64,000 nucleotides of DNA from Actinorugispora endophytica. GTDB taxonomy: Bacteria; Actinomycetota; Actinomycetes; Streptosporangiales; Streptosporangiaceae. The stretch spans positions 1-64,000 of the forward strand of contig NZ_SNYN01000003.1 of NCBI RefSeq assembly GCF_004363075.1, written 5' to 3'. A program made the position numbers and the translations under genes. Shown in pieces: positions 1 through 64,000 of this stretch. The notes beneath the pieces were generated by a model. It saw nothing but the letters and a program-made list of their open reading frames with translations. It did not search any database and was not told the origin of the DNA. Numbering within the stretch: position 1 is the stretch's first letter; every line of letters begins with the position of its first letter.

Positions 1-623
1 CACATGGGGCCGCGGCCCGGGGGGCCCCCCCGTTGGCGCGAGGGCCTCCGGTTTTCCCCCACAAAAACCACCGCGGGGGGGCGGCCGGGGGTTTCCCGGG
101 CGCCCCCCCCCGCGCGTCGTTATTCGGCGGGTTATGCCCGATTCAGGACTGTTGGCGGTGGGCGGGGGGCTCCGGTTTCGGTCGTTCGCGCCGGCCGTTT
201 CCGTGACCGGGCGTGGGGGACACGCCGGGCGGCGAGCGCGGTTGGAGCCGGGACGGATCCCGGATTCTTACCGGACCGATACTTCGCTGAAAACTTACAC
301 TTGACTACTCACAGTGATCTGTGCTGGTCTGTGTGGGCGTCACTCGATCAGGGGAATCGCCTGCCGCTCGGCGTTATTACTCCGTCTTTGAAAAGTCGAA
401 CGATTGCGGAGCGTTACTCGGTCAATTACGAATGGGATTCGTATTTCCGCATTTTGAAAACGCTGTGGCGCGTCTTTGTCGTGCCCGGACGCGAGTTTGG
501 CTCGGTTGAATGTCGAGCCCGGTGGCTACCGTTAAACTGGCCGCTGCATCCATCGTATGGGGACAATTCGTGTCGCCGTCCACGGGGGCGAAAGCGCGGG
601 GGCGCTAGAAAGGCGGGATAGTG
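1..623. other. No recognised gene; GC-run-rich leader region
   Basis: I see no gene here. The first 250 bases are dominated by long runs of G and C, and the frame open on the + strand translates to low-complexity Pro/Gly/Arg sequence typical of a shadow frame. From about 250 to 600 the base composition is more balanced, as expected for a promoter region. It holds a short inverted repeat at 310-323 (CACAG-TGAT-CTGTG) directly after a TTGACT hexamer at 301-306. A promoter for the downstream HD-domain genes is plausible but not demonstrated. Confidence 0.4.
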
Positions 624-710
624 ATGACCTGGATGTTCGGCAAGTTCATGTTCTTCATGGCAGCCCTGGCCATGTCCGTTACCACGATCAGTGGCTGGAG
701 CTGGTGGTAG
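624..710 (+). CDS. Candidate small hydrophobic Trp-rich peptide (28 aa)
   Basis: A 28-codon ORF starts at ATG 624, with a possible GTG start 3 bases earlier. AAAGG lies about 10 bases upstream. The product has a Met/Phe/Ala-rich hydrophobic core (residues 4-22), so it could form one short membrane segment, and it ends in the Trp-rich tail GWSWW. It stops 58 bases before the first HD-domain gene on the same strand. It could be a real membrane micropeptide, a regulatory leader peptide (four Trp codons, three of them in the last four residues), or chance. I recognise no family. Codon use is less GC3-biased than in neighbouring genes, which lowers confidence. Confidence 0.35.
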   Translation: MTWMFGKFMFFMAALAMSVTTISGWSWW

Positions 711-768
711 GACCAAATCTCTGAAACTATGACGGAACGGCTGGCATCAGGATGAGAAGGAGCGGGAA

Positions 769-2139
769 TTGCGTGCCCTACCAGTGGCCGCGCGGTTGTA
801 CGTCGGCCTTGTCGCACTAGGTGCCGCCGTCGTCGTACTGCTCGAGGTGATCTTCGGCCCCATCAAGGGGGTCGACCTCGGCACCCTGGTGCTCCTGGCG
901 ACCCTGTTCGTGGTCGCCGAGTCGATCGGCACGATGGTCGACAGCGGCAAGACCGGGATCTCGCCGAGCTCGGCGGCCTCACTCGCCGCCGCGGTCCTGG
1001 TCGGACCGTTCGGCGCGGCCATCGTCGGTTTCTCCTCCGTTCTCGTCATTCGTCGGCAGGACCTGGTCAAGCGGCTGTTCAACGGAGCGCAGTTCGGCCT
1101 CGCCGGGTACGTCTCGGGGTACGTCTTCAAGCTGCTCGGCGGAAGGGTGGGAGTTCCGGGGGAAGAGGCCTTCCCGTGGGCCATCCTGCCGTTCATGGTG
1201 GCGGTCCTGGTCTACTCCGCCTGCAACACGGTGCTCGTGACCGGGTTGATGTGGTGCCTGGGCGAGCTGAGAATCCAGCGGCCGCGCCGCATGCGGTGGC
1301 GGCCACTGGCCACCCTGGAGCTGTCCTCCATCGGGTACGCCATGCTGGGTCTGTTCATCGCCGCCATCTGGGGGGCGGTCGGCCCGTTCGCGGTGCTGCT
1401 GGTGCTGCTGCCGCTGTTCATCGCGCGATGGGCCTTCGACCAGTACGTCTTCCAGCAGCGCGCGCACGACGCCACGCTGGCCACCCTGTGCCAGGCGGTG
1501 GAGACCAAGGACTACTACACGCGCGGCCACTGCATGCGGGTGGCCAAGGCCGCCGGGATGATCGCCGAGGAGCTGGGCATGCCGGTCGAGCGCGCGCAGA
1601 CGATGCGCTACGCGGGCATGCTGCACGACATCGGGAAGCTGGGCGTGCCGACCAAGATCCTGCAGAAGGCCGGGAAGCTCACCGAGGACGAGTTCGCCGC
1701 GATCCAGCTGCACCCCATGCGGGGCTACGAGATCGTGCGCGAGATCGACTTCCTCGACGAGGCGCTCGCCGGGATCATGCACCACCACGAGCGCATGGAC
1801 GGCGGCGGGTACCCGATGGGGCTGGCCGGGGAGGAGATCCCCGAGGCGGCCCGGCTGGTCTCGGTCGCCGACGTGTTCGACTGCCTGACCTCCACCCGCT
1901 CCTACCGCACCGCCTGGAGCGCCGCGGACGCCATCGCGGAGCTGCGCCGGTGCGCGGGCACCCAGTTCGACCCCCGGATGGTGGAGGCGCTGGTGCGCGC
2001 GGTGGACCGCGAGGGCTGGGAGGTTCCCGACCTCGTCGAGCCGATGAAGGACGAGTGCGAGCAGATCGCCGAACGGGAGCAGGGCAAGGCCGGCACCGGT
2101 GCCCCGGTCCGGGTGGCGGGAGAGACCTCCAGATCATGA
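769..2139 (+). CDS. Membrane-bound HD-GYP-type phosphohydrolase
   Basis: The 456-residue protein has a membrane domain of about six hydrophobic segments (residues 1-225) followed by a cytosolic HD-GYP-like domain. Visible motifs are the first His in GHCMR (about 246), LHDIGK (about 284-289), and HHERMDGGGYP (about 336-347), which matches the HHExxDGxGYP signature of cyclic-di-nucleotide phosphodiesterases. The start is TTG at 769, preceded by GAAGGAG with about 6 bases of spacing. No ATG or GTG start in this frame fits as well. The stop overlaps the next start as ATGA, so the two genes are translationally coupled. c-di-GMP hydrolysis is inferred from the family; the true substrate is not visible. 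Confidence 0.85.
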   Translation: MRALPVAARLYVGLVALGAAVVVLLEVIFGPIKGVDLGTLVLLATLFVVAESIGTMVDSGKTGISPSSAASLAAAVLVGPFGAAIVGFSSVLVIRRQDLVKRLFNGAQFGLAGYVSGYVFKLLGGRVGVPGEEAFPWAILPFMVAVLVYSACNTVLVTGLMWCLGELRIQRPRRMRWRPLATLELSSIGYAMLGLFIAAIWGAVGPFAVLLVLLPLFIARWAFDQYVFQQRAHDATLATLCQAVETKDYYTRGHCMRVAKAAGMIAEELGMPVERAQTMRYAGMLHDIGKLGVPTKILQKAGKLTEDEFAAIQLHPMRGYEIVREIDFLDEALAGIMHHHERMDGGGYPMGLAGEEIPEAARLVSVADVFDCLTSTRSYRTAWSAADAIAELRRCAGTQFDPRMVEALVRAVDREGWEVPDLVEPMKDECEQIAEREQGKAGTGAPVRVAGETSRS

Positions 2140-3443
2140 CCGACAGCGTGTCGACCGCCCGGGTGCCGCAGGGCGTACGCGGCGGGCAGTGGCGGACCGT
2201 CGGTCCGACGAGGCCGCTGCTGATCGGGGCGGCCCTGCTCGTCGCCACCGGATCGCTGCTGTGGACCACCGCCGCGACGGGGTTCGAGCACCCGAGGGTG
2301 GCCCTGGCGTTCGGGATCCTGGTGTCGCTGGGCGAGTTCGCCCGCATCACGCTGCCCGGCCACCGCGAGGTCGCGCCCATCGCCTCGGCCTCGGCCATGG
2401 CCTACGCGTTCCTGTTCACCATCGGGAACGACCCCGTCACCCACTCGGCCTGGCAGGTCATCGCGGTGGTCGCGGTCGGTCTGGCCCTGGGCGAGCTGCC
2501 GCACATCATGGTGGGCCGCGTGCCCCGCTGGGGGGATCTGGCGCGGAGGCTGCTCAACGTCTCGGCCGTCGTCCTGGTCTTCAAGTCCCTCGCGGCCGCG
2601 GTGGACCAGGACGGCCCGCTGTGGTGGCTGTCGCTGGTGCTCATGGCGGTGGTCGTGGTGGCGGCGTGGGCGCTGGACTCGGTCGCCGCCGCGGCGGTCC
2701 GCGCCGACCGGCTGCGCACCCGGTTCCGCGTCGCGGTGCTCGACGAGATGCGCGCCCAACTGGCGATCGGCATGGCGATCGGCGCCTCGGCCATCCTGAT
2801 GGCGCTGTCCGCGCACGTCATGGGGCTGACCGCGCTTCTGGTCTTCACCGCTCCGCTGCTGGTCACCCAGGTCGCGTTCCGCCGGTACGCCGAGATCCGG
2901 CTCACCTACCTGCAGACCGTGCGGGCGCTGTCCCGGGTCACCGAGGTCGGCGGATACGTCGAGACGGGGCACTCGCGCCGCGTCAGCGGACTCTCCCAGG
3001 CGATCGGCTGCGAACTGGGGATGCCGGAGTCGGACCTGCTGGAACTCGAGTACGCCGCGCTGATGCACGACATCGGCCAGCTCTCGCTGCGCGATCCCAT
3101 CCCCAGCGGGGCCACCGTGCTGGCCTCGCCCCGGGAGCAGCGCCGCATCGCCGAACTGGGTTCGGCGATCATCCGCGAGACCGGGGTCCTGGACAGCGTC
3201 GCCGAGCTGGTACGCCGCCAGTGCGAACCGGCCGCGGGCTGCGGCGACGACGGCCCGCCTCCGCTGGGCAGCAGGATCATCAAGGTGACCAACGCCTTCG
3301 ACGACCTGGTGGGGGAGTCGAAGGACCGCGACCGCACCGAGGCGGTGCTCCAGCGGCTGCGCATGGACACCGACCGGGAGTACGACCACGCGGTGGTCGA
3401 AGCGCTGGCCGCGGTGCTGAATCGGCCGGCGGCACGCTGGTGA
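2136..3443 (+). CDS. Membrane HD-domain protein with degenerate GYP region
   Basis: This 435-residue paralogue sits directly behind the HD-GYP gene with a 4-base ATGA overlap. It has the same layout: about six or seven membrane segments (residues 20-255), then an HD domain with GHSRR (about 276) and LMHDIGQ (about 308-314). The HHE...GYP block is missing: where the active copy has HHExxDGxGYP this one reads RQCEPAAGCGDDG. It therefore keeps part of the HD metal site but probably lacks HD-GYP phosphodiesterase activity. A sensor, scaffold or different phosphohydrolase role with its active neighbour is my inference. Confidence 0.8.
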   Translation: MTDSVSTARVPQGVRGGQWRTVGPTRPLLIGAALLVATGSLLWTTAATGFEHPRVALAFGILVSLGEFARITLPGHREVAPIASASAMAYAFLFTIGNDPVTHSAWQVIAVVAVGLALGELPHIMVGRVPRWGDLARRLLNVSAVVLVFKSLAAAVDQDGPLWWLSLVLMAVVVVAAWALDSVAAAAVRADRLRTRFRVAVLDEMRAQLAIGMAIGASAILMALSAHVMGLTALLVFTAPLLVTQVAFRRYAEIRLTYLQTVRALSRVTEVGGYVETGHSRRVSGLSQAIGCELGMPESDLLELEYAALMHDIGQLSLRDPIPSGATVLASPREQRRIAELGSAIIRETGVLDSVAELVRRQCEPAAGCGDDGPPPLGSRIIKVTNAFDDLVGESKDRDRTEAVLQRLRMDTDREYDHAVVEALAAVLNRPAARW

Positions 3444-3515
3444 GGCCGCTTCCGGGTACTCCTCCAGCATCGGTTGGCCAACGCACACGGGGACAGGGGA
3501 GGGGGATCGAGACCG

Positions 3516-3728
3516 ATGACTGAGATCCGCGCGGAGACGGTCGCGAGCGTCTGGAAGGTCACGGCGCACCAGGGGGACGAGGTCGCCGAGGGAGACACGC
3601 TGGTGATCCTGGAGTCCATGAAGATGGAGATTCCGGTCCTGGTCGAGGACCCCGGCAGGGTCGTCGAGATCGTCGTCGCCGAGGGCGACGTGGTCCGGGA
3701 GGGCGACCTGCTCGCGGTCGTGGAGTAG
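3516..3728 (+). CDS. Stand-alone biotinyl/lipoyl carrier domain protein
   Basis: This 70-residue protein is a single biotinyl/lipoyl attachment domain with the modification motif ESMKMEIP, the target being Lys36. That motif matches biotinylated BCCP domains. It has no N-terminal extension, unlike AccB. The start is ATG 3516 behind the purine-rich GGGGAGGGGG; an in-frame upstream GTG-type extension from 3474 adds only low-complexity residues. No carboxylase subunit lies next to it, so the partner enzyme is elsewhere. Short stand-alone BCCP-like proteins occur widely in actinomycetes. Confidence 0.85.
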   Translation: MTEIRAETVASVWKVTAHQGDEVAEGDTLVILESMKMEIPVLVEDPGRVVEIVVAEGDVVREGDLLAVVE

Positions 3729-3765
3729 CCGGACGCGCGTCCGGGGCGCCGTCGCGCCCTCCTCC

Positions 3766-3817
3766 CCGTGGTCCTGTGCTTCCCCGGTGCGCTTCGGAGG
3801 AGACCGCAGGACCACGG
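3766..3817. terminator. Bidirectional hairpin between convergent genes
   Basis: A 13-bp stem (CCGTGGTCCTGTG pairing with CGCAGGACCACGG, one G-T pair) lies in the 109-base gap between the carrier protein (+) and the ThDP enzyme (-). The position between two convergent stops fits a shared terminator. There is no T-tract. Confidence 0.6.
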
Positions 3818-3837
3818 CGGGGGACCCGACAGGGCGG

Positions 3838-5511
3838 TCAGACGCCCATGGTCTTGCGGGGGTAGACGTTCTCCGGGTCGGTGGCGATGTTGACCAGGTA
3901 CGGGACGCCCGAGTCGAAGGCGCGGCGCAGGGCCGGGCCGATCTCGGCCGGGTCGGTGACCAGCTCGCCGCCGCCGCCAAGGGCCCGGACGACCTCGTCG
4001 TACCGGGTCTGCGGGGTCAGGTCGGCGATCACGTCGTAGCCGTAGATCATCCGCATCGGGGCCTTCTCCAGTCCCCAGACGCCGTTGTTGCCGCAGACCA
4101 TGACCACCGGCAACCGGTGCCGGACCAGGGTGTCCACGTCGGCCAGCGAGAACCCGATCGCGCCGTCCCCGAACAGGGCCACGACCTGGGAGGAGGGCCG
4201 GGACAGCCGGGCCGCGACGGAGTACCCCATGCCGGTGCCCAGGCAGCCGAACGGGCCGGGGTCGAGCCAGTTGCCGGGCTTCGCGGGCTCGATGTACTTG
4301 CCCGCGTAGGAGACGAAGTCGCCGCCGTCCCCGATCACGACCGCGTCGTCGTCCAGGAGCCGGTTGAGCTCGCCGTAGATCCGGGCCGGGTGGATGGGCG
4401 CGGAGCCGCTCCCCAGGGCCTCGCGGTCGGTGGCGGCCGCGGCCGCGGCGGTCTCGGACACCGAGGCGCGCCACCGCTCGACCTCGGGGCCGGGCTTGGC
4501 GCCGTCGGCGATGCCGCGCAGGACCAGCGACAGGTCGCCCGAGGCGGCCCCCGCGAGGGTCAGGTGGGTGGCGAGCCGGGCGGGGGAGTCGGTGACGTGC
4601 ACGGTCTTGGCCGGCGGAGCGCCGTCGCGGCCGCCGAACAGGCCGTGGTTGAGGCGGAAGTCCAGCGGGGTGCCCACGACGACGACCAGGTCGGCGTTGC
4701 CCAGGGCGAGACCGCGTGCCCGGTTGGCCAGCAGCGGGTGCCCGCCCGGGAGCACCCCGCGCCCCTGCCCGTTGGTGATCACCGGGACGCCGAGCTCCTC
4801 GGCGACCTCCAGCGCGGTCCGCTCGGCCCCGTCGAGCCACACGTCCGAGCCGTACACCAGCACCGGCCGTCTGGCCTCGCCGAGCAGCCGGGCGATGCCG
4901 GCCACCGCCTCGGGGTCGGGCGCGCGGTCGGCCGCCGGGCCGCGTCCGTCGAGTTCGACCTCGGCCTGGTCGTAGAGGCGGTCCATCGGGACGTCCAGGA
5001 ACACCGGGCCCCGGTGCGCGGAGTTGGCGAGGGTGAACGCCTCGTCCACGGCCGGGCCGATCCCGGCCGTCTCGTGCACGGTCCAGGCGCGCTTGGTGAT
5101 CGGGGCGAACAGCGGCGGCTGGTCCAGTTCCTGGAGCAGGCCCTGGCCCCAGCGGCTGTCGGGGGCGCGCCCGCCGACGACCACCAGGGGCGAGCCGTTG
5201 AAGTGCGCGGTGGCCACCCCGCTGACGGCGTTGGTGACGCCGGGCCCGGCGGTCACCACGGCCCATCCGGCCCGCCGGGTGAGCTTGCCGACGCCCTCGG
5301 CGGCGAACACCGCCGTCTGCTCGTGCCGGACGTCCAGCAGCCGGACGGCGGGTTCGGGCTTGACCGCGCCGTCGTAGATCGGGAAGACGTGCCCGCCCGA
5401 GAGCGTGAACATGGTGTCCACGCCGTGGTGCCGGGCGATCTCGACGGCGTGAGCGCCGCCGTGGCCGGCGAGCCGTCCGGAGAAGGAAGAAAAGGAAGAA
5501 GAGGTGCCCAT
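3838..5511 (-). CDS. Acetolactate synthase-like ThDP enzyme (IlvG type)
   Basis: The 557-residue protein has the three-part fold of the acetolactate synthase family. The N-terminal Pyr domain carries GGHVFPIYDG and RHEQTAVFAAEG, whose Glu activates ThDP. A central domain follows, then the C-terminal PP domain with GDGAIGF (about residue 449) and a downstream NN pair (CGNNG), the Mg-ThDP motif. It resembles mycobacterial IlvG rather than the main IlvB, and no small IlvN-like subunit is adjacent. The exact 2-keto acid substrate cannot be read from sequence; oxalyl-CoA decarboxylase and glyoxylate carboligase are alternatives. A gap of about 160 bases separates it from dasR upstream on the same strand. 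Confidence 0.8.
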   Translation of the reverse strand: MGTSSSFSSFSGRLAGHGGAHAVEIARHHGVDTMFTLSGGHVFPIYDGAVKPEPAVRLLDVRHEQTAVFAAEGVGKLTRRAGWAVVTAGPGVTNAVSGVATAHFNGSPLVVVGGRAPDSRWGQGLLQELDQPPLFAPITKRAWTVHETAGIGPAVDEAFTLANSAHRGPVFLDVPMDRLYDQAEVELDGRGPAADRAPDPEAVAGIARLLGEARRPVLVYGSDVWLDGAERTALEVAEELGVPVITNGQGRGVLPGGHPLLANRARGLALGNADLVVVVGTPLDFRLNHGLFGGRDGAPPAKTVHVTDSPARLATHLTLAGAASGDLSLVLRGIADGAKPGPEVERWRASVSETAAAAAATDREALGSGSAPIHPARIYGELNRLLDDDAVVIGDGGDFVSYAGKYIEPAKPGNWLDPGPFGCLGTGMGYSVAARLSRPSSQVVALFGDGAIGFSLADVDTLVRHRLPVVMVCGNNGVWGLEKAPMRMIYGYDVIADLTPQTRYDEVVRALGGGGELVTDPAEIGPALRRAFDSGVPYLVNIATDPENVYPRKTMGV

Positions 5512-5674
5512 TGTGTCGCGTCACGCTCCTTGTGGGGTCCCGTGGCCGAGGGGCGGACGCGGGATGCGCGCCACCGTCTGCCAAGGCGTAACCTACCAGC
5601 GGGTAACCCCGATTGGGTGACCTGCCCCACAGTGCCCGGTGGTTCCGGACACTGCGGGGCCCCGGAAGCGCTCC

Positions 5675-6415
5675 CTAGTCCCTCGGCGGCCGGAGCCGGG
5701 TCACGAACTTGTACCGGTCGCCCCGGTACAGGGAGCGGACCCACTCCACCGGGTGGCCGTCGGCGTCGAAGCTGTGCTGGCAGTGCAGCACGAGCGGCAG
5801 GCCCACGTCCACGCCGAGCAGGCGGGCCTCGTTGGGGGTGGCCAGGACGGTCTCGATGGTCGCCTCGGCCTCGGCCAGGCGGACGTCGTAGGCGCTGGCC
5901 AGAGCCTCGTAGAGGGAGGCGTACCGGTCCAGTTGGCGGCGCAGGCCCGGGAAGCGGCGGGCCGCCAGGTGGGCGGTCTCCACGGCCATCGGCTCGCCGT
6001 TGGCCAGCCGCAGGCGCTCGATCCGCAGCACCCTGCCGCCCGAGCGGATGGCCAGCAGTTCGGCCAGCTCCTCGTCCGCGTTGATGTAGCTCACATCGAG
6101 GATCCGCGTCGCGGGGTGCAGGCCGTGCGACCGCATCTCCTGCGTGTAGCTCGTGAGCTGGAGCACCTGGGCCACCTTGGGCTTGGCCACGAAGGTGCCC
6201 TTGCCCTGGATCCGCAGCAGCCTGCCCTCGACCACCATCTCGGTGAGCGCCTGGCGCACCGTCGTGCGCGAGGTGCCGAACTGGGTGGCCAGAGCGCGCT
6301 CCGGGGGGACCGGATTGCCTGCGGGCATCGCCTCGATGAGCTCCAGAAGCTGCTTCTTGACCTGGTAGTACTTCGGAACTCGGGGGCTGTCCTCGAGAGT
6401 TCGCTGAGCCGTCAC
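5675..6415 (-). CDS. dasR: GntR/HutC-family regulator DasR
   Basis: This 246-residue regulator has an N-terminal GntR winged helix (about residues 12-80, with SRTTVRQAL and [14 protein letters not shown]) and a C-terminal UTRA effector domain (about 95-240) ending GDRYKFV.RL. The match to Streptomyces DasR, the global GlcNAc-phosphate-responsive regulator of chitin and aminosugar use and development, is very close along its length. I place the start at the GTG read from 6415, preceded by GGAGGA; the longer frame up to 6487 adds an unrelated N-terminus. A near-consensus dre box lies upstream, suggesting autoregulation. The das/nag transport genes usually linked to dasR are not in this window. 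Confidence 0.9.
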
Positions 6416-6511
6416 GTCGGTTTCCTCCACCGCTTCCCACCCGTTCAGCATTTGCCGCATCTTCGCAGTGTCAGGGGGCCGACACATACCTGGATCACCA
6501 GAAAGGCCAGA

Positions 6512-6527
6512 ACTGGTCTAGGCCATT
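6512..6527. promoter_or_regulatory. Candidate dre box (DasR operator)
   Basis: ACTGGTCTAGGCCATT matches the published dre consensus ACTGGTCTAGACCAGT at 14 of 16 positions, with the TGGTCTAG core intact. It lies about 100 bases upstream of dasR and about 55 bases upstream of the divergent pdtaS start, so it could act on either gene. Confidence 0.65.
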
Positions 6528-6579
6528 GGTAGAAAGACGCGCCCCTTGAGTATGCCCTCACTCGTGGGATGATTTGTGA

Positions 6580-8136
6580 GTGCCTCACCTCAGTGATCTG
6601 ATCAGAAGGTATACGGCGCTCAAGACGGCGGACCTGGAGTGGCTGCACTCACTGGTCTCCGACTGGCAGCTGCTCGCGGACCTGTCGTTCGCGGACCTGG
6701 TGCTGTGGGTGCGCCTGCGCGACGACAGCGGCTGGGTCGCGGTCGCCCAGATGCGCCCCACCACCGGGCCGACCGCCTTCCAGGACGACCTCGTCGAGAA
6801 GTTCCTGCGCGACGCCCCCGACGGCGCGGGCGACGACTCGGTCACCCCGCAGATGAGCGCCAAGCGCGCGCTGATCGACCGCGCCTGGAAGGAGGGACGG
6901 ATCTGCCGCGAAGGCGACCCGGACTGGTCGGGCGGGGTCCCGGTGCGCGAGGAGACGGTCCCGGTGCGCAGGGACGGCGTCCTGCTCGGCGTGATCCAGC
7001 GCAGCACCAACCTCAGCTCCGCGCGCACCCCCAGCCGCCTGGAGCTCACCTACCTGCAGAGCGCCGGCGACATGGCGCAGATGATCGCCGAGGGCGGTTT
7101 CCCGTTCAGCGACCAGGGGCCGCTGATGGTGCGCTCGCCCAGGGTCGGCGACGGCCTGCTCCGCCTGGACAAGGAGGGGCGGGTGGTCTACGCCAGCCCC
7201 AACGCGCTCTCGGCCTACCGCAGGCTCGGCCTGACCGCCGACCTCGTCGGCGCCTCACTGGCCCGCACCACGCTGGAGCTGTCCGCCGCCGCCGACCCCC
7301 GCGACGAGTCCCTGACCTGGACGGCCGGGGGGCGGGTCCCGAAGGAGGCGGAGGTGGAGGCGCGGGGGTCCACCATCCAGCTGCGCGCCATCCCGCTGAT
7401 CATCAGCGGGGACCGGATCGGCGCCCTGATCATGGTCCGCGACGTCACCGAGCTGCGTCGACGCGAGCGCGAGCTGATGACCAAGGACGCCACGATCCGT
7501 GAGATCCACCACAGGGTCAAGAACAACCTGCAGACCGTCGCGGCCCTGCTGCGTCTTCAGGCGCGCAGGCTCCAGCACCCGGAGGGGCGCGCGGCACTGG
7601 ACGAGGCGGTGCGCAGGGTCGGTTCGATCGCGATCGTGCACGAGATGCTCTCGCACACCCCGGACGAGACCGTCGACTTCGACGACATCGCGGACCGGGT
7701 CATCGAGATGGCCGCGGAGGTCTCCTCCACCGGCGCGGTGGCGGTCGTGCCGCGCCGGGTGGGGCACTTCGGGCTGCTGTCCGCGCTGGTGGCGACCCCG
7801 CTGTCGATGGTGCTGACGGAACTGGTGCAGAACGCCATCGAGCACGGGCTCAAGCACGGCCCCGGCAGCATCGAGGTGCGGGTGCACCGCGAGGCCCCGC
7901 TGCCCGATCCCGAGGAGAGGGCCTCGGCCCGGCTGCTCATCCAGGTCATCGACGACGGTGTCGGCCTGCCGGCCGACTTCGACCTGGAGAGCAGCAGCAG
8001 TCTGGGGCTTCAGATCGTGCGGACCCTGGTCACGGGCGAACTCGCCGGCCGCCTGGAGATGGCCCCGAAGGACGACGGCGGCACCAAGGTCCTCCTGGAC
8101 CTGCCGGTGGACCACGAGGTGCAGCCCTACAACTAG
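6580..8136 (+). CDS. pdtaS: Sensor histidine kinase PdtaS
   Basis: This 518-residue soluble kinase has an N-terminal GAF-like domain (about 1-150), a PAS-like domain (about 185-300), a HisKA_2 dimerisation domain with phospho-acceptor His in REIHHRVKNNLQ (about 309) and a HATPase_c domain with an NAIEHGLKHG N-box. The order and length match mycobacterial PdtaS (about 500 residues), which signals to the RNA-binding antiterminator PdtaR. No response regulator is adjacent, as expected, because pdtaR is usually unlinked. There is no membrane segment, so sensing is cytosolic. The start is GTG 6580. The gene is divergent from dasR across the dre box. A palindromic element begins at the base after its stop. 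Confidence 0.88.
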   Translation: MPHLSDLIRRYTALKTADLEWLHSLVSDWQLLADLSFADLVLWVRLRDDSGWVAVAQMRPTTGPTAFQDDLVEKFLRDAPDGAGDDSVTPQMSAKRALIDRAWKEGRICREGDPDWSGGVPVREETVPVRRDGVLLGVIQRSTNLSSARTPSRLELTYLQSAGDMAQMIAEGGFPFSDQGPLMVRSPRVGDGLLRLDKEGRVVYASPNALSAYRRLGLTADLVGASLARTTLELSAAADPRDESLTWTAGGRVPKEAEVEARGSTIQLRAIPLIISGDRIGALIMVRDVTELRRRERELMTKDATIREIHHRVKNNLQTVAALLRLQARRLQHPEGRAALDEAVRRVGSIAIVHEMLSHTPDETVDFDDIADRVIEMAAEVSSTGAVAVVPRRVGHFGLLSALVATPLSMVLTELVQNAIEHGLKHGPGSIEVRVHREAPLPDPEERASARLLIQVIDDGVGLPADFDLESSSSLGLQIVRTLVTGELAGRLEMAPKDDGGTKVLLDLPVDHEVQPYN

Positions 8137-8178
8137 GGAGCCTCCGGCACGCGAACCACCCCTGTGCCGGAGCCTCCC
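8137..8178. repeat. Fused terminal repeats of the stop-codon-adjacent palindromic family
   Basis: Directly after the pdtaS TAG, an arm of 14 bases (GGAGCCTCCGGCAC) faces its near-perfect inverse at 8164-8177. The right portion from about 8153 matches the right end of the 256-base element at 39813-40068, and the left portion resembles that element's left end. It looks like a copy with the interior deleted. Confidence 0.6.
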
Positions 8179-8230
8179 CGGTGTCCCGCGCCCGTAGTCC
8201 GCTGGCCAGGTCGCCTTCGTGGTGGCCTAC

Positions 8231-8296
8231 CCGCCGATCGTGACCTTTCCGGGGCCTCATCCGCCTCCGAGGCCCCGGAAAGGTCACGATCGGCGG
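8231..8296. repeat. Long perfect palindrome, family 1 (28-bp stem)
   Basis: The arms 8231-8258 and 8269-8296 are perfect inverse complements of 28 bp around a 10-base loop, ATCCGCCTCC. Loop and distal stem (TTTCCGGGG-CTC, CCGCCTCC, GAG-CCCCGGAAA) recur at 31712-31795, 39962-40033 and, as a half copy, 40935-40977. It sits between the convergent pdtaS and whiB1 genes. It may be a terminator-like or mobile REP/MITE-type sequence. Confidence 0.75.
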
Positions 8297-8361
8297 AGAG
8301 AACGAACACCGGGCCCCGAAACCGCCCGCCTTGACGGCAGTCGGGCGCGTACCCATGAGAA

Positions 8362-8387
8362 GAGGGGCGGTCGCGGGACCGCCCCTC
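8362..8387. terminator. Terminator hairpin of whiB1
   Basis: An 11-bp perfect stem (GAGGGGCGGTC / GACCGCCCCTC) with a 4-base loop lies 65 bases beyond the whiB1 stop. There is no clear U-tract, as is common in high-GC actinomycetes. Confidence 0.65.
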
Positions 8388-8452
8388 GGGGGTCGTGTTC
8401 TCGGCGGGGTGCACGGCGGACCCTGCTCAGAACACGACTGTCGTCGTCTCGG

Positions 8453-8716
8453 TCAGGCCGCGCTGCGCAGCCGGGGAACCGGTCGCGCGGAGCGGCGGCG
8501 CTTGAGCGCGCGGCGCTCGTCCTCGCTCATGCCGCCCCAGACGCCGCCGTCCTGGCCGCTCTCCAGCGCCCACTGCAGACAGGCGCTCACCGCCGGACAG
8601 CGGCGGCACACCTCTTTGGCTTCCTGGATCTGGATCAGTGCCGGCCCGGAATTCCCGATGGGGAAGAAGAGCTCGGGGTCTTCGTCACGGCAGGCAGCGT
8701 GGTGGCGCCAGTCCAT
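8453..8716 (-). CDS. whiB1: WhiB-family iron-sulfur regulator WhiB1 (WblE)
   Basis: This 87-residue WhiB-like protein has the four [4Fe-4S] ligands at Cys9, Cys37, Cys40 and Cys46 (CxxC plus CxxxxxC) and the GVWGG turn with a basic tail for DNA binding. The opening MDWRH.A.CR.EDPELFFP is characteristic of WhiB1 of mycobacteria and WblE of Streptomyces, an essential NO-sensitive partner of the primary sigma factor. The ATG at 8716 follows GAGGAG. A CRP-type palindrome lies 45-60 bases upstream; M. tuberculosis whiB1 is also CRP-controlled. Confidence 0.93.
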   Translation of the reverse strand: MDWRHHAACRDEDPELFFPIGNSGPALIQIQEAKEVCRRCPAVSACLQWALESGQDGGVWGGMSEDERRALKRRRSARPVPRLRSAA

Positions 8717-9055
8717 GCGGGTCCACTCCTCACAGTGAGGCGATCTGGGGGCGTGAGCTTTGTGAATCAGTTCACGAAGTGAAACGTCGTTTCGGGGCCA
8801 CGTCGTTGTCGGTCCCCGATCTCACTTGCGCCCCGCACGGGTCGTCGTGGGCGAATCCGAATGACCGCGAAGCGCGGGTGACTCTCGTGTTGCGGCCACT
8901 GACCTCGGAACCGACCGTTAACGTGCCCGTAACGTGCGGCGATACTCTGAGCGTGACAGGGATACCAGGAGCTTTCAAGTGCGCCGAGTGCACTATCCTG
9001 GCGGACGGGGTGTCGTGTGCGTCACAAGCGCCTTGGGGCGGCTGTTCACGTGTCG
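8717..9055. other. Intergenic region upstream of whiB1
   Basis: The 339 bases separate the whiB1 start (-) from the 3' end of the lipid kinase gene (-). They contain the CRP-like box at 8761-8776 and presumably the whiB1 promoter. No ORF with actinomycete codon bias is present. Confidence 0.5.
8761..8776. promoter_or_regulatory. CRP-like box upstream of whiB1
   Basis: TGTGAATCAGTTCACG matches the CRP consensus TGTGA-N6-TCACA at 9 of 10 conserved positions. It is centred about 52 bases upstream of the whiB1 start codon, a position compatible with direct regulation. Confidence 0.55.
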
Positions 9056-10000
9056 TCAACCGACCATTCGTAATGCCTTCGGAATCGACCGGAAGTTGAC
9101 CCGTTTCCGGTGCCCGAGGTACTCCCCGTCGATCTGGAAGGCGCGAGGCCGCCGCGAGCGGATGGTGAACTCGCTCTGGTCGTGCCAGGTGAGATATCCG
9201 CGCCCCTGGGGCGGGACCCCCCGCTCCGACAGCATCCGGCGCAGCACGCCGGCGGCCACCGGGGTGTTCATGCGCGTCATCGCGAGCACGTCCAGTCCCA
9301 GCTCGAAGCGCGACCGAGGGGTCGGCTGGACCGCGACCGCGCCCGCGTAGGTCCACGGGGTCGTGTTCGTCACCAGCGCGAAGTACAGGTCCCGCACCGG
9401 TTCCCGGCCGGGGACCTCCACGCTCAGTGACGGGTCGCGTCCGACCCCGCCCTTGAGGAACAGCTGCGTGGCGATGCTCGTGTAGAGGAGGGGGGAGGCG
9501 CGCCGGCCGCGCCGCCGCTGCCGTTCGACCTCGTGCACCACGTCGGCGTCCCAGCCGAACCCGGCGCAGAAGGTGAAGTAGCGCCCGTCGCCGGGCTCGT
9601 CGATCTGGCCCAGGCCCACCGTGCGGCGGGAACCGGTGCGCAGCGCCTCCAGCACCGCGCCGGTGGCCTCGATCGGGTCGGAGGGCAGCCCCAGGGCACG
9701 GATGAAGACGTTCGCGCTGCCACCGGGAAGCGCCGCGTACGCCGGGCGCTTCGCCTCGTCGGGCACCGACAGCAGACCGTTGACGACCTCGTTCACGGTG
9801 CCGTCCCCGCCGAGGCTGACGACCAGCTCATAGCCTTCGTCGGCGGCCTTACGGGCCATCTCCTTGGCGTGGTCGCGGTACTCGGTCTGCGCGACGTCGA
9901 GCTCGATGTCGCTGGCGAGGGCCCGCACGATCACGTCCCGCGAACGGGCCGTCGTCGTGGTGGCCTGCGGATTCGAGATGAACAAGGCGCGCACGCGCAC
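9056..10000 (-). CDS. Diacylglycerol/lipid kinase family protein
   Basis: This 314-residue protein belongs to the DagK/YegS lipid kinase family. The catalytic domain opens MRVRALFISNPQA and has the nucleotide-binding GGDGT at 64-68 followed by TVNEVVNGL and ALPGGSANVF. The C-terminal beta-sandwich includes FQIDGEYLG near the end. It probably phosphorylates a lipid diol such as diacylglycerol; the substrate cannot be told from sequence. It is cytosolic or membrane-peripheral with no TM segment. The start is ATG at 10000, and 64 bases separate it from the divergent small membrane protein gene. Confidence 0.85.
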   Translation of the reverse strand: MRVRALFISNPQATTTTARSRDVIVRALASDIELDVAQTEYRDHAKEMARKAADEGYELVVSLGGDGTVNEVVNGLLSVPDEAKRPAYAALPGGSANVFIRALGLPSDPIEATGAVLEALRTGSRRTVGLGQIDEPGDGRYFTFCAGFGWDADVVHEVERQRRRGRRASPLLYTSIATQLFLKGGVGRDPSLSVEVPGREPVRDLYFALVTNTTPWTYAGAVAVQPTPRSRFELGLDVLAMTRMNTPVAAGVLRRMLSERGVPPQGRGYLTWHDQSEFTIRSRRPRAFQIDGEYLGHRKRVNFRSIPKALRMVG

Positions 10001-10064
10001 AGTCTAGGGGCAGTGATCACGTCTCCGGGGAAGTCCGGGGCGAAGGCGGGGTTACAGTGAACCC

Positions 10065-10463
10065 GTGTCCAGACGACCCATCACCCTCGTCCTGGCCGCC
10101 GCGCTCGAGGCGCTGCTGGCCCTGGTCCTGCTGGTCCTCGGCGGGTTCGTCCTGCTGAACACCCTGCTGGGCAATGCCACCGACGTCACCTACGCGCTTC
10201 CACTGGCGGTCTTCGCCTTCGGGGGCGGCGCCGTGCTCGGCTACGTCGCCTGGGGCCTGTTCGACCTCAGGGAGTGGGCGCGCACCCCGGTCGTGCTGAC
10301 CCAGATCTTCGCCCTGGTGGTCGCCTATTACCTGTGGACCAGCGAGCAGTACGGGCTCAGTGTCGGGCTGGGCGGATTCGCTCTGGTCACCGCGGCGCTG
10401 GTGCTCGCCCCGGCGACCACCGCCACGCTCTTCCCGGCCGAGGGCGCCTCCTCGAAGCGGTGA
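10065..10463 (+). CDS. Small four-helix membrane protein, function unknown
   Basis: This 132-residue protein has four clear hydrophobic segments (about 5-33, 43-66, 74-92 and 97-117), a charged WGLFDLREWAR loop between the second and third, and a short cytosolic tail. I do not recognise a characterised family; similar short integral membrane proteins without annotation are common in actinomycetes. The start is GTG 10065. A strong hairpin follows the stop immediately. It stands alone between two - strand genes. Confidence 0.75.
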   Translation: MSRRPITLVLAAALEALLALVLLVLGGFVLLNTLLGNATDVTYALPLAVFAFGGGAVLGYVAWGLFDLREWARTPVVLTQIFALVVAYYLWTSEQYGLSVGLGGFALVTAALVLAPATTATLFPAEGASSKR

Positions 10464-10508
10464 GTGCGCGGAGGCGCCCGGCCGCATCGGCCGGGCGCCT
10501 CCGCGCAC
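10464..10508. terminator. Strong shared terminator hairpin (20-bp stem)
   Basis: A perfect 20-bp stem with a 5-base loop begins at the base after the stop of the small membrane protein gene and ends 10 bases before the stop of the convergent sigma factor gene. It probably terminates both. Confidence 0.8.
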
Positions 10509-10517
10509 ACGGGGCGG

Positions 10518-11321
10518 TCAGTCGTCGGTGGTGAGCGCCTGGCGCAGCTGGGCGAGTGTGCGGGCCAGCAGCCGGGACACGTGCATCTGCGAGATGCCGA
10601 GTTCCGTGGCGATCTGCGACTGGGTCATGTTGCCGAAGAAGCGCAGCAGCAGGATGCGCTTCTCGCGGGGTGGAAGCTGCTCCAGCAGCGGCTTGAGGGA
10701 CTCGCGGTACTCGACGCCCTCCAGGGACTCGTCCACGATCCCCAGCGAGTCGGCGACCGCGGGCGCGTCCTCGTCGCCGCTGTCGGGCGCGTCGAGGGAG
10801 ACGGTGGAGTAGGCGTTGGCGGACTCCAGGCCCTCCAGCACTTCCTCCTCGGTCATCTTCAGGTACTCGGCGAGCTCGGCGACCGTGGGCGCGCGGCCCT
10901 GCCGCTGGGACAGCTCACCGACCGCCTTGGTCAGCGAGAGCTTGAGCTCCTGCAGGCGGCGCGGGACCCGCACCGCCCAGCCCTTGTCCCGGAAGTGCCG
11001 CTTGATCTCGCCGACGATCGTGGGAGTGGCGTAGGTGGAGAACTCCACCCCGCGGCCCAGGTCGAACCGGTCGATGGACTTGATCAGCCCGATCGTGGCG
11101 ACCTGGGTCAGGTCGTCGAGCCACTCGCCGCGGTTGCGGAAGCGCCGGGCCAGGTACTCCACCAGTGGAAGGTGCAGCTCCACGAGCTCGTCCCGGATGC
11201 GCTGACGCTCGGGCGCGTCCGGGTCGAGCTCGCTCAGGCGTTCGAACAGCTCCCGCGCACGGGCCCGGTCAGGCGTCGAGTGCTCCGTTTTCGCCGTCAG
11301 AGCGGACCCCCTCTCGCTCAC
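10518..11321 (-). CDS. SigB/SigF-family alternative RNA polymerase sigma factor
   Basis: This 267-residue group 3 sigma factor has region 2 (LVEYLARRF, DLTQVATIGLIKSIDRFD and EFSTYATPTIVGEIKRHFRDK, about 50-125), region 3 (about 130-200) and region 4 with helix-turn-helix SQIATELGISQMHVSRLLARTL (about 238-260). It belongs to the stress/sporulation SigB-SigF-SigG clade of actinomycetes. The GTG start overlaps the stop of the anti-sigma gene as GTGA, so the pair is translationally coupled. Control by the adjacent kinase-fold anti-sigma factor is inferred from this arrangement. No anti-anti-sigma gene is adjacent. Confidence 0.9.
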   Translation of the reverse strand: MSERGSALTAKTEHSTPDRARARELFERLSELDPDAPERQRIRDELVELHLPLVEYLARRFRNRGEWLDDLTQVATIGLIKSIDRFDLGRGVEFSTYATPTIVGEIKRHFRDKGWAVRVPRRLQELKLSLTKAVGELSQRQGRAPTVAELAEYLKMTEEEVLEGLESANAYSTVSLDAPDSGDEDAPAVADSLGIVDESLEGVEYRESLKPLLEQLPPREKRILLLRFFGNMTQSQIATELGISQMHVSRLLARTLAQLRQALTTDD

Positions 11322-11743
11322 GCCGACTCCACCACGTCGCGGCGTTTGTGCAGAACGATGGACACCCGGTCGTCGGGACCGACAGCGGCGTCGACGTCAC
11401 CCGCGAGGGCCGAGAGCACGGTCCATGCGAAGGTGTCGCGCGCCGGAAGGCGGCCGTCCGCGGTCAGGACCGAGACGCTGATGCGCATTCCGTCACCGGT
11501 GAGTTCGAATTCCGTCGTCAGGTCTGTACCGGGCAGGGCCTGGGAGAGCAGCATCGCGCAGGCCTCGTCGACGCCGATGCGCAGGTCCTCGATCTCGTCC
11601 AGTGTGAAGTCGAGTCTGGCCGCGAGTCCTGCGGTAGCCGTGCGCAACACGGACAGGTAGGCGCTGTCGGCAGGCATGCGAACCGTTACCGCATCCCTCA
11701 CGCCCATGGCGCCCGCCGTCGGTACAGCGGTGTCTTCGGTCAC
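11318..11743 (-). CDS. RsbW/SpoIIAB-like anti-sigma factor
   Basis: This 141-residue HATPase-fold protein resembles actinomycete RsbW/UsfX anti-sigma factors. It has an N-terminal RMPADSAYLSVLRTATAGLAARL helix-strand unit and the N-box-like DLRIGVDEACAMLL (about 70-83). The C-terminal ATP-lid glycine motifs are weak. I chose the GTG read from 11743 because AAGGAGGGA sits just upstream; the longer frame to 11812 adds residues with no support. It is the first gene of the anti-sigma/sigma operon. Confidence 0.82.
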   Translation of the reverse strand: MTEDTAVPTAGAMGVRDAVTVRMPADSAYLSVLRTATAGLAARLDFTLDEIEDLRIGVDEACAMLLSQALPGTDLTTEFELTGDGMRISVSVLTADGRLPARDTFAWTVLSALAGDVDAAVGPDDRVSIVLHKRRDVVESA

Positions 11744-11884
11744 GTCCCTCCTTAGGGAAGCGAGATTGCCGCTTGAAAGCAATCTATCTTGTTCCCCCCA
11801 GGTACGTGACAAGTGCGCTGCTCCGTGTCCCCGGGCGGGGAGCGGCGCGGCGGGTTCCGGGGCAGGGGGTGCGGTCGGGGCCCG

Positions 11885-12370
11885 TCAGGCGCGGCCCAGA
11901 CCGGTGAGGGCGTCCCCGTCGAGCCGGTAGACGCTCCAGCCGTCCATGGGAACCGCGCCCAGGGACCGGTAGAAGCCGATGGAAGGAGCGTTCCAGTCCA
12001 GCACCGACCACTCGAGGCGCCGGTACCCGCGGGCGACGCAGACGCGGGCGAGTTCGGTCAGCAGGGCCCTGCCGTAGCCGTGCCCGCGCAGTTCGGGGCG
12101 TACGTACAGGTCCTCGAGGTAGATGCCGTGCCGTCCGGTCCAGGTGGAGAAGTTGCGGAACCACAGGGCGAAGCCCGCCACGGAGACGGAGCCGTCCTCG
12201 GCGGTGTGCTCGGCGACGTGCGCGAAGGCCGCGGGGTGCTCGCCGAACAGGGCGGCGGAGAAGTCGGCCTCGGTGGCGGTCGCGGACTCGGGCTCCTTCT
12301 CGTACTCGGCCAGGTCCCGGACCAGCCGGGTGATGGCGGGGACGTCCTCGGGACGGGCCGGGCGGATCAT
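11885..12370 (-). CDS. GNAT-family N-acetyltransferase
   Basis: This 161-residue protein has the GNAT fold: N-terminal IRPARPEDVPAITRLVRDLAEYE, a central YLEDLYVRPELRGHGYGRALLTEL that holds the acetyl-CoA binding motif RxxGxG, and C-terminal LDWNAPSIGFYRSLGA. The YE.EP...A and YLEDL features resemble spermidine/diamine acetyltransferases, but the substrate is not certain. A start 12 bases upstream (GTG at 12382) is also possible; I prefer the ATG at 12370 behind GAGG. It is an isolated gene. Confidence 0.82.
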   Translation of the reverse strand: MIRPARPEDVPAITRLVRDLAEYEKEPESATATEADFSAALFGEHPAAFAHVAEHTAEDGSVSVAGFALWFRNFSTWTGRHGIYLEDLYVRPELRGHGYGRALLTELARVCVARGYRRLEWSVLDWNAPSIGFYRSLGAVPMDGWSVYRLDGDALTGLGRA

Positions 12371-12461
12371 CGAATGCCTCACAACGTGACGAAAGGGGCG
12401 CTGGTCCGTCCACGCTAGCGGAGTGCCCCGCGTGGACGGACCGGCACCCCGGCCCCGGTGC

Positions 12462-13256
12462 CTACAGGACCTTGGACAGGAACGCCCTGGTCCGCTCGTG
12501 CCGCGGGTTGCCCAGGACCTCCCGGGGAACGCCGCTCTCGACCACGACCCCGCCGTCCATGAAGACGAGCGTGTCGCCGACCTCGCGGGCGAAGCCCATC
12601 TCGTGGGTCACCACGACCATGGTCATCCCATCGGCGGCCAGCCCCTGCATCACGTCCAGGACCTCGCCGACCAGTTCGGGGTCGAGCGCGCTGGTGGGCT
12701 CGTCGAACAGCATGAGGGACGGGTTCATCGCCAGTGCCCGGGCGATGGCCACCCGTTGCTGCTGCCCGCCCGACAGCCGGCCGGGGTAGGAGCCGGCCTT
12801 GTCGGCCAGGCCGACCCGGTCCAGCAGCTCCATCGCGGTCTCCCGGGCGCTGCTCCTGGCCACCCGCTTGACCTGGACGGGTGCCTCCATCACGTTGGCC
12901 AGCACCGACATGTGCGGGAACAGGTTGAACCGCTGGAACACCATGCCGATGTCCCGGCGCTGCGCGGCCACCTCCGACTCCCGCAGCTCGTGGAGCTTGC
13001 CGCCCTTCTGCCGGTAGCCCATCAGGTGGCCGTTGACCCACAGCCGCCCCGCGTTGATCTTCTCCAGGTGGTTGATACAGCGCAGGAACGTGGACTTGCC
13101 CGAGCCCGAGGGGCCCACCACGCAGCAGACCTCGCCGCGCCGGACCTCCAGGTCGATTCCGCGCAGCACCTCCAGCCTGCCGTAGGACTTGTGGACGCTC
13201 TCCGCCACCACCACGCGCTCGTCGGCCGCGGGAGTGCTCTCCTCCGTCATCGTCAA
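12462..13256 (-). CDS. Polar amino acid ABC transporter, ATP-binding protein
   Basis: This 264-residue ATPase of the GlnQ/GltL class shows Walker [10 protein letters not shown] (48-56), a Q-loop in [12 protein letters not shown], signature [15 protein letters not shown], Walker [15 protein letters not shown] and the switch His in VVTHEMGFA. It carries a GGKLHEL insertion between Walker A and the Q-loop. It is the last gene of a three-gene operon, six bases after the permease. The operon energises uptake of a polar amino acid, probably acidic or amide; the ligand cannot be fixed from sequence. Confidence 0.88.
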
Positions 13257-13262
13257 GCCTCC

Positions 13263-14225
13263 CTAGTTCTTGGCCCGGACCTGCGTCATCGTGACCTCGG
13301 CCTGCGCCTGGCGGTCGCCCTTGGTGAAGGAGCGCTCCAGGAAGTACTGGCCGAGCATGAACACGCTGGTGATCGACAGGTACCAGATGCAGGCCGCGAC
13401 CAGCATCGGGAACGGGTCGAAGGTCCGGTTGCCGATGGCCTGCAACTGGAACCACAGCTCCGTGGTCAGCGGTACGTAGGCGACCAGGGAGGTGTCCTTG
13501 AGCATCGCCGTTGTCTCGTTGCCCGTCGGCGGCACGATCACCCGCAGGGCCTGGGGCAGCGTGATCCGGCGCAGCAGGGTGGACCTGCGCATGCCCAGCG
13601 CCTGGGCGGCCTCGGTCTGGCCGGGGTCCACCGACTGCAGGCCGGCGCGGACGATCTCGGCCATGTAGGCGCCCTCGGACAGCGCCAGCGCCAGCAGCGC
13701 CGCGACGAAGGCGGTCAGGATGTCGCGGGTGTCGAAGGACAGGAAGCGGGCGTCTCCGCTCAGCCCCAGCAGCGGCATCCAGTAGTTGTCGAAGGGCAGG
13801 CCCAGTTCGACGCGGCTGTAGAGCACGCCCAGGTTGCCGAACAGCACGCACAGCACCAGGCGGGGGACCGCGCGGAAGAACCAGGTGTACAGCCAGCCCA
13901 CGAAGGAGAGGACGGGGTTGCCGGACAGCCGCATGACCGCGACGACGACGCCGAGCACGATGCCGATGAGCATCGCCAGCACGGTCAGGACGAGGGTGGT
14001 GCGCACACCGATCAGGACCGGTTCGGTGAACATGTTCGCCACCATGAACGGCCAGTTGAACGCCTCGTTGGTGATCAGCATGTGCACGAACATGGCGGCG
14101 AGCAGCAGGATGAGGGCCGCGGCGACCCAGCGGCCCGGGTAGCGGACGGGGACCGCCCTGATGGCCTCGGGCGCCCCGGGCCGCGGAGGCCCCGCGGCCC
14201 GGAGGTTCTCGTTCTCGGAACTCAC
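13263..14225 (-). CDS. Polar amino acid ABC transporter permease
   Basis: This 320-residue HisM/GlnP-type permease has an N-terminal cytosolic stretch, a first TM (about 35-52) and a BPD_transp_1 core of about five TM segments. The EAA loop reads EAAQALGMRRSTLLRRITLPQALRVIVPP (about 214-242) and contacts the ATPase. It lies between the substrate-binding lipoprotein (6 bases upstream) and the ATPase (6 bases downstream). Only one permease gene is present, so it probably works as a homodimer. Confidence 0.87.
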   Translation of the reverse strand: MSSENENLRAAGPPRPGAPEAIRAVPVRYPGRWVAAALILLLAAMFVHMLITNEAFNWPFMVANMFTEPVLIGVRTTLVLTVLAMLIGIVLGVVVAVMRLSGNPVLSFVGWLYTWFFRAVPRLVLCVLFGNLGVLYSRVELGLPFDNYWMPLLGLSGDARFLSFDTRDILTAFVAALLALALSEGAYMAEIVRAGLQSVDPGQTEAAQALGMRRSTLLRRITLPQALRVIVPPTGNETTAMLKDTSLVAYVPLTTELWFQLQAIGNRTFDPFPMLVAACIWYLSITSVFMLGQYFLERSFTKGDRQAQAEVTMTQVRAKN

Positions 14226-14231
14226 GGGGTC

Positions 14232-15188
14232 CTACTGCTCCACGCTCGGGTTGACCTCGGGGGTCTCGATGGCGCCGTTCCCGATCCCCCACTCGGCGAG
14301 GATCTCGCCGTAGGTGCCGTCCTCGATGATGGCGGCGTACCCGGCGGCGATCGCCTCGGCCAGTTCGGTGTCCTCCTTGGGCGTGACCACGCCGTAGGGG
14401 GCGGCCTCGTACTGGTCGCCGTAGGTCTCCAGCTTGCCGCCGCCGGTCTGCTCGATGGCGTAGCCGGACACCGGGAGGTCGGCCAGGCTGGCGTCGCTCT
14501 GCCCGGACACCACCGAGGTGGTCGCCTGGGTCTGGCTCTCGAACTGCTGGATCTCGATCGGGGCCTCGCCGTCCTCCTCGCACTGCTCGCTGCGCGCCTC
14601 GATGTCGGGGACCTGGACGGTCCCGGCCTGCACCGCGATCCGCCTGCCGCAGGCGTTGTCGGGGTCGACGTCGTTGGGGTTCCCGGCCAGGCCGAACCAC
14701 TGGGTGCCCGCGGTCAGGTAGCTGACCATGTTCACGTTCTCCAGCCGCTCGTTGTTGATCGTGAACGAGGAGACGCCGACGTCGTACTTGCCGGAGTCCA
14801 CGCCGGTGATGATGGCGTCGAACGGGGCGGACTGCCAGTCGGTCTCCAGGCCGAGCTTGGCGGCGGCGGCGTCGAACAGCTCGACGTCGAAGCCGATGAC
14901 GGTCTGGCCGTCGGTGTCCAGGAACTCGGCGGGCGGGTACTCGCTGTCCACGCCGATCGTGATGACACCCTCCTCGGCGAGGTCCGCGGGGACCATCGCC
15001 GCGAGCTCCTCGTCGGCCTCGACGACGGGGGAGTCCTCGGGGTCGGAGGCGTCGCCGCCGCCACAGGCGCTCAAGGCCAGGACCGCGGCCACGGGCAGCG
15101 CGGTCAGGTAGGGCAGACGCACACGGGAAACGGGTCTACTCGTTCCAGGGGTCCCCGTGGACTCCGGTGAGTTCCAGAGAGCCTTCAC
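14232..15188 (-). CDS. Amino acid ABC transporter substrate-binding lipoprotein
   Basis: The 318-residue protein is a family 3 extracellular solute-binding protein. A basic N-terminus is followed by a hydrophobic stretch and lipobox LSAC with Cys42 as the lipidation site. The mature part contains ITIGVDSEYPPAEFLD and GFDVELFDAAAAKLGL, typical of polar amino-acid binders. I chose the GTG read from 15188 because AGGAGAAGGAG precedes it; an internal GTG at residue 23 would give a textbook-length lipoprotein signal and is an alternative. It is the first gene of the transporter operon and is divergent from the malic enzyme gene. Confidence 0.87.
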   Translation of the reverse strand: MKALWNSPESTGTPGTSRPVSRVRLPYLTALPVAAVLALSACGGGDASDPEDSPVVEADEELAAMVPADLAEEGVITIGVDSEYPPAEFLDTDGQTVIGFDVELFDAAAAKLGLETDWQSAPFDAIITGVDSGKYDVGVSSFTINNERLENVNMVSYLTAGTQWFGLAGNPNDVDPDNACGRRIAVQAGTVQVPDIEARSEQCEEDGEAPIEIQQFESQTQATTSVVSGQSDASLADLPVSGYAIEQTGGGKLETYGDQYEAAPYGVVTPKEDTELAEAIAAGYAAIIEDGTYGEILAEWGIGNGAIETPEVNPSVEQ

Positions 15189-15541
15189 GTCAGTCTCCTT
15201 CTCCTGCGGATGGGCCGGCTGATCGGTGGGCCGGCCGAGTGGGAGCGACGGCTGCTGGCGCATCGCACGGAAAAGCGTATTGAGCACGGAGGGTCCATCG
15301 TCACCACTGGGCATGTGCCTGCGGTCACCGTTATGAGATGATTGAATAACGGGTCACCCCCGTGACACCAGCAGCGCCCCGCTTGTACGAGCACAGCGGA
15401 GACCGGACCGCCGCCAACTGGTCATGGCCGACCAGCGTGGACGGGTCCTCCCCTAGCACCGTCTCCGCGCGCTGTTTCTCAACGCAGGCACGTCCCCGTC
15501 ATGGCCGACGTGGACGCGCATGACCACCGAGGGGTTTTCAC
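15189..15541. other. Divergent promoter region, transporter operon / malic enzyme
   Basis: These 353 bases contain no credible ORF and must carry the two divergent promoters. The most striking motif is a perfect GTCAC-CCCC-GTGAC palindrome at 15353-15366, roughly midway and next to an A+T-richer patch. It is a candidate operator for an unidentified regulator. Confidence 0.45.
15353..15366. promoter_or_regulatory. Candidate operator palindrome GTCAC-N4-GTGAC
   Basis: A perfect 5-bp inverted repeat with a 4-base spacer lies between the divergent transporter and malic enzyme genes. The regulator is unknown. Confidence 0.35.
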
Positions 15542-16720
15542 TTGACCAGCGACCGCTATTCCCAGCTCGACGAGGATCCGGCTTTCGCCCTGCACCGGGG
15601 CGGAAAGCTCGAGGTCCACTCGACCGTCGAGGTCAGCGACCACGAGGGCCTGGCCCTCGCCTACACGCCGGGCGTCGCCCGTGTCTGCACCGCCATCGCC
15701 GACGACCCGGACCTGGTCGACGCCTACACCTGGAAGAGCAAGGTCGTCGCCGTCGTCACCGACGGGACCGCCGTGCTCGGCCTGGGCGACATCGGTCCGG
15801 AGGCGTCCCTGCCCGTCATGGAGGGCAAGGCGCTGCTGTTCAAGCAGTTCGCGAACGTCGACTCGGTCCCGATCGCGCTGGCGTGCACCGGGGTCGACGA
15901 GATCGTCGAGACGGTCGTCCGCATGGCGCCGTCCTTCGGCGGCGTCAACCTGGAGGACATCTCCGCCCCCCGCTGCTTCGAGATCGAGCGGCGGCTGCGC
16001 GAGCGCCTGGACATCCCGGTCTTCCACGACGACCAGCACGGCACCGCCATCGTGGCGCTGGCCGCGCTGCGCAACGCGGCCCGGGTGACCGGGCGTGAGC
16101 TCGGCGACCTGAGGGCCGTCGTGTCCGGGGCGGGGGCCTCGGGGCTGGCGGTCTCGCGGATGCTGATCAACGGCGGCATCGGCGACCTCGCCGTGGCCGA
16201 CAGCAAGGGCATCGTCTACGAGGGCCGCGCGGGCCTCAACGAGCAGAAGACCGCCCTCGCGGCCATCAGCAACAGGGCCGGGATCCAGGGCTCCATCGAG
16301 TCCGCGCTGGTCGGCGCCGACGTTTTCGTCGGCCTGTCCGCGGGCGAGGTGCCCGAGCGGGTCGTCGCCACGATGGCCGAGAACGCCATCATCTGCGCGA
16401 TGGCCAACCCGACCCCCGAGGTGCATCCCGACGTCGCCCGCAAGTACGCGGCGGTCGTGGCCACCGGGCGCAGCGACTTCCCCAACCAGATCAACAACGT
16501 GCTGGCGTTCCCCGGCGTCTTCCGCGGCGCGCTGGACGTGCGCGCCACGGACATCACCGAGAACATGAAGGTCGCGGCGGCCGAGGCGCTGGCCGATCTG
16601 GTCGGGGACGACCTCGCCCCCGACTACATCCTGCCCAGCCCGTTCGACGAGCGGGTCGTCCCGGCGGTCTCCAGGGCCGTCGCCGAACAGGCCCGCAAGG
16701 ACGGAGTCGCTCGAGCGTAG
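15542..16720 (+). CDS. NAD(P)-dependent malic enzyme
   Basis: This 392-residue short-form bacterial malic enzyme oxidatively decarboxylates malate to pyruvate. It has [10 protein letters not shown] (catalytic Tyr, about 41), the [22 protein letters not shown] block, metal ligands in [11 protein letters not shown], the nucleotide-binding [11 protein letters not shown] (about 194-204) and [19 protein letters not shown] near the C-terminus. There is no phosphotransacetylase extension. The start is TTG 15542; an ATG 22 bases upstream is out of frame. Cofactor preference is not certain. A terminator hairpin follows the stop. Confidence 0.9.
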
Positions 16721-16743
16721 TCGAATGACTGCGTAGAGTAACT

Positions 16744-16774
16744 GATCCGGAGCGGGGTACTCCCGCTCCGGATC
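16744..16774. terminator. Terminator of the malic enzyme gene
   Basis: A perfect 13-bp stem (GATCCGGAGCGGG / CCCGCTCCGGATC) with a 5-base loop begins 24 bases after the malic enzyme stop, followed by a short CTT-rich tract. Confidence 0.75.
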
Positions 16775-16864
16775 CTTCCGCAAAAGGGTCCCCCCGTGTC
16801 GCGGCCGCGTCGAGACGGACGGATCACGTCTCCCGGTGCCGCGGGATGCCGTCGGACGTGACGG

Positions 16865-17065
16865 CTAGAGACCGCCGTGGATCGTGGCCTTGAGGAAGGC
16901 CGTCCACCCATCGGCGGGGAAGCTCAGGACGACGCCCTGCGGGGCCCTGGAGTCGCGGACGCCCACGGCGCCGGGTGTGTCCGCGACCTCCACACACTGC
17001 CCCCCACCGGTCCCGCTGTAGGAGCTCGTGCGCCATTGGGCGCTCTCCGTTTCGAACGCGGCCAT
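16865..17065 (-). CDS. DUF397 domain protein
   Basis: This 66-residue protein shows the DUF397 signature: W.TSSYSG..G.QCVEVAD near the N-terminus, VRDSR.P, and a C-terminal W.AFL.... It lies 15 bases downstream of the DUF5753 regulator on the same strand, the standard actinomycete pairing. In the related Scr1/Scr2 pair of Streptomyces such small proteins were proposed to work with the helix-turn-helix partner in a toxin-antitoxin-like unit. ATG at 17065 follows AAGGGGG. Confidence 0.87.
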   Translation of the reverse strand: MAAFETESAQWRTSSYSGTGGGQCVEVADTPGAVGVRDSRAPQGVVLSFPADGWTAFLKATIHGGL

Positions 17066-17080
17066 GCCGCGCCCCCTTCC

Positions 17081-17980
17081 CTATTCGTTCTCATACGGTT
17101 GCTGCTCCTTCGCCATCGATCGCATTCGCTTTTCGTTGTCGGCGAGGAGCCCCCGGGTCTCCTCGGGGTGCAGCGCGGCGGTACGCAGGTGCTCGAAAGC
17201 GACCGAGTAGAACCGCACTTCTTTCGCCTTTTCGACGTAGAGGCTGCTGGTCAGATTCTCCAAATGGACCAGCCGTGGCGCGTAGATATCCGGTTCCCTG
17301 AATTCGAGGATGTCGAATGCGCCGTTCAGGCCGGGATGCGCCCCTCGGTCAAACGGCAAGACTTGTAGGGTGATATGGGACAAACGACTCATCCGGTCCA
17401 GGTGCTGCAGCTGCTCGGCCATGACGATCGGGCCGCCGATGACGCGGTGGACGGCCGCCTCGTCCAGCACGACCCACACGTTCGGCGGGTCCTCCTTGGT
17501 CAGAAGCGCCTGGCGGCGGAGCCGCAGTTCGGTCCGCCGGCTGACCTCGTGCGGTTCGACCGGCGCGGGGTGCGCCTCCAGCAGCGCCCGCGTGTACTCC
17601 TGGGTCTGGAACAGTCCGGGCACCAGTTGCGGGTGGTAGAAGCGGAGCGCGTGGGCCTCGGGTTCGAGGCCGAGGTAGACGTCGAACCGCTCGGGCATCA
17701 CATCGCCGTACACGTGCCACCAGCCGCGGCGGCGCGACTCGCGGGCGAGCAGGATCAGCGCCTGGGTGATGCCGGGGTCGGTGACCGCGTAGAGCTCGAG
17801 CAGGTCCCGGACGTCGTCGGAGTTGCTCGAGACCTGACCGCGCTCGATACGGGAGAGCTTGCTGCCCGACCAGGACATCCGCTCCGCGGCTTCCTCGCCG
17901 GTCAGGCCGGCGTTCTCGCGTAGACGACGCAGTTCGACGCCCAGGCGGCGCCGTCGGGCGCTGGGGTTGTCGGTGGCCAC
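17081..17980 (-). CDS. XRE-family regulator with DUF5753 domain (Scr1-like)
   Basis: The 299-residue protein has an N-terminal helix-turn-helix (about 13-65: ELRRLRENAGLTGEEAA followed by MSWSGSKLSRIERGQ) and a C-terminal DUF5753 domain (about 105-285) with YHPQLVPGLFQTQEYTRALL and VVLDEAAVHRVIGG. This is the common actinomycete Scr1-type regulator that pairs with DUF397. The GTG start read from 17980 is preceded by AAGGAGGA. The ligand or stimulus is unknown. Confidence 0.9.
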   Translation of the reverse strand: MATDNPSARRRRLGVELRRLRENAGLTGEEAAERMSWSGSKLSRIERGQVSSNSDDVRDLLELYAVTDPGITQALILLARESRRRGWWHVYGDVMPERFDVYLGLEPEAHALRFYHPQLVPGLFQTQEYTRALLEAHPAPVEPHEVSRRTELRLRRQALLTKEDPPNVWVVLDEAAVHRVIGGPIVMAEQLQHLDRMSRLSHITLQVLPFDRGAHPGLNGAFDILEFREPDIYAPRLVHLENLTSSLYVEKAKEVRFYSVAFEHLRTAALHPEETRGLLADNEKRMRSMAKEQQPYENE

Positions 17981-18334
17981 CAGGATCCTCCTTCTGCCGG
18001 GGGGAGGCTTTTCGGGATCGAGAAGAAGGGTACTTCACAGCGGTGCCGACGAACTTCTTTCGGGTCTGGGGAGCAAGGGGAATCGCATGGGGCTCCGGGT
18101 TTTTCGGGGACGCGTCCCCCGGGTCCGGGCGGATTCCCGGACGGGGCCGATTCGGTGGAAAGCCGGAGTCCTTCCGGGCCGGCGTTCCCTTCTCACGGCA
18201 GCCGGGCACGCCAGGGGATTCCCGCCGCACCATGATCAAATAAAGCGTAGCGAATCGGGAGGCGGTAATTCCCGGGAACGCGGAGAAGAGGGGCCGGAAA
18301 TGCTCCGGCCCCTCTTCTCGGGGTGATCGTTCGG
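17981..18334. other. Intergenic region upstream of the DUF5753 gene
   Basis: The 354 bases between the DUF5753 start and the end of the PadR-like gene contain only presumed promoter sequence and, near the low-GC patch around 18230-18270, the hairpin at 18283-18319. I see no coding sequence. Confidence 0.45.
18283..18319. terminator. Terminator hairpin of the DUF4097-PadR operon
   Basis: A perfect 16-bp stem (GAGAAGAGGGGCCGGA and its inverse) with a 5-base loop lies 16 bases beyond the stop of the PadR-like gene. Confidence 0.75.
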
Positions 18335-19327
18335 TCAGTTCCCCGGCTTGTCCGGCCCCTCGCCGCCCGGGGCGGGGTCCGCAGGCGGCGGAGCGCCCCC
18401 GCCGGTGTCGGCGGAGGGTCCGGCGGACGGCCCGGGGGGCTCCTCGGCGGCGGGCGGGGGCCCCTCGGCTCCGCCCCCGGTCTCGCTCGTGTCACCGGAC
18501 GGCTTCGCGGTGGTCTCGGACCCCGCGGGCCCCCACCCGGCGGCGTCGCGCCGGATCACCTCGACGGTCTCGTCCAGGATGCGGCGCAGGTCGGTGACCG
18601 CCGCCTCGCCGACGTGGCCCGCCTCGCGGGCGACGTCGCGGACCCGGTCGGCGAAGTCGTGCAGCGTCCGGTCGAAGTCGGCGCGCTCGCCACCGCACTC
18701 CTTCCCGGTGCCCTTGCCCCAGGTCCCCCATCCGAAGCCGTAGGCGAACTTCTTCTCGCGCTCCCACCAGGAGCCGCCGTGCTCGCGCTCCCGCTCACCG
18801 GTCCCGCCCGGCTTCCCGGGCGCGCCCCCGCCGCCCTTCGGGTCCCCCGCCCGGGCCTCCTCGGCGGCGGCGCCCCACACGTCACCGGTTCCCGCGTCCG
18901 CCGGCGGGGGCTGACCGGTCCGGTCCGACCGGGTGCCGCGGCGGGTGCCCCTGGCCGCGAACTTCAACTCCTCGCGCAGGTGGCTGATGGTGTCGCGGAC
19001 GTCCTGCTGCACCGCGCGGGCCACGTCCCGGACCGACTCGGTGAGCTCGCGCTCCAGGTCGTCCAGGTCGCCGCTGCGGCTGCGCAGTTCGGCGCGCCCC
19101 TTGTCGGTGAGCCGGTAGACCTTGCGTCCGTTGACCTCCTCGTGCGTGACCAGCCCCTCCTCCTCCAGGCGGGCGAGCCGGGGGTAGATGGTGCCGGGGG
19201 AGGGGGAGTAGACGCCGAGGAAGCGGTCGCGCAGCAGGCTGATGATCTCGTAGCCGTGCCTGGGGCTCTCGTCCAGCAGCTTGAGCAGGTACAGCCGGAG
19301 TCGTCCGTGGCCGAAGATGGTGCTCAT
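18335..19327 (-). CDS. PadR-family regulator with long C-terminal extension
   Basis: The 330-residue protein begins with a complete PadR winged helix (about 8-90; LYLLKLLDESPRHGYEII, GTIYPRLARLEEEGLV, GRKVYRLT). A helical segment (about 95-130) and an unusual extension follow: a basic/Gly-rich linker, a patch rich in Trp and Gly (about 188-208), a second helical stretch (about 215-270) and a Pro/Gly/Glu-rich tail of about 60 residues. Typical PadR proteins have 110-180 residues. Its ATG overlaps the end of the DUF4097 gene. PadR regulators often control the operon they sit in; two direct repeats upstream of the operon are candidate operators. Confidence 0.85.
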   Translation of the reverse strand: MSTIFGHGRLRLYLLKLLDESPRHGYEIISLLRDRFLGVYSPSPGTIYPRLARLEEEGLVTHEEVNGRKVYRLTDKGRAELRSRSGDLDDLERELTESVRDVARAVQQDVRDTISHLREELKFAARGTRRGTRSDRTGQPPPADAGTGDVWGAAAEEARAGDPKGGGGAPGKPGGTGEREREHGGSWWEREKKFAYGFGWGTWGKGTGKECGGERADFDRTLHDFADRVRDVAREAGHVGEAAVTDLRRILDETVEVIRRDAAGWGPAGSETTAKPSGDTSETGGGAEGPPPAAEEPPGPSAGPSADTGGGAPPPADPAPGGEGPDKPGN

Positions 19328-20178
19328 GCGTCCCCCCTCGGGATCGCGGCCGGCGCGTCGGCGTCGCGGCGCAGAAGCGACACGGCACCGGACACGGTGG
19401 TCGTGGTGATGGAAGCGGGGTCGACGCCGTTGCCGACCTTGCCGCTGAGGTGGCTGCGTCCCCGCAGGTCGCGGCGGTCGAGCCCGAACGCGGAGGACAG
19501 GGTGCCGGTGGCCGAGCGCAGCTCCACACTGGCGGAGGTCTCGGCCGGCACGCGCAGGGCGACCTCCCCGGAGACGGAGCCCAGTCGGACCCGGGCGGCC
19601 GGGGCCAGGTCCACGTCGGCGAGCAGCCGCCCCGACGCGGTCTTGCCCGCGAAGTCGGAGAAGCGGCCCCCGGCCACCTCGAGGTCGCCGCTCACGCTGT
19701 TGAAGTCGAGCCTGCCGGTGAGGTTCCGGGCCTCCAGGCTGCCCGAGACGGTGCTGACCTCGGTCTCGCCGCCCACCCCGTCCAGGGTGACGCCGCCCGA
19801 GGCGCTGCGCAGGCGCGTCTTGGCGCTCAGCCCGGCGGCCACGACCGACGCCGTGGCGGTGGTGACCTCGACCGGGCAGTCGTGCGGTACCCGGAGGCTG
19901 ATGGCCGCGGACCGGCCGGCCATCCCCCGGTAGCTGGACAGCTGCACCGGGCGCAGCCGGTCCACCAGGCCGCTGCGGGTCAGGTCGTCGTAGGTGATGG
20001 TGAGGATCCCGGCCTCCTGGGTGGCCAGGATCGGCTCCCCCGAGATCTCGGTGACCTCGAAGGTCACCGGGTCGTCGGTGGGAAGGATGTCGACATGACC
20101 GCCGATGATCCGCACGCGCAGGGCCACGATCCCGTCAAGCGTGCGAGTGGTCGGCTGGTCGATGGTCCAACGTGCCAT
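19324..20178 (-). CDS. DUF4097-type beta-strand repeat protein
   Basis: This 284-residue protein has no membrane segment. From about residue 100 it shows repeated short beta-strand units of the SGG/SGSLEARNLTG/SGDLEV/SGRL/SGEV kind seen in DUF4097 adhesin-like proteins, predicted to form a beta-solenoid. The ATG read from 20178 has AAGGGA seven bases upstream; the longer frame to 20304 runs through the operator repeats. It overlaps the PadR-like gene by 4 bases (ATGA). DUF4097 proteins frequently accompany PadR or cell-envelope regulators; the molecular role is unknown. Confidence 0.82.
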   Translation of the reverse strand: MARWTIDQPTTRTLDGIVALRVRIIGGHVDILPTDDPVTFEVTEISGEPILATQEAGILTITYDDLTRSGLVDRLRPVQLSSYRGMAGRSAAISLRVPHDCPVEVTTATASVVAAGLSAKTRLRSASGGVTLDGVGGETEVSTVSGSLEARNLTGRLDFNSVSGDLEVAGGRFSDFAGKTASGRLLADVDLAPAARVRLGSVSGEVALRVPAETSASVELRSATGTLSSAFGLDRRDLRGRSHLSGKVGNGVDPASITTTTVSGAVSLLRRDADAPAAIPRGDA

Positions 20179-20214
20179 CGCGGTTCCCTTCGTCGTGAAC
20201 GTCTCTGGGAACAC

Positions 20215-20253
20215 GATATGTCGCGATGGCCGCGATCTCAAGATATGTCGTGA
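20215..20253. promoter_or_regulatory. Direct repeats, candidate PadR operator
   Basis: GATATGTCGCGA (20215-20226) and GATATGTCGTGA (20242-20253) differ at one of 12 positions and lie 27 bases apart start to start, 37-75 bases upstream of the DUF4097 start. The half-site ATATGTCG resembles the ATGT-containing sites of PadR regulators. Control by the co-encoded PadR protein is an inference. Confidence 0.5.
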
Positions 20254-20347
20254 GATCTCAGGGGTGTCGAGGGGAATCCCCGGGTTCTTCCCGGAAGCCG
20301 ACACCGCCGCGGCCGGGGGAGGGGGCGGTATCGGTGTCGGGAAAAGG

Positions 20348-20379
20348 GCAGGGCCCCGGCCGAACGGCCGGGGCCCTGC
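20348..20379. terminator. Terminator hairpin of the kgd-DUF6104 operon
   Basis: A 14-bp perfect stem (GCAGGGCCCCGGCC / GGCCGGGGCCCTGC) with a GAAC loop lies 16 bases past the stop of the DUF6104 gene. Confidence 0.75.
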
Positions 20380-20394
20380 TGGATCTTCACCATG

Positions 20395-20568
20395 TCACTC
20401 GTCGTCATCGTCCCGGGCCAGCCAGGTGGCCAGCCGGTCGACGGCGGTCTCGAACTCCGGGTGCAGGTCCGTGAACGTCCGAAGCTGCTCGGCGACCCAC
20501 GCGAGGGAGACCTCCTCCTCGCCCCGGCGCTTCTCCAGCTCCTCGATCCCGCGATCGGTGTAGTACAT
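20395..20568 (-). CDS. DUF6104-like small acidic protein (57 aa)
   Basis: A 57-codon gene starts 10 bases after the kgd stop, with ATG read from 20568 behind a G-rich GGCGGGG stretch. The product begins MYYTDRGIEELEKRRGEEEV and continues with LAWVAEQLRTFTDLHPEFE and RLATWLARDDDDE. This closely matches the short proteins annotated as DUF6104 downstream of sucA/kgd in Streptomyces. It is acidic and helical with no membrane segment. Strict linkage to kgd suggests a role with the 2-oxoglutarate dehydrogenase complex, but no function is established. Codon use follows actinomycete GC3 bias, so it is a real gene. Confidence 0.85.
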   Translation of the reverse strand: MYYTDRGIEELEKRRGEEEVSLAWVAEQLRTFTDLHPEFETAVDRLATWLARDDDDE

Positions 20569-20578
20569 CCCGCCCCGC

Positions 20579-23500
20579 CTAGTCGGCCGGGGGGAAGACC
20601 GTGTTCACCAGGGCCTGCTGCTCCACCTCGTGCCGCTTGGCGGAACCCGCGGCGGGCGACGAGCTCGCCGACCGCGACACCCGGGTGAACGGGCGGTCGA
20701 GCTGCTCGGAGAAGACCAGCGCGACGAACGGCCACGGGCCCATGTTCGCCGGCTCCTCCTGCACCCACAGGACCTCGCCCGCGTTCGGGAAGGCCTTGAG
20801 CTGCTGCCGGATCTCCTCGATCGGCAGCGGGTACAGCCGCTCCACCCGCACGATCGCGGTGTGCTTGTCACCGGTGCGCTTACGGGCCGCGTCCAGGTCG
20901 TAGTAGACCTTGCCCGAGCACAGCACCACGCGGCGCACGTCGTTCGGCGAGATCCCGCTGTCGTCCGCGATCAGCGGCTGGAACGACCCGGAGGTGAACT
21001 CCGAGGCCGCCGAGACCGCCGCCTTGAGCCGCAGCATCGACTTGGGCGTGAACACCACCAGCGGGCGCTGGTACGGCGACTTCACCTGCCAGCGCAGCAG
21101 GTGGAAGTAGTTCGCCGGCGTGCTGGGCATCGAGACCGTCATGTTCTCCTGCGCGCACATCTGCAGGAAGCGCTCGATGCGGGCGGAGGAGTGGTCCGGG
21201 CCCTGGCCCTCGTAGCCGTGCGGAAGCAGCAGGGTGACGCTGGACCGCTGCCCCCACTTCTGCTCGCCCGAGCTGATGTACTCGTCGATGATGGTCTGCG
21301 CGCCGTCGACGAAGTCGCCGAACTGCGCCTCCCACGCCACCAGGGCGTTCGGGCGGACCACCGAGTAGCCGTACTCGAAGCCCAGCGCCGCGTACTCGCT
21401 CAGCAGGGAGTCGTGCACGTAGAACTTGGAGGTGCCCTTGTCGAACGCCTTGAGCGGGGTGTGCACCTCGCCGGTCTCGCGGTCCACCAGGGAGGCGTGC
21501 CGCTGGCCGAAGGTGCCGCGGCGGCTGTCCTGGCCGACCAGCCGGACCGGGTGGTCGTCGATCAGGAGGGAGCCGAGCGCCAGGGTCTCTCCGAGCGCCC
21601 AGTCGATCCGGTCCTCCTCGACCATCTGCGCGCGGCGCTGCATCTGGGGCAGCAGCCGCGGGTGCGGAGTGAAGCCCTCGGGCAGCGAGACCTGCGTCTC
21701 CACCACCCGCTTGACGGTCTCCTCCGAGATCGCGGTCTCGGTGCCCGAGTGGTCGATCCGGCCCTCGTTGAACACCTCGGGCTTGATCACCGACCCCGGC
21801 TCGACCGGCTTGCGCCCCGCCTCGCGGGTCTCGGTGAAGGCGCGCTCGAGCTGCTGCTGGTAGTCGCGCAGCGCCTGCTCGGCCTCCTCGAACGAGATGT
21901 CGCCCCGGCCGATCAGCGCCTCGGTGTACAGCTTGCGGGTGGACCGCTTGGCGTCGATCACGTCGTACATCAGCGGCTGGGTGAACGAGGGGTTGTCGGT
22001 CTCGTTGTGACCCCGGCGCCGGTAGCAGACCAGGTCGATGACGACGTCCTTGTTGAACGCCTGCCGGTACTTGAAGGCCAGCTGCGCGACCCGCACCACG
22101 GCCTCGGGGTCGTCCCCGTTGACGTGGAAGATCGGCGCCTGGACCATGCGGGCCACGTCGGTGGCGTACACGCTGGAGCGGCTGTCCGTGGGAGAGGTGG
22201 TGAACCCGACCTGGTTGTTCACGATCACGTGCACGGTGCCGCCGGTGCGGTAGCCGCGCAGCTGCGACAGGTTCAGGGTCTCGGCCACCACGCCCTGGCC
22301 CGCGAACGCGGCGTCGCCGTGGATCAGCAGCGGGAGCACGGTGAAGCCGTTGGCGCCCTTGTCGAGCACGTCCTGCTTGGCGCGCACGATGCCCTCGGCG
22401 ACCGGGTTGACGGTCTCCAGGTGGCTGGGGTTGGCGGCCAGCGAGATCGCGATCTTCTCGCCCTCGGGGGTGGTGAACGTGCCCTCGGTGCCCAGGTGGT
22501 ACTTCACGTCACCGGAGCCGTGCGCGCTGCGCGGGTCGAGGTTGCCCTCGAACTCGCCGAAGATCTGCCCGTAGGACTTGCCGCAGATGTTCGCCAGCAC
22601 GTTCAGCCGGCCGCGGTGCGCCATGCCGATGACGACCTCGTCCAGTTCGGCCTTCGCGGCCTTGGCGATCACACCGTCCAGCAGCGGGATCAGCGACTCC
22701 CCGCCTTCGAGGGAGAAGCGCTTCTGGCCGACGAACTTGGTCTGCAGGAAGGTCTCGAACGCCTCGGCGCTGTTCAGGCGGCGCAGGATGTGCAGCTGCT
22801 CCTCGCGGCCGACCTTCTCGTGCTCGCGCTCGACGTGCGCCTGGATCCACTCCCGCTCCTCCGGGCTCTGGATGTGCATGTACTCGATACCCACCGTGCG
22901 GCAGTAGGTGTCGCGCAGCACGCCCAGGATGTCCCGGAGCTTCATGGACTGCTTGCCGCCGAACCCGCCGGTCGGGAACTCGCGCTCCAGGTCCCACAGG
23001 GTGAGGCCGTGCTCGAGGACGTCGAGGTCGGGGTGGCGGCGCTGCTTGTACTCCAGCGGGTCGGTGTCGGCCATCAGGTGCCCGCGCACGCGGTAGGCGT
23101 GGATGAGCTCCTGGACCCGGCTGGGCTTGTCGAGCTGGCTGTCGCTGCTGATCGAGATGTCCTGGACCCAGCGCACCGGCTCGTACGGCAGGCGAAGGGA
23201 CTCGAAGATCTCGTCGTAGAAGCCGTCCTCGCCCAGCAGCAGGCGGTGGATGACCTTCAGGAACTCGCCCGACTGCGCGCCCTGGATGACGCGGTGGTCG
23301 TAGGTCGAGGTCAGGGTCATGACCTTGCTGATGGCGAGCTTGCTCAGGGTCTCGGGGGCCGCGCCCTGGAACTCGGCCGGGTACTCCATGGACCCCACGC
23401 CCAGGATGGTGCCCTGGCCGGGCATCAGGCGCGGAACCGAGTGCACGGTCCCGATCCCGCCCGGGTTGGTGAGGCTGATGGTGGTGCCCTGGAAGTCGCT

Positions 23501-24295
23501 CACGCCCAGCTTGTTGCCGCGGGCCTTGCGGACGATCTCCTCGTAGCCGTTCCAGAACTCCTTGAAGCTCATGGTGTCGGCGGCCTTGATGCTCGGCACC
23601 ACCAGCTGGCGGCTGCCGTCGGGCTTGACCAGGTCGATCGCCAGGCCGAAGTTGACGTGCGCGGGCTTGGCAACGCCCGGCTTGCCGTCGATCTCGACGT
23701 AGGAGTGGTTCATCTCCGGCATCGACTTGAGCGCCTTGACCATGGCGTAGCCGATGAGGTGGGTGAACGAGATCTTCCCGCCCCGGCCGCGCCGGAGGTG
23801 GTTGTTGATCACGATCCGGTTGTCGAACAGCAGCTTCACCGGGATCGACCGCACGCTCGTGGCGGTCGGCATGGTGAGGCTCGACTCCATGTTGGTGGCC
23901 GTGCGAGCCGGCGCGCCGCGAAGGCGCTCCTCGGACACCTTGAGCGCGTCGTCGGGCTCGTCCTTGGTGGAGTCGCCGGAGTCCGGGGACTTGCCGGGGG
24001 GACTCTTGGGAGCGGCGGGCCGGGAGACCTCGGAGGCCTTCGGCGCGCCGGTGGCCTTGGCGGCCGTCGGGGTGGGAGCCGGGGGCGCGCCGCTGGCAGC
24101 GCTCCCACCGGACTTGGCGCCCGTAGCAGGAGCGGTCGCTCCGTTGGTGGCGGACCCGGACTTGTAGTCCGCGAAGAAGTTCCACCACGCCTTATCAACT
24201 GAGTTGGGGTCGGCGAGGTACTTCTGGTGGAGCTCGTCGACCAGCCACTCGTTCGGGCCGAAATCTGTCAGGGGTTGAGACGCCTCAGACGACAC
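20579..24295 (-). CDS. kgd: Multifunctional 2-oxoglutarate dehydrogenase E1/E2 (Kgd/SucA)
   Basis: This 1238-residue protein is the actinobacterial fusion of E2-type succinyltransferase and E1 2-oxoglutarate dehydrogenase. The order is a 2-OGDH E1 N-terminal motif (FGPNEWLVDELHQKYLADP, about 12-35), an Ala/Pro/Gly-rich linker (about 50-110), an acyltransferase core with active site DHRVIQGAQSGEF (about 330), then the ThDP E1 part with GDAAFAGQGV...NNQ (about 655-690) and a C-terminal Pyr domain. There is no lipoyl domain, so E2p must supply it, as in mycobacterial Kgd. I chose the GTG read from 24295; an ATG at 24349 is an alternative. DUF6104 follows at once. Confidence 0.92.
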   Translation of the reverse strand: MSSEASQPLTDFGPNEWLVDELHQKYLADPNSVDKAWWNFFADYKSGSATNGATAPATGAKSGGSAASGAPPAPTPTAAKATGAPKASEVSRPAAPKSPPGKSPDSGDSTKDEPDDALKVSEERLRGAPARTATNMESSLTMPTATSVRSIPVKLLFDNRIVINNHLRRGRGGKISFTHLIGYAMVKALKSMPEMNHSYVEIDGKPGVAKPAHVNFGLAIDLVKPDGSRQLVVPSIKAADTMSFKEFWNGYEEIVRKARGNKLGVSDFQGTTISLTNPGGIGTVHSVPRLMPGQGTILGVGSMEYPAEFQGAAPETLSKLAISKVMTLTSTYDHRVIQGAQSGEFLKVIHRLLLGEDGFYDEIFESLRLPYEPVRWVQDISISSDSQLDKPSRVQELIHAYRVRGHLMADTDPLEYKQRRHPDLDVLEHGLTLWDLEREFPTGGFGGKQSMKLRDILGVLRDTYCRTVGIEYMHIQSPEEREWIQAHVEREHEKVGREEQLHILRRLNSAEAFETFLQTKFVGQKRFSLEGGESLIPLLDGVIAKAAKAELDEVVIGMAHRGRLNVLANICGKSYGQIFGEFEGNLDPRSAHGSGDVKYHLGTEGTFTTPEGEKIAISLAANPSHLETVNPVAEGIVRAKQDVLDKGANGFTVLPLLIHGDAAFAGQGVVAETLNLSQLRGYRTGGTVHVIVNNQVGFTTSPTDSRSSVYATDVARMVQAPIFHVNGDDPEAVVRVAQLAFKYRQAFNKDVVIDLVCYRRRGHNETDNPSFTQPLMYDVIDAKRSTRKLYTEALIGRGDISFEEAEQALRDYQQQLERAFTETREAGRKPVEPGSVIKPEVFNEGRIDHSGTETAISEETVKRVVETQVSLPEGFTPHPRLLPQMQRRAQMVEEDRIDWALGETLALGSLLIDDHPVRLVGQDSRRGTFGQRHASLVDRETGEVHTPLKAFDKGTSKFYVHDSLLSEYAALGFEYGYSVVRPNALVAWEAQFGDFVDGAQTIIDEYISSGEQKWGQRSSVTLLLPHGYEGQGPDHSSARIERFLQMCAQENMTVSMPSTPANYFHLLRWQVKSPYQRPLVVFTPKSMLRLKAAVSAASEFTSGSFQPLIADDSGISPNDVRRVVLCSGKVYYDLDAARKRTGDKHTAIVRVERLYPLPIEEIRQQLKAFPNAGEVLWVQEEPANMGPWPFVALVFSEQLDRPFTRVSRSASSSPAAGSAKRHEVEQQALVNTVFPPAD

Positions 24296-24791
24296 GGCGG
24301 AGATCGCCCTCTTCCGCAGCTCGCTTGTGAATGTGATGGAGAGACGGCCGCTCATCGGGCACAACGGGGCGCTGCTTGACCGCACCGGAAAGAACCCAGC
24401 GGGCCATCTCGTGGTAACAGGCTACTTTGCCAGGGGGTCGGATGTGGACCTCGGGGCAGTGCCGCGCTGGGATATACCTAACATTTATTCACAAGTCGGA
24501 GGTATTCCGTTTCGGCGCCGGCGCGTTGACCTCGGTCTCCGCGGAGGGCCTCGCGGGGAGCGGGGAGCGTCGGCGTCGCAGGCGACCATGCCCGCTTCCG
24601 GCCGCGGCCAACCCTCCCGGGCCGGGCGGATCCGCCCGGCCGCCGGTCCCCGGGCGCGGTCCCCGAACCGTGGCGGCGGGTTCGGGGACCGCGTCCGCGC
24701 GGCGGTCGTACGGGTGGGTTTGAATCGGGTAGGCAGTTCTGGACCCCGCGCCCGGGCGCCTCGCCCCGGGTGTCTCACCGAGGAGGAAGCA
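24296..24791. other. Intergenic region between kgd and the SDR gene
   Basis: These 496 bases separate the divergent kgd and SDR starts. The half near kgd is relatively A+T rich (about 24420-24500, including TATACCTAACATTTATT) and probably holds its promoter. The half near the SDR gene is GC rich with repeated CCGGGCGCGG-type sequence. I find no credible ORF. Confidence 0.45.
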
Positions 24792-25676
24792 ATGGGCGAT
24801 CTGCGGTTCGACGGGCGAGTCGTCGTCATCACCGGGGCCGGGCACGGGCTGGGCCGCGCGCACGCCCTCGGATTCGCGGCGCGTGGCGCCAAGGTCGTCG
24901 TCAACGACGTGGACGGCGGCGCGGACGGCTCCGCCGCGGCCGCGGTGGCGGAGCGGATCAGGGGGAACGGGGGGACGGCGCTGGCCCACACCGGCGACGT
25001 CTCCACCGAGGAGGGCGCCCGGTCGCTGGTCGAGGCGGCCAACGACGCCTACGGGCGGGTGGACGTGGTCGTCAACAACGCCGGGATCCTGCGCGACAGG
25101 TCGTTCAAGAACATCTCGGCGGAGGAGTGGGACGAGGTCCTCGCCGTGCACCTGCGCGGCACCTTCCTGGTGTCCCGCGCGGCATTCGCGCACCTGCGCG
25201 AGCACGGCTTCGGCCGGATCGTCAACACCACCTCGCCGTCCGGGCTGTTCGGCAACTTCGGGCAGAGCAACTACTCGGCCGCGAAGATGGGCGTCGTCGG
25301 GCTCACCAAGACGCTGGCGATCGAGGGCGCCAAGTACGACGTCAACGTCAACGCCATCGCCCCTCTCGCCTACACCCGGATGACCGAGGACCTCCTCCCG
25401 CCCGAGGCCGCGGCCAGGCTCGGGCCGGAGCGGGTCACCCCCCTGGTCCTGTGGCTGGCGCACGAGGACTGCCCGACCACCGGTGAGGTCTACTCGGTGG
25501 GCGGCGGGCGGATCGCCAGGGTCTTCGTGGCGGAGGGCCCCGGCGTGGTGCTCGGCGACGACGCCACCGTCGAGGACGTCCACGACAACTGGCCCGAGAT
25601 CAACGCCGAGCGCCCGTACGTCATCCCGCGCAACCTCGCCGAGCAGAACGAGATCCACCTTCAGGGCCTGCTCTAG
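24792..25676 (+). CDS. Short-chain dehydrogenase/reductase
   Basis: This 294-residue classical SDR has the cofactor motif TGAGHGLGR (about 14-22), an acidic ND pair after the second strand (VVNDVDGG) favouring NAD(H), the NNAG motif, an active-site Ser in TTSPSG and YSAAK (about 163-167). The length and the tail ending DNWPEINAERPYVIP resemble the 3-hydroxyacyl-CoA dehydrogenase domain of multifunctional enzyme 2-like SDRs. The substrate is not determinable. ATG 24792 follows GAGGAGGAA. A palindromic element begins at the base after its TAG. Confidence 0.87.
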   Translation: MGDLRFDGRVVVITGAGHGLGRAHALGFAARGAKVVVNDVDGGADGSAAAAVAERIRGNGGTALAHTGDVSTEEGARSLVEAANDAYGRVDVVVNNAGILRDRSFKNISAEEWDEVLAVHLRGTFLVSRAAFAHLREHGFGRIVNTTSPSGLFGNFGQSNYSAAKMGVVGLTKTLAIEGAKYDVNVNAIAPLAYTRMTEDLLPPEAAARLGPERVTPLVLWLAHEDCPTTGEVYSVGGGRIARVFVAEGPGVVLGDDATVEDVHDNWPEINAERPYVIPRNLAEQNEIHLQGLL

Positions 25677-25998
25677 GGAAGCTCCGCCGTGTGGGGTTTC
25701 GTCGGCGGTCTTGGGCTTTCTGCCCGTTCCGGGGCCGGGAAGGGCGGAAAGCCCGTGATCATTCCGAGCGAGGGCGGGACCGGCCCTCGAACCCCCGCGT
25801 CACGGACATCCGGCGGGTGCGGCGGGTGGCGCGGCCGTAGAAACGGCGCCGCCGTTCCCGAAAACGCCGTCGGGGGTGTCCCGGAGCGGTGATTCCGATG
25901 GTTTTGTGCCGGCGAGGATGCGGATCGGTTCTGGTGGCCGCGTTTCGCCGCGAGGGGGACGCCTCCGCTCCTAGCATTCTGACCCGGAGGTGGGGAAG
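25677..25998. other. Intergenic region with stop-codon-adjacent repeat element
   Basis: Directly after the SDR stop the sequence reads GGAAGCTCCG, as in the element after nrtR. It then enters a block (25705-25793) shared with 40851-40940. The remainder up to the BlaI-like gene is GC rich with no ORF and should hold that gene's promoter. Confidence 0.5.
25705..25793. repeat. Dispersed repeat family 2, copy 1
   Basis: About 90 bases match 40851-40940: CGGTCTTGGGCTTTCTGCCC at the left, an inverse (GGGCGGAAAGCCC) after a short loop, then ATTCCGAGCG and GCCCTCGAACC. The two halves form an imperfect stem-loop. Both copies lie just downstream of a gene ending in CTAG. Confidence 0.7.
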
Positions 25999-26379
25999 GT
26001 GAAGGCACGGGAGTTCGGTGAACTGGAGGCCGCCATCATGGACGCCCTGTGGTCCGCCGACCGCGCGCTCGTGGTCCGCGAGGTCCGCGAGACCATGACC
26101 TACGACCGGGACATCGCCTACACGACGGTCATGACCGTCACCAACATCCTGTTCCACAAAGGGCTGCTGGACCGGGAGAAAGCAGGACGGGCCTGGCGGT
26201 ACTGGCCCCGCGAGACGCGCGAGGAGCACACCGCGCGGGTCATGAGCGAGGTCCTGAGCGAGGGCGGGGACCGGGGCGCGACCATGCTCCGCTTCATCGA
26301 GCGCTTCAGCGACGAGGAGATGTCCCGCCTCCACGAGGCGGTCGCGAAGGTCCGGACCCGAAGGGGGATCGCCTCGTGA
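25999..26379 (+). CDS. BlaI/MecI/CopY-family transcriptional regulator
   Basis: This 126-residue winged-helix repressor has FGELEAAIMDALWS, VREVRETM and AYTTVMTVTNILFHKGLL (recognition helix about 35-60), and a C-terminal dimerisation helix (LRFIERFSDEEMSRLHEAV). I chose GTG 25999, which has GGAGG eight bases upstream; a GTG at 25990 is also in frame. BlaI-type repressors usually pair with a BlaR-like metalloprotease, but none is adjacent, so its target is unclear. A short gap separates it from the aminotransferase gene. Confidence 0.85.
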   Translation: MKAREFGELEAAIMDALWSADRALVVREVRETMTYDRDIAYTTVMTVTNILFHKGLLDREKAGRAWRYWPRETREEHTARVMSEVLSEGGDRGATMLRFIERFSDEEMSRLHEAVAKVRTRRGIAS

Positions 26380-26397
26380 CCGGGGCGGGGAACTAGG

Positions 26398-28262
<1,865 letters not shown>

Positions 28263-28569
28263 GCGCCGCGGAGGGGCGTCCGGCCCTCGCGGAGGGGCCC
28301 GGCAAACGGTCCTCCCGCCATCGGAGGCCGGTATCGTAAGGCGGGAGGGCTTCGGCGGACCCCCCGCAGGCGCCGACCCGAATCCGAACTTTTCGTGAAC
28401 CGATCGCACCCGTCTGCGCGTCATATCCGTTAGCGCCCGCAGTGCGTGGGGAGCGAAGATTCCAGGGGGCGAAGAACTGAGCGAGATCACCAACGGCGAC
28501 GGCGGGATCGATCCGCGCCCCGAGACCGAGACAACGGACACCGGCCCTTCTCCTTCTGCGACGAGCGAC
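28263..28569. other. Intergenic region and possible 5' coding extension of the PBP gene
   Basis: No separate gene is seen. A promoter is likely around 28380-28430 where the sequence is A+T richer. From 28477 the PBP frame is open, and a CTG there has a purine-rich GGGGGCGAAGAA upstream, so translation may begin up to 31 codons before the GTG at 28570. Confidence 0.4.
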
Positions 28570-31500
28570 GTGGATTCCAAGCAGCCTGACTCCAATGACC
28601 GTCCTGGCGACGGCACTGACGAGCGCCCTGGCGGCGCCGAGAACCAGAACCCGGCCGACGCGTCCGGTAACGACGAGAACGAGTTCGGCTGGTTCGGCGC
28701 TCGTTCCGACGATGATCCGGACGACGGTTCCCCCTACCTCGCGAACAGCGCCTTCAAGGACAGCGGCAGCTTCTTCCGCGACAGGGTGGCCCGCAACCTG
28801 GCCGACCAGTACGGTCTCGACCTGCGGGAGAACGGCGACGCGGAGAAGGCGGGGCCCGAGCCCGTCGAGCCGCCCGAGCCCGACGGGGCGGAGGAGCGGG
28901 AGGCCCCGGCCGGTCCGGCCGCAGACGAGGCGGCCGCCTCGGACGCACCCGCCGCCGAGGCGCCCGCGGACTCCGGTGACGCGGCCGGGCCGACAGTCCG
29001 GGACGAGGACCCGGCCACGGCCGTCCGCGCCGAGGCCGCCCCGGACTTCGGGGAGGACCTGAGCAGCAACACCAACTGGGACCCCGAGGGCACCGCCGAG
29101 TTCACACCGGTCTTCGCCGACGACTCCGCCGACGAGCCCGCCGAGTCCGGGGCGGCCCTCTCCGAGGCCGCGAAGAGCACCGCCGCCTACAGCTACGACC
29201 TGGGCCGGGCCGCGCGGGACCAGCGGAGGCCGGAGCCCGACCCGGCCGACCTGCCCGAGTCCGAGGCCGCCTCCGGCGGCGCCCCCGGGCCGGAGTCCGG
29301 TCCCGAACCCGCGGAGCGGCCGGTCGCCCCGGTCATCCCGGCGGCCTCGGCCGCCCCGGTGGAGCCGGTGGAGCCGGGCGGGTCGAACGACCCGGGCGAG
29401 GCCTCCGGTTCGAGACCCGGGACCGATCCGGTCGGCCGCCCGGCCGCACCCGGAGCGGTCCCCGCACCGGACCCCGCCGGCGGGCCGGCCGCCGAGGCCG
29501 CCTCCGGGGCGGCGCCCGAGGGCGCGGCCAAGGCCGGCGCCGCGGGGAAGAAGCCCAAGCGCAAGAAGCCGCTGTGGTGGCGCGTCACCCGCGTCGGCCT
29601 GGTGGCGGCGCTCGTGATGGTCGTCGCGGTGGTGGGCGGGTTCACCTACTTCTACTCGGTCATCCAGGTCCCCGACGCGACCCAGGCGGACGCCGTCGCG
29701 GAGGGCTCGACCTTCTACTACGCCGACGGCGAGACGGTCCTGACCGAGCGCGGGGTCAACCGCGAGCCCGTGAGCCTCGACGAGGTTCCCGAGCACGTCC
29801 AGAACGCCATCCTCTCCGCGGAGAACCGCGGTTTCTGGGACGAGCCGGGCGTCTCCGTCTCCGGCACCGCGCGGGCGGTCTGGTCCACCGTCACCGGCAA
29901 GCAGGTGCAGGGCGGTTCCACCATCACCCAGCAGATGGTGCGCAACTACTACGAGGGCCTGAGCCAGGACCAGACACTGGAGCGCAAGCTCAAGGAGATC
30001 ATCATCTCCCTGAAGGTGGACCGGTCCAAGGACAAGGAATGGATCCTGGAGCAGTACCTCAACACCATCTACTTCGGCCGGAACGCCTACGGCATCCAGG
30101 CCGCGGCGGAGGCGTACTACCACAAGGACGTCGGCGACCTCACGCCTGACGAGGCGGCGTTCCTTGCGGCGGCGATCCAGCAGCCCACCAAGTTCGGCTT
30201 CGCGGACAGCGACACCACCCCGGAGATGGAGAACCGCTGGGAGTACGTGGTCGGCGGCCTGGTCGACATGGAGTCCATCACCCCGGCCGAGGCCGGGGAG
30301 TACGAGTTCCCCAAGCCCGAGAAGGAGCGGCCGCAGGACGGCATCGACCTCAGCGGCTACAAGGGCTACATGTTCCAGCAGGCGATGGACGAGCTGGCGG
30401 ATCTCGGCTACACCGAGGACAACATCAACCGGGGTGGCTTCGAGATCGTCACGACCTTCGACAGGGACCTCATGGACGCGGCCAAGGAGGCCGTCGAGAG
30501 CACCGTCCCCGTCGACGACCTTCCGGAGGGCGTCCGGGTCGGCCTGAGCGCGGTCGATCCGGCCACGGGCGAGGTCGTGGCCTTCTACGGAGGCAAGGAC
30601 TACTTCGAGAACCAGTACGACAGCGCGTTCCTGGGCACCGCGCAGGCGGGCTCGGCGATGAAGCCGTACGTGCTCGCGGCGGCGCTCAGGAGCGGGCTGA
30701 GCCTGAACACCATGGTGGACGGCACCGGGCCGAGGACGATCGCCGGCTCGACGGTGCAGAACGCGGGCAACGCCCCCGGCGGGGGGATGAACCTGATCCA
30801 GGCCACCACCGTCTCCAACAACCTCGGGTTCATCGACCTCGCCGAGCGGGTCGGACTGGAGGAGGTCGCCCAGACCGCGTACGACATGGGGCTGCCCGAG
30901 GACACGATCGACCTGGTCCCGGTGCTGCCGCTCGGTGTGAACAGCGTGAGCCCCACCAACCAGGCCGGCGGCTACGCCACCTTCGCCAACGGCGGCGAGC
31001 ACGTCGAGACGCACGTGGTCAGGTCCATCCTCAACCGCGAGGGCGAGGACGAGCGGCCCGAGGTCGAGCGGAACCGGGTCCTCACCGAGGAGCAGGCCGC
31101 CGACGCCACCTACGCGATGCGCCAGGTGGTCACGTCGGGCACCGGGACCTCGGCCAACTTCGGCCTCCCCGCGGCGGGCAAGACCGGGACCACCGACAGC
31201 AGCGTCGCGGCCTGGTTCGTCGGCTACACGCCGCAGTTCTCCTCGGCGGTGGGCATCTACAGCGGTGACAACCAGCCGTTCTCCGTCCCCGGTTGGGGCG
31301 CCCTGTCCGGCGGCACGCTTCCGGCCACGGTCTGGAGGGCCTTCATGCAGAAGGCGATGGAGGGCGAGGAGTACAAGGACTTCCCCCAGCCCTCCTTCGG
31401 CGGGACCACCCACAACTGGGCTCCCGCGCCGCCGCCCGAGCCCGAGACCCCCGTCGAGGGCGACGGAACCGGGGAGGAGCCGGGCGCGACCGATCCGGGG

Positions 31501-31671
31501 ACGACGGAGCCGGGGACGACGGAGCCCGGTGGGACGGAGCCCGGTGGGACGGAGCCGGGCGCGACCGATCCGGGGACGACGGAGCCGGGCACGACGGAGC
31601 CGGGCACGACGGAGCCGGGCACGATCGGCGGTGGCGGCGACGGCACCGACGGGTCGCCGCCGACAGGCTGA
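28570..31671 (+). CDS. Bifunctional class A penicillin-binding protein (PonA-like)
   Basis: This 1033-residue peptidoglycan synthase begins with an acidic, disordered Glu/Ala/Pro-rich region (about 1-330), unusually long for the family. One TM follows (about 338-362), then a GT51 glycosyltransferase with SAENRGFW (usual EDR reads ENR, catalytic Glu kept) and QGGSTITQQMVRNYY (about 447). The transpeptidase domain has GSAMKPY (SxxK, Ser about 695), SNN (about 751) and KTGT (about 873). The tail carries nine TEPGT-like repeats. GTG 28570 lacks a convincing ribosome site, so an upstream CTG is possible. It polymerises and crosslinks cell-wall glycan outside the membrane. Confidence 0.88.
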   Translation: MDSKQPDSNDRPGDGTDERPGGAENQNPADASGNDENEFGWFGARSDDDPDDGSPYLANSAFKDSGSFFRDRVARNLADQYGLDLRENGDAEKAGPEPVEPPEPDGAEEREAPAGPAADEAAASDAPAAEAPADSGDAAGPTVRDEDPATAVRAEAAPDFGEDLSSNTNWDPEGTAEFTPVFADDSADEPAESGAALSEAAKSTAAYSYDLGRAARDQRRPEPDPADLPESEAASGGAPGPESGPEPAERPVAPVIPAASAAPVEPVEPGGSNDPGEASGSRPGTDPVGRPAAPGAVPAPDPAGGPAAEAASGAAPEGAAKAGAAGKKPKRKKPLWWRVTRVGLVAALVMVVAVVGGFTYFYSVIQVPDATQADAVAEGSTFYYADGETVLTERGVNREPVSLDEVPEHVQNAILSAENRGFWDEPGVSVSGTARAVWSTVTGKQVQGGSTITQQMVRNYYEGLSQDQTLERKLKEIIISLKVDRSKDKEWILEQYLNTIYFGRNAYGIQAAAEAYYHKDVGDLTPDEAAFLAAAIQQPTKFGFADSDTTPEMENRWEYVVGGLVDMESITPAEAGEYEFPKPEKERPQDGIDLSGYKGYMFQQAMDELADLGYTEDNINRGGFEIVTTFDRDLMDAAKEAVESTVPVDDLPEGVRVGLSAVDPATGEVVAFYGGKDYFENQYDSAFLGTAQAGSAMKPYVLAAALRSGLSLNTMVDGTGPRTIAGSTVQNAGNAPGGGMNLIQATTVSNNLGFIDLAERVGLEEVAQTAYDMGLPEDTIDLVPVLPLGVNSVSPTNQAGGYATFANGGEHVETHVVRSILNREGEDERPEVERNRVLTEEQAADATYAMRQVVTSGTGTSANFGLPAAGKTGTTDSSVAAWFVGYTPQFSSAVGIYSGDNQPFSVPGWGALSGGTLPATVWRAFMQKAMEGEEYKDFPQPSFGGTTHNWAPAPPPEPETPVEGDGTGEEPGATDPGTTEPGTTEPGGTEPGGTEPGATDPGTTEPGTTEPGTTEPGTIGGGGDGTDGSPPTG
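31486..31620 (+). repeat. Nine tandem 15-bp repeats encoding TEPGx pentapeptides
   Basis: Nine consecutive 15-base units inside the PBP gene encode pentads of the type (A/T/G)TEPG, with TDPG in two units. The C-terminal tail is therefore a Pro/Gly/Thr-rich flexible stalk, prone to copy-number change by slippage. Confidence 0.85.
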
Positions 31672-31679
31672 CCGATGGC

Positions 31680-31713
31680 GGAGGGCCGCACCCCTGCAGG
31701 GGTGCGGCCCTCC
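31680..31713. terminator. Terminator hairpin of the PBP gene
   Basis: A perfect 15-bp stem (GGAGGGCCGCACCCC and inverse) with a TGCA loop starts 8 bases beyond the PBP stop. It abuts the family 1 palindrome. Confidence 0.75.
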
Positions 31714-31795
31714 GTCTTCCCCGCTGATCTTGACGTTTCCGGGGTCTCAACCGCCTCCGAGACCCCGGAAACGTCAAGATCAGCGGGGAAGACGG
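31712..31795. repeat. Long perfect palindrome, family 1 (37-bp stem)
   Basis: Arms 31712-31748 and 31759-31795 pair perfectly over 37 bp around loop AACCGCCTCC. The inner stem TTTCCGGGG-TCTC and loop CCGCCTCC are shared with the element at 8231-8296. It lies between the convergent PBP and alpha/alpha-barrel genes and ends 6 bases before the latter's stop codon. Confidence 0.8.
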
Positions 31796-31801
31796 GGAGT
31801 G

Positions 31802-32884
31802 CTAGGGAACCCGCAGGGTGCGGGAGCGGTCGCAGCAGCCGGTGTCCTCGGCCGCGGCTCCACCGGGCGGGTCGGTGAAGACGCGCGCTCCCGGCGTGGC
31901 GCCGCACAGGGCGTCGGACGCCAGGATCACCGCGGCCGCCGTCCAGGTGCTGCGCTCCACCGGCCAGCGGACGTCCTCGGCGAACTGGTAGCCGGTCCAG
32001 TAGGCGCCGTCGTCGGGGTCGCGCAGGTGCTGCATCGAGGCCAGCAGGTCGGTGCCCCTGTCCGTCTCGCCGATGGCGGCCAGCGCGAGCACCAGTTCCG
32101 AGGTCTCCGCCCCGGTGACCCACGGCTGGTCGCTGACGCAGCGGATGCCCAGCCCCGGAACCACGAAGGTGTCCCAGCGCGCCGCGATCCGCTCGTCGGC
32201 GGCGTCCCCGCGCAGCGCGCCGCCCAGGACCGGGTAGTACCAGTCCATCGAGTAGCGGCTGCGGTCCGCGAAGATCGGTTCGTGCTCGCACACCAGGTGG
32301 GCCAGGCGCGCGGCGGCCAGCTCCCAGTCCGGTTGGGGGCGGCCCAGGTGCTCGGCCAGCGCGACGGCGCAGCGCAGCCCCTGATGGATGCTCGCGCAGA
32401 CCGTGAGCAGGGCGTGGTCGCCCGCGTTGCCGTCGGGGTCGCGCGCCCACCGGATCTCCCCGCGCGCGGTGCGCAGGCCCAGGACGAACCCGATACCCGC
32501 GCGCACGGTCGGCCACAGCCGTTCGGCGAACGCGTCGTCGCCGCTGATCAGGACGTGCTGCCAGACGCCCACGGCGGGGTAGGCGGCGTGGTTGGCCTCG
32601 CGGACGGGGTTGACGGCCTTGCCCTGGCGCAGTTTGGCGGGCCAGGACCCGTCCGGGTTCTGCGCCGACGCCAGCCACTCGTAGGCGCGCACCGCCGCGG
32701 CCTCGTGCCCGGCCACCGACAGCGCCATGGCGCACTCCACGTGGTCCCAGACGTCCAGGTGGCCGCCGGGGAACCACGGGATCGCGCCCGAGGGCTCCTG
32801 GACGCCGAGCAGGTAGTCGGCGCTCTGGGCGACGTCGTCCGCGCTCAGCACGCCCGGCAGCTCGGGAAGGACGCGCGCCCTCAT
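31802..32884 (-). CDS. Alpha/alpha-barrel (prenyltransferase/terpene cyclase-like) protein
   Basis: The 360-residue protein has repeated helical units with Trp-containing turns (SADYLLGVQEPSGAIPWFPGGHLDVWDHVECAMAL, AYEWLASAQNPDGSWPA, SMQHLRDPDDGAYWTGYQF). This (alpha/alpha)6 pattern resembles squalene-hopene cyclase, prenyltransferase and glycoside-hydrolase toroids. No DxDD cyclase motif is visible, so a terpene cyclase role is doubtful; glycan processing is equally possible. ATG 32884 overlaps the methyltransferase stop as ATGA. It is the last gene of the GT4-methyltransferase operon. Confidence 0.75.
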   Translation of the reverse strand: MRARVLPELPGVLSADDVAQSADYLLGVQEPSGAIPWFPGGHLDVWDHVECAMALSVAGHEAAAVRAYEWLASAQNPDGSWPAKLRQGKAVNPVREANHAAYPAVGVWQHVLISGDDAFAERLWPTVRAGIGFVLGLRTARGEIRWARDPDGNAGDHALLTVCASIHQGLRCAVALAEHLGRPQPDWELAAARLAHLVCEHEPIFADRSRYSMDWYYPVLGGALRGDAADERIAARWDTFVVPGLGIRCVSDQPWVTGAETSELVLALAAIGETDRGTDLLASMQHLRDPDDGAYWTGYQFAEDVRWPVERSTWTAAAVILASDALCGATPGARVFTDPPGGAAAEDTGCCDRSRTLRVP

Positions 32885-33612
32885 CCAGCGGTCCCCGCGC
32901 GCAGCGGTTTGCGCAGGTAGACGACGACGCTCTTGCCGATCAGCGGGTTGAGGGCGCGTTCGGCGAGCCGGGTGACCCGGGGGGCCTCGAACATGTCCCA
33001 CACCAGGAGCCGGTGGTACGCCCGGACCAGCGGGTGGGTGTCGTTCCCGGTGCCGACGGCGCACTTGATCCACCAGTAGGGCGCGTGCAGGGCGTGCGCG
33101 TGGTGGTGCGGACCGATCTCGAACCCGGTGGCCTTGAGCTTGGCCTCCAGCTCGGCGCGGGTGTAGATGCGGATGTGTCCGCCCTCGTTGGTGTGGTATT
33201 CCTCCGACAGCGCCCAGCAGACGCGCTCGGGAAGCCAGCTCGGTACGGTGACGGCGGCGATCCCGCCGGGTCTGAGGACGCGGTGGAGCTCGGCCATGGC
33301 GGCGGTGTCGTGCGGGATGTGCTCCATGATCTCGGCGGCGAGGACCCGGTCGAAGGAGTCGTCCTCGAAGGGCATGGCCAGGGCGTCGCCCTTGACGGTC
33401 TCGGCCTCGGCTCCGGCGGGGGCCTCGCCCTCGGCGCGCATCGCGGCGAACATGGCGGCGACGTCGGCCAGGTCGTTCTCGTTCTGGTCGAAGGCCACCA
33501 CGTCGGCGCCCCGGCGGTAGATCTCGAACGCGTGCCGGCCGCCGCCGCAGCCCAGGTCCAGCACCCGTTCGCCGGGGCCGACGGGGAACAGGTTGAAGTC
33601 GACGGTGATCAG
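32881..33612 (-). CDS. Class I SAM-dependent methyltransferase with CTG start
   Basis: This 243-residue methyltransferase has VLDLGCGGGRHAFE (motif I), VVAFDQNENDLADV (motif II), DALAMPFEDDSFDRVLAAEIMEHIP and VLRPGGIAAVTVPSW, then an actinomycete-specific C-terminus with HAHALHAPYWWIKCA. No ATG, GTG or TTG fits. The CTG read from 33612 has AAGGAG six bases upstream, and the resulting ITVDFNLFP aligns with the start of Streptomyces homologues (M-LTVDF, recalled from memory). It lies 82 bases after the GT4 gene and overlaps the barrel protein gene. The acceptor is unknown. Confidence 0.85.
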   Translation of the reverse strand: MITVDFNLFPVGPGERVLDLGCGGGRHAFEIYRRGADVVAFDQNENDLADVAAMFAAMRAEGEAPAGAEAETVKGDALAMPFEDDSFDRVLAAEIMEHIPHDTAAMAELHRVLRPGGIAAVTVPSWLPERVCWALSEEYHTNEGGHIRIYTRAELEAKLKATGFEIGPHHHAHALHAPYWWIKCAVGTGNDTHPLVRAYHRLLVWDMFEAPRVTRLAERALNPLIGKSVVVYLRKPLRAGTAG

Positions 33613-33694
33613 TGGAGGCTCCTTCGGGTCGGGATCGCGTCGTCCGGAAGCGGCACGCAACGGTGGTGGGTCGGTGGCGGCGGGACCGCGCGGG

Positions 33695-34960
33695 TCATCG
33701 GCTCGACCGTGCCCGCGCCGCCTCGACGGCCTCGACGTAGCGGCGGGCGGTCGTCTCGGCGACCGTCCGCCAGGTGAACCGCTCCTGGACCCGCAGCCAC
33801 GCCGCTTCGCCCATCCGGGCGCGTTCGGCGTCGTCGTCCAGCAGGCCGGCGACGGCCGCCGCGAGCGCCTCGGGGTCGCCCGGGGGGACGAGCAGCCCGG
33901 CGGCGCCGTCCTCGCCGACCACCTCGGGCAGCGCACCGGCCCTGCTGGCCACCAGCGGGGTCGCGGCGGCCATGGCCTCCACGGCGGGAAGCGAGAAGCC
34001 CTCGTAGAGGGAGGGGACCACGGCGACCTGCGCGCTGGAGAGCAGGCGGGCCAGCTCGGTGTCGTCGATGCCGCTGACGAAGGTGACGCGGTCGCGCAGC
34101 GACAACTCGTCCACCAGCAGGTCGGTGGGGCCGCCGGCTTTGGGCCTGCTGACGACGGTCAGCTCGACGCCGCGCTCGGTGGCGAGTTTGGCGGTGGCGC
34201 GCAGCAGCGTCGCCACGCCCTTGAGCGGGCTGTCGGCGCTGGCCACGCAGACGATCCGGCCGGGGACCCGCGCCACCTCGGGGCGCGGGTGGAAGAACCG
34301 GGTGTCCACGCCGAGCGGGACCACGTCGACTCCGGAGCGGCGCACGCCGAACTCGCGCACGATGTCGTCGGCGGAGGACTGCGAGGGCACCAGGATCGGC
34401 CGGAGCCGCCGGGCCACCCGGCCCTGCATGCCCACGAAGCCGTACCAGCGGCGCTTGGAGAGGCGCTGCCAGCCGGTGGCCTGCTCCAGCTCGATGCGGC
34501 GGTCCACGGTGATGGGGTGGTGGATGGTGGTGACCAGGGGGAAACCGGCGGCCCGGATGCCGAGCAGGCCGTAGCCGAGGGTCTGGTTGTCGTGCACCAC
34601 GTCGAACTCGTCGCGCCGGGCGCGTAGCTCGCGCATCGCCCGCAGGGAGAAGGTCAGAGGCTCGGGGAAGCCCGCGGTCCACATGGTGGCGACCTCGAGG
34701 GCGTCGATCCAGTCGCGCCACTGCCTGACGGGTGGGGTCTGGAACGGGGTGGCGTCGTTGTACAGGTCGAGGCTGGGGATCTTCTCCAGTTCGACGCCCT
34801 CGTCGAGTTCCGGGTAGGGCTGGCCGGACAGGACCCGCACGTGGTGTCCGAGGGCGGCGAGCTCCCGGGAGAGGTGCCGGACGTAGACGCCCTGGCCGCC
34901 GCAGTGCGGCTTGCTGCGGTAGGAGAGCAGGGCAATGCGCAGAGGACGGTCAAGAGGCAT
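33695..34960 (-). CDS. GT4-family glycosyltransferase
   Basis: This 421-residue GT-B fold glycosyltransferase has an N-terminal acceptor domain with IALLSYRSKPHCGGQGVYVRHLSRELAALGH and a C-terminal nucleotide-sugar domain with PLGVDTRFF, VASADSPLKGVATLLRA and the EX7E motif in PSLYEGFSLPAVEAMAAATPLVASRAGALPEV. Retaining chemistry is known for GT4. It is the first gene of the three-gene operon; donor and acceptor are unknown. The ATG at 34960 opens MPLDRPLRIALLSY. There is no signal peptide or TM, so it acts on the cytosolic face. Confidence 0.87.
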   Translation of the reverse strand: MPLDRPLRIALLSYRSKPHCGGQGVYVRHLSRELAALGHHVRVLSGQPYPELDEGVELEKIPSLDLYNDATPFQTPPVRQWRDWIDALEVATMWTAGFPEPLTFSLRAMRELRARRDEFDVVHDNQTLGYGLLGIRAAGFPLVTTIHHPITVDRRIELEQATGWQRLSKRRWYGFVGMQGRVARRLRPILVPSQSSADDIVREFGVRRSGVDVVPLGVDTRFFHPRPEVARVPGRIVCVASADSPLKGVATLLRATAKLATERGVELTVVSRPKAGGPTDLLVDELSLRDRVTFVSGIDDTELARLLSSAQVAVVPSLYEGFSLPAVEAMAAATPLVASRAGALPEVVGEDGAAGLLVPPGDPEALAAAVAGLLDDDAERARMGEAAWLRVQERFTWRTVAETTARRYVEAVEAARARSSR

Positions 34961-35281
34961 GTGGTTGACAACCCATCACAGGCGAGGAGCTGCGGGCGTG
35001 CCCGCCCGCGCGGGCGCGGCTCCGTGCGCCGTCGGCGGCGGAGTGGAGCGGGAAGGCGGAGGCGGCCGGGCGGTTCGCGGGGCGCGGAGTGGAAGGTGTA
35101 CGGGGCGCCTCCCGTTCCCACGGTGCCAACTGACCACTCCGCTCGCCATCCGCCCCAGACATTACCCACCAGTTTAATACCCGGACTTTCCCGGCGAACG
35201 GCCGGTGAACGGTCGGGTCCGGGCGGGCCTCTCCACGGCCTCCCGGGCGGGCGGTGGTCCGGAAGGGCGCTTCAGCATTGC

Positions 35282-35295
35282 TAGAACGAGTTCTA
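35282..35295. promoter_or_regulatory. KstR-like operator box 1
   Basis: TAGAACGAGTTCTA is a perfect palindrome matching the mycobacterial KstR consensus TNNAACNNGTTNNA. It lies in the A+T-rich part of the divergent region, upstream of the KstR-like TetR gene. Confidence 0.6.
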
Positions 35296-35411
35296 TTCTC
35301 TCGTTCGGAAGGGAGGGGTGGTGCTCGCACACCGTCGTTGTTACGCGCCAGTAGCCTGCTAGTGAGGCGTTATCCACAGGTGTCGAGGGCTGAACTTGCG
35401 GGGGATCATTA

Positions 35412-35425
35412 GATAACGTGTTCTT
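35412..35425. promoter_or_regulatory. KstR-like operator box 2
   Basis: GATAACGTGTTCTT keeps the AACnnGTT core but not the outer T and A. It lies 130 bases from box 1 and about 130 bases upstream of the TetR start. Confidence 0.45.
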
Positions 35426-35553
35426 GGAACAATCGAATGGGATGCCGGGCGACCGGCGCTGGTGGACGTCGTGTCGCGACACGGTCCGTGCGGTCACTCC
35501 ACGGAGGTGACGGGGCCGTGCGGGCGGCCCGCCGGACGATGAGGGGAGTCACC

Positions 35554-36180
35554 GTGGCGGTCCAGGCACCGATCGGGGCGCGGTCGCGCAGCCAGAACCA
35601 GCGTCGCAAGAGGATCGTGCAGACGGCGGCGGCACTGGCGCTTCGCGGGGGCGTCGAGGCGATGCAGATGAGAGCGGTGGCCGAGCGCGCCGGGGTGGCG
35701 CTGGGCACGCTGTACCGGTACTTCCCGTCGAAGATGGACCTGGTGGTCGCGGTCGTCACCGAGGAGCTCGACCTCCTCGAGAGCAGTATCCGCCGCCGCC
35801 CGCCCCAGGCAGGGACCGCGTACGGCCGCGCGGTGGACGTGCTCATGCGGGCCACCCGCGGGCTGATGCGCGAACCCGAGCTCGCCGACGCGCTGGTGCG
35901 CTCGCTCATCATGACCGAGGCCCGGGCCGAACTCGGCCCGCGTATCACCGACCTGCTGTGGCGGGTCTGCGTCGGAGCGCCGCTGGGCCCGGACGGCGGG
36001 GAGCAGGGCGGTCGGCCCCCGGCCGAACCCGACCGCGACAGCGCCGAGTACATCCTGGTCGGCTCGCTGGCCGGCATCTGGATCTTCGAGATGCTGGAGA
36101 CCCTCAAGGGGCACCGCGACATCGAGGAGGTCCAGCGCCGCCTGGAGGTCGCGGCCGAGCCGCTGCTCGCCCGGTTCTGA
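35554..36180 (+). CDS. TetR-family regulator, KstR-like
   Basis: This 208-residue TetR repressor has its helix-turn-helix at about 15-60 (RKRIVQTAAALALRGG, VEAMQMRAVAERAGVALGTLYRYFPSKMDLV). The MQMRAVA.RA.VA.GTLYRYFPSK signature is close to mycobacterial KstR, repressor of sterol catabolism, whose ligands are acyl-CoA thioesters. The C-terminal ligand domain is less alike. I chose GTG 35554, which has GAGGGGAG eight bases upstream; the frame is open further upstream but Arg-rich and improbable. Two AACnnGTT boxes upstream suggest autoregulation and control of the divergent GT4 operon. Confidence 0.85.
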   Translation: MAVQAPIGARSRSQNQRRKRIVQTAAALALRGGVEAMQMRAVAERAGVALGTLYRYFPSKMDLVVAVVTEELDLLESSIRRRPPQAGTAYGRAVDVLMRATRGLMREPELADALVRSLIMTEARAELGPRITDLLWRVCVGAPLGPDGGEQGGRPPAEPDRDSAEYILVGSLAGIWIFEMLETLKGHRDIEEVQRRLEVAAEPLLARF

Positions 36181-36306
36181 TCCCCCGACCGTCGACGGCT
36201 CCACGCGGCCCCTGGGAATCTCCTGGGAGAAGCGGGGCGGACCGCCGGTCCGGCGAAGGAATAGAACCCGTTGCATTCGGTAGGGGGCAGGGCCGTGTCC
36301 CGGCCC

Positions 36307-37704
36307 CTACCTCTGGTCTCTGTCCAGGCCCAGAAGGTCACGAACCCCGTCGAGCAGGGTGGTCACCGCGTCGTCCGGCTTCTCGGAGACCGGGTCCGGG
36401 GACGGCGCGGCCGTCGACGGGGACGCCTCGGGGCTGGGGCGCGACTCCGGCCCGGGATGCGGCCCGGGGGACGGCGGGGTGTCCGGGTGGTGCGGCCCGG
36501 AGGTCGGATCCGCCGTGGCGGAGCGCTCCCCGGTCGGGGGCGGCGTCCCCGGGGCCGACGCGGTCGGAGCGGTCCCGGCCGCGGCAGGCCCGTGGTCCCG
36601 GTCGGGCTCGGGAGTCCCGGCGGCGTCGCCGGACAGGGGAGTGGCGTTCACCTGGCCGGGGGGCGGCCCTTCGGCCACGGTGGTCTCGGGGACGTCCCGC
36701 AGGAGGGCCCCCGCCCCCCACAGCCCGAAGGCGACCAGAGCGGTGGCCAGTCCGGCGGTGGCCGGGAGCAGCCAGCGGGACCGCTGGTCGCGCTCGTCGG
36801 GCGCGGCCCCGCCGACCGCGGGCGCGAGTTCGGACAGCGGCTCCGTGTAGTGCGGGAGGGGCAGGTCGAAGGTGGTGACCCGGTCGGCGGGAACCCTCGC
36901 GGGGTCCGCGTCCTCCTCGGTGGCGTCGAAGAGCGGCGCCTCCTCGGGGCCCTGCGGGGCGGACGGGACGGGGCCGCGTGTCCGGTGCAACGGGAAGCCG
37001 TTCGGACCCAGCGGCCTGACCAGGGTCCCGGCCGCCTGCCGCTTCGGAGCCGCGTCCGGGTCGGCGCAGTCGGAGACGACCCGCTCGCGCAGGCTCCGCG
37101 GCGGACCGGGCAGCGCGACCGAGGACAGCAGCCCGGGGAGGTCCGCCGGGACCGGCCGAAAGGGCATGGCGCCGTCCGGCTCCACCTCGTCGGAGAGCAG
37201 GTCCACGGCCCGCTTCGCCGCGGAGCGGCACAGTTCGCCCGTCGTCTCGGGGTCCAGGCCCAGCACGGTCGCGATCTGGGTGTGCGACAGGCCGTGCCGC
37301 ATGGAGAGTTCCAGCAGTTCGCGCTGGCTGGGCGGCATCTGGAGCACCGCGTTGACGACGGGGCGCTCCTCGGCCGAGGTGGGAAGTGCCCCGTAGGGGG
37401 TGCTCCGGGCGAAGCCGCGGTGCTGGCAGGCGGTCCGGGCCAGCGCGAACAGCCAGGGCCGGACCGCGTTCCGGTCGCGCAGCCGCGGCAGCAGTTCGAC
37501 CGCGGCCAGGAAGGTCGCGTACACGGCCGCGCCGGGGGCGTCCTCCTCCCCCGGGCCGGGGCCCAGTAGGCTCCAGCAGTAGCGGTAGAGCGCGGGGGAG
37601 AACGCGTCGTAGCACTGCTCGTGCCCCCGTCCCTCCCGCAGCAGGACCGCGAACCCGCCGTCGTCCTCGGCCCGGTGCCGCCCCGATCCTCGCTGCGTCG
37701 TCAC
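36307..37704 (-). CDS. ECF-like sigma factor fused to a membrane-anchored tail
   Basis: In this 465-residue protein the N-terminal third resembles an ECF sigma factor: region 2-like CYDAFSPALYRYCWSLLG..AVYATFLAAVELLPRLRD..AVRPWLFALART (about 30-95) and region 4 with ELLELSMRHGLSHTQIATVLGLDPETTGELCRSAAKRAVDLL (about 128-170). A linker of about 130 residues leads to one TM (about 308-333) and an extracytoplasmic Pro/Gly/Ser-rich tail ending in a short charged helix. The GTG start follows GGAGGA. Such fusions may dispense with a separate anti-sigma factor. Region 2 is poorly conserved, so DNA-binding competence is uncertain. Confidence 0.78.
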   Translation of the reverse strand: MTTQRGSGRHRAEDDGGFAVLLREGRGHEQCYDAFSPALYRYCWSLLGPGPGEEDAPGAAVYATFLAAVELLPRLRDRNAVRPWLFALARTACQHRGFARSTPYGALPTSAEERPVVNAVLQMPPSQRELLELSMRHGLSHTQIATVLGLDPETTGELCRSAAKRAVDLLSDEVEPDGAMPFRPVPADLPGLLSSVALPGPPRSLRERVVSDCADPDAAPKRQAAGTLVRPLGPNGFPLHRTRGPVPSAPQGPEEAPLFDATEEDADPARVPADRVTTFDLPLPHYTEPLSELAPAVGGAAPDERDQRSRWLLPATAGLATALVAFGLWGAGALLRDVPETTVAEGPPPGQVNATPLSGDAAGTPEPDRDHGPAAAGTAPTASAPGTPPPTGERSATADPTSGPHHPDTPPSPGPHPGPESRPSPEASPSTAAPSPDPVSEKPDDAVTTLLDGVRDLLGLDRDQR

Positions 37705-37870
37705 GCCTCCTCCGCCCGTCCGCTTCCACGTGGGGTCCCCGGACGCCCGGAAGGGGCGAAAAGCCGGGGATGCCCGAGACGCTAGCGACCGGGGTCACCG
37801 CTGTCCCCGGGTTCCAGGATATGTATCCAAACCGCAAGGTTGCTCTTACCCCGGGTAGTGCGAGCAGGGG

Positions 37871-37910
37871 CGGCGGAGGCCGGACAGGGACCCCTGTCCG
37901 GCCTCCGCCG
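37871..37910. terminator. Terminator hairpin of nadA
   Basis: A perfect 18-bp stem (CGGCGGAGGCCGGACAGG and inverse) with a 4-base loop ends 12 bases before the nadA stop codon position on the + strand, that is, just downstream of nadA. Confidence 0.75.
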
Positions 37911-37922
37911 GGCGGCCGGAGG

Positions 37923-38921
37923 CTACTCGCCGCCGCGCGAGGGCGACCCGATGGCGACCATGCGCTCGACGGACAGGCGGGCCCTGGCCGCGATGTCCTC
38001 GGGAACGGTGATCTCGGTGGTGCCGTGGCGCAGGGCCGCCAGCAGCTTCTCGGCGGTGATCATCTTCATGTAGTGGCACTCCGCGCGGGAGTTCACCGGC
38101 TCGAAGACGGTCGTGGGGTTGGCCGCGCGCAGCTGGTGCAGCATGCCGGTCTCGGTGGCGATGAGGACCTTGCCCGCGGTGGTCTTCTCCGCGGCGCTCA
38201 GCATGCCGCCGGTGGAGAGCACCTTGACCCGCTCCTGGGGCACCGCGCCCGAGGCGGCCAGGTACAGGGCCGACGTCGCGCAGCCGCACTCGGGGTGCAC
38301 GTACAGCTCGGCGTCGGGTTCGGCCTCGACCCGCCGGCGCAGGGTGTGGCCGTCGATCCCGGCGTGCACGTGGCACTCGCCCATCCACACGTGGATGTTG
38401 TCCCGCCCGGTCACCCGCTTGACGTGCGCGCCCAGGAACTGGTCGGGCAGGAACAGGATCTCCCTGTCCTCGGGGACGGACCGGATGACGTCGGCGGCGT
38501 TGGAGGAGGTGCAGCAGATGTCGGTCTCGGCCTTGACCGCGGCGGTGGTGTTGACGTACGCCACGACGACCGCCTCGGGGTGCTCCGCGCGCCACTTGCG
38601 CACGTCGTCGGCCGTGATCGTGTCGGCGAGCGAGCACCCGGCCTCGGGCTCGGGAAGCAGGATGGTCTTCTCGGGGGACAGGATCTTGGCCGTCTCCGCC
38701 ATGAAGTGCACGCCGCAGAAGACGATGGTGCTCGCCTCGACGCCGGCGGCCAGCCTGGACAGAGCGAGGGAGTCCCCGGTGTGGTCCGCGATGTCCTGGA
38801 TCTCGGGGCGCTGGTAGTTGTGCGCGAGGATGACCGCGTCGCGCTCCCTGGCCAGGCGGCGGACCTCCTCGGCCCACTCCTGCCTGGCCCGTGTGTCCAT
38901 TGGGGCGGTGACCGTTGCCAT
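37923..38921 (-). CDS. nadA: Quinolinate synthase A
   Basis: This 332-residue enzyme condenses iminoaspartate with dihydroxyacetone phosphate to quinolinate in de novo NAD synthesis, using a [4Fe-4S] cluster. It contains [62 protein letters not shown] and [12 protein letters not shown], covering the three cluster cysteines. ATG 38921 follows AAGGAAG; the much longer open frame upstream is the antisense of nrtR. nadB and nadC, often in the same operon, do not follow; a terminator does. It is divergent from nrtR, its probable repressor. Confidence 0.93.
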
Positions 38922-39006
38922 GTCGGTGCTTCTTCCTTCAGCCGGGCCGGAGGCCCGCCGCGCCGGTCGGCGGGACGGTCCCGAACGTGCCGATGTGGTC
39001 ACATCT

Positions 39007-39031
39007 AGTTTTCGTCTGATAGGCAAAAACT
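39007..39031. promoter_or_regulatory. Candidate NrtR operator
   Basis: AGTTTT and AAAACT arms, separated by 13 bases, form an inverted repeat in the 153-base gap between divergent nadA and nrtR. Symmetry and location suit an NrtR operator controlling both genes. Confidence 0.5.
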
Positions 39032-39074
39032 CGACGCAGCTTAACATGACTTCCAACGGACGGAAGGGACCGGG

Positions 39075-39812
39075 GTGAACATCGACGAGGTCGGCGAGAA
39101 ACTCGTGAGCGGTCTCCAGGAGCGTTCCTCCGGGAGCGGGCCCAAGGCGGCCCACGAAGTGCTGGCCGTGGTCTTCCAGATCCGCCAGGACCGGCTGTGC
39201 GTGCTGGTGTGGCGGCGCGGCCGTCCGCCGTGCGAGGGGCTGTGGGCACTGCCCGGAGGGCGGCTGGGCGCGGCGGAGGGGCTGGGCGAGTCGATCCGCC
39301 GCCAGCTCGCGCAGAAGGTGGACGTGCGCGACCTCTCCCACCTCGAACAGCTGGAGACCCGGGGCGATCCCGACCGGGACCCCTTCGGCCGCACTCTCGC
39401 GACCGCCTACCTGGGGCTCGTCCCCGCCGGGATCGACCCGGTCGTCCCCGTCGACACCGAGTGGCGGCCGGTCCCGGAGCTGCCGCCCATGGCGTTCGAC
39501 CACGCGGCCATGGTCGGCTCGGCCCGGCGCCGCCTGCGCGCCAAGCTCTCCTACACCAACATCGGTTTCGCGCTCGCGCCGCCCGAGTTCACCATGTCCG
39601 AGCTCTCGCGCTACTACCGCGCCGCGCTCGGCCACGACGTGGCGGCCACCAACCTGCGCCGGGTCCTGCTGCGCCGGGGGCAGATCGAGGAGACCGGGCA
39701 GAGCGTGCCCTCGGGGCGCTCGGGCGGGCGGCCCGCCGCGCTCTTCCGGTTCCGCGCCCGGAGCCTGGAGATCACCGACGCCTTCGCGGTGCTGCGCCCG
39801 CCGAGCGGGTAG
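39075..39812 (+). CDS. nrtR: NrtR-type Nudix-related transcriptional regulator of NAD synthesis
   Basis: This 245-residue protein has an N-terminal Nudix domain (about 25-150) and a C-terminal winged helix (about 160-240: [41 protein letters not shown]). The Nudix box [24 protein letters not shown] lacks the catalytic REUxEE glutamates (it reads RQLAQK), so it should bind rather than hydrolyse its ligand. NrtR proteins repress NAD genes and are released by ADP-ribose. Divergence from nadA supports this role. GTG 39075 is the start. A 256-base repeat element begins right after the TAG stop. Confidence 0.88.
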
Positions 39813-40068
39813 GGAACCTCCGGCGCGGGGGTGACTCGGGCACCGGTGTTTCGGGGGCCTTTCGGCCTCATGCCGTACGGATCACGGGGTGACGGCGGAC
39901 GGCGACGGCGAGCGGGGGCCGGGGGTGGGAGCCATCCTTCCCGACGTCCGTGGTGTCCGTTCCTCCCGGTGATCTTGACCTTTTCGGGGTCCCAGAGACG
40001 GTTGAGACCTCGAAAAGGTCAAGATCACCGGGAGGCAGGGCCCGAACCACCCCCGCGCCGGAGCTTCC
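39813..40068. repeat. 256-bp element with 29-bp terminal inverted repeats
   Basis: The left end (39813-39841) and the inverse of the right end (40040-40068) match at 26 of 29 positions. The left end is the first base after the nrtR TAG. An inner family 1 palindrome lies at 39962-40033. The element has no ORF. The layout is that of a MITE or REP-like non-autonomous element. Related ends occur after pdtaS, the SDR gene and the HAD gene. Confidence 0.7.
39962..40033. repeat. Family 1 palindrome, reversed orientation
   Basis: Arms pair over about 25 bp (CCTCCCGGTGATCTTGACC and following TTTTCG) with a few mismatches near the loop. The loop region read on the - strand (TCTCAACCGTCTC) corresponds to TCTCAACCGCCTC of the 31712-31795 copy, so this copy is inverted relative to it. 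Confidence 0.7.
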
Positions 40069-40147
40069 CCAGTGGCCGCGAAGGCCGCCGCCGGAGCCGC
40101 GGGCGGCAGCCGGAACCGGCGCGCTCCCTTGTGTTAGCGTCCCTTTT

Positions 40148-40804
40148 GTGACGATCCGCAGCGTAGTTTTCGATGTCGGTGAGACCCTGATCGACGAGAC
40201 CAGGATCTTCGCCCGGTGGGCCGACCGCCTCGGGGTGCCGCACCTGACCTTCTTCGGGGTGCTCGGCGGGGTCATCACCGAAGGGCGGCCGATGCTGGAC
40301 GCCTTCAGACTGGTCAAGCCCGGGTTCGACCTGGGGGCCGAGACCGCCGCCTGGCGGCGGGACGAGCCGGAGTCGCTGCGCGAGGACTTCGACGAGGAGG
40401 ACCTCTACCCGGACGTGCGCGCCGCCCTGGGCGACCTGCGCGCGCGGGGGGTGCGGGTGCTCGTCGCCGGGAACCAGCCGGTGCAGGCGGGACCCGCGCT
40501 GGAGGCCATGGGCCTGCCGGTGGACGCCGTCCACATCTCGGACGTGTGGGGGGTGGCGAAGCCCGCCCCGGAGTTCTTCGCCCGGGTCGTCGAGGAGGCC
40601 GGCGCCGACCCCGACCAGATCCTCTACGTGGGCGACCGCCTCGACAACGACGTCCTTCCGGCGAAGGCCGCGGGCCTGCGCGCCGCGCTGCTGCGCCGCG
40701 GGCCCTGGGGCTACCTGCACGCCGAGCGGCCCGAGGCCGAGCAGGCCGACGTCATCCTCTCCGGCCTGTCCGAACTGCCCGACTGGGTGGCGAAAGCCGA
40801 CTAG
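40148..40804 (+). CDS. HAD-family hydrolase
   Basis: This 218-residue HAD-superfamily hydrolase has motif I VFDVGETL with nucleophile Asp9 but Gly in place of the second Asp, an alpha-helical cap (about 20-95), motif II VLVAGNQP, and motif III/IV KPAPEFFARVV...ILYVGDRLDNDVLPAKAAG. It resembles actinomycete HAD-IA phosphatases of unknown substrate; loss of the second Asp is seen in dehalogenase-like members. GTG 40148 lies 7 bases after TAGCGT, a good -10 hexamer, suggesting a leaderless transcript. The stop is in CTAG and is followed by a repeat element. Confidence 0.82.
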   Translation: MTIRSVVFDVGETLIDETRIFARWADRLGVPHLTFFGVLGGVITEGRPMLDAFRLVKPGFDLGAETAAWRRDEPESLREDFDEEDLYPDVRAALGDLRARGVRVLVAGNQPVQAGPALEAMGLPVDAVHISDVWGVAKPAPEFFARVVEEAGADPDQILYVGDRLDNDVLPAKAAGLRAALLRRGPWGYLHAERPEAEQADVILSGLSELPDWVAKAD

Positions 40805-40850
40805 AGAGTCCCCGGGGTGGGGGTGATTCGGGCACCGGTGGTTCCGTTGA

Positions 40851-40940
40851 CGGTCTTGGGCTTTCTGCCCTTCCCGGCCCCGAAACGGGCAGAAAGCCCA
40901 CGGTCATTCCGAGCGGGGGCGGAACCAGCCCTCGAACCGC
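40851..40940. repeat. Dispersed repeat family 2, copy 2
   Basis: It matches 25705-25793 over about 90 bases. Here the stem is perfect over 13 bp (GGGCTTTCTGCCC / GGGCAGAAAGCCC) around a GC-rich loop, followed by the shared GTCATTCCGAGCG and GCCCTCGAACC. Confidence 0.7.
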
Positions 40941-40977
40941 CGCCTCCGAGACCCCGGAAAGGCCAAGACAGCGGGGG
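40935..40977. repeat. Half copy of the family 1 palindrome
   Basis: CCGCCTCCGAGACCCCGGAAA followed by GGCCAAGACAGCGGGG matches the loop and right arm of the 31712-31795 palindrome. The left arm is absent, replaced by family 2 sequence, so this looks like a recombined or decayed copy. Confidence 0.65.
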
Positions 40978-41113
40978 ACGTCCGCTTTTCCCGGAAAGAG
41001 AGAAAAGTGGCAAATGTTAGATTTGGTGGTCCGAGTGGTTTGGGGTGTGAAACAGGGGGAACGAGGGTGCGCATGACCGAACGGCGGCTCTCCCAAGGAC
41101 ACGTCCACGTCCC

Positions 41114-42274
41114 ATGATCACCTTCGCGGGCGTCACCAAGCGTTACCCCGATGGCACCACGGCCGTCGACGACCTCCACATCGAGATCCCCACCGGGCGG
41201 ATCACTGTCTTCGTCGGCCCCTCGGGCTGCGGGAAGACCACCTCGCTGCGGATGATCAACCGGATGGTGGAACCCACCTCGGGTTCGATCGCCATCGACG
41301 GCCGGGACGTGCGGGCGCAGGACCCCGCGGTACTGCGCCGCTCCATCGGCTACGTCATCCAGCAGGCCGGGCTCTTCCCGCACCGCACCGTCGTCGACAA
41401 CATCGCGACCGTGCCGCTCCTGCTCGGCTGGAAGAAGGCCGGGGCCCGTGCGCGCGCCCGGGAACTGATGGAACTGGTGGGCCTCGACCCCGAGCAGGCC
41501 GGGCGCTACCCGCACCAGCTGTCCGGGGGCCAGCAGCAGCGCGTGGGCGTCGCCCGGGCCCTGGCCGCGGACCCGCCCGTCCTCCTCATGGACGAGCCGT
41601 TCAGCGCGGTGGACCCGGTCGTGCGCACCGGCCTCCAGGACGAGCTGCTCCGGTTGCAGAGCGAACTGCGCAAGACCATCGTCTTCGTCACCCACGACAT
41701 CGAGGAGGCGGTCCGGCTCGGGGACTCCATCGCGGTCTTCCGGCCAGGCGGCGTCCTGGCCCAGGCCGACGCGCCCGAGCGGCTCCTGGCCGAGCCCGTG
41801 GACGCGTTCGTGGAGGGCTTCATCGGCTACGACCGGGGTGTGCGGCGGCTCTCGTTCTTCCCCGCGCGTCTGCTCGACCTCCACACGGACGCGATCGTCG
41901 GCGAGGGCGCCCCGATCGCCCGCGCCCGCGAAGTGGCCCGGAGCAGTGGCGAGCCGTGGCTGCTGGCGGTGGACGGGGAGCGCCGCCCGCGCGGCTGGGT
42001 CGCCGCCCGGGACCTGGAGCGCGGCGCCGTCGGCTCCGTCGACGCCGTCGGCGACCTCGACCTCGTCGGCTACGGGCACGTCTTCACCGTCGCCACCGAC
42101 TCCCTGCGCGCCGCCCTGGACGCCGCCGTGCTGTCGCCCGCGGGGCGCGCCGTCGGGGTCGACGAGGAGGGCCGGGTCGTCGGAGTGGTCGCCCAGACCG
42201 ACCTGGGGTCGGCCATCTGGGCGGTCGGCACCGACGACGCGCCGACCACCCGACCGGTGGGCCGGAATGGGTGA
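41114..42274 (+). CDS. Glycine betaine/choline ABC transporter ATPase (OpuCA-like)
   Basis: This 386-residue ATPase of the OpuA/ProV class shows Walker A GPSGCGKTT (about 35-43), IGYVIQQAGLFPHRTV (Q-loop), [15 protein letters not shown], Walker B LLMDEPFSAVDP and the VTHDIEEAV switch. A C-terminal region (about 250-375) corresponds to the regulatory CBS part of OpuCA but is divergent. It is the first gene of an operon with two permeases and a binding protein; the stop overlaps the first permease. Import of quaternary amines for osmoprotection is inferred from the family; choline, carnitine or ergothioneine are alternatives. Confidence 0.87.
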   Translation: MITFAGVTKRYPDGTTAVDDLHIEIPTGRITVFVGPSGCGKTTSLRMINRMVEPTSGSIAIDGRDVRAQDPAVLRRSIGYVIQQAGLFPHRTVVDNIATVPLLLGWKKAGARARARELMELVGLDPEQAGRYPHQLSGGQQQRVGVARALAADPPVLLMDEPFSAVDPVVRTGLQDELLRLQSELRKTIVFVTHDIEEAVRLGDSIAVFRPGGVLAQADAPERLLAEPVDAFVEGFIGYDRGVRRLSFFPARLLDLHTDAIVGEGAPIARAREVARSSGEPWLLAVDGERRPRGWVAARDLERGAVGSVDAVGDLDLVGYGHVFTVATDSLRAALDAAVLSPAGRAVGVDEEGRVVGVVAQTDLGSAIWAVGTDDAPTTRPVGRNG

Positions 42275-42974
42275 CCAACCGCTGGTCCGGTGGGACTGGA
42301 TCACCGGGAACCTGGTCGACCCGATCGGCACGCGGCTGCTGGAGCACCTCCAGCTGTCACTGTCCCCGATCCTGATCGGCCTGCTGCTCGCCGTGGTCCT
42401 CGGCGTGGCCTGCGCGCGCTGGCGGTGGCTCTACCCGCCGGTGTTCACCGGCGTCAACGTCCTGTACGCGGTGCCGTCCATCGCGCTGTTCTTCCTGCTG
42501 CTGCCCTACACGGGATTCGGCCCGTGGACCGCGATCATCCCGTTGAGCCTGTACACGCTGGCGATCCTGGTGCCCAACGTGGTGGACGGCCTCGGCCAGG
42601 TCCCCGACCACGTGCGCCAGGCCGCCGTCGCGATGGGCTTCTCGCCGCTGCGCAGGCTCGTCCAGGTGGAGTTCCCCATCGCGCTGCCGGTGGTCATCGC
42701 GGGCCTGCGGGTGGCGGCCGTGGCCACCATCAGCATGGTCAGCGTCGCCTCCCTGGTCGGGCTCGGCGGACTCGGCCAGCTGATCCTCACCGACGGGTTC
42801 CGGCGCCAGTTCACCACCCCGATCGTCGTGGGGATCACGCTCTCGGTCCTGCTGGCCTTCCTCGTGGACGGGGTGCTCGTGCTGGCGCAGCGCCTGCTCA
42901 CGCCGTGGACGCGCGACCACGGGGCCGCGGCCGGGCGCGGGAGCGCCCGAAGGGGAGAGGGAGCCCGGACGTGA
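42267..42974 (+). CDS. Glycine betaine/choline ABC transporter permease (OpuCB-like)
   Basis: This 235-residue BPD_transp_1 permease has about six TM segments and the EAA-type loop QAAVAMGFSPLRRLVQVEFPIALPVVIAGLRVAAVATI. ATG 42267 overlaps the ATPase gene by 8 bases, and its TGA overlaps the second permease start as GTGA. The YAVPSIALFFLLLPYTGFG segment is typical of OpuCB. It forms the membrane channel with the second permease. Confidence 0.87.
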   Translation: MGDQPLVRWDWITGNLVDPIGTRLLEHLQLSLSPILIGLLLAVVLGVACARWRWLYPPVFTGVNVLYAVPSIALFFLLLPYTGFGPWTAIIPLSLYTLAILVPNVVDGLGQVPDHVRQAAVAMGFSPLRRLVQVEFPIALPVVIAGLRVAAVATISMVSVASLVGLGGLGQLILTDGFRRQFTTPIVVGITLSVLLAFLVDGVLVLAQRLLTPWTRDHGAAAGRGSARRGEGART

Positions 42975-43645
42975 ACATCCTTCTCTCCTTCTGGGAGTGG
43001 TTCGGCGACCCCGCGCAGTGGTCCGGTGCCGCCGGCATCCCGGCGCGCCTGGCCGAGCACGTCGGCTACTCGGCGCTGGCCCTGCTGCTCGCCGCCCTGA
43101 TCGGCATCCCCATCGGCCTGGCCACCGGGCACACCGGCCGCGGGGGCTTCCTCACCGCGAGCCTGGCCAACATCGCCCGCGCGCTGCCCACCATCGGCGT
43201 CCTCATGCTGGTGGTGCTCGCCGCCGGGATCGGCCTGCTCCCGGTGATGGTCGCCCTCGTGGCGCTGGCGGTACCGCCGGTCATGGTCAACGCCCACGAG
43301 GGGGTGCGCGGCGTCGACCCGCAGCTCAGGGATGCCGCCCGGGGCATGGGGATGCGCGGCTGGGAGGTGCTGCTCAGACTGGAGCTGCCCGTGGCGCTCC
43401 CGCTGGTCCTGCTGGGGCTGCGCACCGCGGCCGTCCAGGTCGTCTCCACGGCCACCATCGCCGCCTACGTCGGCATCGGGGGTCTGGGCCGCTTCATCGT
43501 GGACGGCCAGGCGCGCAGGGAGTTCGACATGGTGGTGGGCGGCTCGCTGCTGGTCGTCCTGCTCGCCGTGCTCGTCACCGCGCTGTTCGCCCTGCTGCGC
43601 CGGTTCCTGGTGGCCCCCGGTCTGCGCGGGGCGGCCACGGGGTAG
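42971..43645 (+). CDS. Glycine betaine/choline ABC transporter permease (OpuCD-like)
   Basis: This 224-residue second permease has about five or six TM segments, RALPTIGVLMLVV, the EAA-type loop RDAARGMGMRGWEVLLRLELPVALPLVLLGLRTAAVQVV and the conserved ATIAAYVGIGGLGRFI. GTG 42971 overlaps the previous stop. 63 bases separate it from the binding lipoprotein, still consistent with one operon. Confidence 0.87.
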   Translation: MNILLSFWEWFGDPAQWSGAAGIPARLAEHVGYSALALLLAALIGIPIGLATGHTGRGGFLTASLANIARALPTIGVLMLVVLAAGIGLLPVMVALVALAVPPVMVNAHEGVRGVDPQLRDAARGMGMRGWEVLLRLELPVALPLVLLGLRTAAVQVVSTATIAAYVGIGGLGRFIVDGQARREFDMVVGGSLLVVLLAVLVTALFALLRRFLVAPGLRGAATG

Positions 43646-43708
43646 CCGCCCGGTCCCGCACCCCGCGTTTCCGTGAGATCCTCCGCGATACAAGAAGAGA
43701 GCGACACA

Positions 43709-44623
43709 ATGCGAGTTCTGGCACGGCCCGTCGCAGCGGGCGTACCGCTCCTGCTCCTGCTCACCGCATGCGGCGGTGGCACCGACCCGTTCGCCGGGGG
43801 CGAGGGCGCCGACGGCGCGCCCGAGGCCGGGACGGTCGTCGTCGGCTCCGCCGACTTCCCCGAGAGCACCCTGCTCGGCAACATCTACGCCCAGGCGCTG
43901 GAGGCCGCGGGTGTGGACGTGGAGACCAGGTTCAACATCGGCAGCCGCGAGGTCTACTACGACCAGATCGCCTCGGGGAACCTGTCGGTCTTCCCCGAGT
44001 ACAACGGCGCGATCCTGTTCTACCTGGACCCCGACGCCACGGCGTCCGACACCGAGGGCACCAATGCGGCCGTCGCCGAGGCGCTGCCCGAGGGCCTGGA
44101 GATCCTGGACTCCTCAGAGGCGGAGAACAAGGACTCCCTGAGCGTCACCCGGGACACCGCGCGGGAGCACGACCTGGCCACCATCGCCGACCTGGAACCG
44201 GTGGCGGGGGAGCTGGTCCTGGGCGGACCGCCCGAGTTCGAGACCCGCACCCAGGGCGTGCCGGGACTCCAGGACCGCTACGGCCTGGAGTTCCAGGAGT
44301 TCCGGTCCCTGGACATCGGCATCGTCTGGCAGGCGCTCCGGGACGGCGACGTCGAGGTGGCGAACCTGTTCACCACCGACCCCACCATCGTGGCCAACGA
44401 CTTCGTGGTCCTGGAGGACACCGAGAACCTCTTCGGCTCGCAGAACGTCACCCCGCTGATCCACAGCGACAGCGTCGACGACACCGCGCGCGCGGCGCTC
44501 GACGCCGTCTCCGCGGAACTCACCACCGAGGTCCTGCTGGAGCTCAACCAGCGCGTCAGCATCGACCACGAGGACCCGGACGAGGTGGCCGCGGACTGGC
44601 TGGAGTCGGCGGGCCTGGTCTGA
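43709..44623 (+). CDS. Glycine betaine/choline-binding lipoprotein (OpuCC-like)
   Basis: The 304-residue protein begins with a lipoprotein signal peptide, MRVLARPVAAGVPLLLLLTAC, lipobox LTAC with Cys21. The mature OpuAC-type domain (about 42-300) contains VVVGSADFPESTLLGNIYAQALEAAGVDVE and SVFPEYNGAILFYL. It captures the substrate outside the membrane for the two permeases and ATPase just upstream. ATG 43709 follows GAAGAGAG. The 33-bp hairpin lies 34 bases after its stop. Confidence 0.88.
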   Translation: MRVLARPVAAGVPLLLLLTACGGGTDPFAGGEGADGAPEAGTVVVGSADFPESTLLGNIYAQALEAAGVDVETRFNIGSREVYYDQIASGNLSVFPEYNGAILFYLDPDATASDTEGTNAAVAEALPEGLEILDSSEAENKDSLSVTRDTAREHDLATIADLEPVAGELVLGGPPEFETRTQGVPGLQDRYGLEFQEFRSLDIGIVWQALRDGDVEVANLFTTDPTIVANDFVVLEDTENLFGSQNVTPLIHSDSVDDTARAALDAVSAELTTEVLLELNQRVSIDHEDPDEVAADWLESAGLV

Positions 44624-44656
44624 CCGGGGCTTGACCGCCGGCTCCCGCGTCGAACT

Positions 44657-44725
44657 CCTCGATGGTCGTGACGTCAGCGTCCTGAAATCCGCGATTTCAG
44701 GACGCTGACGTCACGACCATCGAGG
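44657..44725. repeat. Perfect 33-bp hairpin downstream of the opuC-like operon
   Basis: Arms 44657-44689 and 44693-44725 are perfect inverse complements with a 3-base loop (CGC). It is A+T richer than its surroundings and shows no sequence similarity to family 1 except its GTCGTGACGTC-like core. It may terminate the transporter operon; the perfect conservation of arms suggests recent origin. Confidence 0.75.
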
Positions 44726-44814
44726 GTGACGGCTGCGAGAACCGGGTGATCAAATCTCAGTGAGAAGAAGAAGGAACCTCCGCTCTTCCTACTTCTTGGA
44801 AGTTCTGCCAGTGG

Positions 44815-44820
44815 TAATCT
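44815..44820 (+). promoter_or_regulatory. -10 element of the vapBC-like operon
   Basis: TAATCT lies 6 bases before the antitoxin ATG, so the transcript is probably leaderless. No strong -35 element is seen at normal spacing. Confidence 0.5.
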
Positions 44821-44826
44821 CCTTGC

Positions 44827-45120
44827 ATGAGTGACATCGATGAACTGCGTCCAGGGGAGGGAAACGCGACCAAGGTCAGCGTTTCCCTCCCTGAGGGAAC
44901 CGTGGCCGCGGTCCGCAAGCGAGTGGGGAGCAGGGAGTTCTCCAGTTACGTGGCGGAGGCGATCGAACAGCAGCTGCGCCGCCAGGTGCTGGCGGAGGTT
45001 GTCGCCGAGCACGAGACAGAGAACGGGCCTGTCCCGGAGAGGTCTCGGAAGAAGGTCCGCTCCGCGTGGCATGACGCCGAGCGGAGGCACGCCGAATGGT
45101 CCGTAAAGCAGAGCGCGTGA
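44827..45120 (+). CDS. Ribbon-helix-helix antitoxin (VapB-like)
   Basis: This 97-residue protein has a short ribbon-helix-helix N-terminus (TKVSVSLPEGTVAAVRKRVGSREFSSYVAEAIEQQLRRQ, about 15-53) and a charged C-terminal helix that would wrap the toxin. It overlaps the PIN-domain gene by 25 bases. Codon use is a little less GC-rich than that of flanking genes, suggesting acquisition. Confidence 0.85.
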   Translation: MSDIDELRPGEGNATKVSVSLPEGTVAAVRKRVGSREFSSYVAEAIEQQLRRQVLAEVVAEHETENGPVPERSRKKVRSAWHDAERRHAEWSVKQSA

Positions 45121-45512
45121 GTTCGGGGACCCTTGTCCTCGACAGTCAGGCACTCTCACTGCTCCTGCGCTCGGACGCGGACCTGATCGCCTACATCGAT
45201 GACGCGCGTGATCACAACATCGCCGTCGTCATCAGTTCCATGACGGTCATCGAGGCACGAGACACCCGGATCAAGACGGCACGACTGAACTGGGTGCTCT
45301 CCGGCCTCGAAGTCAGAGAGGTCACCTTGGAAATCGCGCGGGCGGCCAGTGACCTCCTCGGCCGATCCGGACTGCACGGCCACCACCATGCCATTGACGC
45401 GGTTGTCGCGGTGACCGCCATGCGGGAGCCAGGGCCGGTGCTCGTCGTCACCAGCGACCCTGACGACCTGCGGCGCCTTTGCGACGACAGGGTCGCGATC
45501 AGCGCGATCTAG
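45096..45512 (+). CDS. PIN-domain toxin (VapC-like ribonuclease)
   Basis: This 138-residue PIN protein has acidic metal ligands at LVLDSQALS (Asp, about 16), MTVIEAR (Glu, about 54), HAIDAVVAVTA (Asp, about 101) and TSDPDDL (about 119-122). VapC toxins cleave tRNA or rRNA and are silenced by the cognate antitoxin. ATG 45096 has GGAGG eight bases upstream; a GTG at 45117, overlapping the antitoxin stop as GTGA, is an alternative start. Confidence 0.86.
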   Translation: MVRKAERVSSGTLVLDSQALSLLLRSDADLIAYIDDARDHNIAVVISSMTVIEARDTRIKTARLNWVLSGLEVREVTLEIARAASDLLGRSGLHGHHHAIDAVVAVTAMREPGPVLVVTSDPDDLRRLCDDRVAISAI

Positions 45513-45584
45513 CTGGTGTCCTGCCTCTGGAGTCCACCCGGTGATCGTGATGCCGGTGTCCTCATCGTCGAGAGGATCACCCGG

Positions 45585-45650
45585 TCACAGGATCGCGGCG
45601 AGGATCAACCCCACGAGGAGAATGCCGAGGATCGTGTACATCGTTTCCAT
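45585..45650 (-). CDS. Candidate 21-aa hydrophobic peptide
   Basis: A 21-codon ORF in the gap after vapC, on the - strand, encodes METMYTILGILLVGLILAAIL: a short N-terminus and one continuous Ile/Leu-rich TM helix. The start is ATG 45650; a weak GGAG lies about 12 bases upstream. Size and composition recall small membrane peptides, including type I toxin-like ones, but also arise by chance. No family recognised. Confidence 0.3.
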   Translation of the reverse strand: METMYTILGILLVGLILAAIL

Positions 45651-45751
45651 GTACCCATTGGACTCCGTTGCGGCCCAGGAGTGAACTGACGCGCCAGGAG
45701 TATGGACGTAACATTTGAGTGACCCAGAGTTGCCTCTCTAGAGAGTTTCGT

Positions 45752-46249
45752 TCAGGCCAGAGTGCGGTACCGGCTGCCGTACCGGACCAGCGGACCGGGG
45801 TCGGTGGCCGTGGGGCCGACGCGGGGAAGGGCGTCCACGGCGGCCAGGTAGACGGTGTGGTCGCCCGCCTCCACCTGCTGGAGAAGCGAGCACTCCAGCG
45901 CGGCGATCGCGGTGTCCAGGACGAGCGCGCCGGTGCGCTCGCCCCGGTGGTGGGGCTCCCCGGCCAGCAGGAGGCGGGCGCTGGGGCGGCCCTCGGCGGA
46001 GAACCGGCCCGCGATGGCCTTGTGCCGGGCGCCCAGCACGTTCACCGCGAAGCGGCGCCGCCGCTCGATCACCTCGGCGAGGTAGCTGCTCGACAGCACG
46101 CTGAGCATGACGACGGGCGGCTCGGCGGAGATCGACGCGAAGGCGTTGACCGTGCTGCCGATGTCGTCGCGGTCGTCGGCCACCGTCACCACCGTCACCC
46201 CGGTGGCGAACCGGGCCAGCGTCTCGGCGAACTCGGCCGCCGTGATCAA
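45752..46249 (-). CDS. Flavin reductase-like FMN-binding protein
   Basis: This 165-residue flavin reductase-like split-barrel protein has FAETLARFATGVTVVTV, GSTVNAFASISAEPPVVMLSVLSSS, FAVNVLGARHKAIAGRFS and a C-terminal GDHTVYLAAVDA. It probably supplies reduced FMN to a monooxygenase that is not in this window. The start is TTG read from 46249, overlapping the SppA stop as TTGA; the longer frame to 46333 is antisense-like Arg/Gly sequence. It is the last gene after sppA. Confidence 0.83.
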   Translation of the reverse strand: MITAAEFAETLARFATGVTVVTVADDRDDIGSTVNAFASISAEPPVVMLSVLSSSYLAEVIERRRRFAVNVLGARHKAIAGRFSAEGRPSARLLLAGEPHHRGERTGALVLDTAIAALECSLLQQVEAGDHTVYLAAVDALPRVGPTATDPGPLVRYGSRYRTLA

Positions 46250-47958
46250 CGGATCTCCCAGGTCCCGGGCATCACCAGAGGGCCCGCCGCGGGCAGCCCG
46301 AGGCGGGCCGACGCGGCGGCCAGCGGCCCCCACGCGCTCAGCCGCGCCCGCGCCGTCGCGGCTCTGTCCTCACTCGACTCGGCCGGGACGAACCGCTCCA
46401 GCGGGCCCAGTCGCGGGAAGTGGCGCACCGCGGCGGTCGACGGCAGGCCGCCCTTCTCGCGGGCCAGCCGCACCGCCGTCTCCATCCCGCCGAGCTCGTC
46501 CACCAGGCCCCGCTCCAGGGCGTCGCGGCCCGTCCACACCCGTCCGCGCGCGACCTCGTGGACCTGCTCGCGGGTCATGCCGCGGCCCTCGGCGACCTTG
46601 GCGGTGAAGTCGTCGTAGATGTGGTCGAGCATCGCGTCGACGCGCTCCCACTCGGAGTCGGTGAAACGACGGCCGCTGCTGAACATGCCCGCGTGCTCGC
46701 CGCCGTCGATGGAGTCGCTGGTGATGCCGAGCCTGCCGAGCAGCCCGGACAGCACCGCCTTGCCCATGAACACGCCGATGGATCCGGTGATCGTGCCGGG
46801 CTGGGCCACGATCGCGTCCGCGCCGACCGACACGAAGTAGCCGCCCGAACCGGCGACCTCGCCCATCGACACCACGACCGGGGTCCCCGACCGGCGGGTC
46901 AGGCCCACCTCGCGCCAGATCACGTCCGAGGCGGTGTACGAGCCGCCGGGGCTGTCCACCCGGAACACCACCGCGCGCACCTGCGGGTCGGCCCGGGCCG
47001 CGCGGAACGCCGCGGCCACGGTGTCCGAGCCCATCGCCGCGCCGCCGCCGAGGGGGGACCGCCTGCTGCGGCCGGGGACGACCTGGCCCACCCCCGAGAC
47101 CAGCGCCACGTAGCCGCCCCGGTGCACCGCCGGGACCCGGTCGACCAGGGAGTGGGCGCGCTGGTAGCGGGAGACGTACTGAAGGTGCGCGGGCCCGTCG
47201 GCGGACGGCCAGCGGCCCAGCAGCTCCGCGTAGATCTCGTCCCGGTAGCCGAGGCGGTCCACGAGGCCGGCCTCCAGCGCTTCGGCGGCCAGGAACGGGC
47301 CGCGGTCGATGAGCGAGCGCGCCTCGTCCGCGGAGATCCCCCGGCCGGTGCTGACGCCGTCCACGAGCTGCTCGGTGAACGACTCGACGATCCGCCCGCT
47401 GGCCTCGCGGTGCGCCTCGGTGAAACCGCGCTCCTTGAAGACGTTGACGGCGGTCTTGTACTCGTGCCGGGCGCCGATCTCGTACTCGACGCCGAGTTTG
47501 TCGACGGCGTCGCGGAAGAACTTGTTCTCCGCGCTCAGGCCGGTCAGCCCCACCGCCCCCGACGGCAGTAGCACGATCTCCTCGAACGCCGTGGCCAGGT
47601 AGTAGGGGATCGACCCGGGGCCGAACTCGCCGAACGACTCGCTCCAGGCCACCGTGGCCTTGCCCGAGCGGCGGAACATGTCGACGGCCTGGCGCAGCTC
47701 CTGCACCTTGGCCATGCCGATCGGGTTCCCGCCGATCCTGACGACCAGCGCCTTGACCCGGGGGTCGTGCGCGCCCCGCCGGATGCCCTCGACGGTGTCG
47801 GACAGCCGCTGCCGCCGCATCGCCAGGATCTGGCCGAGGGGGTCGCCGGGGGCCTCGTCGGAGACCCCCTCGGCCAGGTCGAGTTCGAGGACCAGCGGAG
47901 CGGTGCGCCGCCGACGGATCTTGGACACGGGTTCGAGCAGCTTCGCGACATCCACCAT
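46246..47958 (-). CDS. sppA: Signal peptide peptidase SppA
   Basis: This 570-residue S49 peptidase is of the long (67K) type with two tandem domains. The general-base Lys region is in the N-terminal half (SAENKFFRDAVDKLGVEYEIGARHEYKTAVNVFKERGF) and the nucleophile Ser in SMGEVAGSGGYFVSVGAD (about 370). There is no obvious N-terminal TM, unlike E. coli SppA, so it may be peripheral. It degrades cleaved signal peptides in known homologues. It lies between the GH18 gene (76 bases upstream) and the overlapping flavin reductase gene. Confidence 0.88.
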   Translation of the reverse strand: MVDVAKLLEPVSKIRRRRTAPLVLELDLAEGVSDEAPGDPLGQILAMRRQRLSDTVEGIRRGAHDPRVKALVVRIGGNPIGMAKVQELRQAVDMFRRSGKATVAWSESFGEFGPGSIPYYLATAFEEIVLLPSGAVGLTGLSAENKFFRDAVDKLGVEYEIGARHEYKTAVNVFKERGFTEAHREASGRIVESFTEQLVDGVSTGRGISADEARSLIDRGPFLAAEALEAGLVDRLGYRDEIYAELLGRWPSADGPAHLQYVSRYQRAHSLVDRVPAVHRGGYVALVSGVGQVVPGRSRRSPLGGGAAMGSDTVAAAFRAARADPQVRAVVFRVDSPGGSYTASDVIWREVGLTRRSGTPVVVSMGEVAGSGGYFVSVGADAIVAQPGTITGSIGVFMGKAVLSGLLGRLGITSDSIDGGEHAGMFSSGRRFTDSEWERVDAMLDHIYDDFTAKVAEGRGMTREQVHEVARGRVWTGRDALERGLVDELGGMETAVRLAREKGGLPSTAAVRHFPRLGPLERFVPAESSEDRAATARARLSAWGPLAAASARLGLPAAGPLVMPGTWEIR

Positions 47959-48034
47959 GCCCCCAGGCTAGCCGCTGAGCCGGACGGGGTGCGGGACCGT
48001 CCACAGGCGGGCCGGGAGGCGGCGGGACGCCCGC

Positions 48035-49234
48035 TCACCCGTTCATGGCGCGCACCAGGGAGCCCTGGGAGTCGTCGTTGTCCAGCGACCACAGGCTCAG
48101 GCCGCCCAGCCCCAGGTCCCTGACGTAGGCGGCCTTCTGGCGGATGAGGCCGGGGTCGTCGTAGCTCCAGAACTCGTCGCCGTCGTAGAGCCACACCGCG
48201 CCGTTGTCGGGGTCGCGGAAACGCCTGCCCGGGCGCCGGGCGAGCGTCTTGTAGTCCTCGTCGCCCGGTTCCCAGGCGCCCGGGGCCAGGTCCGCGGCGC
48301 GCTGGTAGAGGCCGTCCCGCCGGCTCCGGACCCCGCGCCAGCCGCGGCCGAAACCCGGGACGCCGACCACGAGCCGGTCCGGCGGAACGCCCAGCTCCAG
48401 GTAGTTGACGACACCGGCGTCCACGCTGAGCCGGTCGGGGGAGGGGTCGTCGCGGGGGGTGTAGAGCTGTGAGGCGTGGTTGGTGGTCAGGTCCCAGTCG
48501 CCGTTGAAGTCGTACCCCTGGACGATCCCGAAGTCCAGGTAGCGGAACAGCTCCGGCTCGATCCCCGCGTCGCTGCGCGCCCTGTCGGCGGGCAGGTAGG
48601 CGCTGATGCCCGTCGGGCGCCCGGTCCGCTCGGTGAAGGCGTCCAGCTGGCGTCGGGTCTCGGCCAGCAGCAGGGTGAAGTTGCGCCGGTCCTCGGGCCG
48701 GGTCACGTTGTGCGCGTTGCCCTCCGAGGCGGGCCACTCCCAGTCCAGGTCGACGTAGTCGAAGATCCCCGCGGCCACTCCGGGGCCGCCCTGGGGTTCG
48801 CCCGGCAGCACCGGGAGGTTCCCGTCGAAGTAGGTGGAGACCACCGAGGCGGCGAAGGCCGCGCGCGACTCGGGGGTGAGCGCGGCGTTGGAGAGGTACC
48901 GGGAGGCGTTCCACCCGCCGAAGGAGATCCCGACCCTGAGGTGCCGGTGCCGCTTCTTCAGCTTGCGCAGCTGGTTGAAGTTCCCGGCCAGGGGCTGTTC
49001 GTAGGAGTCGCCCTTGCCGTCCACGCTCTCCGAGGCGCCGAACCGGCACTGGTAGTCGGCCCAGGCGTCCCCGGTCGCCTCGTCGGTCATGACGCAGACG
49101 CCGTCTTCGTCCAGCTCACCGAAGGCGTAGGTGAGGTGGGTGAGCTTGGCGGCCTGTCCGCTGGAGTGGACGTCCCGCAGGAAGTAGCGGCGGTCGTAGA
49201 TGCCCCATTGGGGGAAGTAGCCGACGATGCGCAC
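48035..49234 (-). CDS. Glycoside hydrolase family 18 (chitinase-like), no signal peptide
   Basis: The 399-residue GH18 TIM barrel has the catalytic DxxDxDxE motif as FDYVDLDWEWP (Glu about 165), plus SFGGWNASRYL (about 104) and YDFNGDWD. It opens MRIVGYFPQWGIYDRRY directly with the first barrel strand, so there is neither a signal peptide nor a carbohydrate-binding module. Secreted actinomycete chitinases normally have both. It may act inside the cell on imported chitooligosaccharides or leave by an unusual route. No dre box was found upstream. Next gene downstream is sppA. Confidence 0.87.
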   Translation of the reverse strand: MRIVGYFPQWGIYDRRYFLRDVHSSGQAAKLTHLTYAFGELDEDGVCVMTDEATGDAWADYQCRFGASESVDGKGDSYEQPLAGNFNQLRKLKKRHRHLRVGISFGGWNASRYLSNAALTPESRAAFAASVVSTYFDGNLPVLPGEPQGGPGVAAGIFDYVDLDWEWPASEGNAHNVTRPEDRRNFTLLLAETRRQLDAFTERTGRPTGISAYLPADRARSDAGIEPELFRYLDFGIVQGYDFNGDWDLTTNHASQLYTPRDDPSPDRLSVDAGVVNYLELGVPPDRLVVGVPGFGRGWRGVRSRRDGLYQRAADLAPGAWEPGDEDYKTLARRPGRRFRDPDNGAVWLYDGDEFWSYDDPGLIRQKAAYVRDLGLGGLSLWSLDNDDSQGSLVRAMNG

Positions 49235-49340
49235 CGGGAGTCCTCTCGCACGGGGGGCGGTTGGCGTACGGGGTGTGGCACAGAACGCCAGATTCGCCCG
49301 CTATCGTCGTTGAGGTCAAGCGTGTAGAGAAGGGAATCGC

Positions 49341-50048
49341 ATGTCCGGCAAGCCAGGCCGAGCGCGGTTCGAGGTCGGGACCCCCACACGGCGTGCCCCT
49401 GTCCGCGCGGCGGCGGCCCTGGCGGCCGTGGCGCTGCTCGCGGCCGGTTGCGGCGGATCCGACCAGGCTTCGGAGATCCCGTCCGCTCCCGAGCCCGACA
49501 CCACGTACGGCGGTGTCGTCCCGGCCGCGCAGGCACCGGCGCCCGAGGGCTTCACGCCTTTCGAGATCGAGGGCGTGAGGATCAACGCCCCCGAGGGCTG
49601 GGAGGTCGACCAGGCGGACGGGCGGCTGTGCATGCGCCCCCCGGGCCAGTCCGAGTGCGGGTACGGCGCGATCGAGGTGCTTCCCAAGGCCGCGGAGCGG
49701 AACCCCGGCAACTGGCCGAAGAAGGGCGACGCCTTCCACCAGGACGGCGGTTGGGCGGCGGACACCTCCAAGTGCCGCAGCCTCAACACGGCCGCGGCCG
49801 GGGACGTCGGGGTCGTGAGCGCCGAGCTCGCCCTGGTCGGGGACGGCCTCACCACGCACGCCGACGGCCTCAAGTCGCACTACTCGACGTGGACGGTGAC
49901 CTGCGAGAACAACGACACGTTCGAGGTGCGGCTGTGGTTCCTGCCGCAGAGCGACGTGGCCGTGTACGCGTGGTCGGTGGACCAGCAGTACGAGGGCGTC
50001 TACCTGGCGGTCGCCGAGTCGATGGACGTCACGGAGTACAACAGCTAG
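49341..50048 (+). CDS. Secreted lipoprotein, function unknown
   Basis: The 235-residue protein has a twin-Arg-like basic N-terminus, a hydrophobic stretch and lipobox LAAGC with Cys37. The mature part has a short disordered linker and a compact domain containing EGVRINAPEGWEVDQADGRLCM and four Cys residues that could pair as disulfides (Cys at about 95, 104, 149, 191). I recognise no family. It stands alone between the divergent GH18 gene and the convergent glgB gene. Confidence 0.8.
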   Translation: MSGKPGRARFEVGTPTRRAPVRAAAALAAVALLAAGCGGSDQASEIPSAPEPDTTYGGVVPAAQAPAPEGFTPFEIEGVRINAPEGWEVDQADGRLCMRPPGQSECGYGAIEVLPKAAERNPGNWPKKGDAFHQDGGWAADTSKCRSLNTAAAGDVGVVSAELALVGDGLTTHADGLKSHYSTWTVTCENNDTFEVRLWFLPQSDVAVYAWSVDQQYEGVYLAVAESMDVTEYNS

Positions 50049-50056
50049 CGGGGTCT

Positions 50057-50111
50057 CGCCGGGCCGTGTCCGGCCGCACCGGGCGGTACCGGGCGGGGGC
50101 ACGGCCCGGCG
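50057..50111. terminator. Shared terminator hairpin, lipoprotein / glgB
   Basis: A 12-bp stem (CGCCGGGCCGTG / CACGGCCCGGCG) enclosing further GC-rich sequence spans the gap between two convergent stops. Confidence 0.65.
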
Positions 50112-50116
50112 GGGCG

Positions 50117-52300
50117 CTACTGGTCCTCCCCTCCGTCGAACACCAGCCATGACGCGCCCAGGGGCGGGAAGGTCACCACGGCCGAGGCGGGCTGGCCGTT
50201 CCACGGGACCTCGGTCGCCTCGATGAGGCCCGGCTGGGAGACGCCGCTGCCGCCGTAGGCCGAGGCGTCGGTGTTCAGGACCTCGCGCCAGCGGCCCGTG
50301 TGGGGGAGGCCGACACGGCGCTCGGGGTGCGGGCCGCCGCTGAAGTTCACCAGGCAGGCCAGCACCGAGCCGTCGTCGCCCCACCGCAGGAAGGACAGCG
50401 TGTTGCCGCCCGCGTCGCCGCCGTCCAGCCAGGTGAAACCCTCGGGCGCGGTGTCCAGCGACCACAGCGCCGGGGTGTCCCGGTAGACCCGGTTGAGCTC
50501 GGCCACCAGCTTCTGCACCCCCGCGTGGTGGCCGTACCGCAGCAGCCACCACTGCACCCCGGCCTCGTGCGACCACTCGTCGCCCTGGCCGATCTCGTCG
50601 CCCATGAACAGCAGCTGCTTGCCGGGGTGCGCCCACATGAAGGCCAGCAGCGCCCGCAGGTTGGCGCAGCGCTGCCACTCGTCGCCGGGCATCCTGCTCA
50701 GCAGGGAGCCCTTGCCGTGCACCACCTCGTCGTGGGAGAGCGGCAGCACGTAGTTCTCGCTGAACGCGTACACCATCGAGAAGGTGACCTCGTTGTGGTG
50801 GTACTGGCGGTGCACCGGCTCCTTCTGCAGGTAGGACAGGGTGTCGTGCATCCAGCCCATGTTCCACTTGAAGCCGAAGCCGAGCCCGCCCGCGTCGGTG
50901 GGCCGGGTCACGCCCGGCCAGGCCGTGGACTCCTCGGCGATCATGGTGATCCCCGGGCTGCGGCGGTAGGCGGTGGCGGTCAGCTCCTTGAGGAAGTCGA
51001 TCGCCTCCAGGTTCTCCCGGCCGCCGTAGGCGTTGGGCGCCCACTCGCCCGACTCGCGGGAGTAGTCCAGGTAGATCATCGAGGCCACGGCGTCCACCCG
51101 CAGGCCGTCGACGTGGAACTCCTCCAGCCAGTACAGCGCGTTGGCGACCAGGAAGTTGCGCACCTCGGTGCGGCCGTAGTCGAAGATGAGCGTGCCCCAG
51201 TCGGGGTGCTCGCCCCGGCGCGGGTCGGGGTGCTCGTACAGCGCGGTGCCGTCGAAGCGGGCCAGCGCCCACTCGTCCTTGGGGAAGTGCGCGGGAACCC
51301 AGTCCAGCAGGACGCCGATCCCCGCCTGGTGCAGCTCGTCGACCAGGTGCCGGAACCCGTCCGGGTCGCCGAAGCGGGAGCTGGGCGCGTAGTAGGAGGT
51401 GACCTGGTAGCCCCAGGAGCCGCCGAACGGGTGCTCGGCCACGGGCAGGAACTCCACGTGCGTGAAGCCCATGACGCGGACGTAGGACACCAGCCGCTGG
51501 GCGAGCTCGGTGTAGGACAGGCCCGGCCGCCACGAGCCCAGGTGCACCTCGTAGACGCTCATCGGCCTGCGCGTGGCGTCCGCGATCTTGCGCTCGGCCA
51601 GCCAGGCGTCGTCGCGCCACTCGTAGCGGGAGGTGAACACCACCGAGGCGGTGTCCGGCGGCACCTGGGCGGAGAACGCCATCGGGTCGGCCTTCTCGCG
51701 CCACACGCCGTCGGCGCCCAGCACCTGGTACTTGTAGAGGGCGCCGTCACCGACCCCGGGCACGAACAGCTCCCAGACGCCGGCGGAGCCCAGCGAGCGC
51801 ATCGGGTGCGCGGTGCCGTCCCAGTGGTTGAAGTCCCCGGCGACCCGGACGCCGCGCGCGTTGGGCGCCCACACCGCGAACGACGTGCCCGAGGTCTCGC
51901 CCAGCGCCGACGGGTGGCGCCGGGTGTGCGCGCCCAGCGCCCGCCACAGCTCCTCGTGCCGCCCCTCGCGGATGAGGTGCGTGTCCATGTCGCCGAGCGT
52001 GGGCAGGAACCGGTACGGGTCGTCGACGACGATCTCCTCGCCGTCGTCCGAGTAGCGCACCGCGAGCCGGTAGTCGGGCACCCGCGATCCGGGGACGGTG
52101 CCGGTGAACACGCCCTGGCGCAGGTGCGTCAGCTCGATCCGGCCCCCGTCCTCCAGCAGGACGTGCACCGACCGGGCCAGCGGCCGCAGGGCGCGCACGG
52201 CGACCCCGTCCGGCCCCGGGTGCGCGCCGAGCACGCTGTGCGGGTCATGGTGGTGTCCGGCGACCAGCCGGTCGATCTCGGTGGTGAGCGCGTCGTTCAT
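50117..52300 (-). CDS. glgB: 1,4-alpha-glucan branching enzyme
   Basis: This 727-residue GH13_9 enzyme has an N-terminal CBM48 region ([17 protein letters not shown] and [26 protein letters not shown], about 15-160), then a catalytic barrel with [11 protein letters not shown] (nucleophile Asp, about 400), [10 protein letters not shown] (Glu, about 455) and [15 protein letters not shown] (about 520). It introduces alpha-1,6 branches into the glucan built by GlgE. It is the last gene of glgE-treS-mak-glgB, 100 bases after mak. Confidence 0.93.
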
Positions 52301-52400
52301 CGGCCATCCGTAGCGTTCGGGGAGGGGCGTTCTGGACGTGTGCCCGCGAGGGGCCTTCGGGGTCTTCCGGGAAGCGCGTCCCGGGACCGGTCGGGGGACC

Positions 52401-53795
52401 TCACCTGGTCAGCGCCATGATCGAGTCCAGTGGGATACCGATCCAGCCCGGGCGGTGCCGGGCCTCGTACATCACCTCGTAGACGGCCTTGTCGTACTCG
52501 AAGGCGCGCAGCACCACCTGGTGCTTCTCCGGGTCCACGCCGCCGCCGAAGGCGTAGCCCTCGCAGAACGCGTCGCGGTTGCGCTGGGCCCACGCCCGCG
52601 CCGACTCCGCCAGCGCGTCGTTCTCGGGGTGCCCGATGAGCTGGTACCGGGCGGCGTAGTCGAACGAGCGCAGCATCCCGGCCACGTCCCGCAGTGGGCT
52701 GGACAGCCTCTGGCGCTCGCGCACCGACACCGCGGGCTCCCCTTCGAAGTCCAGCAGCACCCACCCGGTGTCCGTGCGCACCACCTGGCCCAGGTGGTAG
52801 TCCCCGTGCACCCGCTGCACCGGAAGGTCGGTGTCCACCTCCCCGAGAGCCTCGAACGCCGAGTACAGCGCGTCGGCGTGCGGGGCCAGCGCGGGGACCT
52901 CGGCCACCGCCGCGTGCAGCCGCGCGACCATGCCGCCCGCCATCCGGGCCTGCGACCGCGGGCCGAGCACGTCCGTGGGCAGCGCCCGGGACAGGTCCCG
53001 GTGCACCGCGGCGGTGGCCGCGCCCAGGCGTTCGGCCTCCCCGGCGAAGTCGCCGCCGGCGTCGCCGGGCGGCACGCCCGGCGACGCGTAGAGGTCGCGC
53101 ACGCTGGTCGCGGCCAGCACCCAGCCGTCGGTGGCGCTGCGCAGGTACTTCTGCAGCATCGCCAGCGTGGTGGGGACCGCCGCGCCGGTGTCCGGGTCGA
53201 CCAGGTCCGTCTCGATCCAGCCGTACGGCCGGGCGATGTAGTCGGATTCGGCGGCCGCCAGCGCCGAGGTCAGCTCCAGGTCGGGGTTGCGGCCCGGCCA
53301 CAGCCGCCGGAAGGTCTTGAGCACGTACTCCTCGCCGTAGACGAGGGTGGTGTTGGACTGCTCCCCGGTCAGCACCAGGCTGCGCAGCCCGGTGCGCACG
53401 GTGCTGCCGGACGTCCTGCGGAACCGGACCGGACCGCCGTCGGCGTCCTCGGCGATCCGCTCCAGCAGGTGCGTCGTCATGCTCGCGTCGTGCGCGGCGT
53501 CGTACGCGACCACGGGCGCGCGGCCGCCCAGGTCGGGGGGCGGCGCGCACAGGCCGATCACGGCGTGCGCGAGCTCGTCCCCGATCGCGTCCGGGGTCCT
53601 CAGCCCGAGGAGCACCTGGTAGCGGTCGGTCCTGCTTCTCTGGCCAACCGCCACCACCAGCATCCGAAGGCCTGGCGCGCCGGGGACCAGGACGTGTTCG
53701 GACTCGATCCGCACCGCGTCGACGGGCACCCCCTTGCCGGCGAACCAGCGCTGCATCGGGATCCAGGTGGCCAGTAGCTCCTCAAGCCGGGTCAT
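52401..53795 (-). CDS. mak: Maltokinase (Mak/Pep2)
   Basis: This 464-residue eukaryotic-kinase-like maltokinase phosphorylates maltose to alpha-maltose-1-phosphate. N-terminal cap [11 protein letters not shown], the [31 protein letters not shown] segment with the ATP-binding Lys, catalytic loop [10 protein letters not shown] (about 329-338) and LLDFEGEP metal motif are visible. It starts at ATG 53795, 20 bases after treS; in some species treS and mak are fused, here they are separate. No signal or TM. Confidence 0.9.
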
Positions 53796-53815
53796 GTCAA
53801 AGAGATCCGTTCTCC

Positions 53816-55648
<1,833 letters not shown>

Positions 55649-55710
55649 CTACTTCTCCACCAGTGTTGGCTGTCCACTGCGTTCCCCCGATGAGGCTCCG
55701 GTGCGAGCGG

Positions 55711-57693
55711 TCAGCTCGGAGCTCCTACGGCAGAAGTGACGGTGAATACGTGGGCGGTCTGGACGTGCGGGTCGAGGCGGACGTAGTTGGCCTCTGCCCA
55801 TTGGTACGAAAGGCCCGACAACTGGTCCGTGACCGTGATGCGGTCGTCCGGTGCGAACCCGAGCGCGGGAAGGTCGAGCCGCACGGTCGCTTCGCGCGCG
55901 TGGTGCGGGTTGAGATTGGCGACGACCAGGACGACGTCGTCAGGTCCCTGGTCGGCGGCCGCCAGCCGTTTCGAGTAGCAGATGATCTCGGGCTGGTCCA
56001 CATGGTGGAACCGCAGGTTACGCAGTTCTTGCAGGGCCGGGTGGCTCCGCCGCAGGTAGTTTAACCTGCTGATCAGCGGAGTGATCGTCATTTGGGTCGC
56101 CTCGGCCGCGTCCCAGTCGCGCGGGCGGTACTGGTACTTCTCGGAGTCGAGGTACTCCTCGCTTCCGGGCCGCACCGCCTGGTTCTCGCAGAGTTCGTAA
56201 CCGGAGTAGATCCCCCACGTCGGCGAGAGCGTGGCGGCCAGGACCGCCCGCACCTCGAACGCCGGGCGCCCGCCGTGCTGCAGGTACGCGTGCAGGATGT
56301 CGGGCGTGTTGGGGAAGAAGTTCGGCCGCATGTACGCGGCCGTGTCGCCGCTGAGGTCGCGCAGGTACTCTTCCAGCTCCTCCTTCTCGTTGCGCCAGGT
56401 GAAGTAGGTGTAGGACTGGTGGAAGCCCGCCTTGGCCAGCGTGTGCATCATGGCCGGCCGGGTGAACGCCTCGGCGAGGAAGAGCACGTCCGGGTCGGTG
56501 CGGGCGACGTCGGCCAGCAGCCGCTCCCAGAACGCCACCGGCTTGGTGTGCGGGTTGTCCACCCGGAAGACGCGCACGCCGTGCGCCATCCAGTGCCGCA
56601 CGATCCGGTTCACCTCGGCGAAGATCCCCTCGGGGTCCTTGTCGAAGTTGAGCGGGTAGATGTCCTGGTACTTCTTCGGTGGGTTCTCCGCGTACGCGAT
56701 CGTGCCGTCGACGCGCACCGTGAACCACTCGGGGTGCTCCTTGACCCACGGGTGGTCGGGGGACGCCTGGAGGGCCAGGTCGAGGGCGACCTCCATGCCG
56801 AGTTCGCGGGTCCGGGCCACGAACGCGTCGAAGTCCTCGATGGTGCCCAGGTCCGGGTGGACGGCGTCGTGTCCGCCCTCGTAGGAGCCGATCGCCCAGA
56901 CCGAGCCGGGGTCGCCGGGCTGCGCGGTGGGGGCGTTGTTGCGGCCCTTGCGGAAGGAGTGCCCGACGGGGTGCACGGGCGGCAGGTAGACGACGTCGAA
57001 GCCCATCGCGGCGATCGCGGGCAGGCGCTCGGCCGCGGTGGCGAAGGTGCCCGAGCGGGGTTCGCCGTCCTCGGTGTCGAGCACCGCGCCCTCGGAGCGC
57101 GGGAAGAACTCGTACCAGGAGCCGAAAAGCGCGCGCTTGCGGCTGACCGTGACGGGGAAGCGCCGGGACTTGGTGACGAGCTCGCGCAGCGGCCGGGCGG
57201 CCAGTTCCTCGGTGACCGCGGCGGAGACGGCCAGGTCCAGCCGCTCCATGGCCGGACGGGACTCGTCCCGCAGGACCGCGGCGATCTCGGCCATGGCGGG
57301 GCGGCGCGGGACGCGGCGGGCGACGCGCTCCAGGAGGCGGGCGCCCTCCTCCATCACCAGGTCGACGTCCTGGCCGATCGGGATCTTGATCTCGGCGTTG
57401 TGCCGCCAGGTCGCGTACGGGTCGCTCCACGCCTCGATGGCGAAGGACCAGCGCCCTTCGGAGACGACGGTGACGTCCGCGCCGTAGCGGTCGGTGCCCG
57501 GAGCGAGTTCGCGCAGGAGGACGAGGGGTTGTCGGCGGCCGTCGGGATCGTAGAGGACCACGCCCGCGCCGAGCGCGTCGTGCCCTTCGCGGAACACGGT
57601 CGCGCTCACCGGGAAGGTCTCGCCGACAACGGCTATGGCCGTTCCGGATTCGACCGCGGGCGCGACGTCGAGAATGGGAAATCGTCCGATCAC
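55711..57693 (-). CDS. glgE: Alpha-1,4-glucan:maltose-1-phosphate maltosyltransferase
   Basis: This 660-residue GH13_3 enzyme extends alpha-1,4-glucans with maltosyl units from maltose-1-phosphate. An N-terminal domain (about 1-190) with FPVSATVFREGHDALGAGVVLYD is followed by the catalytic barrel: YLPPVHPVGHSFRKGRNN, FRVDNPHTKP (nucleophile Asp, about 380) and FLAEAFTRP (acid/base Glu, about 405), lengths typical of Streptomyces GlgE. GTG 57693 is the start, close to the transcription start region. It is the first gene of the operon; a perfect CRP-type box lies about 200 bases upstream. Confidence 0.94.
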   Translation of the reverse strand: MIGRFPILDVAPAVESGTAIAVVGETFPVSATVFREGHDALGAGVVLYDPDGRRQPLVLLRELAPGTDRYGADVTVVSEGRWSFAIEAWSDPYATWRHNAEIKIPIGQDVDLVMEEGARLLERVARRVPRRPAMAEIAAVLRDESRPAMERLDLAVSAAVTEELAARPLRELVTKSRRFPVTVSRKRALFGSWYEFFPRSEGAVLDTEDGEPRSGTFATAAERLPAIAAMGFDVVYLPPVHPVGHSFRKGRNNAPTAQPGDPGSVWAIGSYEGGHDAVHPDLGTIEDFDAFVARTRELGMEVALDLALQASPDHPWVKEHPEWFTVRVDGTIAYAENPPKKYQDIYPLNFDKDPEGIFAEVNRIVRHWMAHGVRVFRVDNPHTKPVAFWERLLADVARTDPDVLFLAEAFTRPAMMHTLAKAGFHQSYTYFTWRNEKEELEEYLRDLSGDTAAYMRPNFFPNTPDILHAYLQHGGRPAFEVRAVLAATLSPTWGIYSGYELCENQAVRPGSEEYLDSEKYQYRPRDWDAAEATQMTITPLISRLNYLRRSHPALQELRNLRFHHVDQPEIICYSKRLAAADQGPDDVVLVVANLNPHHAREATVRLDLPALGFAPDDRITVTDQLSGLSYQWAEANYVRLDPHVQTAHVFTVTSAVGAPS

Positions 57694-57889
57694 AGATGCA
57701 CCGTAGATGTAGAGGCGTGGGTGTTTTTGGTGGTTTCGGCGGGTTCATGGGGATGGGAGCGGATCGGGGTATGGCGAATTAGCCGAAAAGCCGCTCGCGC
57801 AGATTTCCGGACCGGGGTGTCAGGGTCTCTCTAATGTCTATCGTCAGGCCGAATTCCCCACTCTTCGACAGTCCGGAGAGTTCCGTTTT

Positions 57890-57905
57890 TGTGAGAGTAG
57901 TCACA
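57890..57905. promoter_or_regulatory. CRP-type box in the glgE-glgP region
   Basis: TGTGAGAGTAGTCACA is an exact match to TGTGA-N6-TCACA. It lies 197 bases upstream of glgE and about 350 upstream of glgP, so it is better placed for glgE. Confidence 0.65.
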
Positions 57906-58239
57906 GGTTTCACTGTTGTACAAGGGGGGGTCGATCGTTGACCAGGGGTGACATCGGCGGACATAGCGGACTTGGTTCCCGGGTGTCACATCCGTCACCC
58001 CGCTGCAGTTCGACGGTCTTTTCCCTGTAAACCAAGCGAAACACGCACGCATTCCGCATGACATAACACAGTGTTCCGGCCGATATGACTCAGTGTGGTC
58101 CTCCGGGTTTCCACTTCCCCGGATCGCGGGAAACATTCCTGACACTTCCCTTGGCGGGGGATGAGGTTCCGAAAAAGCTTATTTCGTGACATGTGGCGCG
58201 AGATGGCGTGGAGGGCTCGCATACGGCGGGTACATTGAC

Positions 58240-58245
58240 TAGCCT
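58240..58245 (+). promoter_or_regulatory. -10 element of glgP
   Basis: TAGCCT ends 8 bases before the GTG start of glgP, which suggests a leaderless or near-leaderless mRNA. Confidence 0.5.
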
Positions 58246-58253
58246 CACGCTCC

Positions 58254-60875
58254 GTGAAGGCCATTCGTAGGTTCACCGTCCGTACCGTCCTGCCTGGCGA
58301 GCTGGCCCCCTTGGGCAGGCTCGCCGCCAACCTGCGCTGGGCGTGGCACGCCCCCACGCGCGCGGTGTTCGCCGCCGTCGATCCCGAGATCTGGGCGGCC
58401 GTGCGCCACGACCCGGTCCGACTGCTCGGCGAGGTCCGCCCCGAGCGCCTCGCCGAACTCGCCGCGGACGACGGGTTCCGCGCCGGCCTCGCCGAGGCGG
58501 CCGCCGACCTCGACGACTACCTCGACGCCTCCCTCTGGTACCAGCGGCTCCCGCACGACGCCGAGACCGCGCCGCCCTCGGCGATCGCCTACTTCTCCGC
58601 CGAGTACGGACTGGACGCCGCGCTGCCGCAGTACTCGGGAGGGCTGGGGATCCTCGCCGGGGACCACCTCAAGAGCGCCAGCGACCTGGGTGTCCCGGTC
58701 ATCGGCGTGGGCCTGCTGTACCGGCACGGGTACTTCACCCAGTCGCTCTCGCCCGAAGGCTGGCAGCTGGAGGGGTACCCCGAGATCGACCCGCGCGGGA
58801 TGCCCATGAGCCGGCTGGAGGACGACGGCGACCCGGTCAGCATCGTGGTCGACCTTCCCGACGGGCGCGCGCTGGTGGCGCACGTGTGGGTGGTGCGGGT
58901 GGGCCGGGTGCCGCTGCTGCTCCTGGACGCCTGCCAGGAGGACAACGACCCCGAGCTGCGCGGAGTCACCGACCGCCTCTACGGCGGCGGCAACGAGCAG
59001 CGGCTGCGCCAGGAGCTGCTGCTGGGAGTCGGCGGGGTGCGGGCCGTGCGCGCCTACTGCGCCCGGACCGGCCACCCCGAGCCCGAGGTCTTCCACATGA
59101 ATGAGGGCCACGCCGGGTTCCTCGGCCTCGAACGCGTACGCGAGTACATCGGGTCCGAGGGGCTGACCTTCGACCAGGCGCTGGAGGCCACCCGCGCGGG
59201 CACGGTGTTCACCACGCACACGCCGGTGCCCGCCGGGATCGACCGCTTCCCCCGCGAGCTGGTGGAGCGCCACTTCAGCGGGCCCGTCGCGCTGGAGGGG
59301 CTGCCCGTCGAACGGGTCATGGCGCTGGGCGCCGAGAACTATCCGGGGGGCGACCCCGGCCTGTTCAACATGGCCGTGATGGGCATGCGCCTGGCCCAGC
59401 GGGTGAACGGCGTCAGCAGGCTGCACGGCGCGGTCAGCCGGAGCATGTTCCAGGGCCTGTGGCCGGGATTCGACGTCGACGAGGTGCCCATCACCTCGAT
59501 CACCAACGGTGTGCACGCGCCCACCTGGGTGGCCGACGAGGCGTTCGCGATGGGCCGGTCCCTGGTCCCCGACTCCGCGGACTTCGACACCGCCCAGGGG
59601 TGGGAGCGCGTCGTCGGGGTGGGAGAGAACGAGCTCTGGGAGATGCGCCGCTCCCTGCGCGGGCGGCTGGTCGCCGAGGTCCGGGCCCGGTTGCGGCACT
59701 CGTGGCACCAGCGCGGCGCGAGCGACGCCGAACTCGGCTGGATCGACGACGTGCTCGACCCGAACGTGCTCACCATCGGGTTCGCCCGCAGGGTGCCCTC
59801 CTACAAGCGGCTCACCCTGATGCTGCGCGACGCCGAGCGGCTCACGTCGCTGCTGCTGCACCCGGAGCGGCCCGTCCAGATCGTCATCGCGGGCAAGGCG
59901 CACCCCGCGGACGAGGGCGGCAAGCGCCTCATCCAGGAGATCGTCCGGTTCGCCGACGACCCCCGGGTGCGGCACCGGATCGTCTTCCTGCCCGACTACG
60001 ACATGGCACTGGCCGAGTCGCTGGTGCAGGGCAGCGACGTGTGGCTGAACAACCCGCTGCGCCCGCTGGAGGCGTGCGGCACCTCGGGGATGAAGGTGGC
60101 GCTCAACGGCGGTCTCAACCTGTCCGTCAGGGACGGCTGGTGGGACGAGTGGTTCGACGGCTCCAACGGCTGGGCGATCCCCACCGCCGACGGCGTGCAG
60201 GACCCGGACCGGCGCGACGACATCGAGGCCACCGCGCTGTACGAGCTGTTCGAGGAGCAGGTCGCGCCGCTGTTCTACGACCACGACGAGGCCGGGCTGC
60301 CCAAGCGCTGGCTGGAGATGGTCAAGCACACGCTGGTCTCCCTGGGGCCCAAGGTGCTGGCCACCCGGATGGTCCGCGACTACGTGGAGCGCCTCTACCG
60401 GCCCGCCGCGTGCTCCTCGCGGCGGCTCGCCGCGAAGGCGCTGAGCGGTGCCCGGGAGCTGGCCGCCTGGAAACAGCGGGTGGTGCGGGCCTGGCCGGGG
60501 GTGCGCATCGAGCACGTCGAGATCACCGGGATGGACGACCCGCCGCAGGTCGGCGGGGAGCTCACGGTGCGGGCCACCCTCGTGCTGGGCGGGATCGACC
60601 CCGAGGACCTGCGGGTGGAGGTGGCGCTGGGCCGCGTCGACGAGGCGGAGGAGCTGGTGACCCCGTCCTTCGCCGAGCTGGCGGTGCTGGCCGGCCAGCC
60701 CGCCGAGGGCCCGCTCGTGCGGTTCGCCGGATCGGTCCCCCTGGCCAGGTCGGGCGCGTGCGGCTACACGGTCCGGGTGCTGCCCAGGCACCCGCTGCTG
60801 GCCGACCCGGCCGAGATGGGCCTGGTCGTCGTCCCCGAACCCGCGGCGGGCATCGGCGGGGTGGTCCTTCGCTGA
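58254..60875 (+). CDS. glgP: Alpha-glucan phosphorylase
   Basis: This 873-residue phosphorylase of the long actinomycete/thermophile type begins with a DUF3417 domain (about 1-120; RRFTVRTVLPGELAPLGRLAANLRWAWHAPTRAVF) and continues into the GT35 core with FSAEYGLDAALPQYSGGLGILAGDHLKSASDLG. The PLP-binding Lys is in EACGTSGMKVALNG (about 613). It releases glucose-1-phosphate from the alpha-glucan made by the divergent GlgE operon. GTG 58254 follows a -10 hexamer by 8 bases. Confidence 0.93.
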   Translation: MKAIRRFTVRTVLPGELAPLGRLAANLRWAWHAPTRAVFAAVDPEIWAAVRHDPVRLLGEVRPERLAELAADDGFRAGLAEAAADLDDYLDASLWYQRLPHDAETAPPSAIAYFSAEYGLDAALPQYSGGLGILAGDHLKSASDLGVPVIGVGLLYRHGYFTQSLSPEGWQLEGYPEIDPRGMPMSRLEDDGDPVSIVVDLPDGRALVAHVWVVRVGRVPLLLLDACQEDNDPELRGVTDRLYGGGNEQRLRQELLLGVGGVRAVRAYCARTGHPEPEVFHMNEGHAGFLGLERVREYIGSEGLTFDQALEATRAGTVFTTHTPVPAGIDRFPRELVERHFSGPVALEGLPVERVMALGAENYPGGDPGLFNMAVMGMRLAQRVNGVSRLHGAVSRSMFQGLWPGFDVDEVPITSITNGVHAPTWVADEAFAMGRSLVPDSADFDTAQGWERVVGVGENELWEMRRSLRGRLVAEVRARLRHSWHQRGASDAELGWIDDVLDPNVLTIGFARRVPSYKRLTLMLRDAERLTSLLLHPERPVQIVIAGKAHPADEGGKRLIQEIVRFADDPRVRHRIVFLPDYDMALAESLVQGSDVWLNNPLRPLEACGTSGMKVALNGGLNLSVRDGWWDEWFDGSNGWAIPTADGVQDPDRRDDIEATALYELFEEQVAPLFYDHDEAGLPKRWLEMVKHTLVSLGPKVLATRMVRDYVERLYRPAACSSRRLAAKALSGARELAAWKQRVVRAWPGVRIEHVEITGMDDPPQVGGELTVRATLVLGGIDPEDLRVEVALGRVDEAEELVTPSFAELAVLAGQPAEGPLVRFAGSVPLARSGACGYTVRVLPRHPLLADPAEMGLVVVPEPAAGIGGVVLR

Positions 60876-60890
60876 CAACGAGGCCGGGAC

Positions 60891-60911
60891 CGGCGGGCCG
60901 GGCCCGCCGGC
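60891..60911. terminator. Short GC hairpin after glgP
   Basis: An 8-bp stem (CCGGCGGG / CCCGCCGG) with a 5-base loop lies 16 bases past the glgP stop and 60 bases before the TPP riboswitch. Confidence 0.5.
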
Positions 60912-60968
60912 CCCTTCGCGGGGGGCGCCTTGACCCGAAGACGGACCGTGCGCCCATAATGGGGGAAA

Positions 60969-61060
60969 CCGACAGGGGAGCGCTTCGGCGCTGAGAGTGC
61001 GGCACCCCGCCGCAGACCCTTACACACCTGATCTGGGTAATGCCAGCGAAGGAAGTCGTA
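60969..61060 (+). ncRNA. TPP riboswitch (THI element)
   Basis: The aptamer is recognisable: a P1 stem of CGAC with GTCG at the ends, GGGGAGC, CTGAGAGTGC (THI core), then CGCAGACCCTTACACACCTG followed by ATCTGGGTAATGCCAGCGAAGG. It binds thiamine pyrophosphate and lies 115 bases upstream of ykoE on the same strand, so the transporter is switched off when TPP is abundant. A separate hairpin at 61086-61110 may be the expression platform. Confidence 0.93.
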
Positions 61061-61085
61061 GGAACCGCCGCCGGTGGCGTGCTCC

Positions 61086-61110
61086 CGCGCGCCGGCCGTT
61101 CCGGCGCGCG
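61086..61110 (+). terminator. Candidate expression-platform hairpin of the TPP riboswitch
   Basis: A perfect 10-bp GC stem (CGCGCGCCGG / CCGGCGCGCG) with a 5-base loop lies 26 bases past the aptamer and 65 bases before the ykoE start. It lacks a U-tract, so its role in termination is uncertain. Confidence 0.45.
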
Positions 61111-61175
61111 CGGCACGGCCCGGTAGTGCTCTTGGCAGCAGAGCCCTCTCGTCATGCACGAAGGGACTTCGTTCA

Positions 61176-61805
61176 ATGGACACCCAGGCCGCCCCCCAGC
61201 CGCGGAGGGGCCTCGCCGCCTTCTTCCGTGCTGTTCTGCGGGACCTGCTCGACTGGCGCACCGTGGACATCGTGGTGGCCGCCGTCATCGGCGTCGGCGT
61301 CGGCGTCGTCTTCTGGCTGTGGGGGATGGTGTGGACCGCCACCACGCCCCTGTTCGTGGTCTTCCCGCCCGCCCAGGCCGTCATCTACGGCATGTGGATG
61401 CTCTCCGGGGTCCTAGGCGCCCTCGTCATCCGCAAGCCGGGCGCGGCGCTGCTCACCTCCATCGCCGCGGCCTCCGTCTCGGCGGTCCTGGGCACCCAGT
61501 GGGGCCTCATGGTCGTCATCGACGGAACCCTCCAGGGGCTCCTGCCCGAACTCGTCTTCCTCGCCCTCGCCTACCGGCGCTGGGGCATGGGCGCGGCCGT
61601 GCTGGCCGCCATGGCCGCGGGGCTCTCGCCCGCCGTCAAGGACAACATCCTGTGGAACGTGACCTGGCCGCTCGGCCACCAGATCGCCTACGGGGTCATC
61701 GTCGTGGTCAGCTCCGGCGTCATCGCGGGCGTGGGCGCCAGGCTGCTCACCACCGCGCTGGCCAGGGCGGGCGCGCTCGCCCCCTTCCCGTCGGCCGGGG
61801 ACTGA
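61176..61805 (+). CDS. ykoE: ECF transporter S component YkoE (thiamine precursor)
   Basis: This 209-residue YkoE-family substrate-binding membrane subunit has about five or six TM segments (from residue 31), including RTVDIVVAAVIGVGVGVVFWLWG and PAVKDNILWNVTWPLGHQIAYGV. It binds a thiamine precursor such as hydroxymethylpyrimidine or thiamine in the membrane. It is under a TPP riboswitch and is followed by the ATPase ykoD and T component ykoC. ATG 61176 follows AAGGGA nine bases upstream. Confidence 0.9.
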   Translation: MDTQAAPQPRRGLAAFFRAVLRDLLDWRTVDIVVAAVIGVGVGVVFWLWGMVWTATTPLFVVFPPAQAVIYGMWMLSGVLGALVIRKPGAALLTSIAAASVSAVLGTQWGLMVVIDGTLQGLLPELVFLALAYRRWGMGAAVLAAMAAGLSPAVKDNILWNVTWPLGHQIAYGVIVVVSSGVIAGVGARLLTTALARAGALAPFPSAGD

Positions 61806-61809
61806 CACC

Positions 61810-63384
61810 GTGGCCGCCACGGACCGGGCCGCCCGCGCGTCGGGCGGCCCCGGCGCCCGCGTCGAACTCGAGGGCTGGGGCTGGAAGCACTCCGGCCGGG
61901 ACGAGTACGCGCTGCGCGGCGTCGACCTGAGCGTCGAACCCGGTGAGCGCGTGCTGCTGCTCGGCGCCTCCGGCGCGGGGAAGAGCACCCTCCTGCACTC
62001 CCTCGCCGGCCTCACCGGCCCCGACAGCGCCATCAGCGGGGAACAGGAGGGCGTCCTGCTGGTCGACGGCGAACCCGCCACCCGGCGGCGCGGCCGCGTC
62101 GGCCTGGTCAGCCAGGACCCCGAGACCCAGCTGGTGATGGCCCGAGCGGGCGACGACGTCGCCTTCGGACCGGAGAACCTGGGCGTCGAGCGCGACGAGG
62201 TCTGGCGGCGCGTGGACGCCGCCCTCGGCGAGGTCGCCTTCCCCTACGGGCGCGACCACTCCACCGGCGCGCTGTCGGGCGGGGAGAAGCAGCGGCTCGT
62301 CATCGCCGGGACGCTCGCCATGCGCCCCCGGCTGCTGCTGCTGGACGAGCCCACCGCGAACCTGGACCCCGCGGGGGCCGAGCTCATCCGCGGGGTCCTG
62401 GCCCGGCTGCTGGCCGCCACCGAGGCCACCCTCGTCCTGGTGGAGCACCGCGTCGCCGAGGTCGTGGACCTGGTGGACCGCGTCGTCGTGGTCGAACCCG
62501 GCGGCGGCGTCATCGCCGACGGCGCCCCCCGCGCGGTCTTCGCCGAGCACGGCAGGGCGCTCGCCGGGCAGGGGGTGTGGGTCCCGGGTGGCGAGCCCGA
62601 CCCCGGGCTCGCCCCCGCTCCCGGGGGGCCGGTCCTCATCGAGGCCGTGGACTGCCTCGTGCGCACCCCGCCCGACCTGGGCATGCGCGCGGCCCCGGCG
62701 CGCACCGTCCTGAGCGGTGTGCGCGCCGCCGTCGCCGCGGGGACCGCCACCGCCCTCACCGGGCCCAACGGCGCGGGCAAGTCCACGCTGCTGACGCTGC
62801 TGGCCGGGCTCGCCAGGCCGCGCGCCGGGGCGGTGCTGCCGCGCGGCCCCCTCGCCGAGGCCGACGCCCGTCCGCTGGCCAGGTGGCCCGCGCGGCGGCT
62901 CGCCCGGCACATCGGCACGGTGTTCCAGCACGCCGAGGACCAGTTCGTCACCGCCACCGTGCGGGACGAGCTGCGGTTCGCGCCGCTGAGGGCCGGGATG
63001 GGCCGGGCGGAGACGGACGCGTGGGTGGACGAGCTGCTGGAGCGGCTGCGGCTGGCCCGGCTCGCCGACGCGCACCCCTTCACGCTGTCGGGAGGCGAGA
63101 AGCGGCGGCTCTCGGTGGCCACCGCGCTCAGCTCCGGCCCCGCGCACGCCCCCGACGCGCTGGTCCTGGACGAGCCCACCTTCGGCCAGGACACCAGGAC
63201 CTGGGCCGAACTCGTGGAACTGCTGGGCGACCTGCGCGCCCAGGGGCGGGCGATCGTCATGGCCACACACGACGCGCTGCTGCTGCGGCACCTCGCCGAC
63301 ACGCGCCTCCGCGTCGCCGACGGCCGGGTCACCCCCGTGGAGCGCCCGGACGGCGTGGAGCGCCCGGACGGAGGGACGCGATGA
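61810..63384 (+). CDS. ykoD: ECF transporter double ATPase YkoD
   Basis: The 524-residue protein has two ABC domains in one chain. The first has LLGASGAGKSTLL (about 50-62), Q-loop SQDPETQLVMA and LSGGEKQRLVIAGTL (about 156). The second has LTGPNGAGKSTLL (about 317), Q-loop FQHAEDQFVTATV and LSGGEKRRLSVATAL (about 428), with Walker B LLLLDEPTANLDP and LVLDEPTFGQDT. It is the energising heterodimer equivalent of ECF transporters. GTG 61810 is 4 bases after ykoE; the stop overlaps ykoC as ATGA. Confidence 0.9.
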   Translation: MAATDRAARASGGPGARVELEGWGWKHSGRDEYALRGVDLSVEPGERVLLLGASGAGKSTLLHSLAGLTGPDSAISGEQEGVLLVDGEPATRRRGRVGLVSQDPETQLVMARAGDDVAFGPENLGVERDEVWRRVDAALGEVAFPYGRDHSTGALSGGEKQRLVIAGTLAMRPRLLLLDEPTANLDPAGAELIRGVLARLLAATEATLVLVEHRVAEVVDLVDRVVVVEPGGGVIADGAPRAVFAEHGRALAGQGVWVPGGEPDPGLAPAPGGPVLIEAVDCLVRTPPDLGMRAAPARTVLSGVRAAVAAGTATALTGPNGAGKSTLLTLLAGLARPRAGAVLPRGPLAEADARPLARWPARRLARHIGTVFQHAEDQFVTATVRDELRFAPLRAGMGRAETDAWVDELLERLRLARLADAHPFTLSGGEKRRLSVATALSSGPAHAPDALVLDEPTFGQDTRTWAELVELLGDLRAQGRAIVMATHDALLLRHLADTRLRVADGRVTPVERPDGVERPDGGTR

Positions 63385-64000
63385 GGACGACCGACCGGGG
63401 GCGGGGCGACCCGATGACCCTCGACGCCCCCGGGGACGGCGGGGCGCGCTACTGGCTGCTGGGGTTCAATCCGGCCGCCAAACTGATCGCCGCGCTGGTC
63501 CTGGCCGTCGGCCTGGTCCCGGCGGTGGACGCGGTGACCGGCGGGGTGGTGCTGGCCGCGGTGCTGCCGCTGGTGCTGTTCAGCGGGGCCGACCGCCGGA
63601 CCCTGCTGGTCCTCGGAGTCCCGTTCCTGTTCATGGGCCTGTCCAGCGGCCTGGTCAACCTCCTGTACGGCGAGGCCGGGCCGCTGGGCGCGCTCGGCGC
63701 CGCGGTGCGGCTGCTGGCCATCGCGCTTCCCGGCATCCTGGCCGCCGTCAGCAGCGACCCGACCGAGACGGCCGACAGCCTCGTGCAGCGGCTCCGGATC
63801 CCCGAGCGGCCCGCCATGGGGGTGCTCGCGGCGCTGCGGCTGATCCCGCTGCTGGCGGGCCAGTGGCGCACCATCACGCTGGCCCGCCGCGCCCGCGGCC
63901 TGGAGGCGGGGCACAACCCGGTCGCGATGACGGCGCTCTTCTTCGGTCGGCTGTTCGCGCTGCTGGTGCGCTCCATCCGGACCGGGACCCTGCTGGCCAC
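63381..64000 (+). CDS. ykoC: ECF transporter T component YkoC, 3' end outside the window
   Basis: The gene starts at ATG 63381, overlapping the ykoD stop as ATGA, and stays open to the end of the window (206 complete codons, no stop). It shows an N-terminal NPAAKLIAALVLAVGL TM, further TM segments, and the TLARRARGLEAG motif, corresponding to the Ala-Arg-Gly coupling motif of EcfT proteins that docks on the ATPases. Family members have about 250 residues, so about 40 are missing. Confidence 0.88.
   Translation, partial: MRTTDRGRGDPMTLDAPGDGGARYWLLGFNPAAKLIAALVLAVGLVPAVDAVTGGVVLAAVLPLVLFSGADRRTLLVLGVPFLFMGLSSGLVNLLYGEAGPLGALGAAVRLLAIALPGILAAVSSDPTETADSLVQRLRIPERPAMGVLAALRLIPLLAGQWRTITLARRARGLEAGHNPVAMTALFFGRLFALLVRSIRTGTLLA

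Follow-up and report, generated by a model that had tools for sequence, protein, structure and literature searches.

A candidate membrane-anchored pseudo-sigma from an actinobacterial family with a juxtamembrane GFP segment

In the window, which is the whole 64,000-nucleotide stretch of Actinorugispora endophytica DNA analysed here, one gene encodes a sigma-like protein with a transmembrane (TM) helix, and we judge the chances to be about even that this protein is a membrane-anchored pseudo-sigma, namely a former sigma factor now serving as a signalling component in the membrane. This reading is favoured over that of a latent sigma released by proteolysis; because the DNA-reading surface has changed, a tethered sigma awaiting release is less likely than a pseudo-sigma. 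Its sequence places the protein in an actinobacterial family whose hallmark is a juxtamembrane "...GFP" segment (the GFP segment).

A sequence-only reading of this DNA had placed a sigma-like part, one TM and a Pro-rich outside tail in a single chain at 36307-37704, and both the arrangement and the coordinates were correct (Table 1). The TM is single (Kyte-Doolittle mean of 1.77), and a Lys/Arg excess on its cytoplasmic side was seen in 15 of the 19 readable rows, with four ties and no reversals, in a topology test that took 20 rows; the TM of the remaining row, L065, is not readable because of a frameshift. In this locus, from Allosalinactinospora lopnorensis, the frame shifts after the GFP segment, which leaves both the TM and the tail unreadable in the same frame, and the change is either natural or a sequencing error. 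The sigma4-like domain of the window protein carries the family mark LEL..RHGL in our alignment, and the DRxTTxD motif of the linker is present in seven of nine aligned homologues. The outside tail, with a Pro content of ∼27%, is very variable among homologues, and the pattern of the terminal amphipathic peptide was found in 18 of 20 rows, with the frameshifted L065 and L068 as the two misses.

Table 1. Features of the window gene and its surroundings; residue numbers refer to the encoded protein
Feature	Coordinates	Strand	Basis or remark
Whole gene	36307..37704	minus	465 aa; GTG start at 37704, stop at 36307
Sigma2-like domain, residues 12-96	37417..37671	minus	Pfam search, alignment, fold
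Sigma4-like domain, residues 114-173	37186..37365	minus	Pfam Sigma70_r4_2 28.4 bits, alignment, fold
-35 recognition helix (former), residues 152-166	37207..37251	minus	near-neutral yet conserved
GFP segment, residues 197-240	36985..37116	minus	family hallmark; predicted helices H203-214 and H216-228
Cytoplasmic linker, residues 241-316	36757..36984	minus	carries DRxTTxD motif
Transmembrane helix, residues 317-335	36700..36756	minus	N-in/C-out by positive-inside rule
Pro-rich extracytoplasmic tail, residues 336-445	36370..36699	minus	composition
Amphipathic C-terminal peptide AVTTLLDGVRDLLGLDRDQR, residues 446-465	36310..36369	minus	pattern match
TAGCGT, -10-like element	37779..37784	minus	comparison of clade upstream regions
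nadA (neighbour; part used as query)	37923..38930	minus	218 bp upstream of window gene

The sigma4-like domain passes the Pfam cut-off of 25.7 bits for Sigma70_r4_2, whereas region 2 of the window protein alone stays below that for Sigma70_r2 (14.9 against 24 bits), and the general sigma70-ECF model of NCBIfam gives 30 bits, under its cut-off of 42.9. We count region 2 as real because (i) the orthologue in L068 reaches 33.9 bits in this region, (ii) a profile comparison between 30 relatives and a fusion protein from the same genome, L141, aligned 161 columns with 96% probability, and (iii) both domains of solved ECF sigmas are matched by the predicted fold of the window protein. The sigma-like module of the sequence-only reading is thereby supported. 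The fusion L141 (3024-4817, minus strand, contig C2) is a 597-aa sigma2-sigma4-zf-HC2 protein with an ECF52-like layout and without a GFP segment. Among the 30 members of alignment A2, Sigma70_r4_2 was found in 22 and region 2 in 15 (E up to 0.01). At E up to 10, three Pfam families match the window protein, all of them sigma; a carbohydrate-binding domain, a receiver domain, SnoaL_2 and zf-HC2 were not found at this threshold, the last being a weak test, as the model finds just 11 of the 44 members of A3. Matches to Pfam Chap-C (TY-Chap C-terminal) in five of the 30 A2 members were set aside, as they overlap the sigma4 helix-turn-helix (HTH) and lie under the curated 27-bit cut-off.

In the family layout, sigma2 and sigma4 are followed by a zinc-finger anti-sigma, the GFP segment, a TM and an outside tail; the window protein contains the LRxRV...GFP segment before its TM. 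A whole-genome search identified relatives in 34 of 60 genomes, and the 30 loci fetched all contain GFP, with the HxxxCxxC zinc-finger motif present in 21 and absent in nine. A profile scan of genome contigs with alignment A1 yielded 181 relatives, and the best 80, which share source genomes with the set of 30, show exact GFP in 78 loci and exact HxxxCxxC in 60; the motif is absent in 19 (L061-L078 and the MAG locus L115), and its spacing is one residue longer in L126. All four zinc ligands (C/H/C/C) were found in each of the 62 aligned relatives that fall outside the clade of the window protein (41 of a type linked to ppa and 21 others) and in none of the 19 rows within it, and L115 has His at one ligand column only. 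The fused anti-sigma of the relatives, absent in the window clade, had been missed by the sequence-only reading. Sixteen of the 18 clade loci are labelled Nocardiopsidaceae, the rest being Allonocardiopsis (L077) and a MAG (L067), and Thermobifida fusca has an orthologue (L064).

In a 59-row tree, built on the 162 sigma2 and sigma4 columns only and containing 14 of the 41 ppa-type rows, the 19 clade rows form one side of a branch with an SH-aLRT of 98. The clade joins L115, itself without a finger, with a support of 97, and with 97/91 in a 51-row tree that contains 10 of the 19 clade rows and 14 of the 41 ppa-type rows. The rest of the family in the 59-row tree is made up of lineages of zinc-finger rows, and a long branch just outside the family carries L141, the zinc-finger fusion. 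The simplest reading would be a single loss of the zinc finger in the clade lineage; the long branches of L141 and the comparison sigmas make the family root unsure, and parsimony alone cannot tell gain from loss. Elsewhere in the family, GFP-segment members from Streptomycetaceae (L137, L122, L128 and L132, from Kitasatospora, Streptomyces and Peterkaempfera) have a very degenerate region 2, and Pfam BACON_2 lies beyond the TM in both members scanned, L137 and L122.

ECF48, ECF52 and ECF53 are described as sigmas of Actinobacteria to which a zinc-finger anti-sigma part and TM helices are fused, and proteolytic release is expected for them (PMC8999054). SCO4117 of Streptomyces coelicolor, described as the first characterised ECF52 member, comprises a sigma domain, a zinc finger, a TM, a Pro-rich region and a carbohydrate-binding module; it influences development and antibiotics, and its truncated sigma domain is partly active, which suggests proteolytic release (PMC5826349). 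As far as sequence goes, the window protein shows the ECF48/52/53 layout, but with no zinc finger: all share a single chain, sigma2-sigma4, a cytoplasmic extension and a TM, in Actinobacteria, and the window protein has in common with ECF52 the TM helix together with the Pro-rich outside extension. Unlike ECF52 as described, it lacks the zinc finger after sigma4 (0/19 in its clade) and the carbohydrate-binding domain, and it has a GFP segment as well as a changed promoter-reading surface. Because the zinc-finger and carbohydrate-binding features are absent, we do not assign it to ECF52. IutY (ECF243) of Pseudomonas putida resembles it as a sigma with a membrane-bound part, in this case a fused anti-sigma, and IutY is activated by proteolysis (PMC8999054); but IutY is an active iron-starvation sigma, whereas the window protein has a degenerate sigma module with nadA and a TetR-like gene as neighbours. 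ECF41 SigJ and ECF56 SigG1 also join sigma domains to a C-terminal regulatory extension, which is described as a SnoaL_2 domain, absent from the window protein. In the literature covered, seen in part and lying outside the main ECF classification papers, we met neither a family with the GFP segment nor an ECF52-like protein that lacks the zinc finger nor a relative without region 4, a silence that does not show absence from print.

The ECF48/52/53 layout, with the proteolytic release proposed for such proteins (PMC8999054, PMC5826349), speaks for an alternative that we regard as possible but rather doubtful, namely that the window protein is a latent tethered ECF52-like sigma. Its GFP segment would take over from the lost zinc finger and keep sigma2-sigma4 closed until a cue at the Pro-rich tail led to intramembrane proteolysis and an active sigma. 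The Trp of region 2.3, kept in 19 of 19 clade rows and in every family row, and the region 4 score are in keeping with this alternative; since the Ala of region 2.4 is also retained in 17 of the 19 clade rows, -10 contacts could survive.

The DNA-reading face argues the other way. The net charge of the recognition helix averages +0.53 in the clade (19 rows; range -1 to 1), +0.39 in the ppa type (41 rows; -3 to 3) and -1.33 in the other relatives (21 rows; -6 to 2), versus +3.30 (2 to 6) in the best 30 of 60 Sigma70_r4_2 matches from the same genome; this comparison set holds the highest-scoring matches to that Pfam model in the genome, perhaps with some non-ECF HTHs among them, and its low end is overlapped by the ppa-type and other-group helices. 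A basic recognition helix, which is a feature of active ECFs, was thus not found in the clade. Further, a T-V-x-S-R-like pattern is present in 11 of the 30 comparison helices, compared with one of 19 in the clade, none of 41 in the ppa type and two of 21 in the others. The helix is nonetheless conserved, to the same degree as the HTH scaffold (0.75 for both, over 18 clade rows). Region 2.2 of the window protein reads AVYATF, versus TQETF and LQDAF in two comparison sigmas of the same genome. The Gln at this site, which binds core RNA polymerase, is Tyr in the window protein and is missing from all 19 clade rows; it occurs in one of 41 ppa-type rows, in none of the 21 others and in none of five short forms, and among four comparison proteins three have Gln and the fusion L141 has Ser. 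A near-neutral helix and one lost Gln are no proof that sigma activity is gone. The repurposing of the sigma part that the sequence-only reading had suspected draws support from the helix charge, the replaced Gln and a paralogue without region 4; its remark that region 2 is degenerate also stands, but the degeneration is clearest in the recognition helix of region 4 and is not confined to region 2.

In an AlphaFold2 model of residues 1-247 (30 sequences; pLDDT 91.1, pTM 0.89), the GFP segment is predicted to pack with the sigma module, at a pLDDT of 95-98 per ten-residue block. A model of the zinc-finger relative L087 (277 aa, 44 sequences) reached a pLDDT of 91.2 and a pTM of 0.89. Foldseek at E up to 0.001 gave no match for the window model, the best being SigL at 3.8e-3, and four for the L087 model, three of which are SigW from RsiW complexes. 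In VIA-align 2, the window model aligned with CnrH from an anti-sigma complex (Z 13.6, 2.8 Å, 151 residues), with anti-sigma-bound SigW (Z 13.1) and RpoE (Z 12.2), and with free SigG1 (7qh5; Z 11.0, 4.0 Å); SigJ (5xe7) matched with Z 7.7. SigK/RskA aligned poorly (8.8 Å) and sigmaE/RseA over one domain only, and for sigma chains in transcription complexes most rows lay at 21-28 Å overall (∼27 Å for 6kon, 6jbq and 5zx2). The model is evidence, though not proof, of a locked state in which the sigma part takes a closed arrangement like that of some anti-sigma complexes; because free SigG1 aligns, whereas SigK/RskA and sigmaE/RseA do so poorly, this closeness is not special to anti-sigma complexes. 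The compact predicted fold, with the GFP segment packed in, would also suit the latent sigma.

PhyR structures were among the fold matches as well (Z 9.5, versus 13.6 for CnrH). The ECF-like domain of this alphaproteobacterial anti-anti-sigma is similar in fold to the window module, and it is described as degenerate in its promoter and core contacts and as titrating NepR (PMC8103513). By analogy, the degenerate sigma module of the window protein might titrate one or more anti-sigmas in trans at the membrane and so free another ECF sigma, which we consider improbable. The PhyR_sigma2 model weakly matches four of 30 and four of 44 members, and loss of the zinc finger could open a surface to a partner; yet PhyR, a response regulator, is not the top fold match, the window protein has a TM and an outside tail in place of a receiver domain, and the predicted structure already shows the GFP segment packed with the module. 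Nor does the contig hold a zf-HC2 anti-sigma gene: the five zf-HC2 matches in the genome all lie on other contigs, in a scan with this model only, which misses some fused fingers, such as that of the paralogue L142. The absence of an adjacent anti-sigma gene, noted earlier from the sequence, was borne out, the neighbours being nadA and a convergent TetR-like gene. Because its sigma-like domain is degenerate and titrates NepR, PhyR offers a precedent for a pseudo-sigma, not a membership.

Three GFP-segment proteins were found in the genome itself: that of the window, the zinc-finger form L142 (504 aa) and L143 (1097-1747; contig C1 near 603596-604243), a protein of 216 aa with a sigma2-like core, the GFP segment and a TM. 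L143 is without region 4, finger or sizeable tail, and no Pfam family matched it at E up to 0.5. Together with its orthologues (L145-L150), matched over approximately residues 20-210, it occurs in seven of 60 genomes counting its own, and ppa adjoins the short-form gene in all seven. Six of the seven short forms are readable (L148 is not, by our filters, and five were aligned), and these have no finger motif, one strong TM and 66-86 residues between the region 2.3 Trp and GFP, versus 152 in the window protein. Among the 41 long ppa-type loci, all from other genomes, 34 show ppa in the DNA fetched, convergent to a homologue that carries region 4 and the finger; six of the other seven end at the contig end, and L112 does not. 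The short forms branch with these long ppa-type proteins (80/93 in the 51-row tree). This region-4-less paralogue gives the best indication that the GFP-segment family can do without sigma function proper, and it counts against the latent sigma.

Pooled dN/dS over sigma2, sigma4 and the GFP segment was 0.21-0.65 in eight of eight pairs, with the highest value between the window and L061. Single-domain values are noisy (1.85 for sigma2 of L071/L074, at a dS of 0.02), and L070/L072 gave 0.94 for sigma4 and 1.27 for the recognition helix. Selection is thus purifying overall, which makes a dead remnant unlikely. A gene in decay, weakly selected and by now functionless, would fit the module losses, the very variable tail and the raised ratios in some comparisons (0.65 pooled, 0.94 for sigma4), but we regard this reading as highly improbable: the pooled ratio stays below 0.7 in every pair, the frame is intact through TM and tail in 18 of 19 clade members, and the recognition helix, GFP segment and terminal peptide are conserved. 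The gene has also stayed close to nadA throughout the clade (19 of 19 members, the window included): nadA lies upstream of it in the same orientation both in the window and in all 18 other loci, at a gap of 83-696 bp. Beyond nadA, NrtR- and HAD-like genes are present in 18 of 18 clade loci, and a TetR-like gene was found on the other side in 16 of 18, the two Thermobifida loci being the exceptions; nadA was not found in the locus of L115, the nearest relative outside the clade. Because these other neighbours are likewise conserved, we take the nadA adjacency as conserved order and not as evidence of coupling, and make no claim of a functional link. GGAGG stands directly 5' of the start in nine of nine full-length homologues examined, which, with the nadA linkage and the pooled dN/dS, indicates that the window reading frame is a real gene.

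Upstream of the 19 clade genes, exact TAGCGT was seen in 10 cases and a one-base variant in five, while neither was found in the other four; the pattern was chosen and loosened by eye to cover variants, and these counts carry no chance estimate. Within the upstream block (37740-37800), exact CGGACAACTCCG follows TAGCGT in seven of 19 clade genes and is diverged in the window; it is a possible operator. The palindromic block GGACAACTCCGG, 3' of the -10-like element, occurs at 13 sites in four of six whole genomes searched, of which two are at a window-type gene (G023 and G030) and the other 11 have no preceding TAGCGT, as judged by eye. A shared regulon motif based on GGACAACTCCGG was dropped, given these 11 sites and the diverged window copy. 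The conserved block resembles TAnnnT, the housekeeping promoter consensus, and a strict sigma-70 consensus scan of the locus returned no promoter-like and no terminator-like sites. The likeness to a housekeeping promoter, and the failure to find a shared motif elsewhere in the six genomes, speak against a latent sigma.

For the membrane-anchored pseudo-sigma, we propose that the sigma module and the GFP segment, predicted to make up a single compact, closed unit on the cytoplasmic side of the membrane, would no longer read -35 elements as a sigma does. Once the sigma part ceased to need inhibition, the fused anti-sigma would have become dispensable and been lost in the window clade, and region 4 and the zinc finger would both have been lost in the ppa-linked paralogue. 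One observation sits oddly with the pseudo-sigma: the finger is intact in relatives with a near-neutral helix, where nothing would be left to inhibit. The sigma2-like core, GFP segment and TM are shared by the forms and are therefore taken as the working part, which may act as a docking module, tethered to the membrane, for a partner in the cytoplasm, with RNA polymerase or an anti-sigma as candidates; its exposure or release might be governed through the outside tail and the terminal amphipathic peptide. Somewhat more tentatively, with chances a little short of even, the family may descend from sigma/anti-sigma fusions and have been stripped stepwise to a non-initiating membrane docking module, losing the DNA-reading helix, then the zinc finger and then, in one lineage, region 4. 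If true, this would trace a route from a transcription initiation factor to a membrane signalling part, and some sigma-70 relatives recognised by homology would not be sigma factors.
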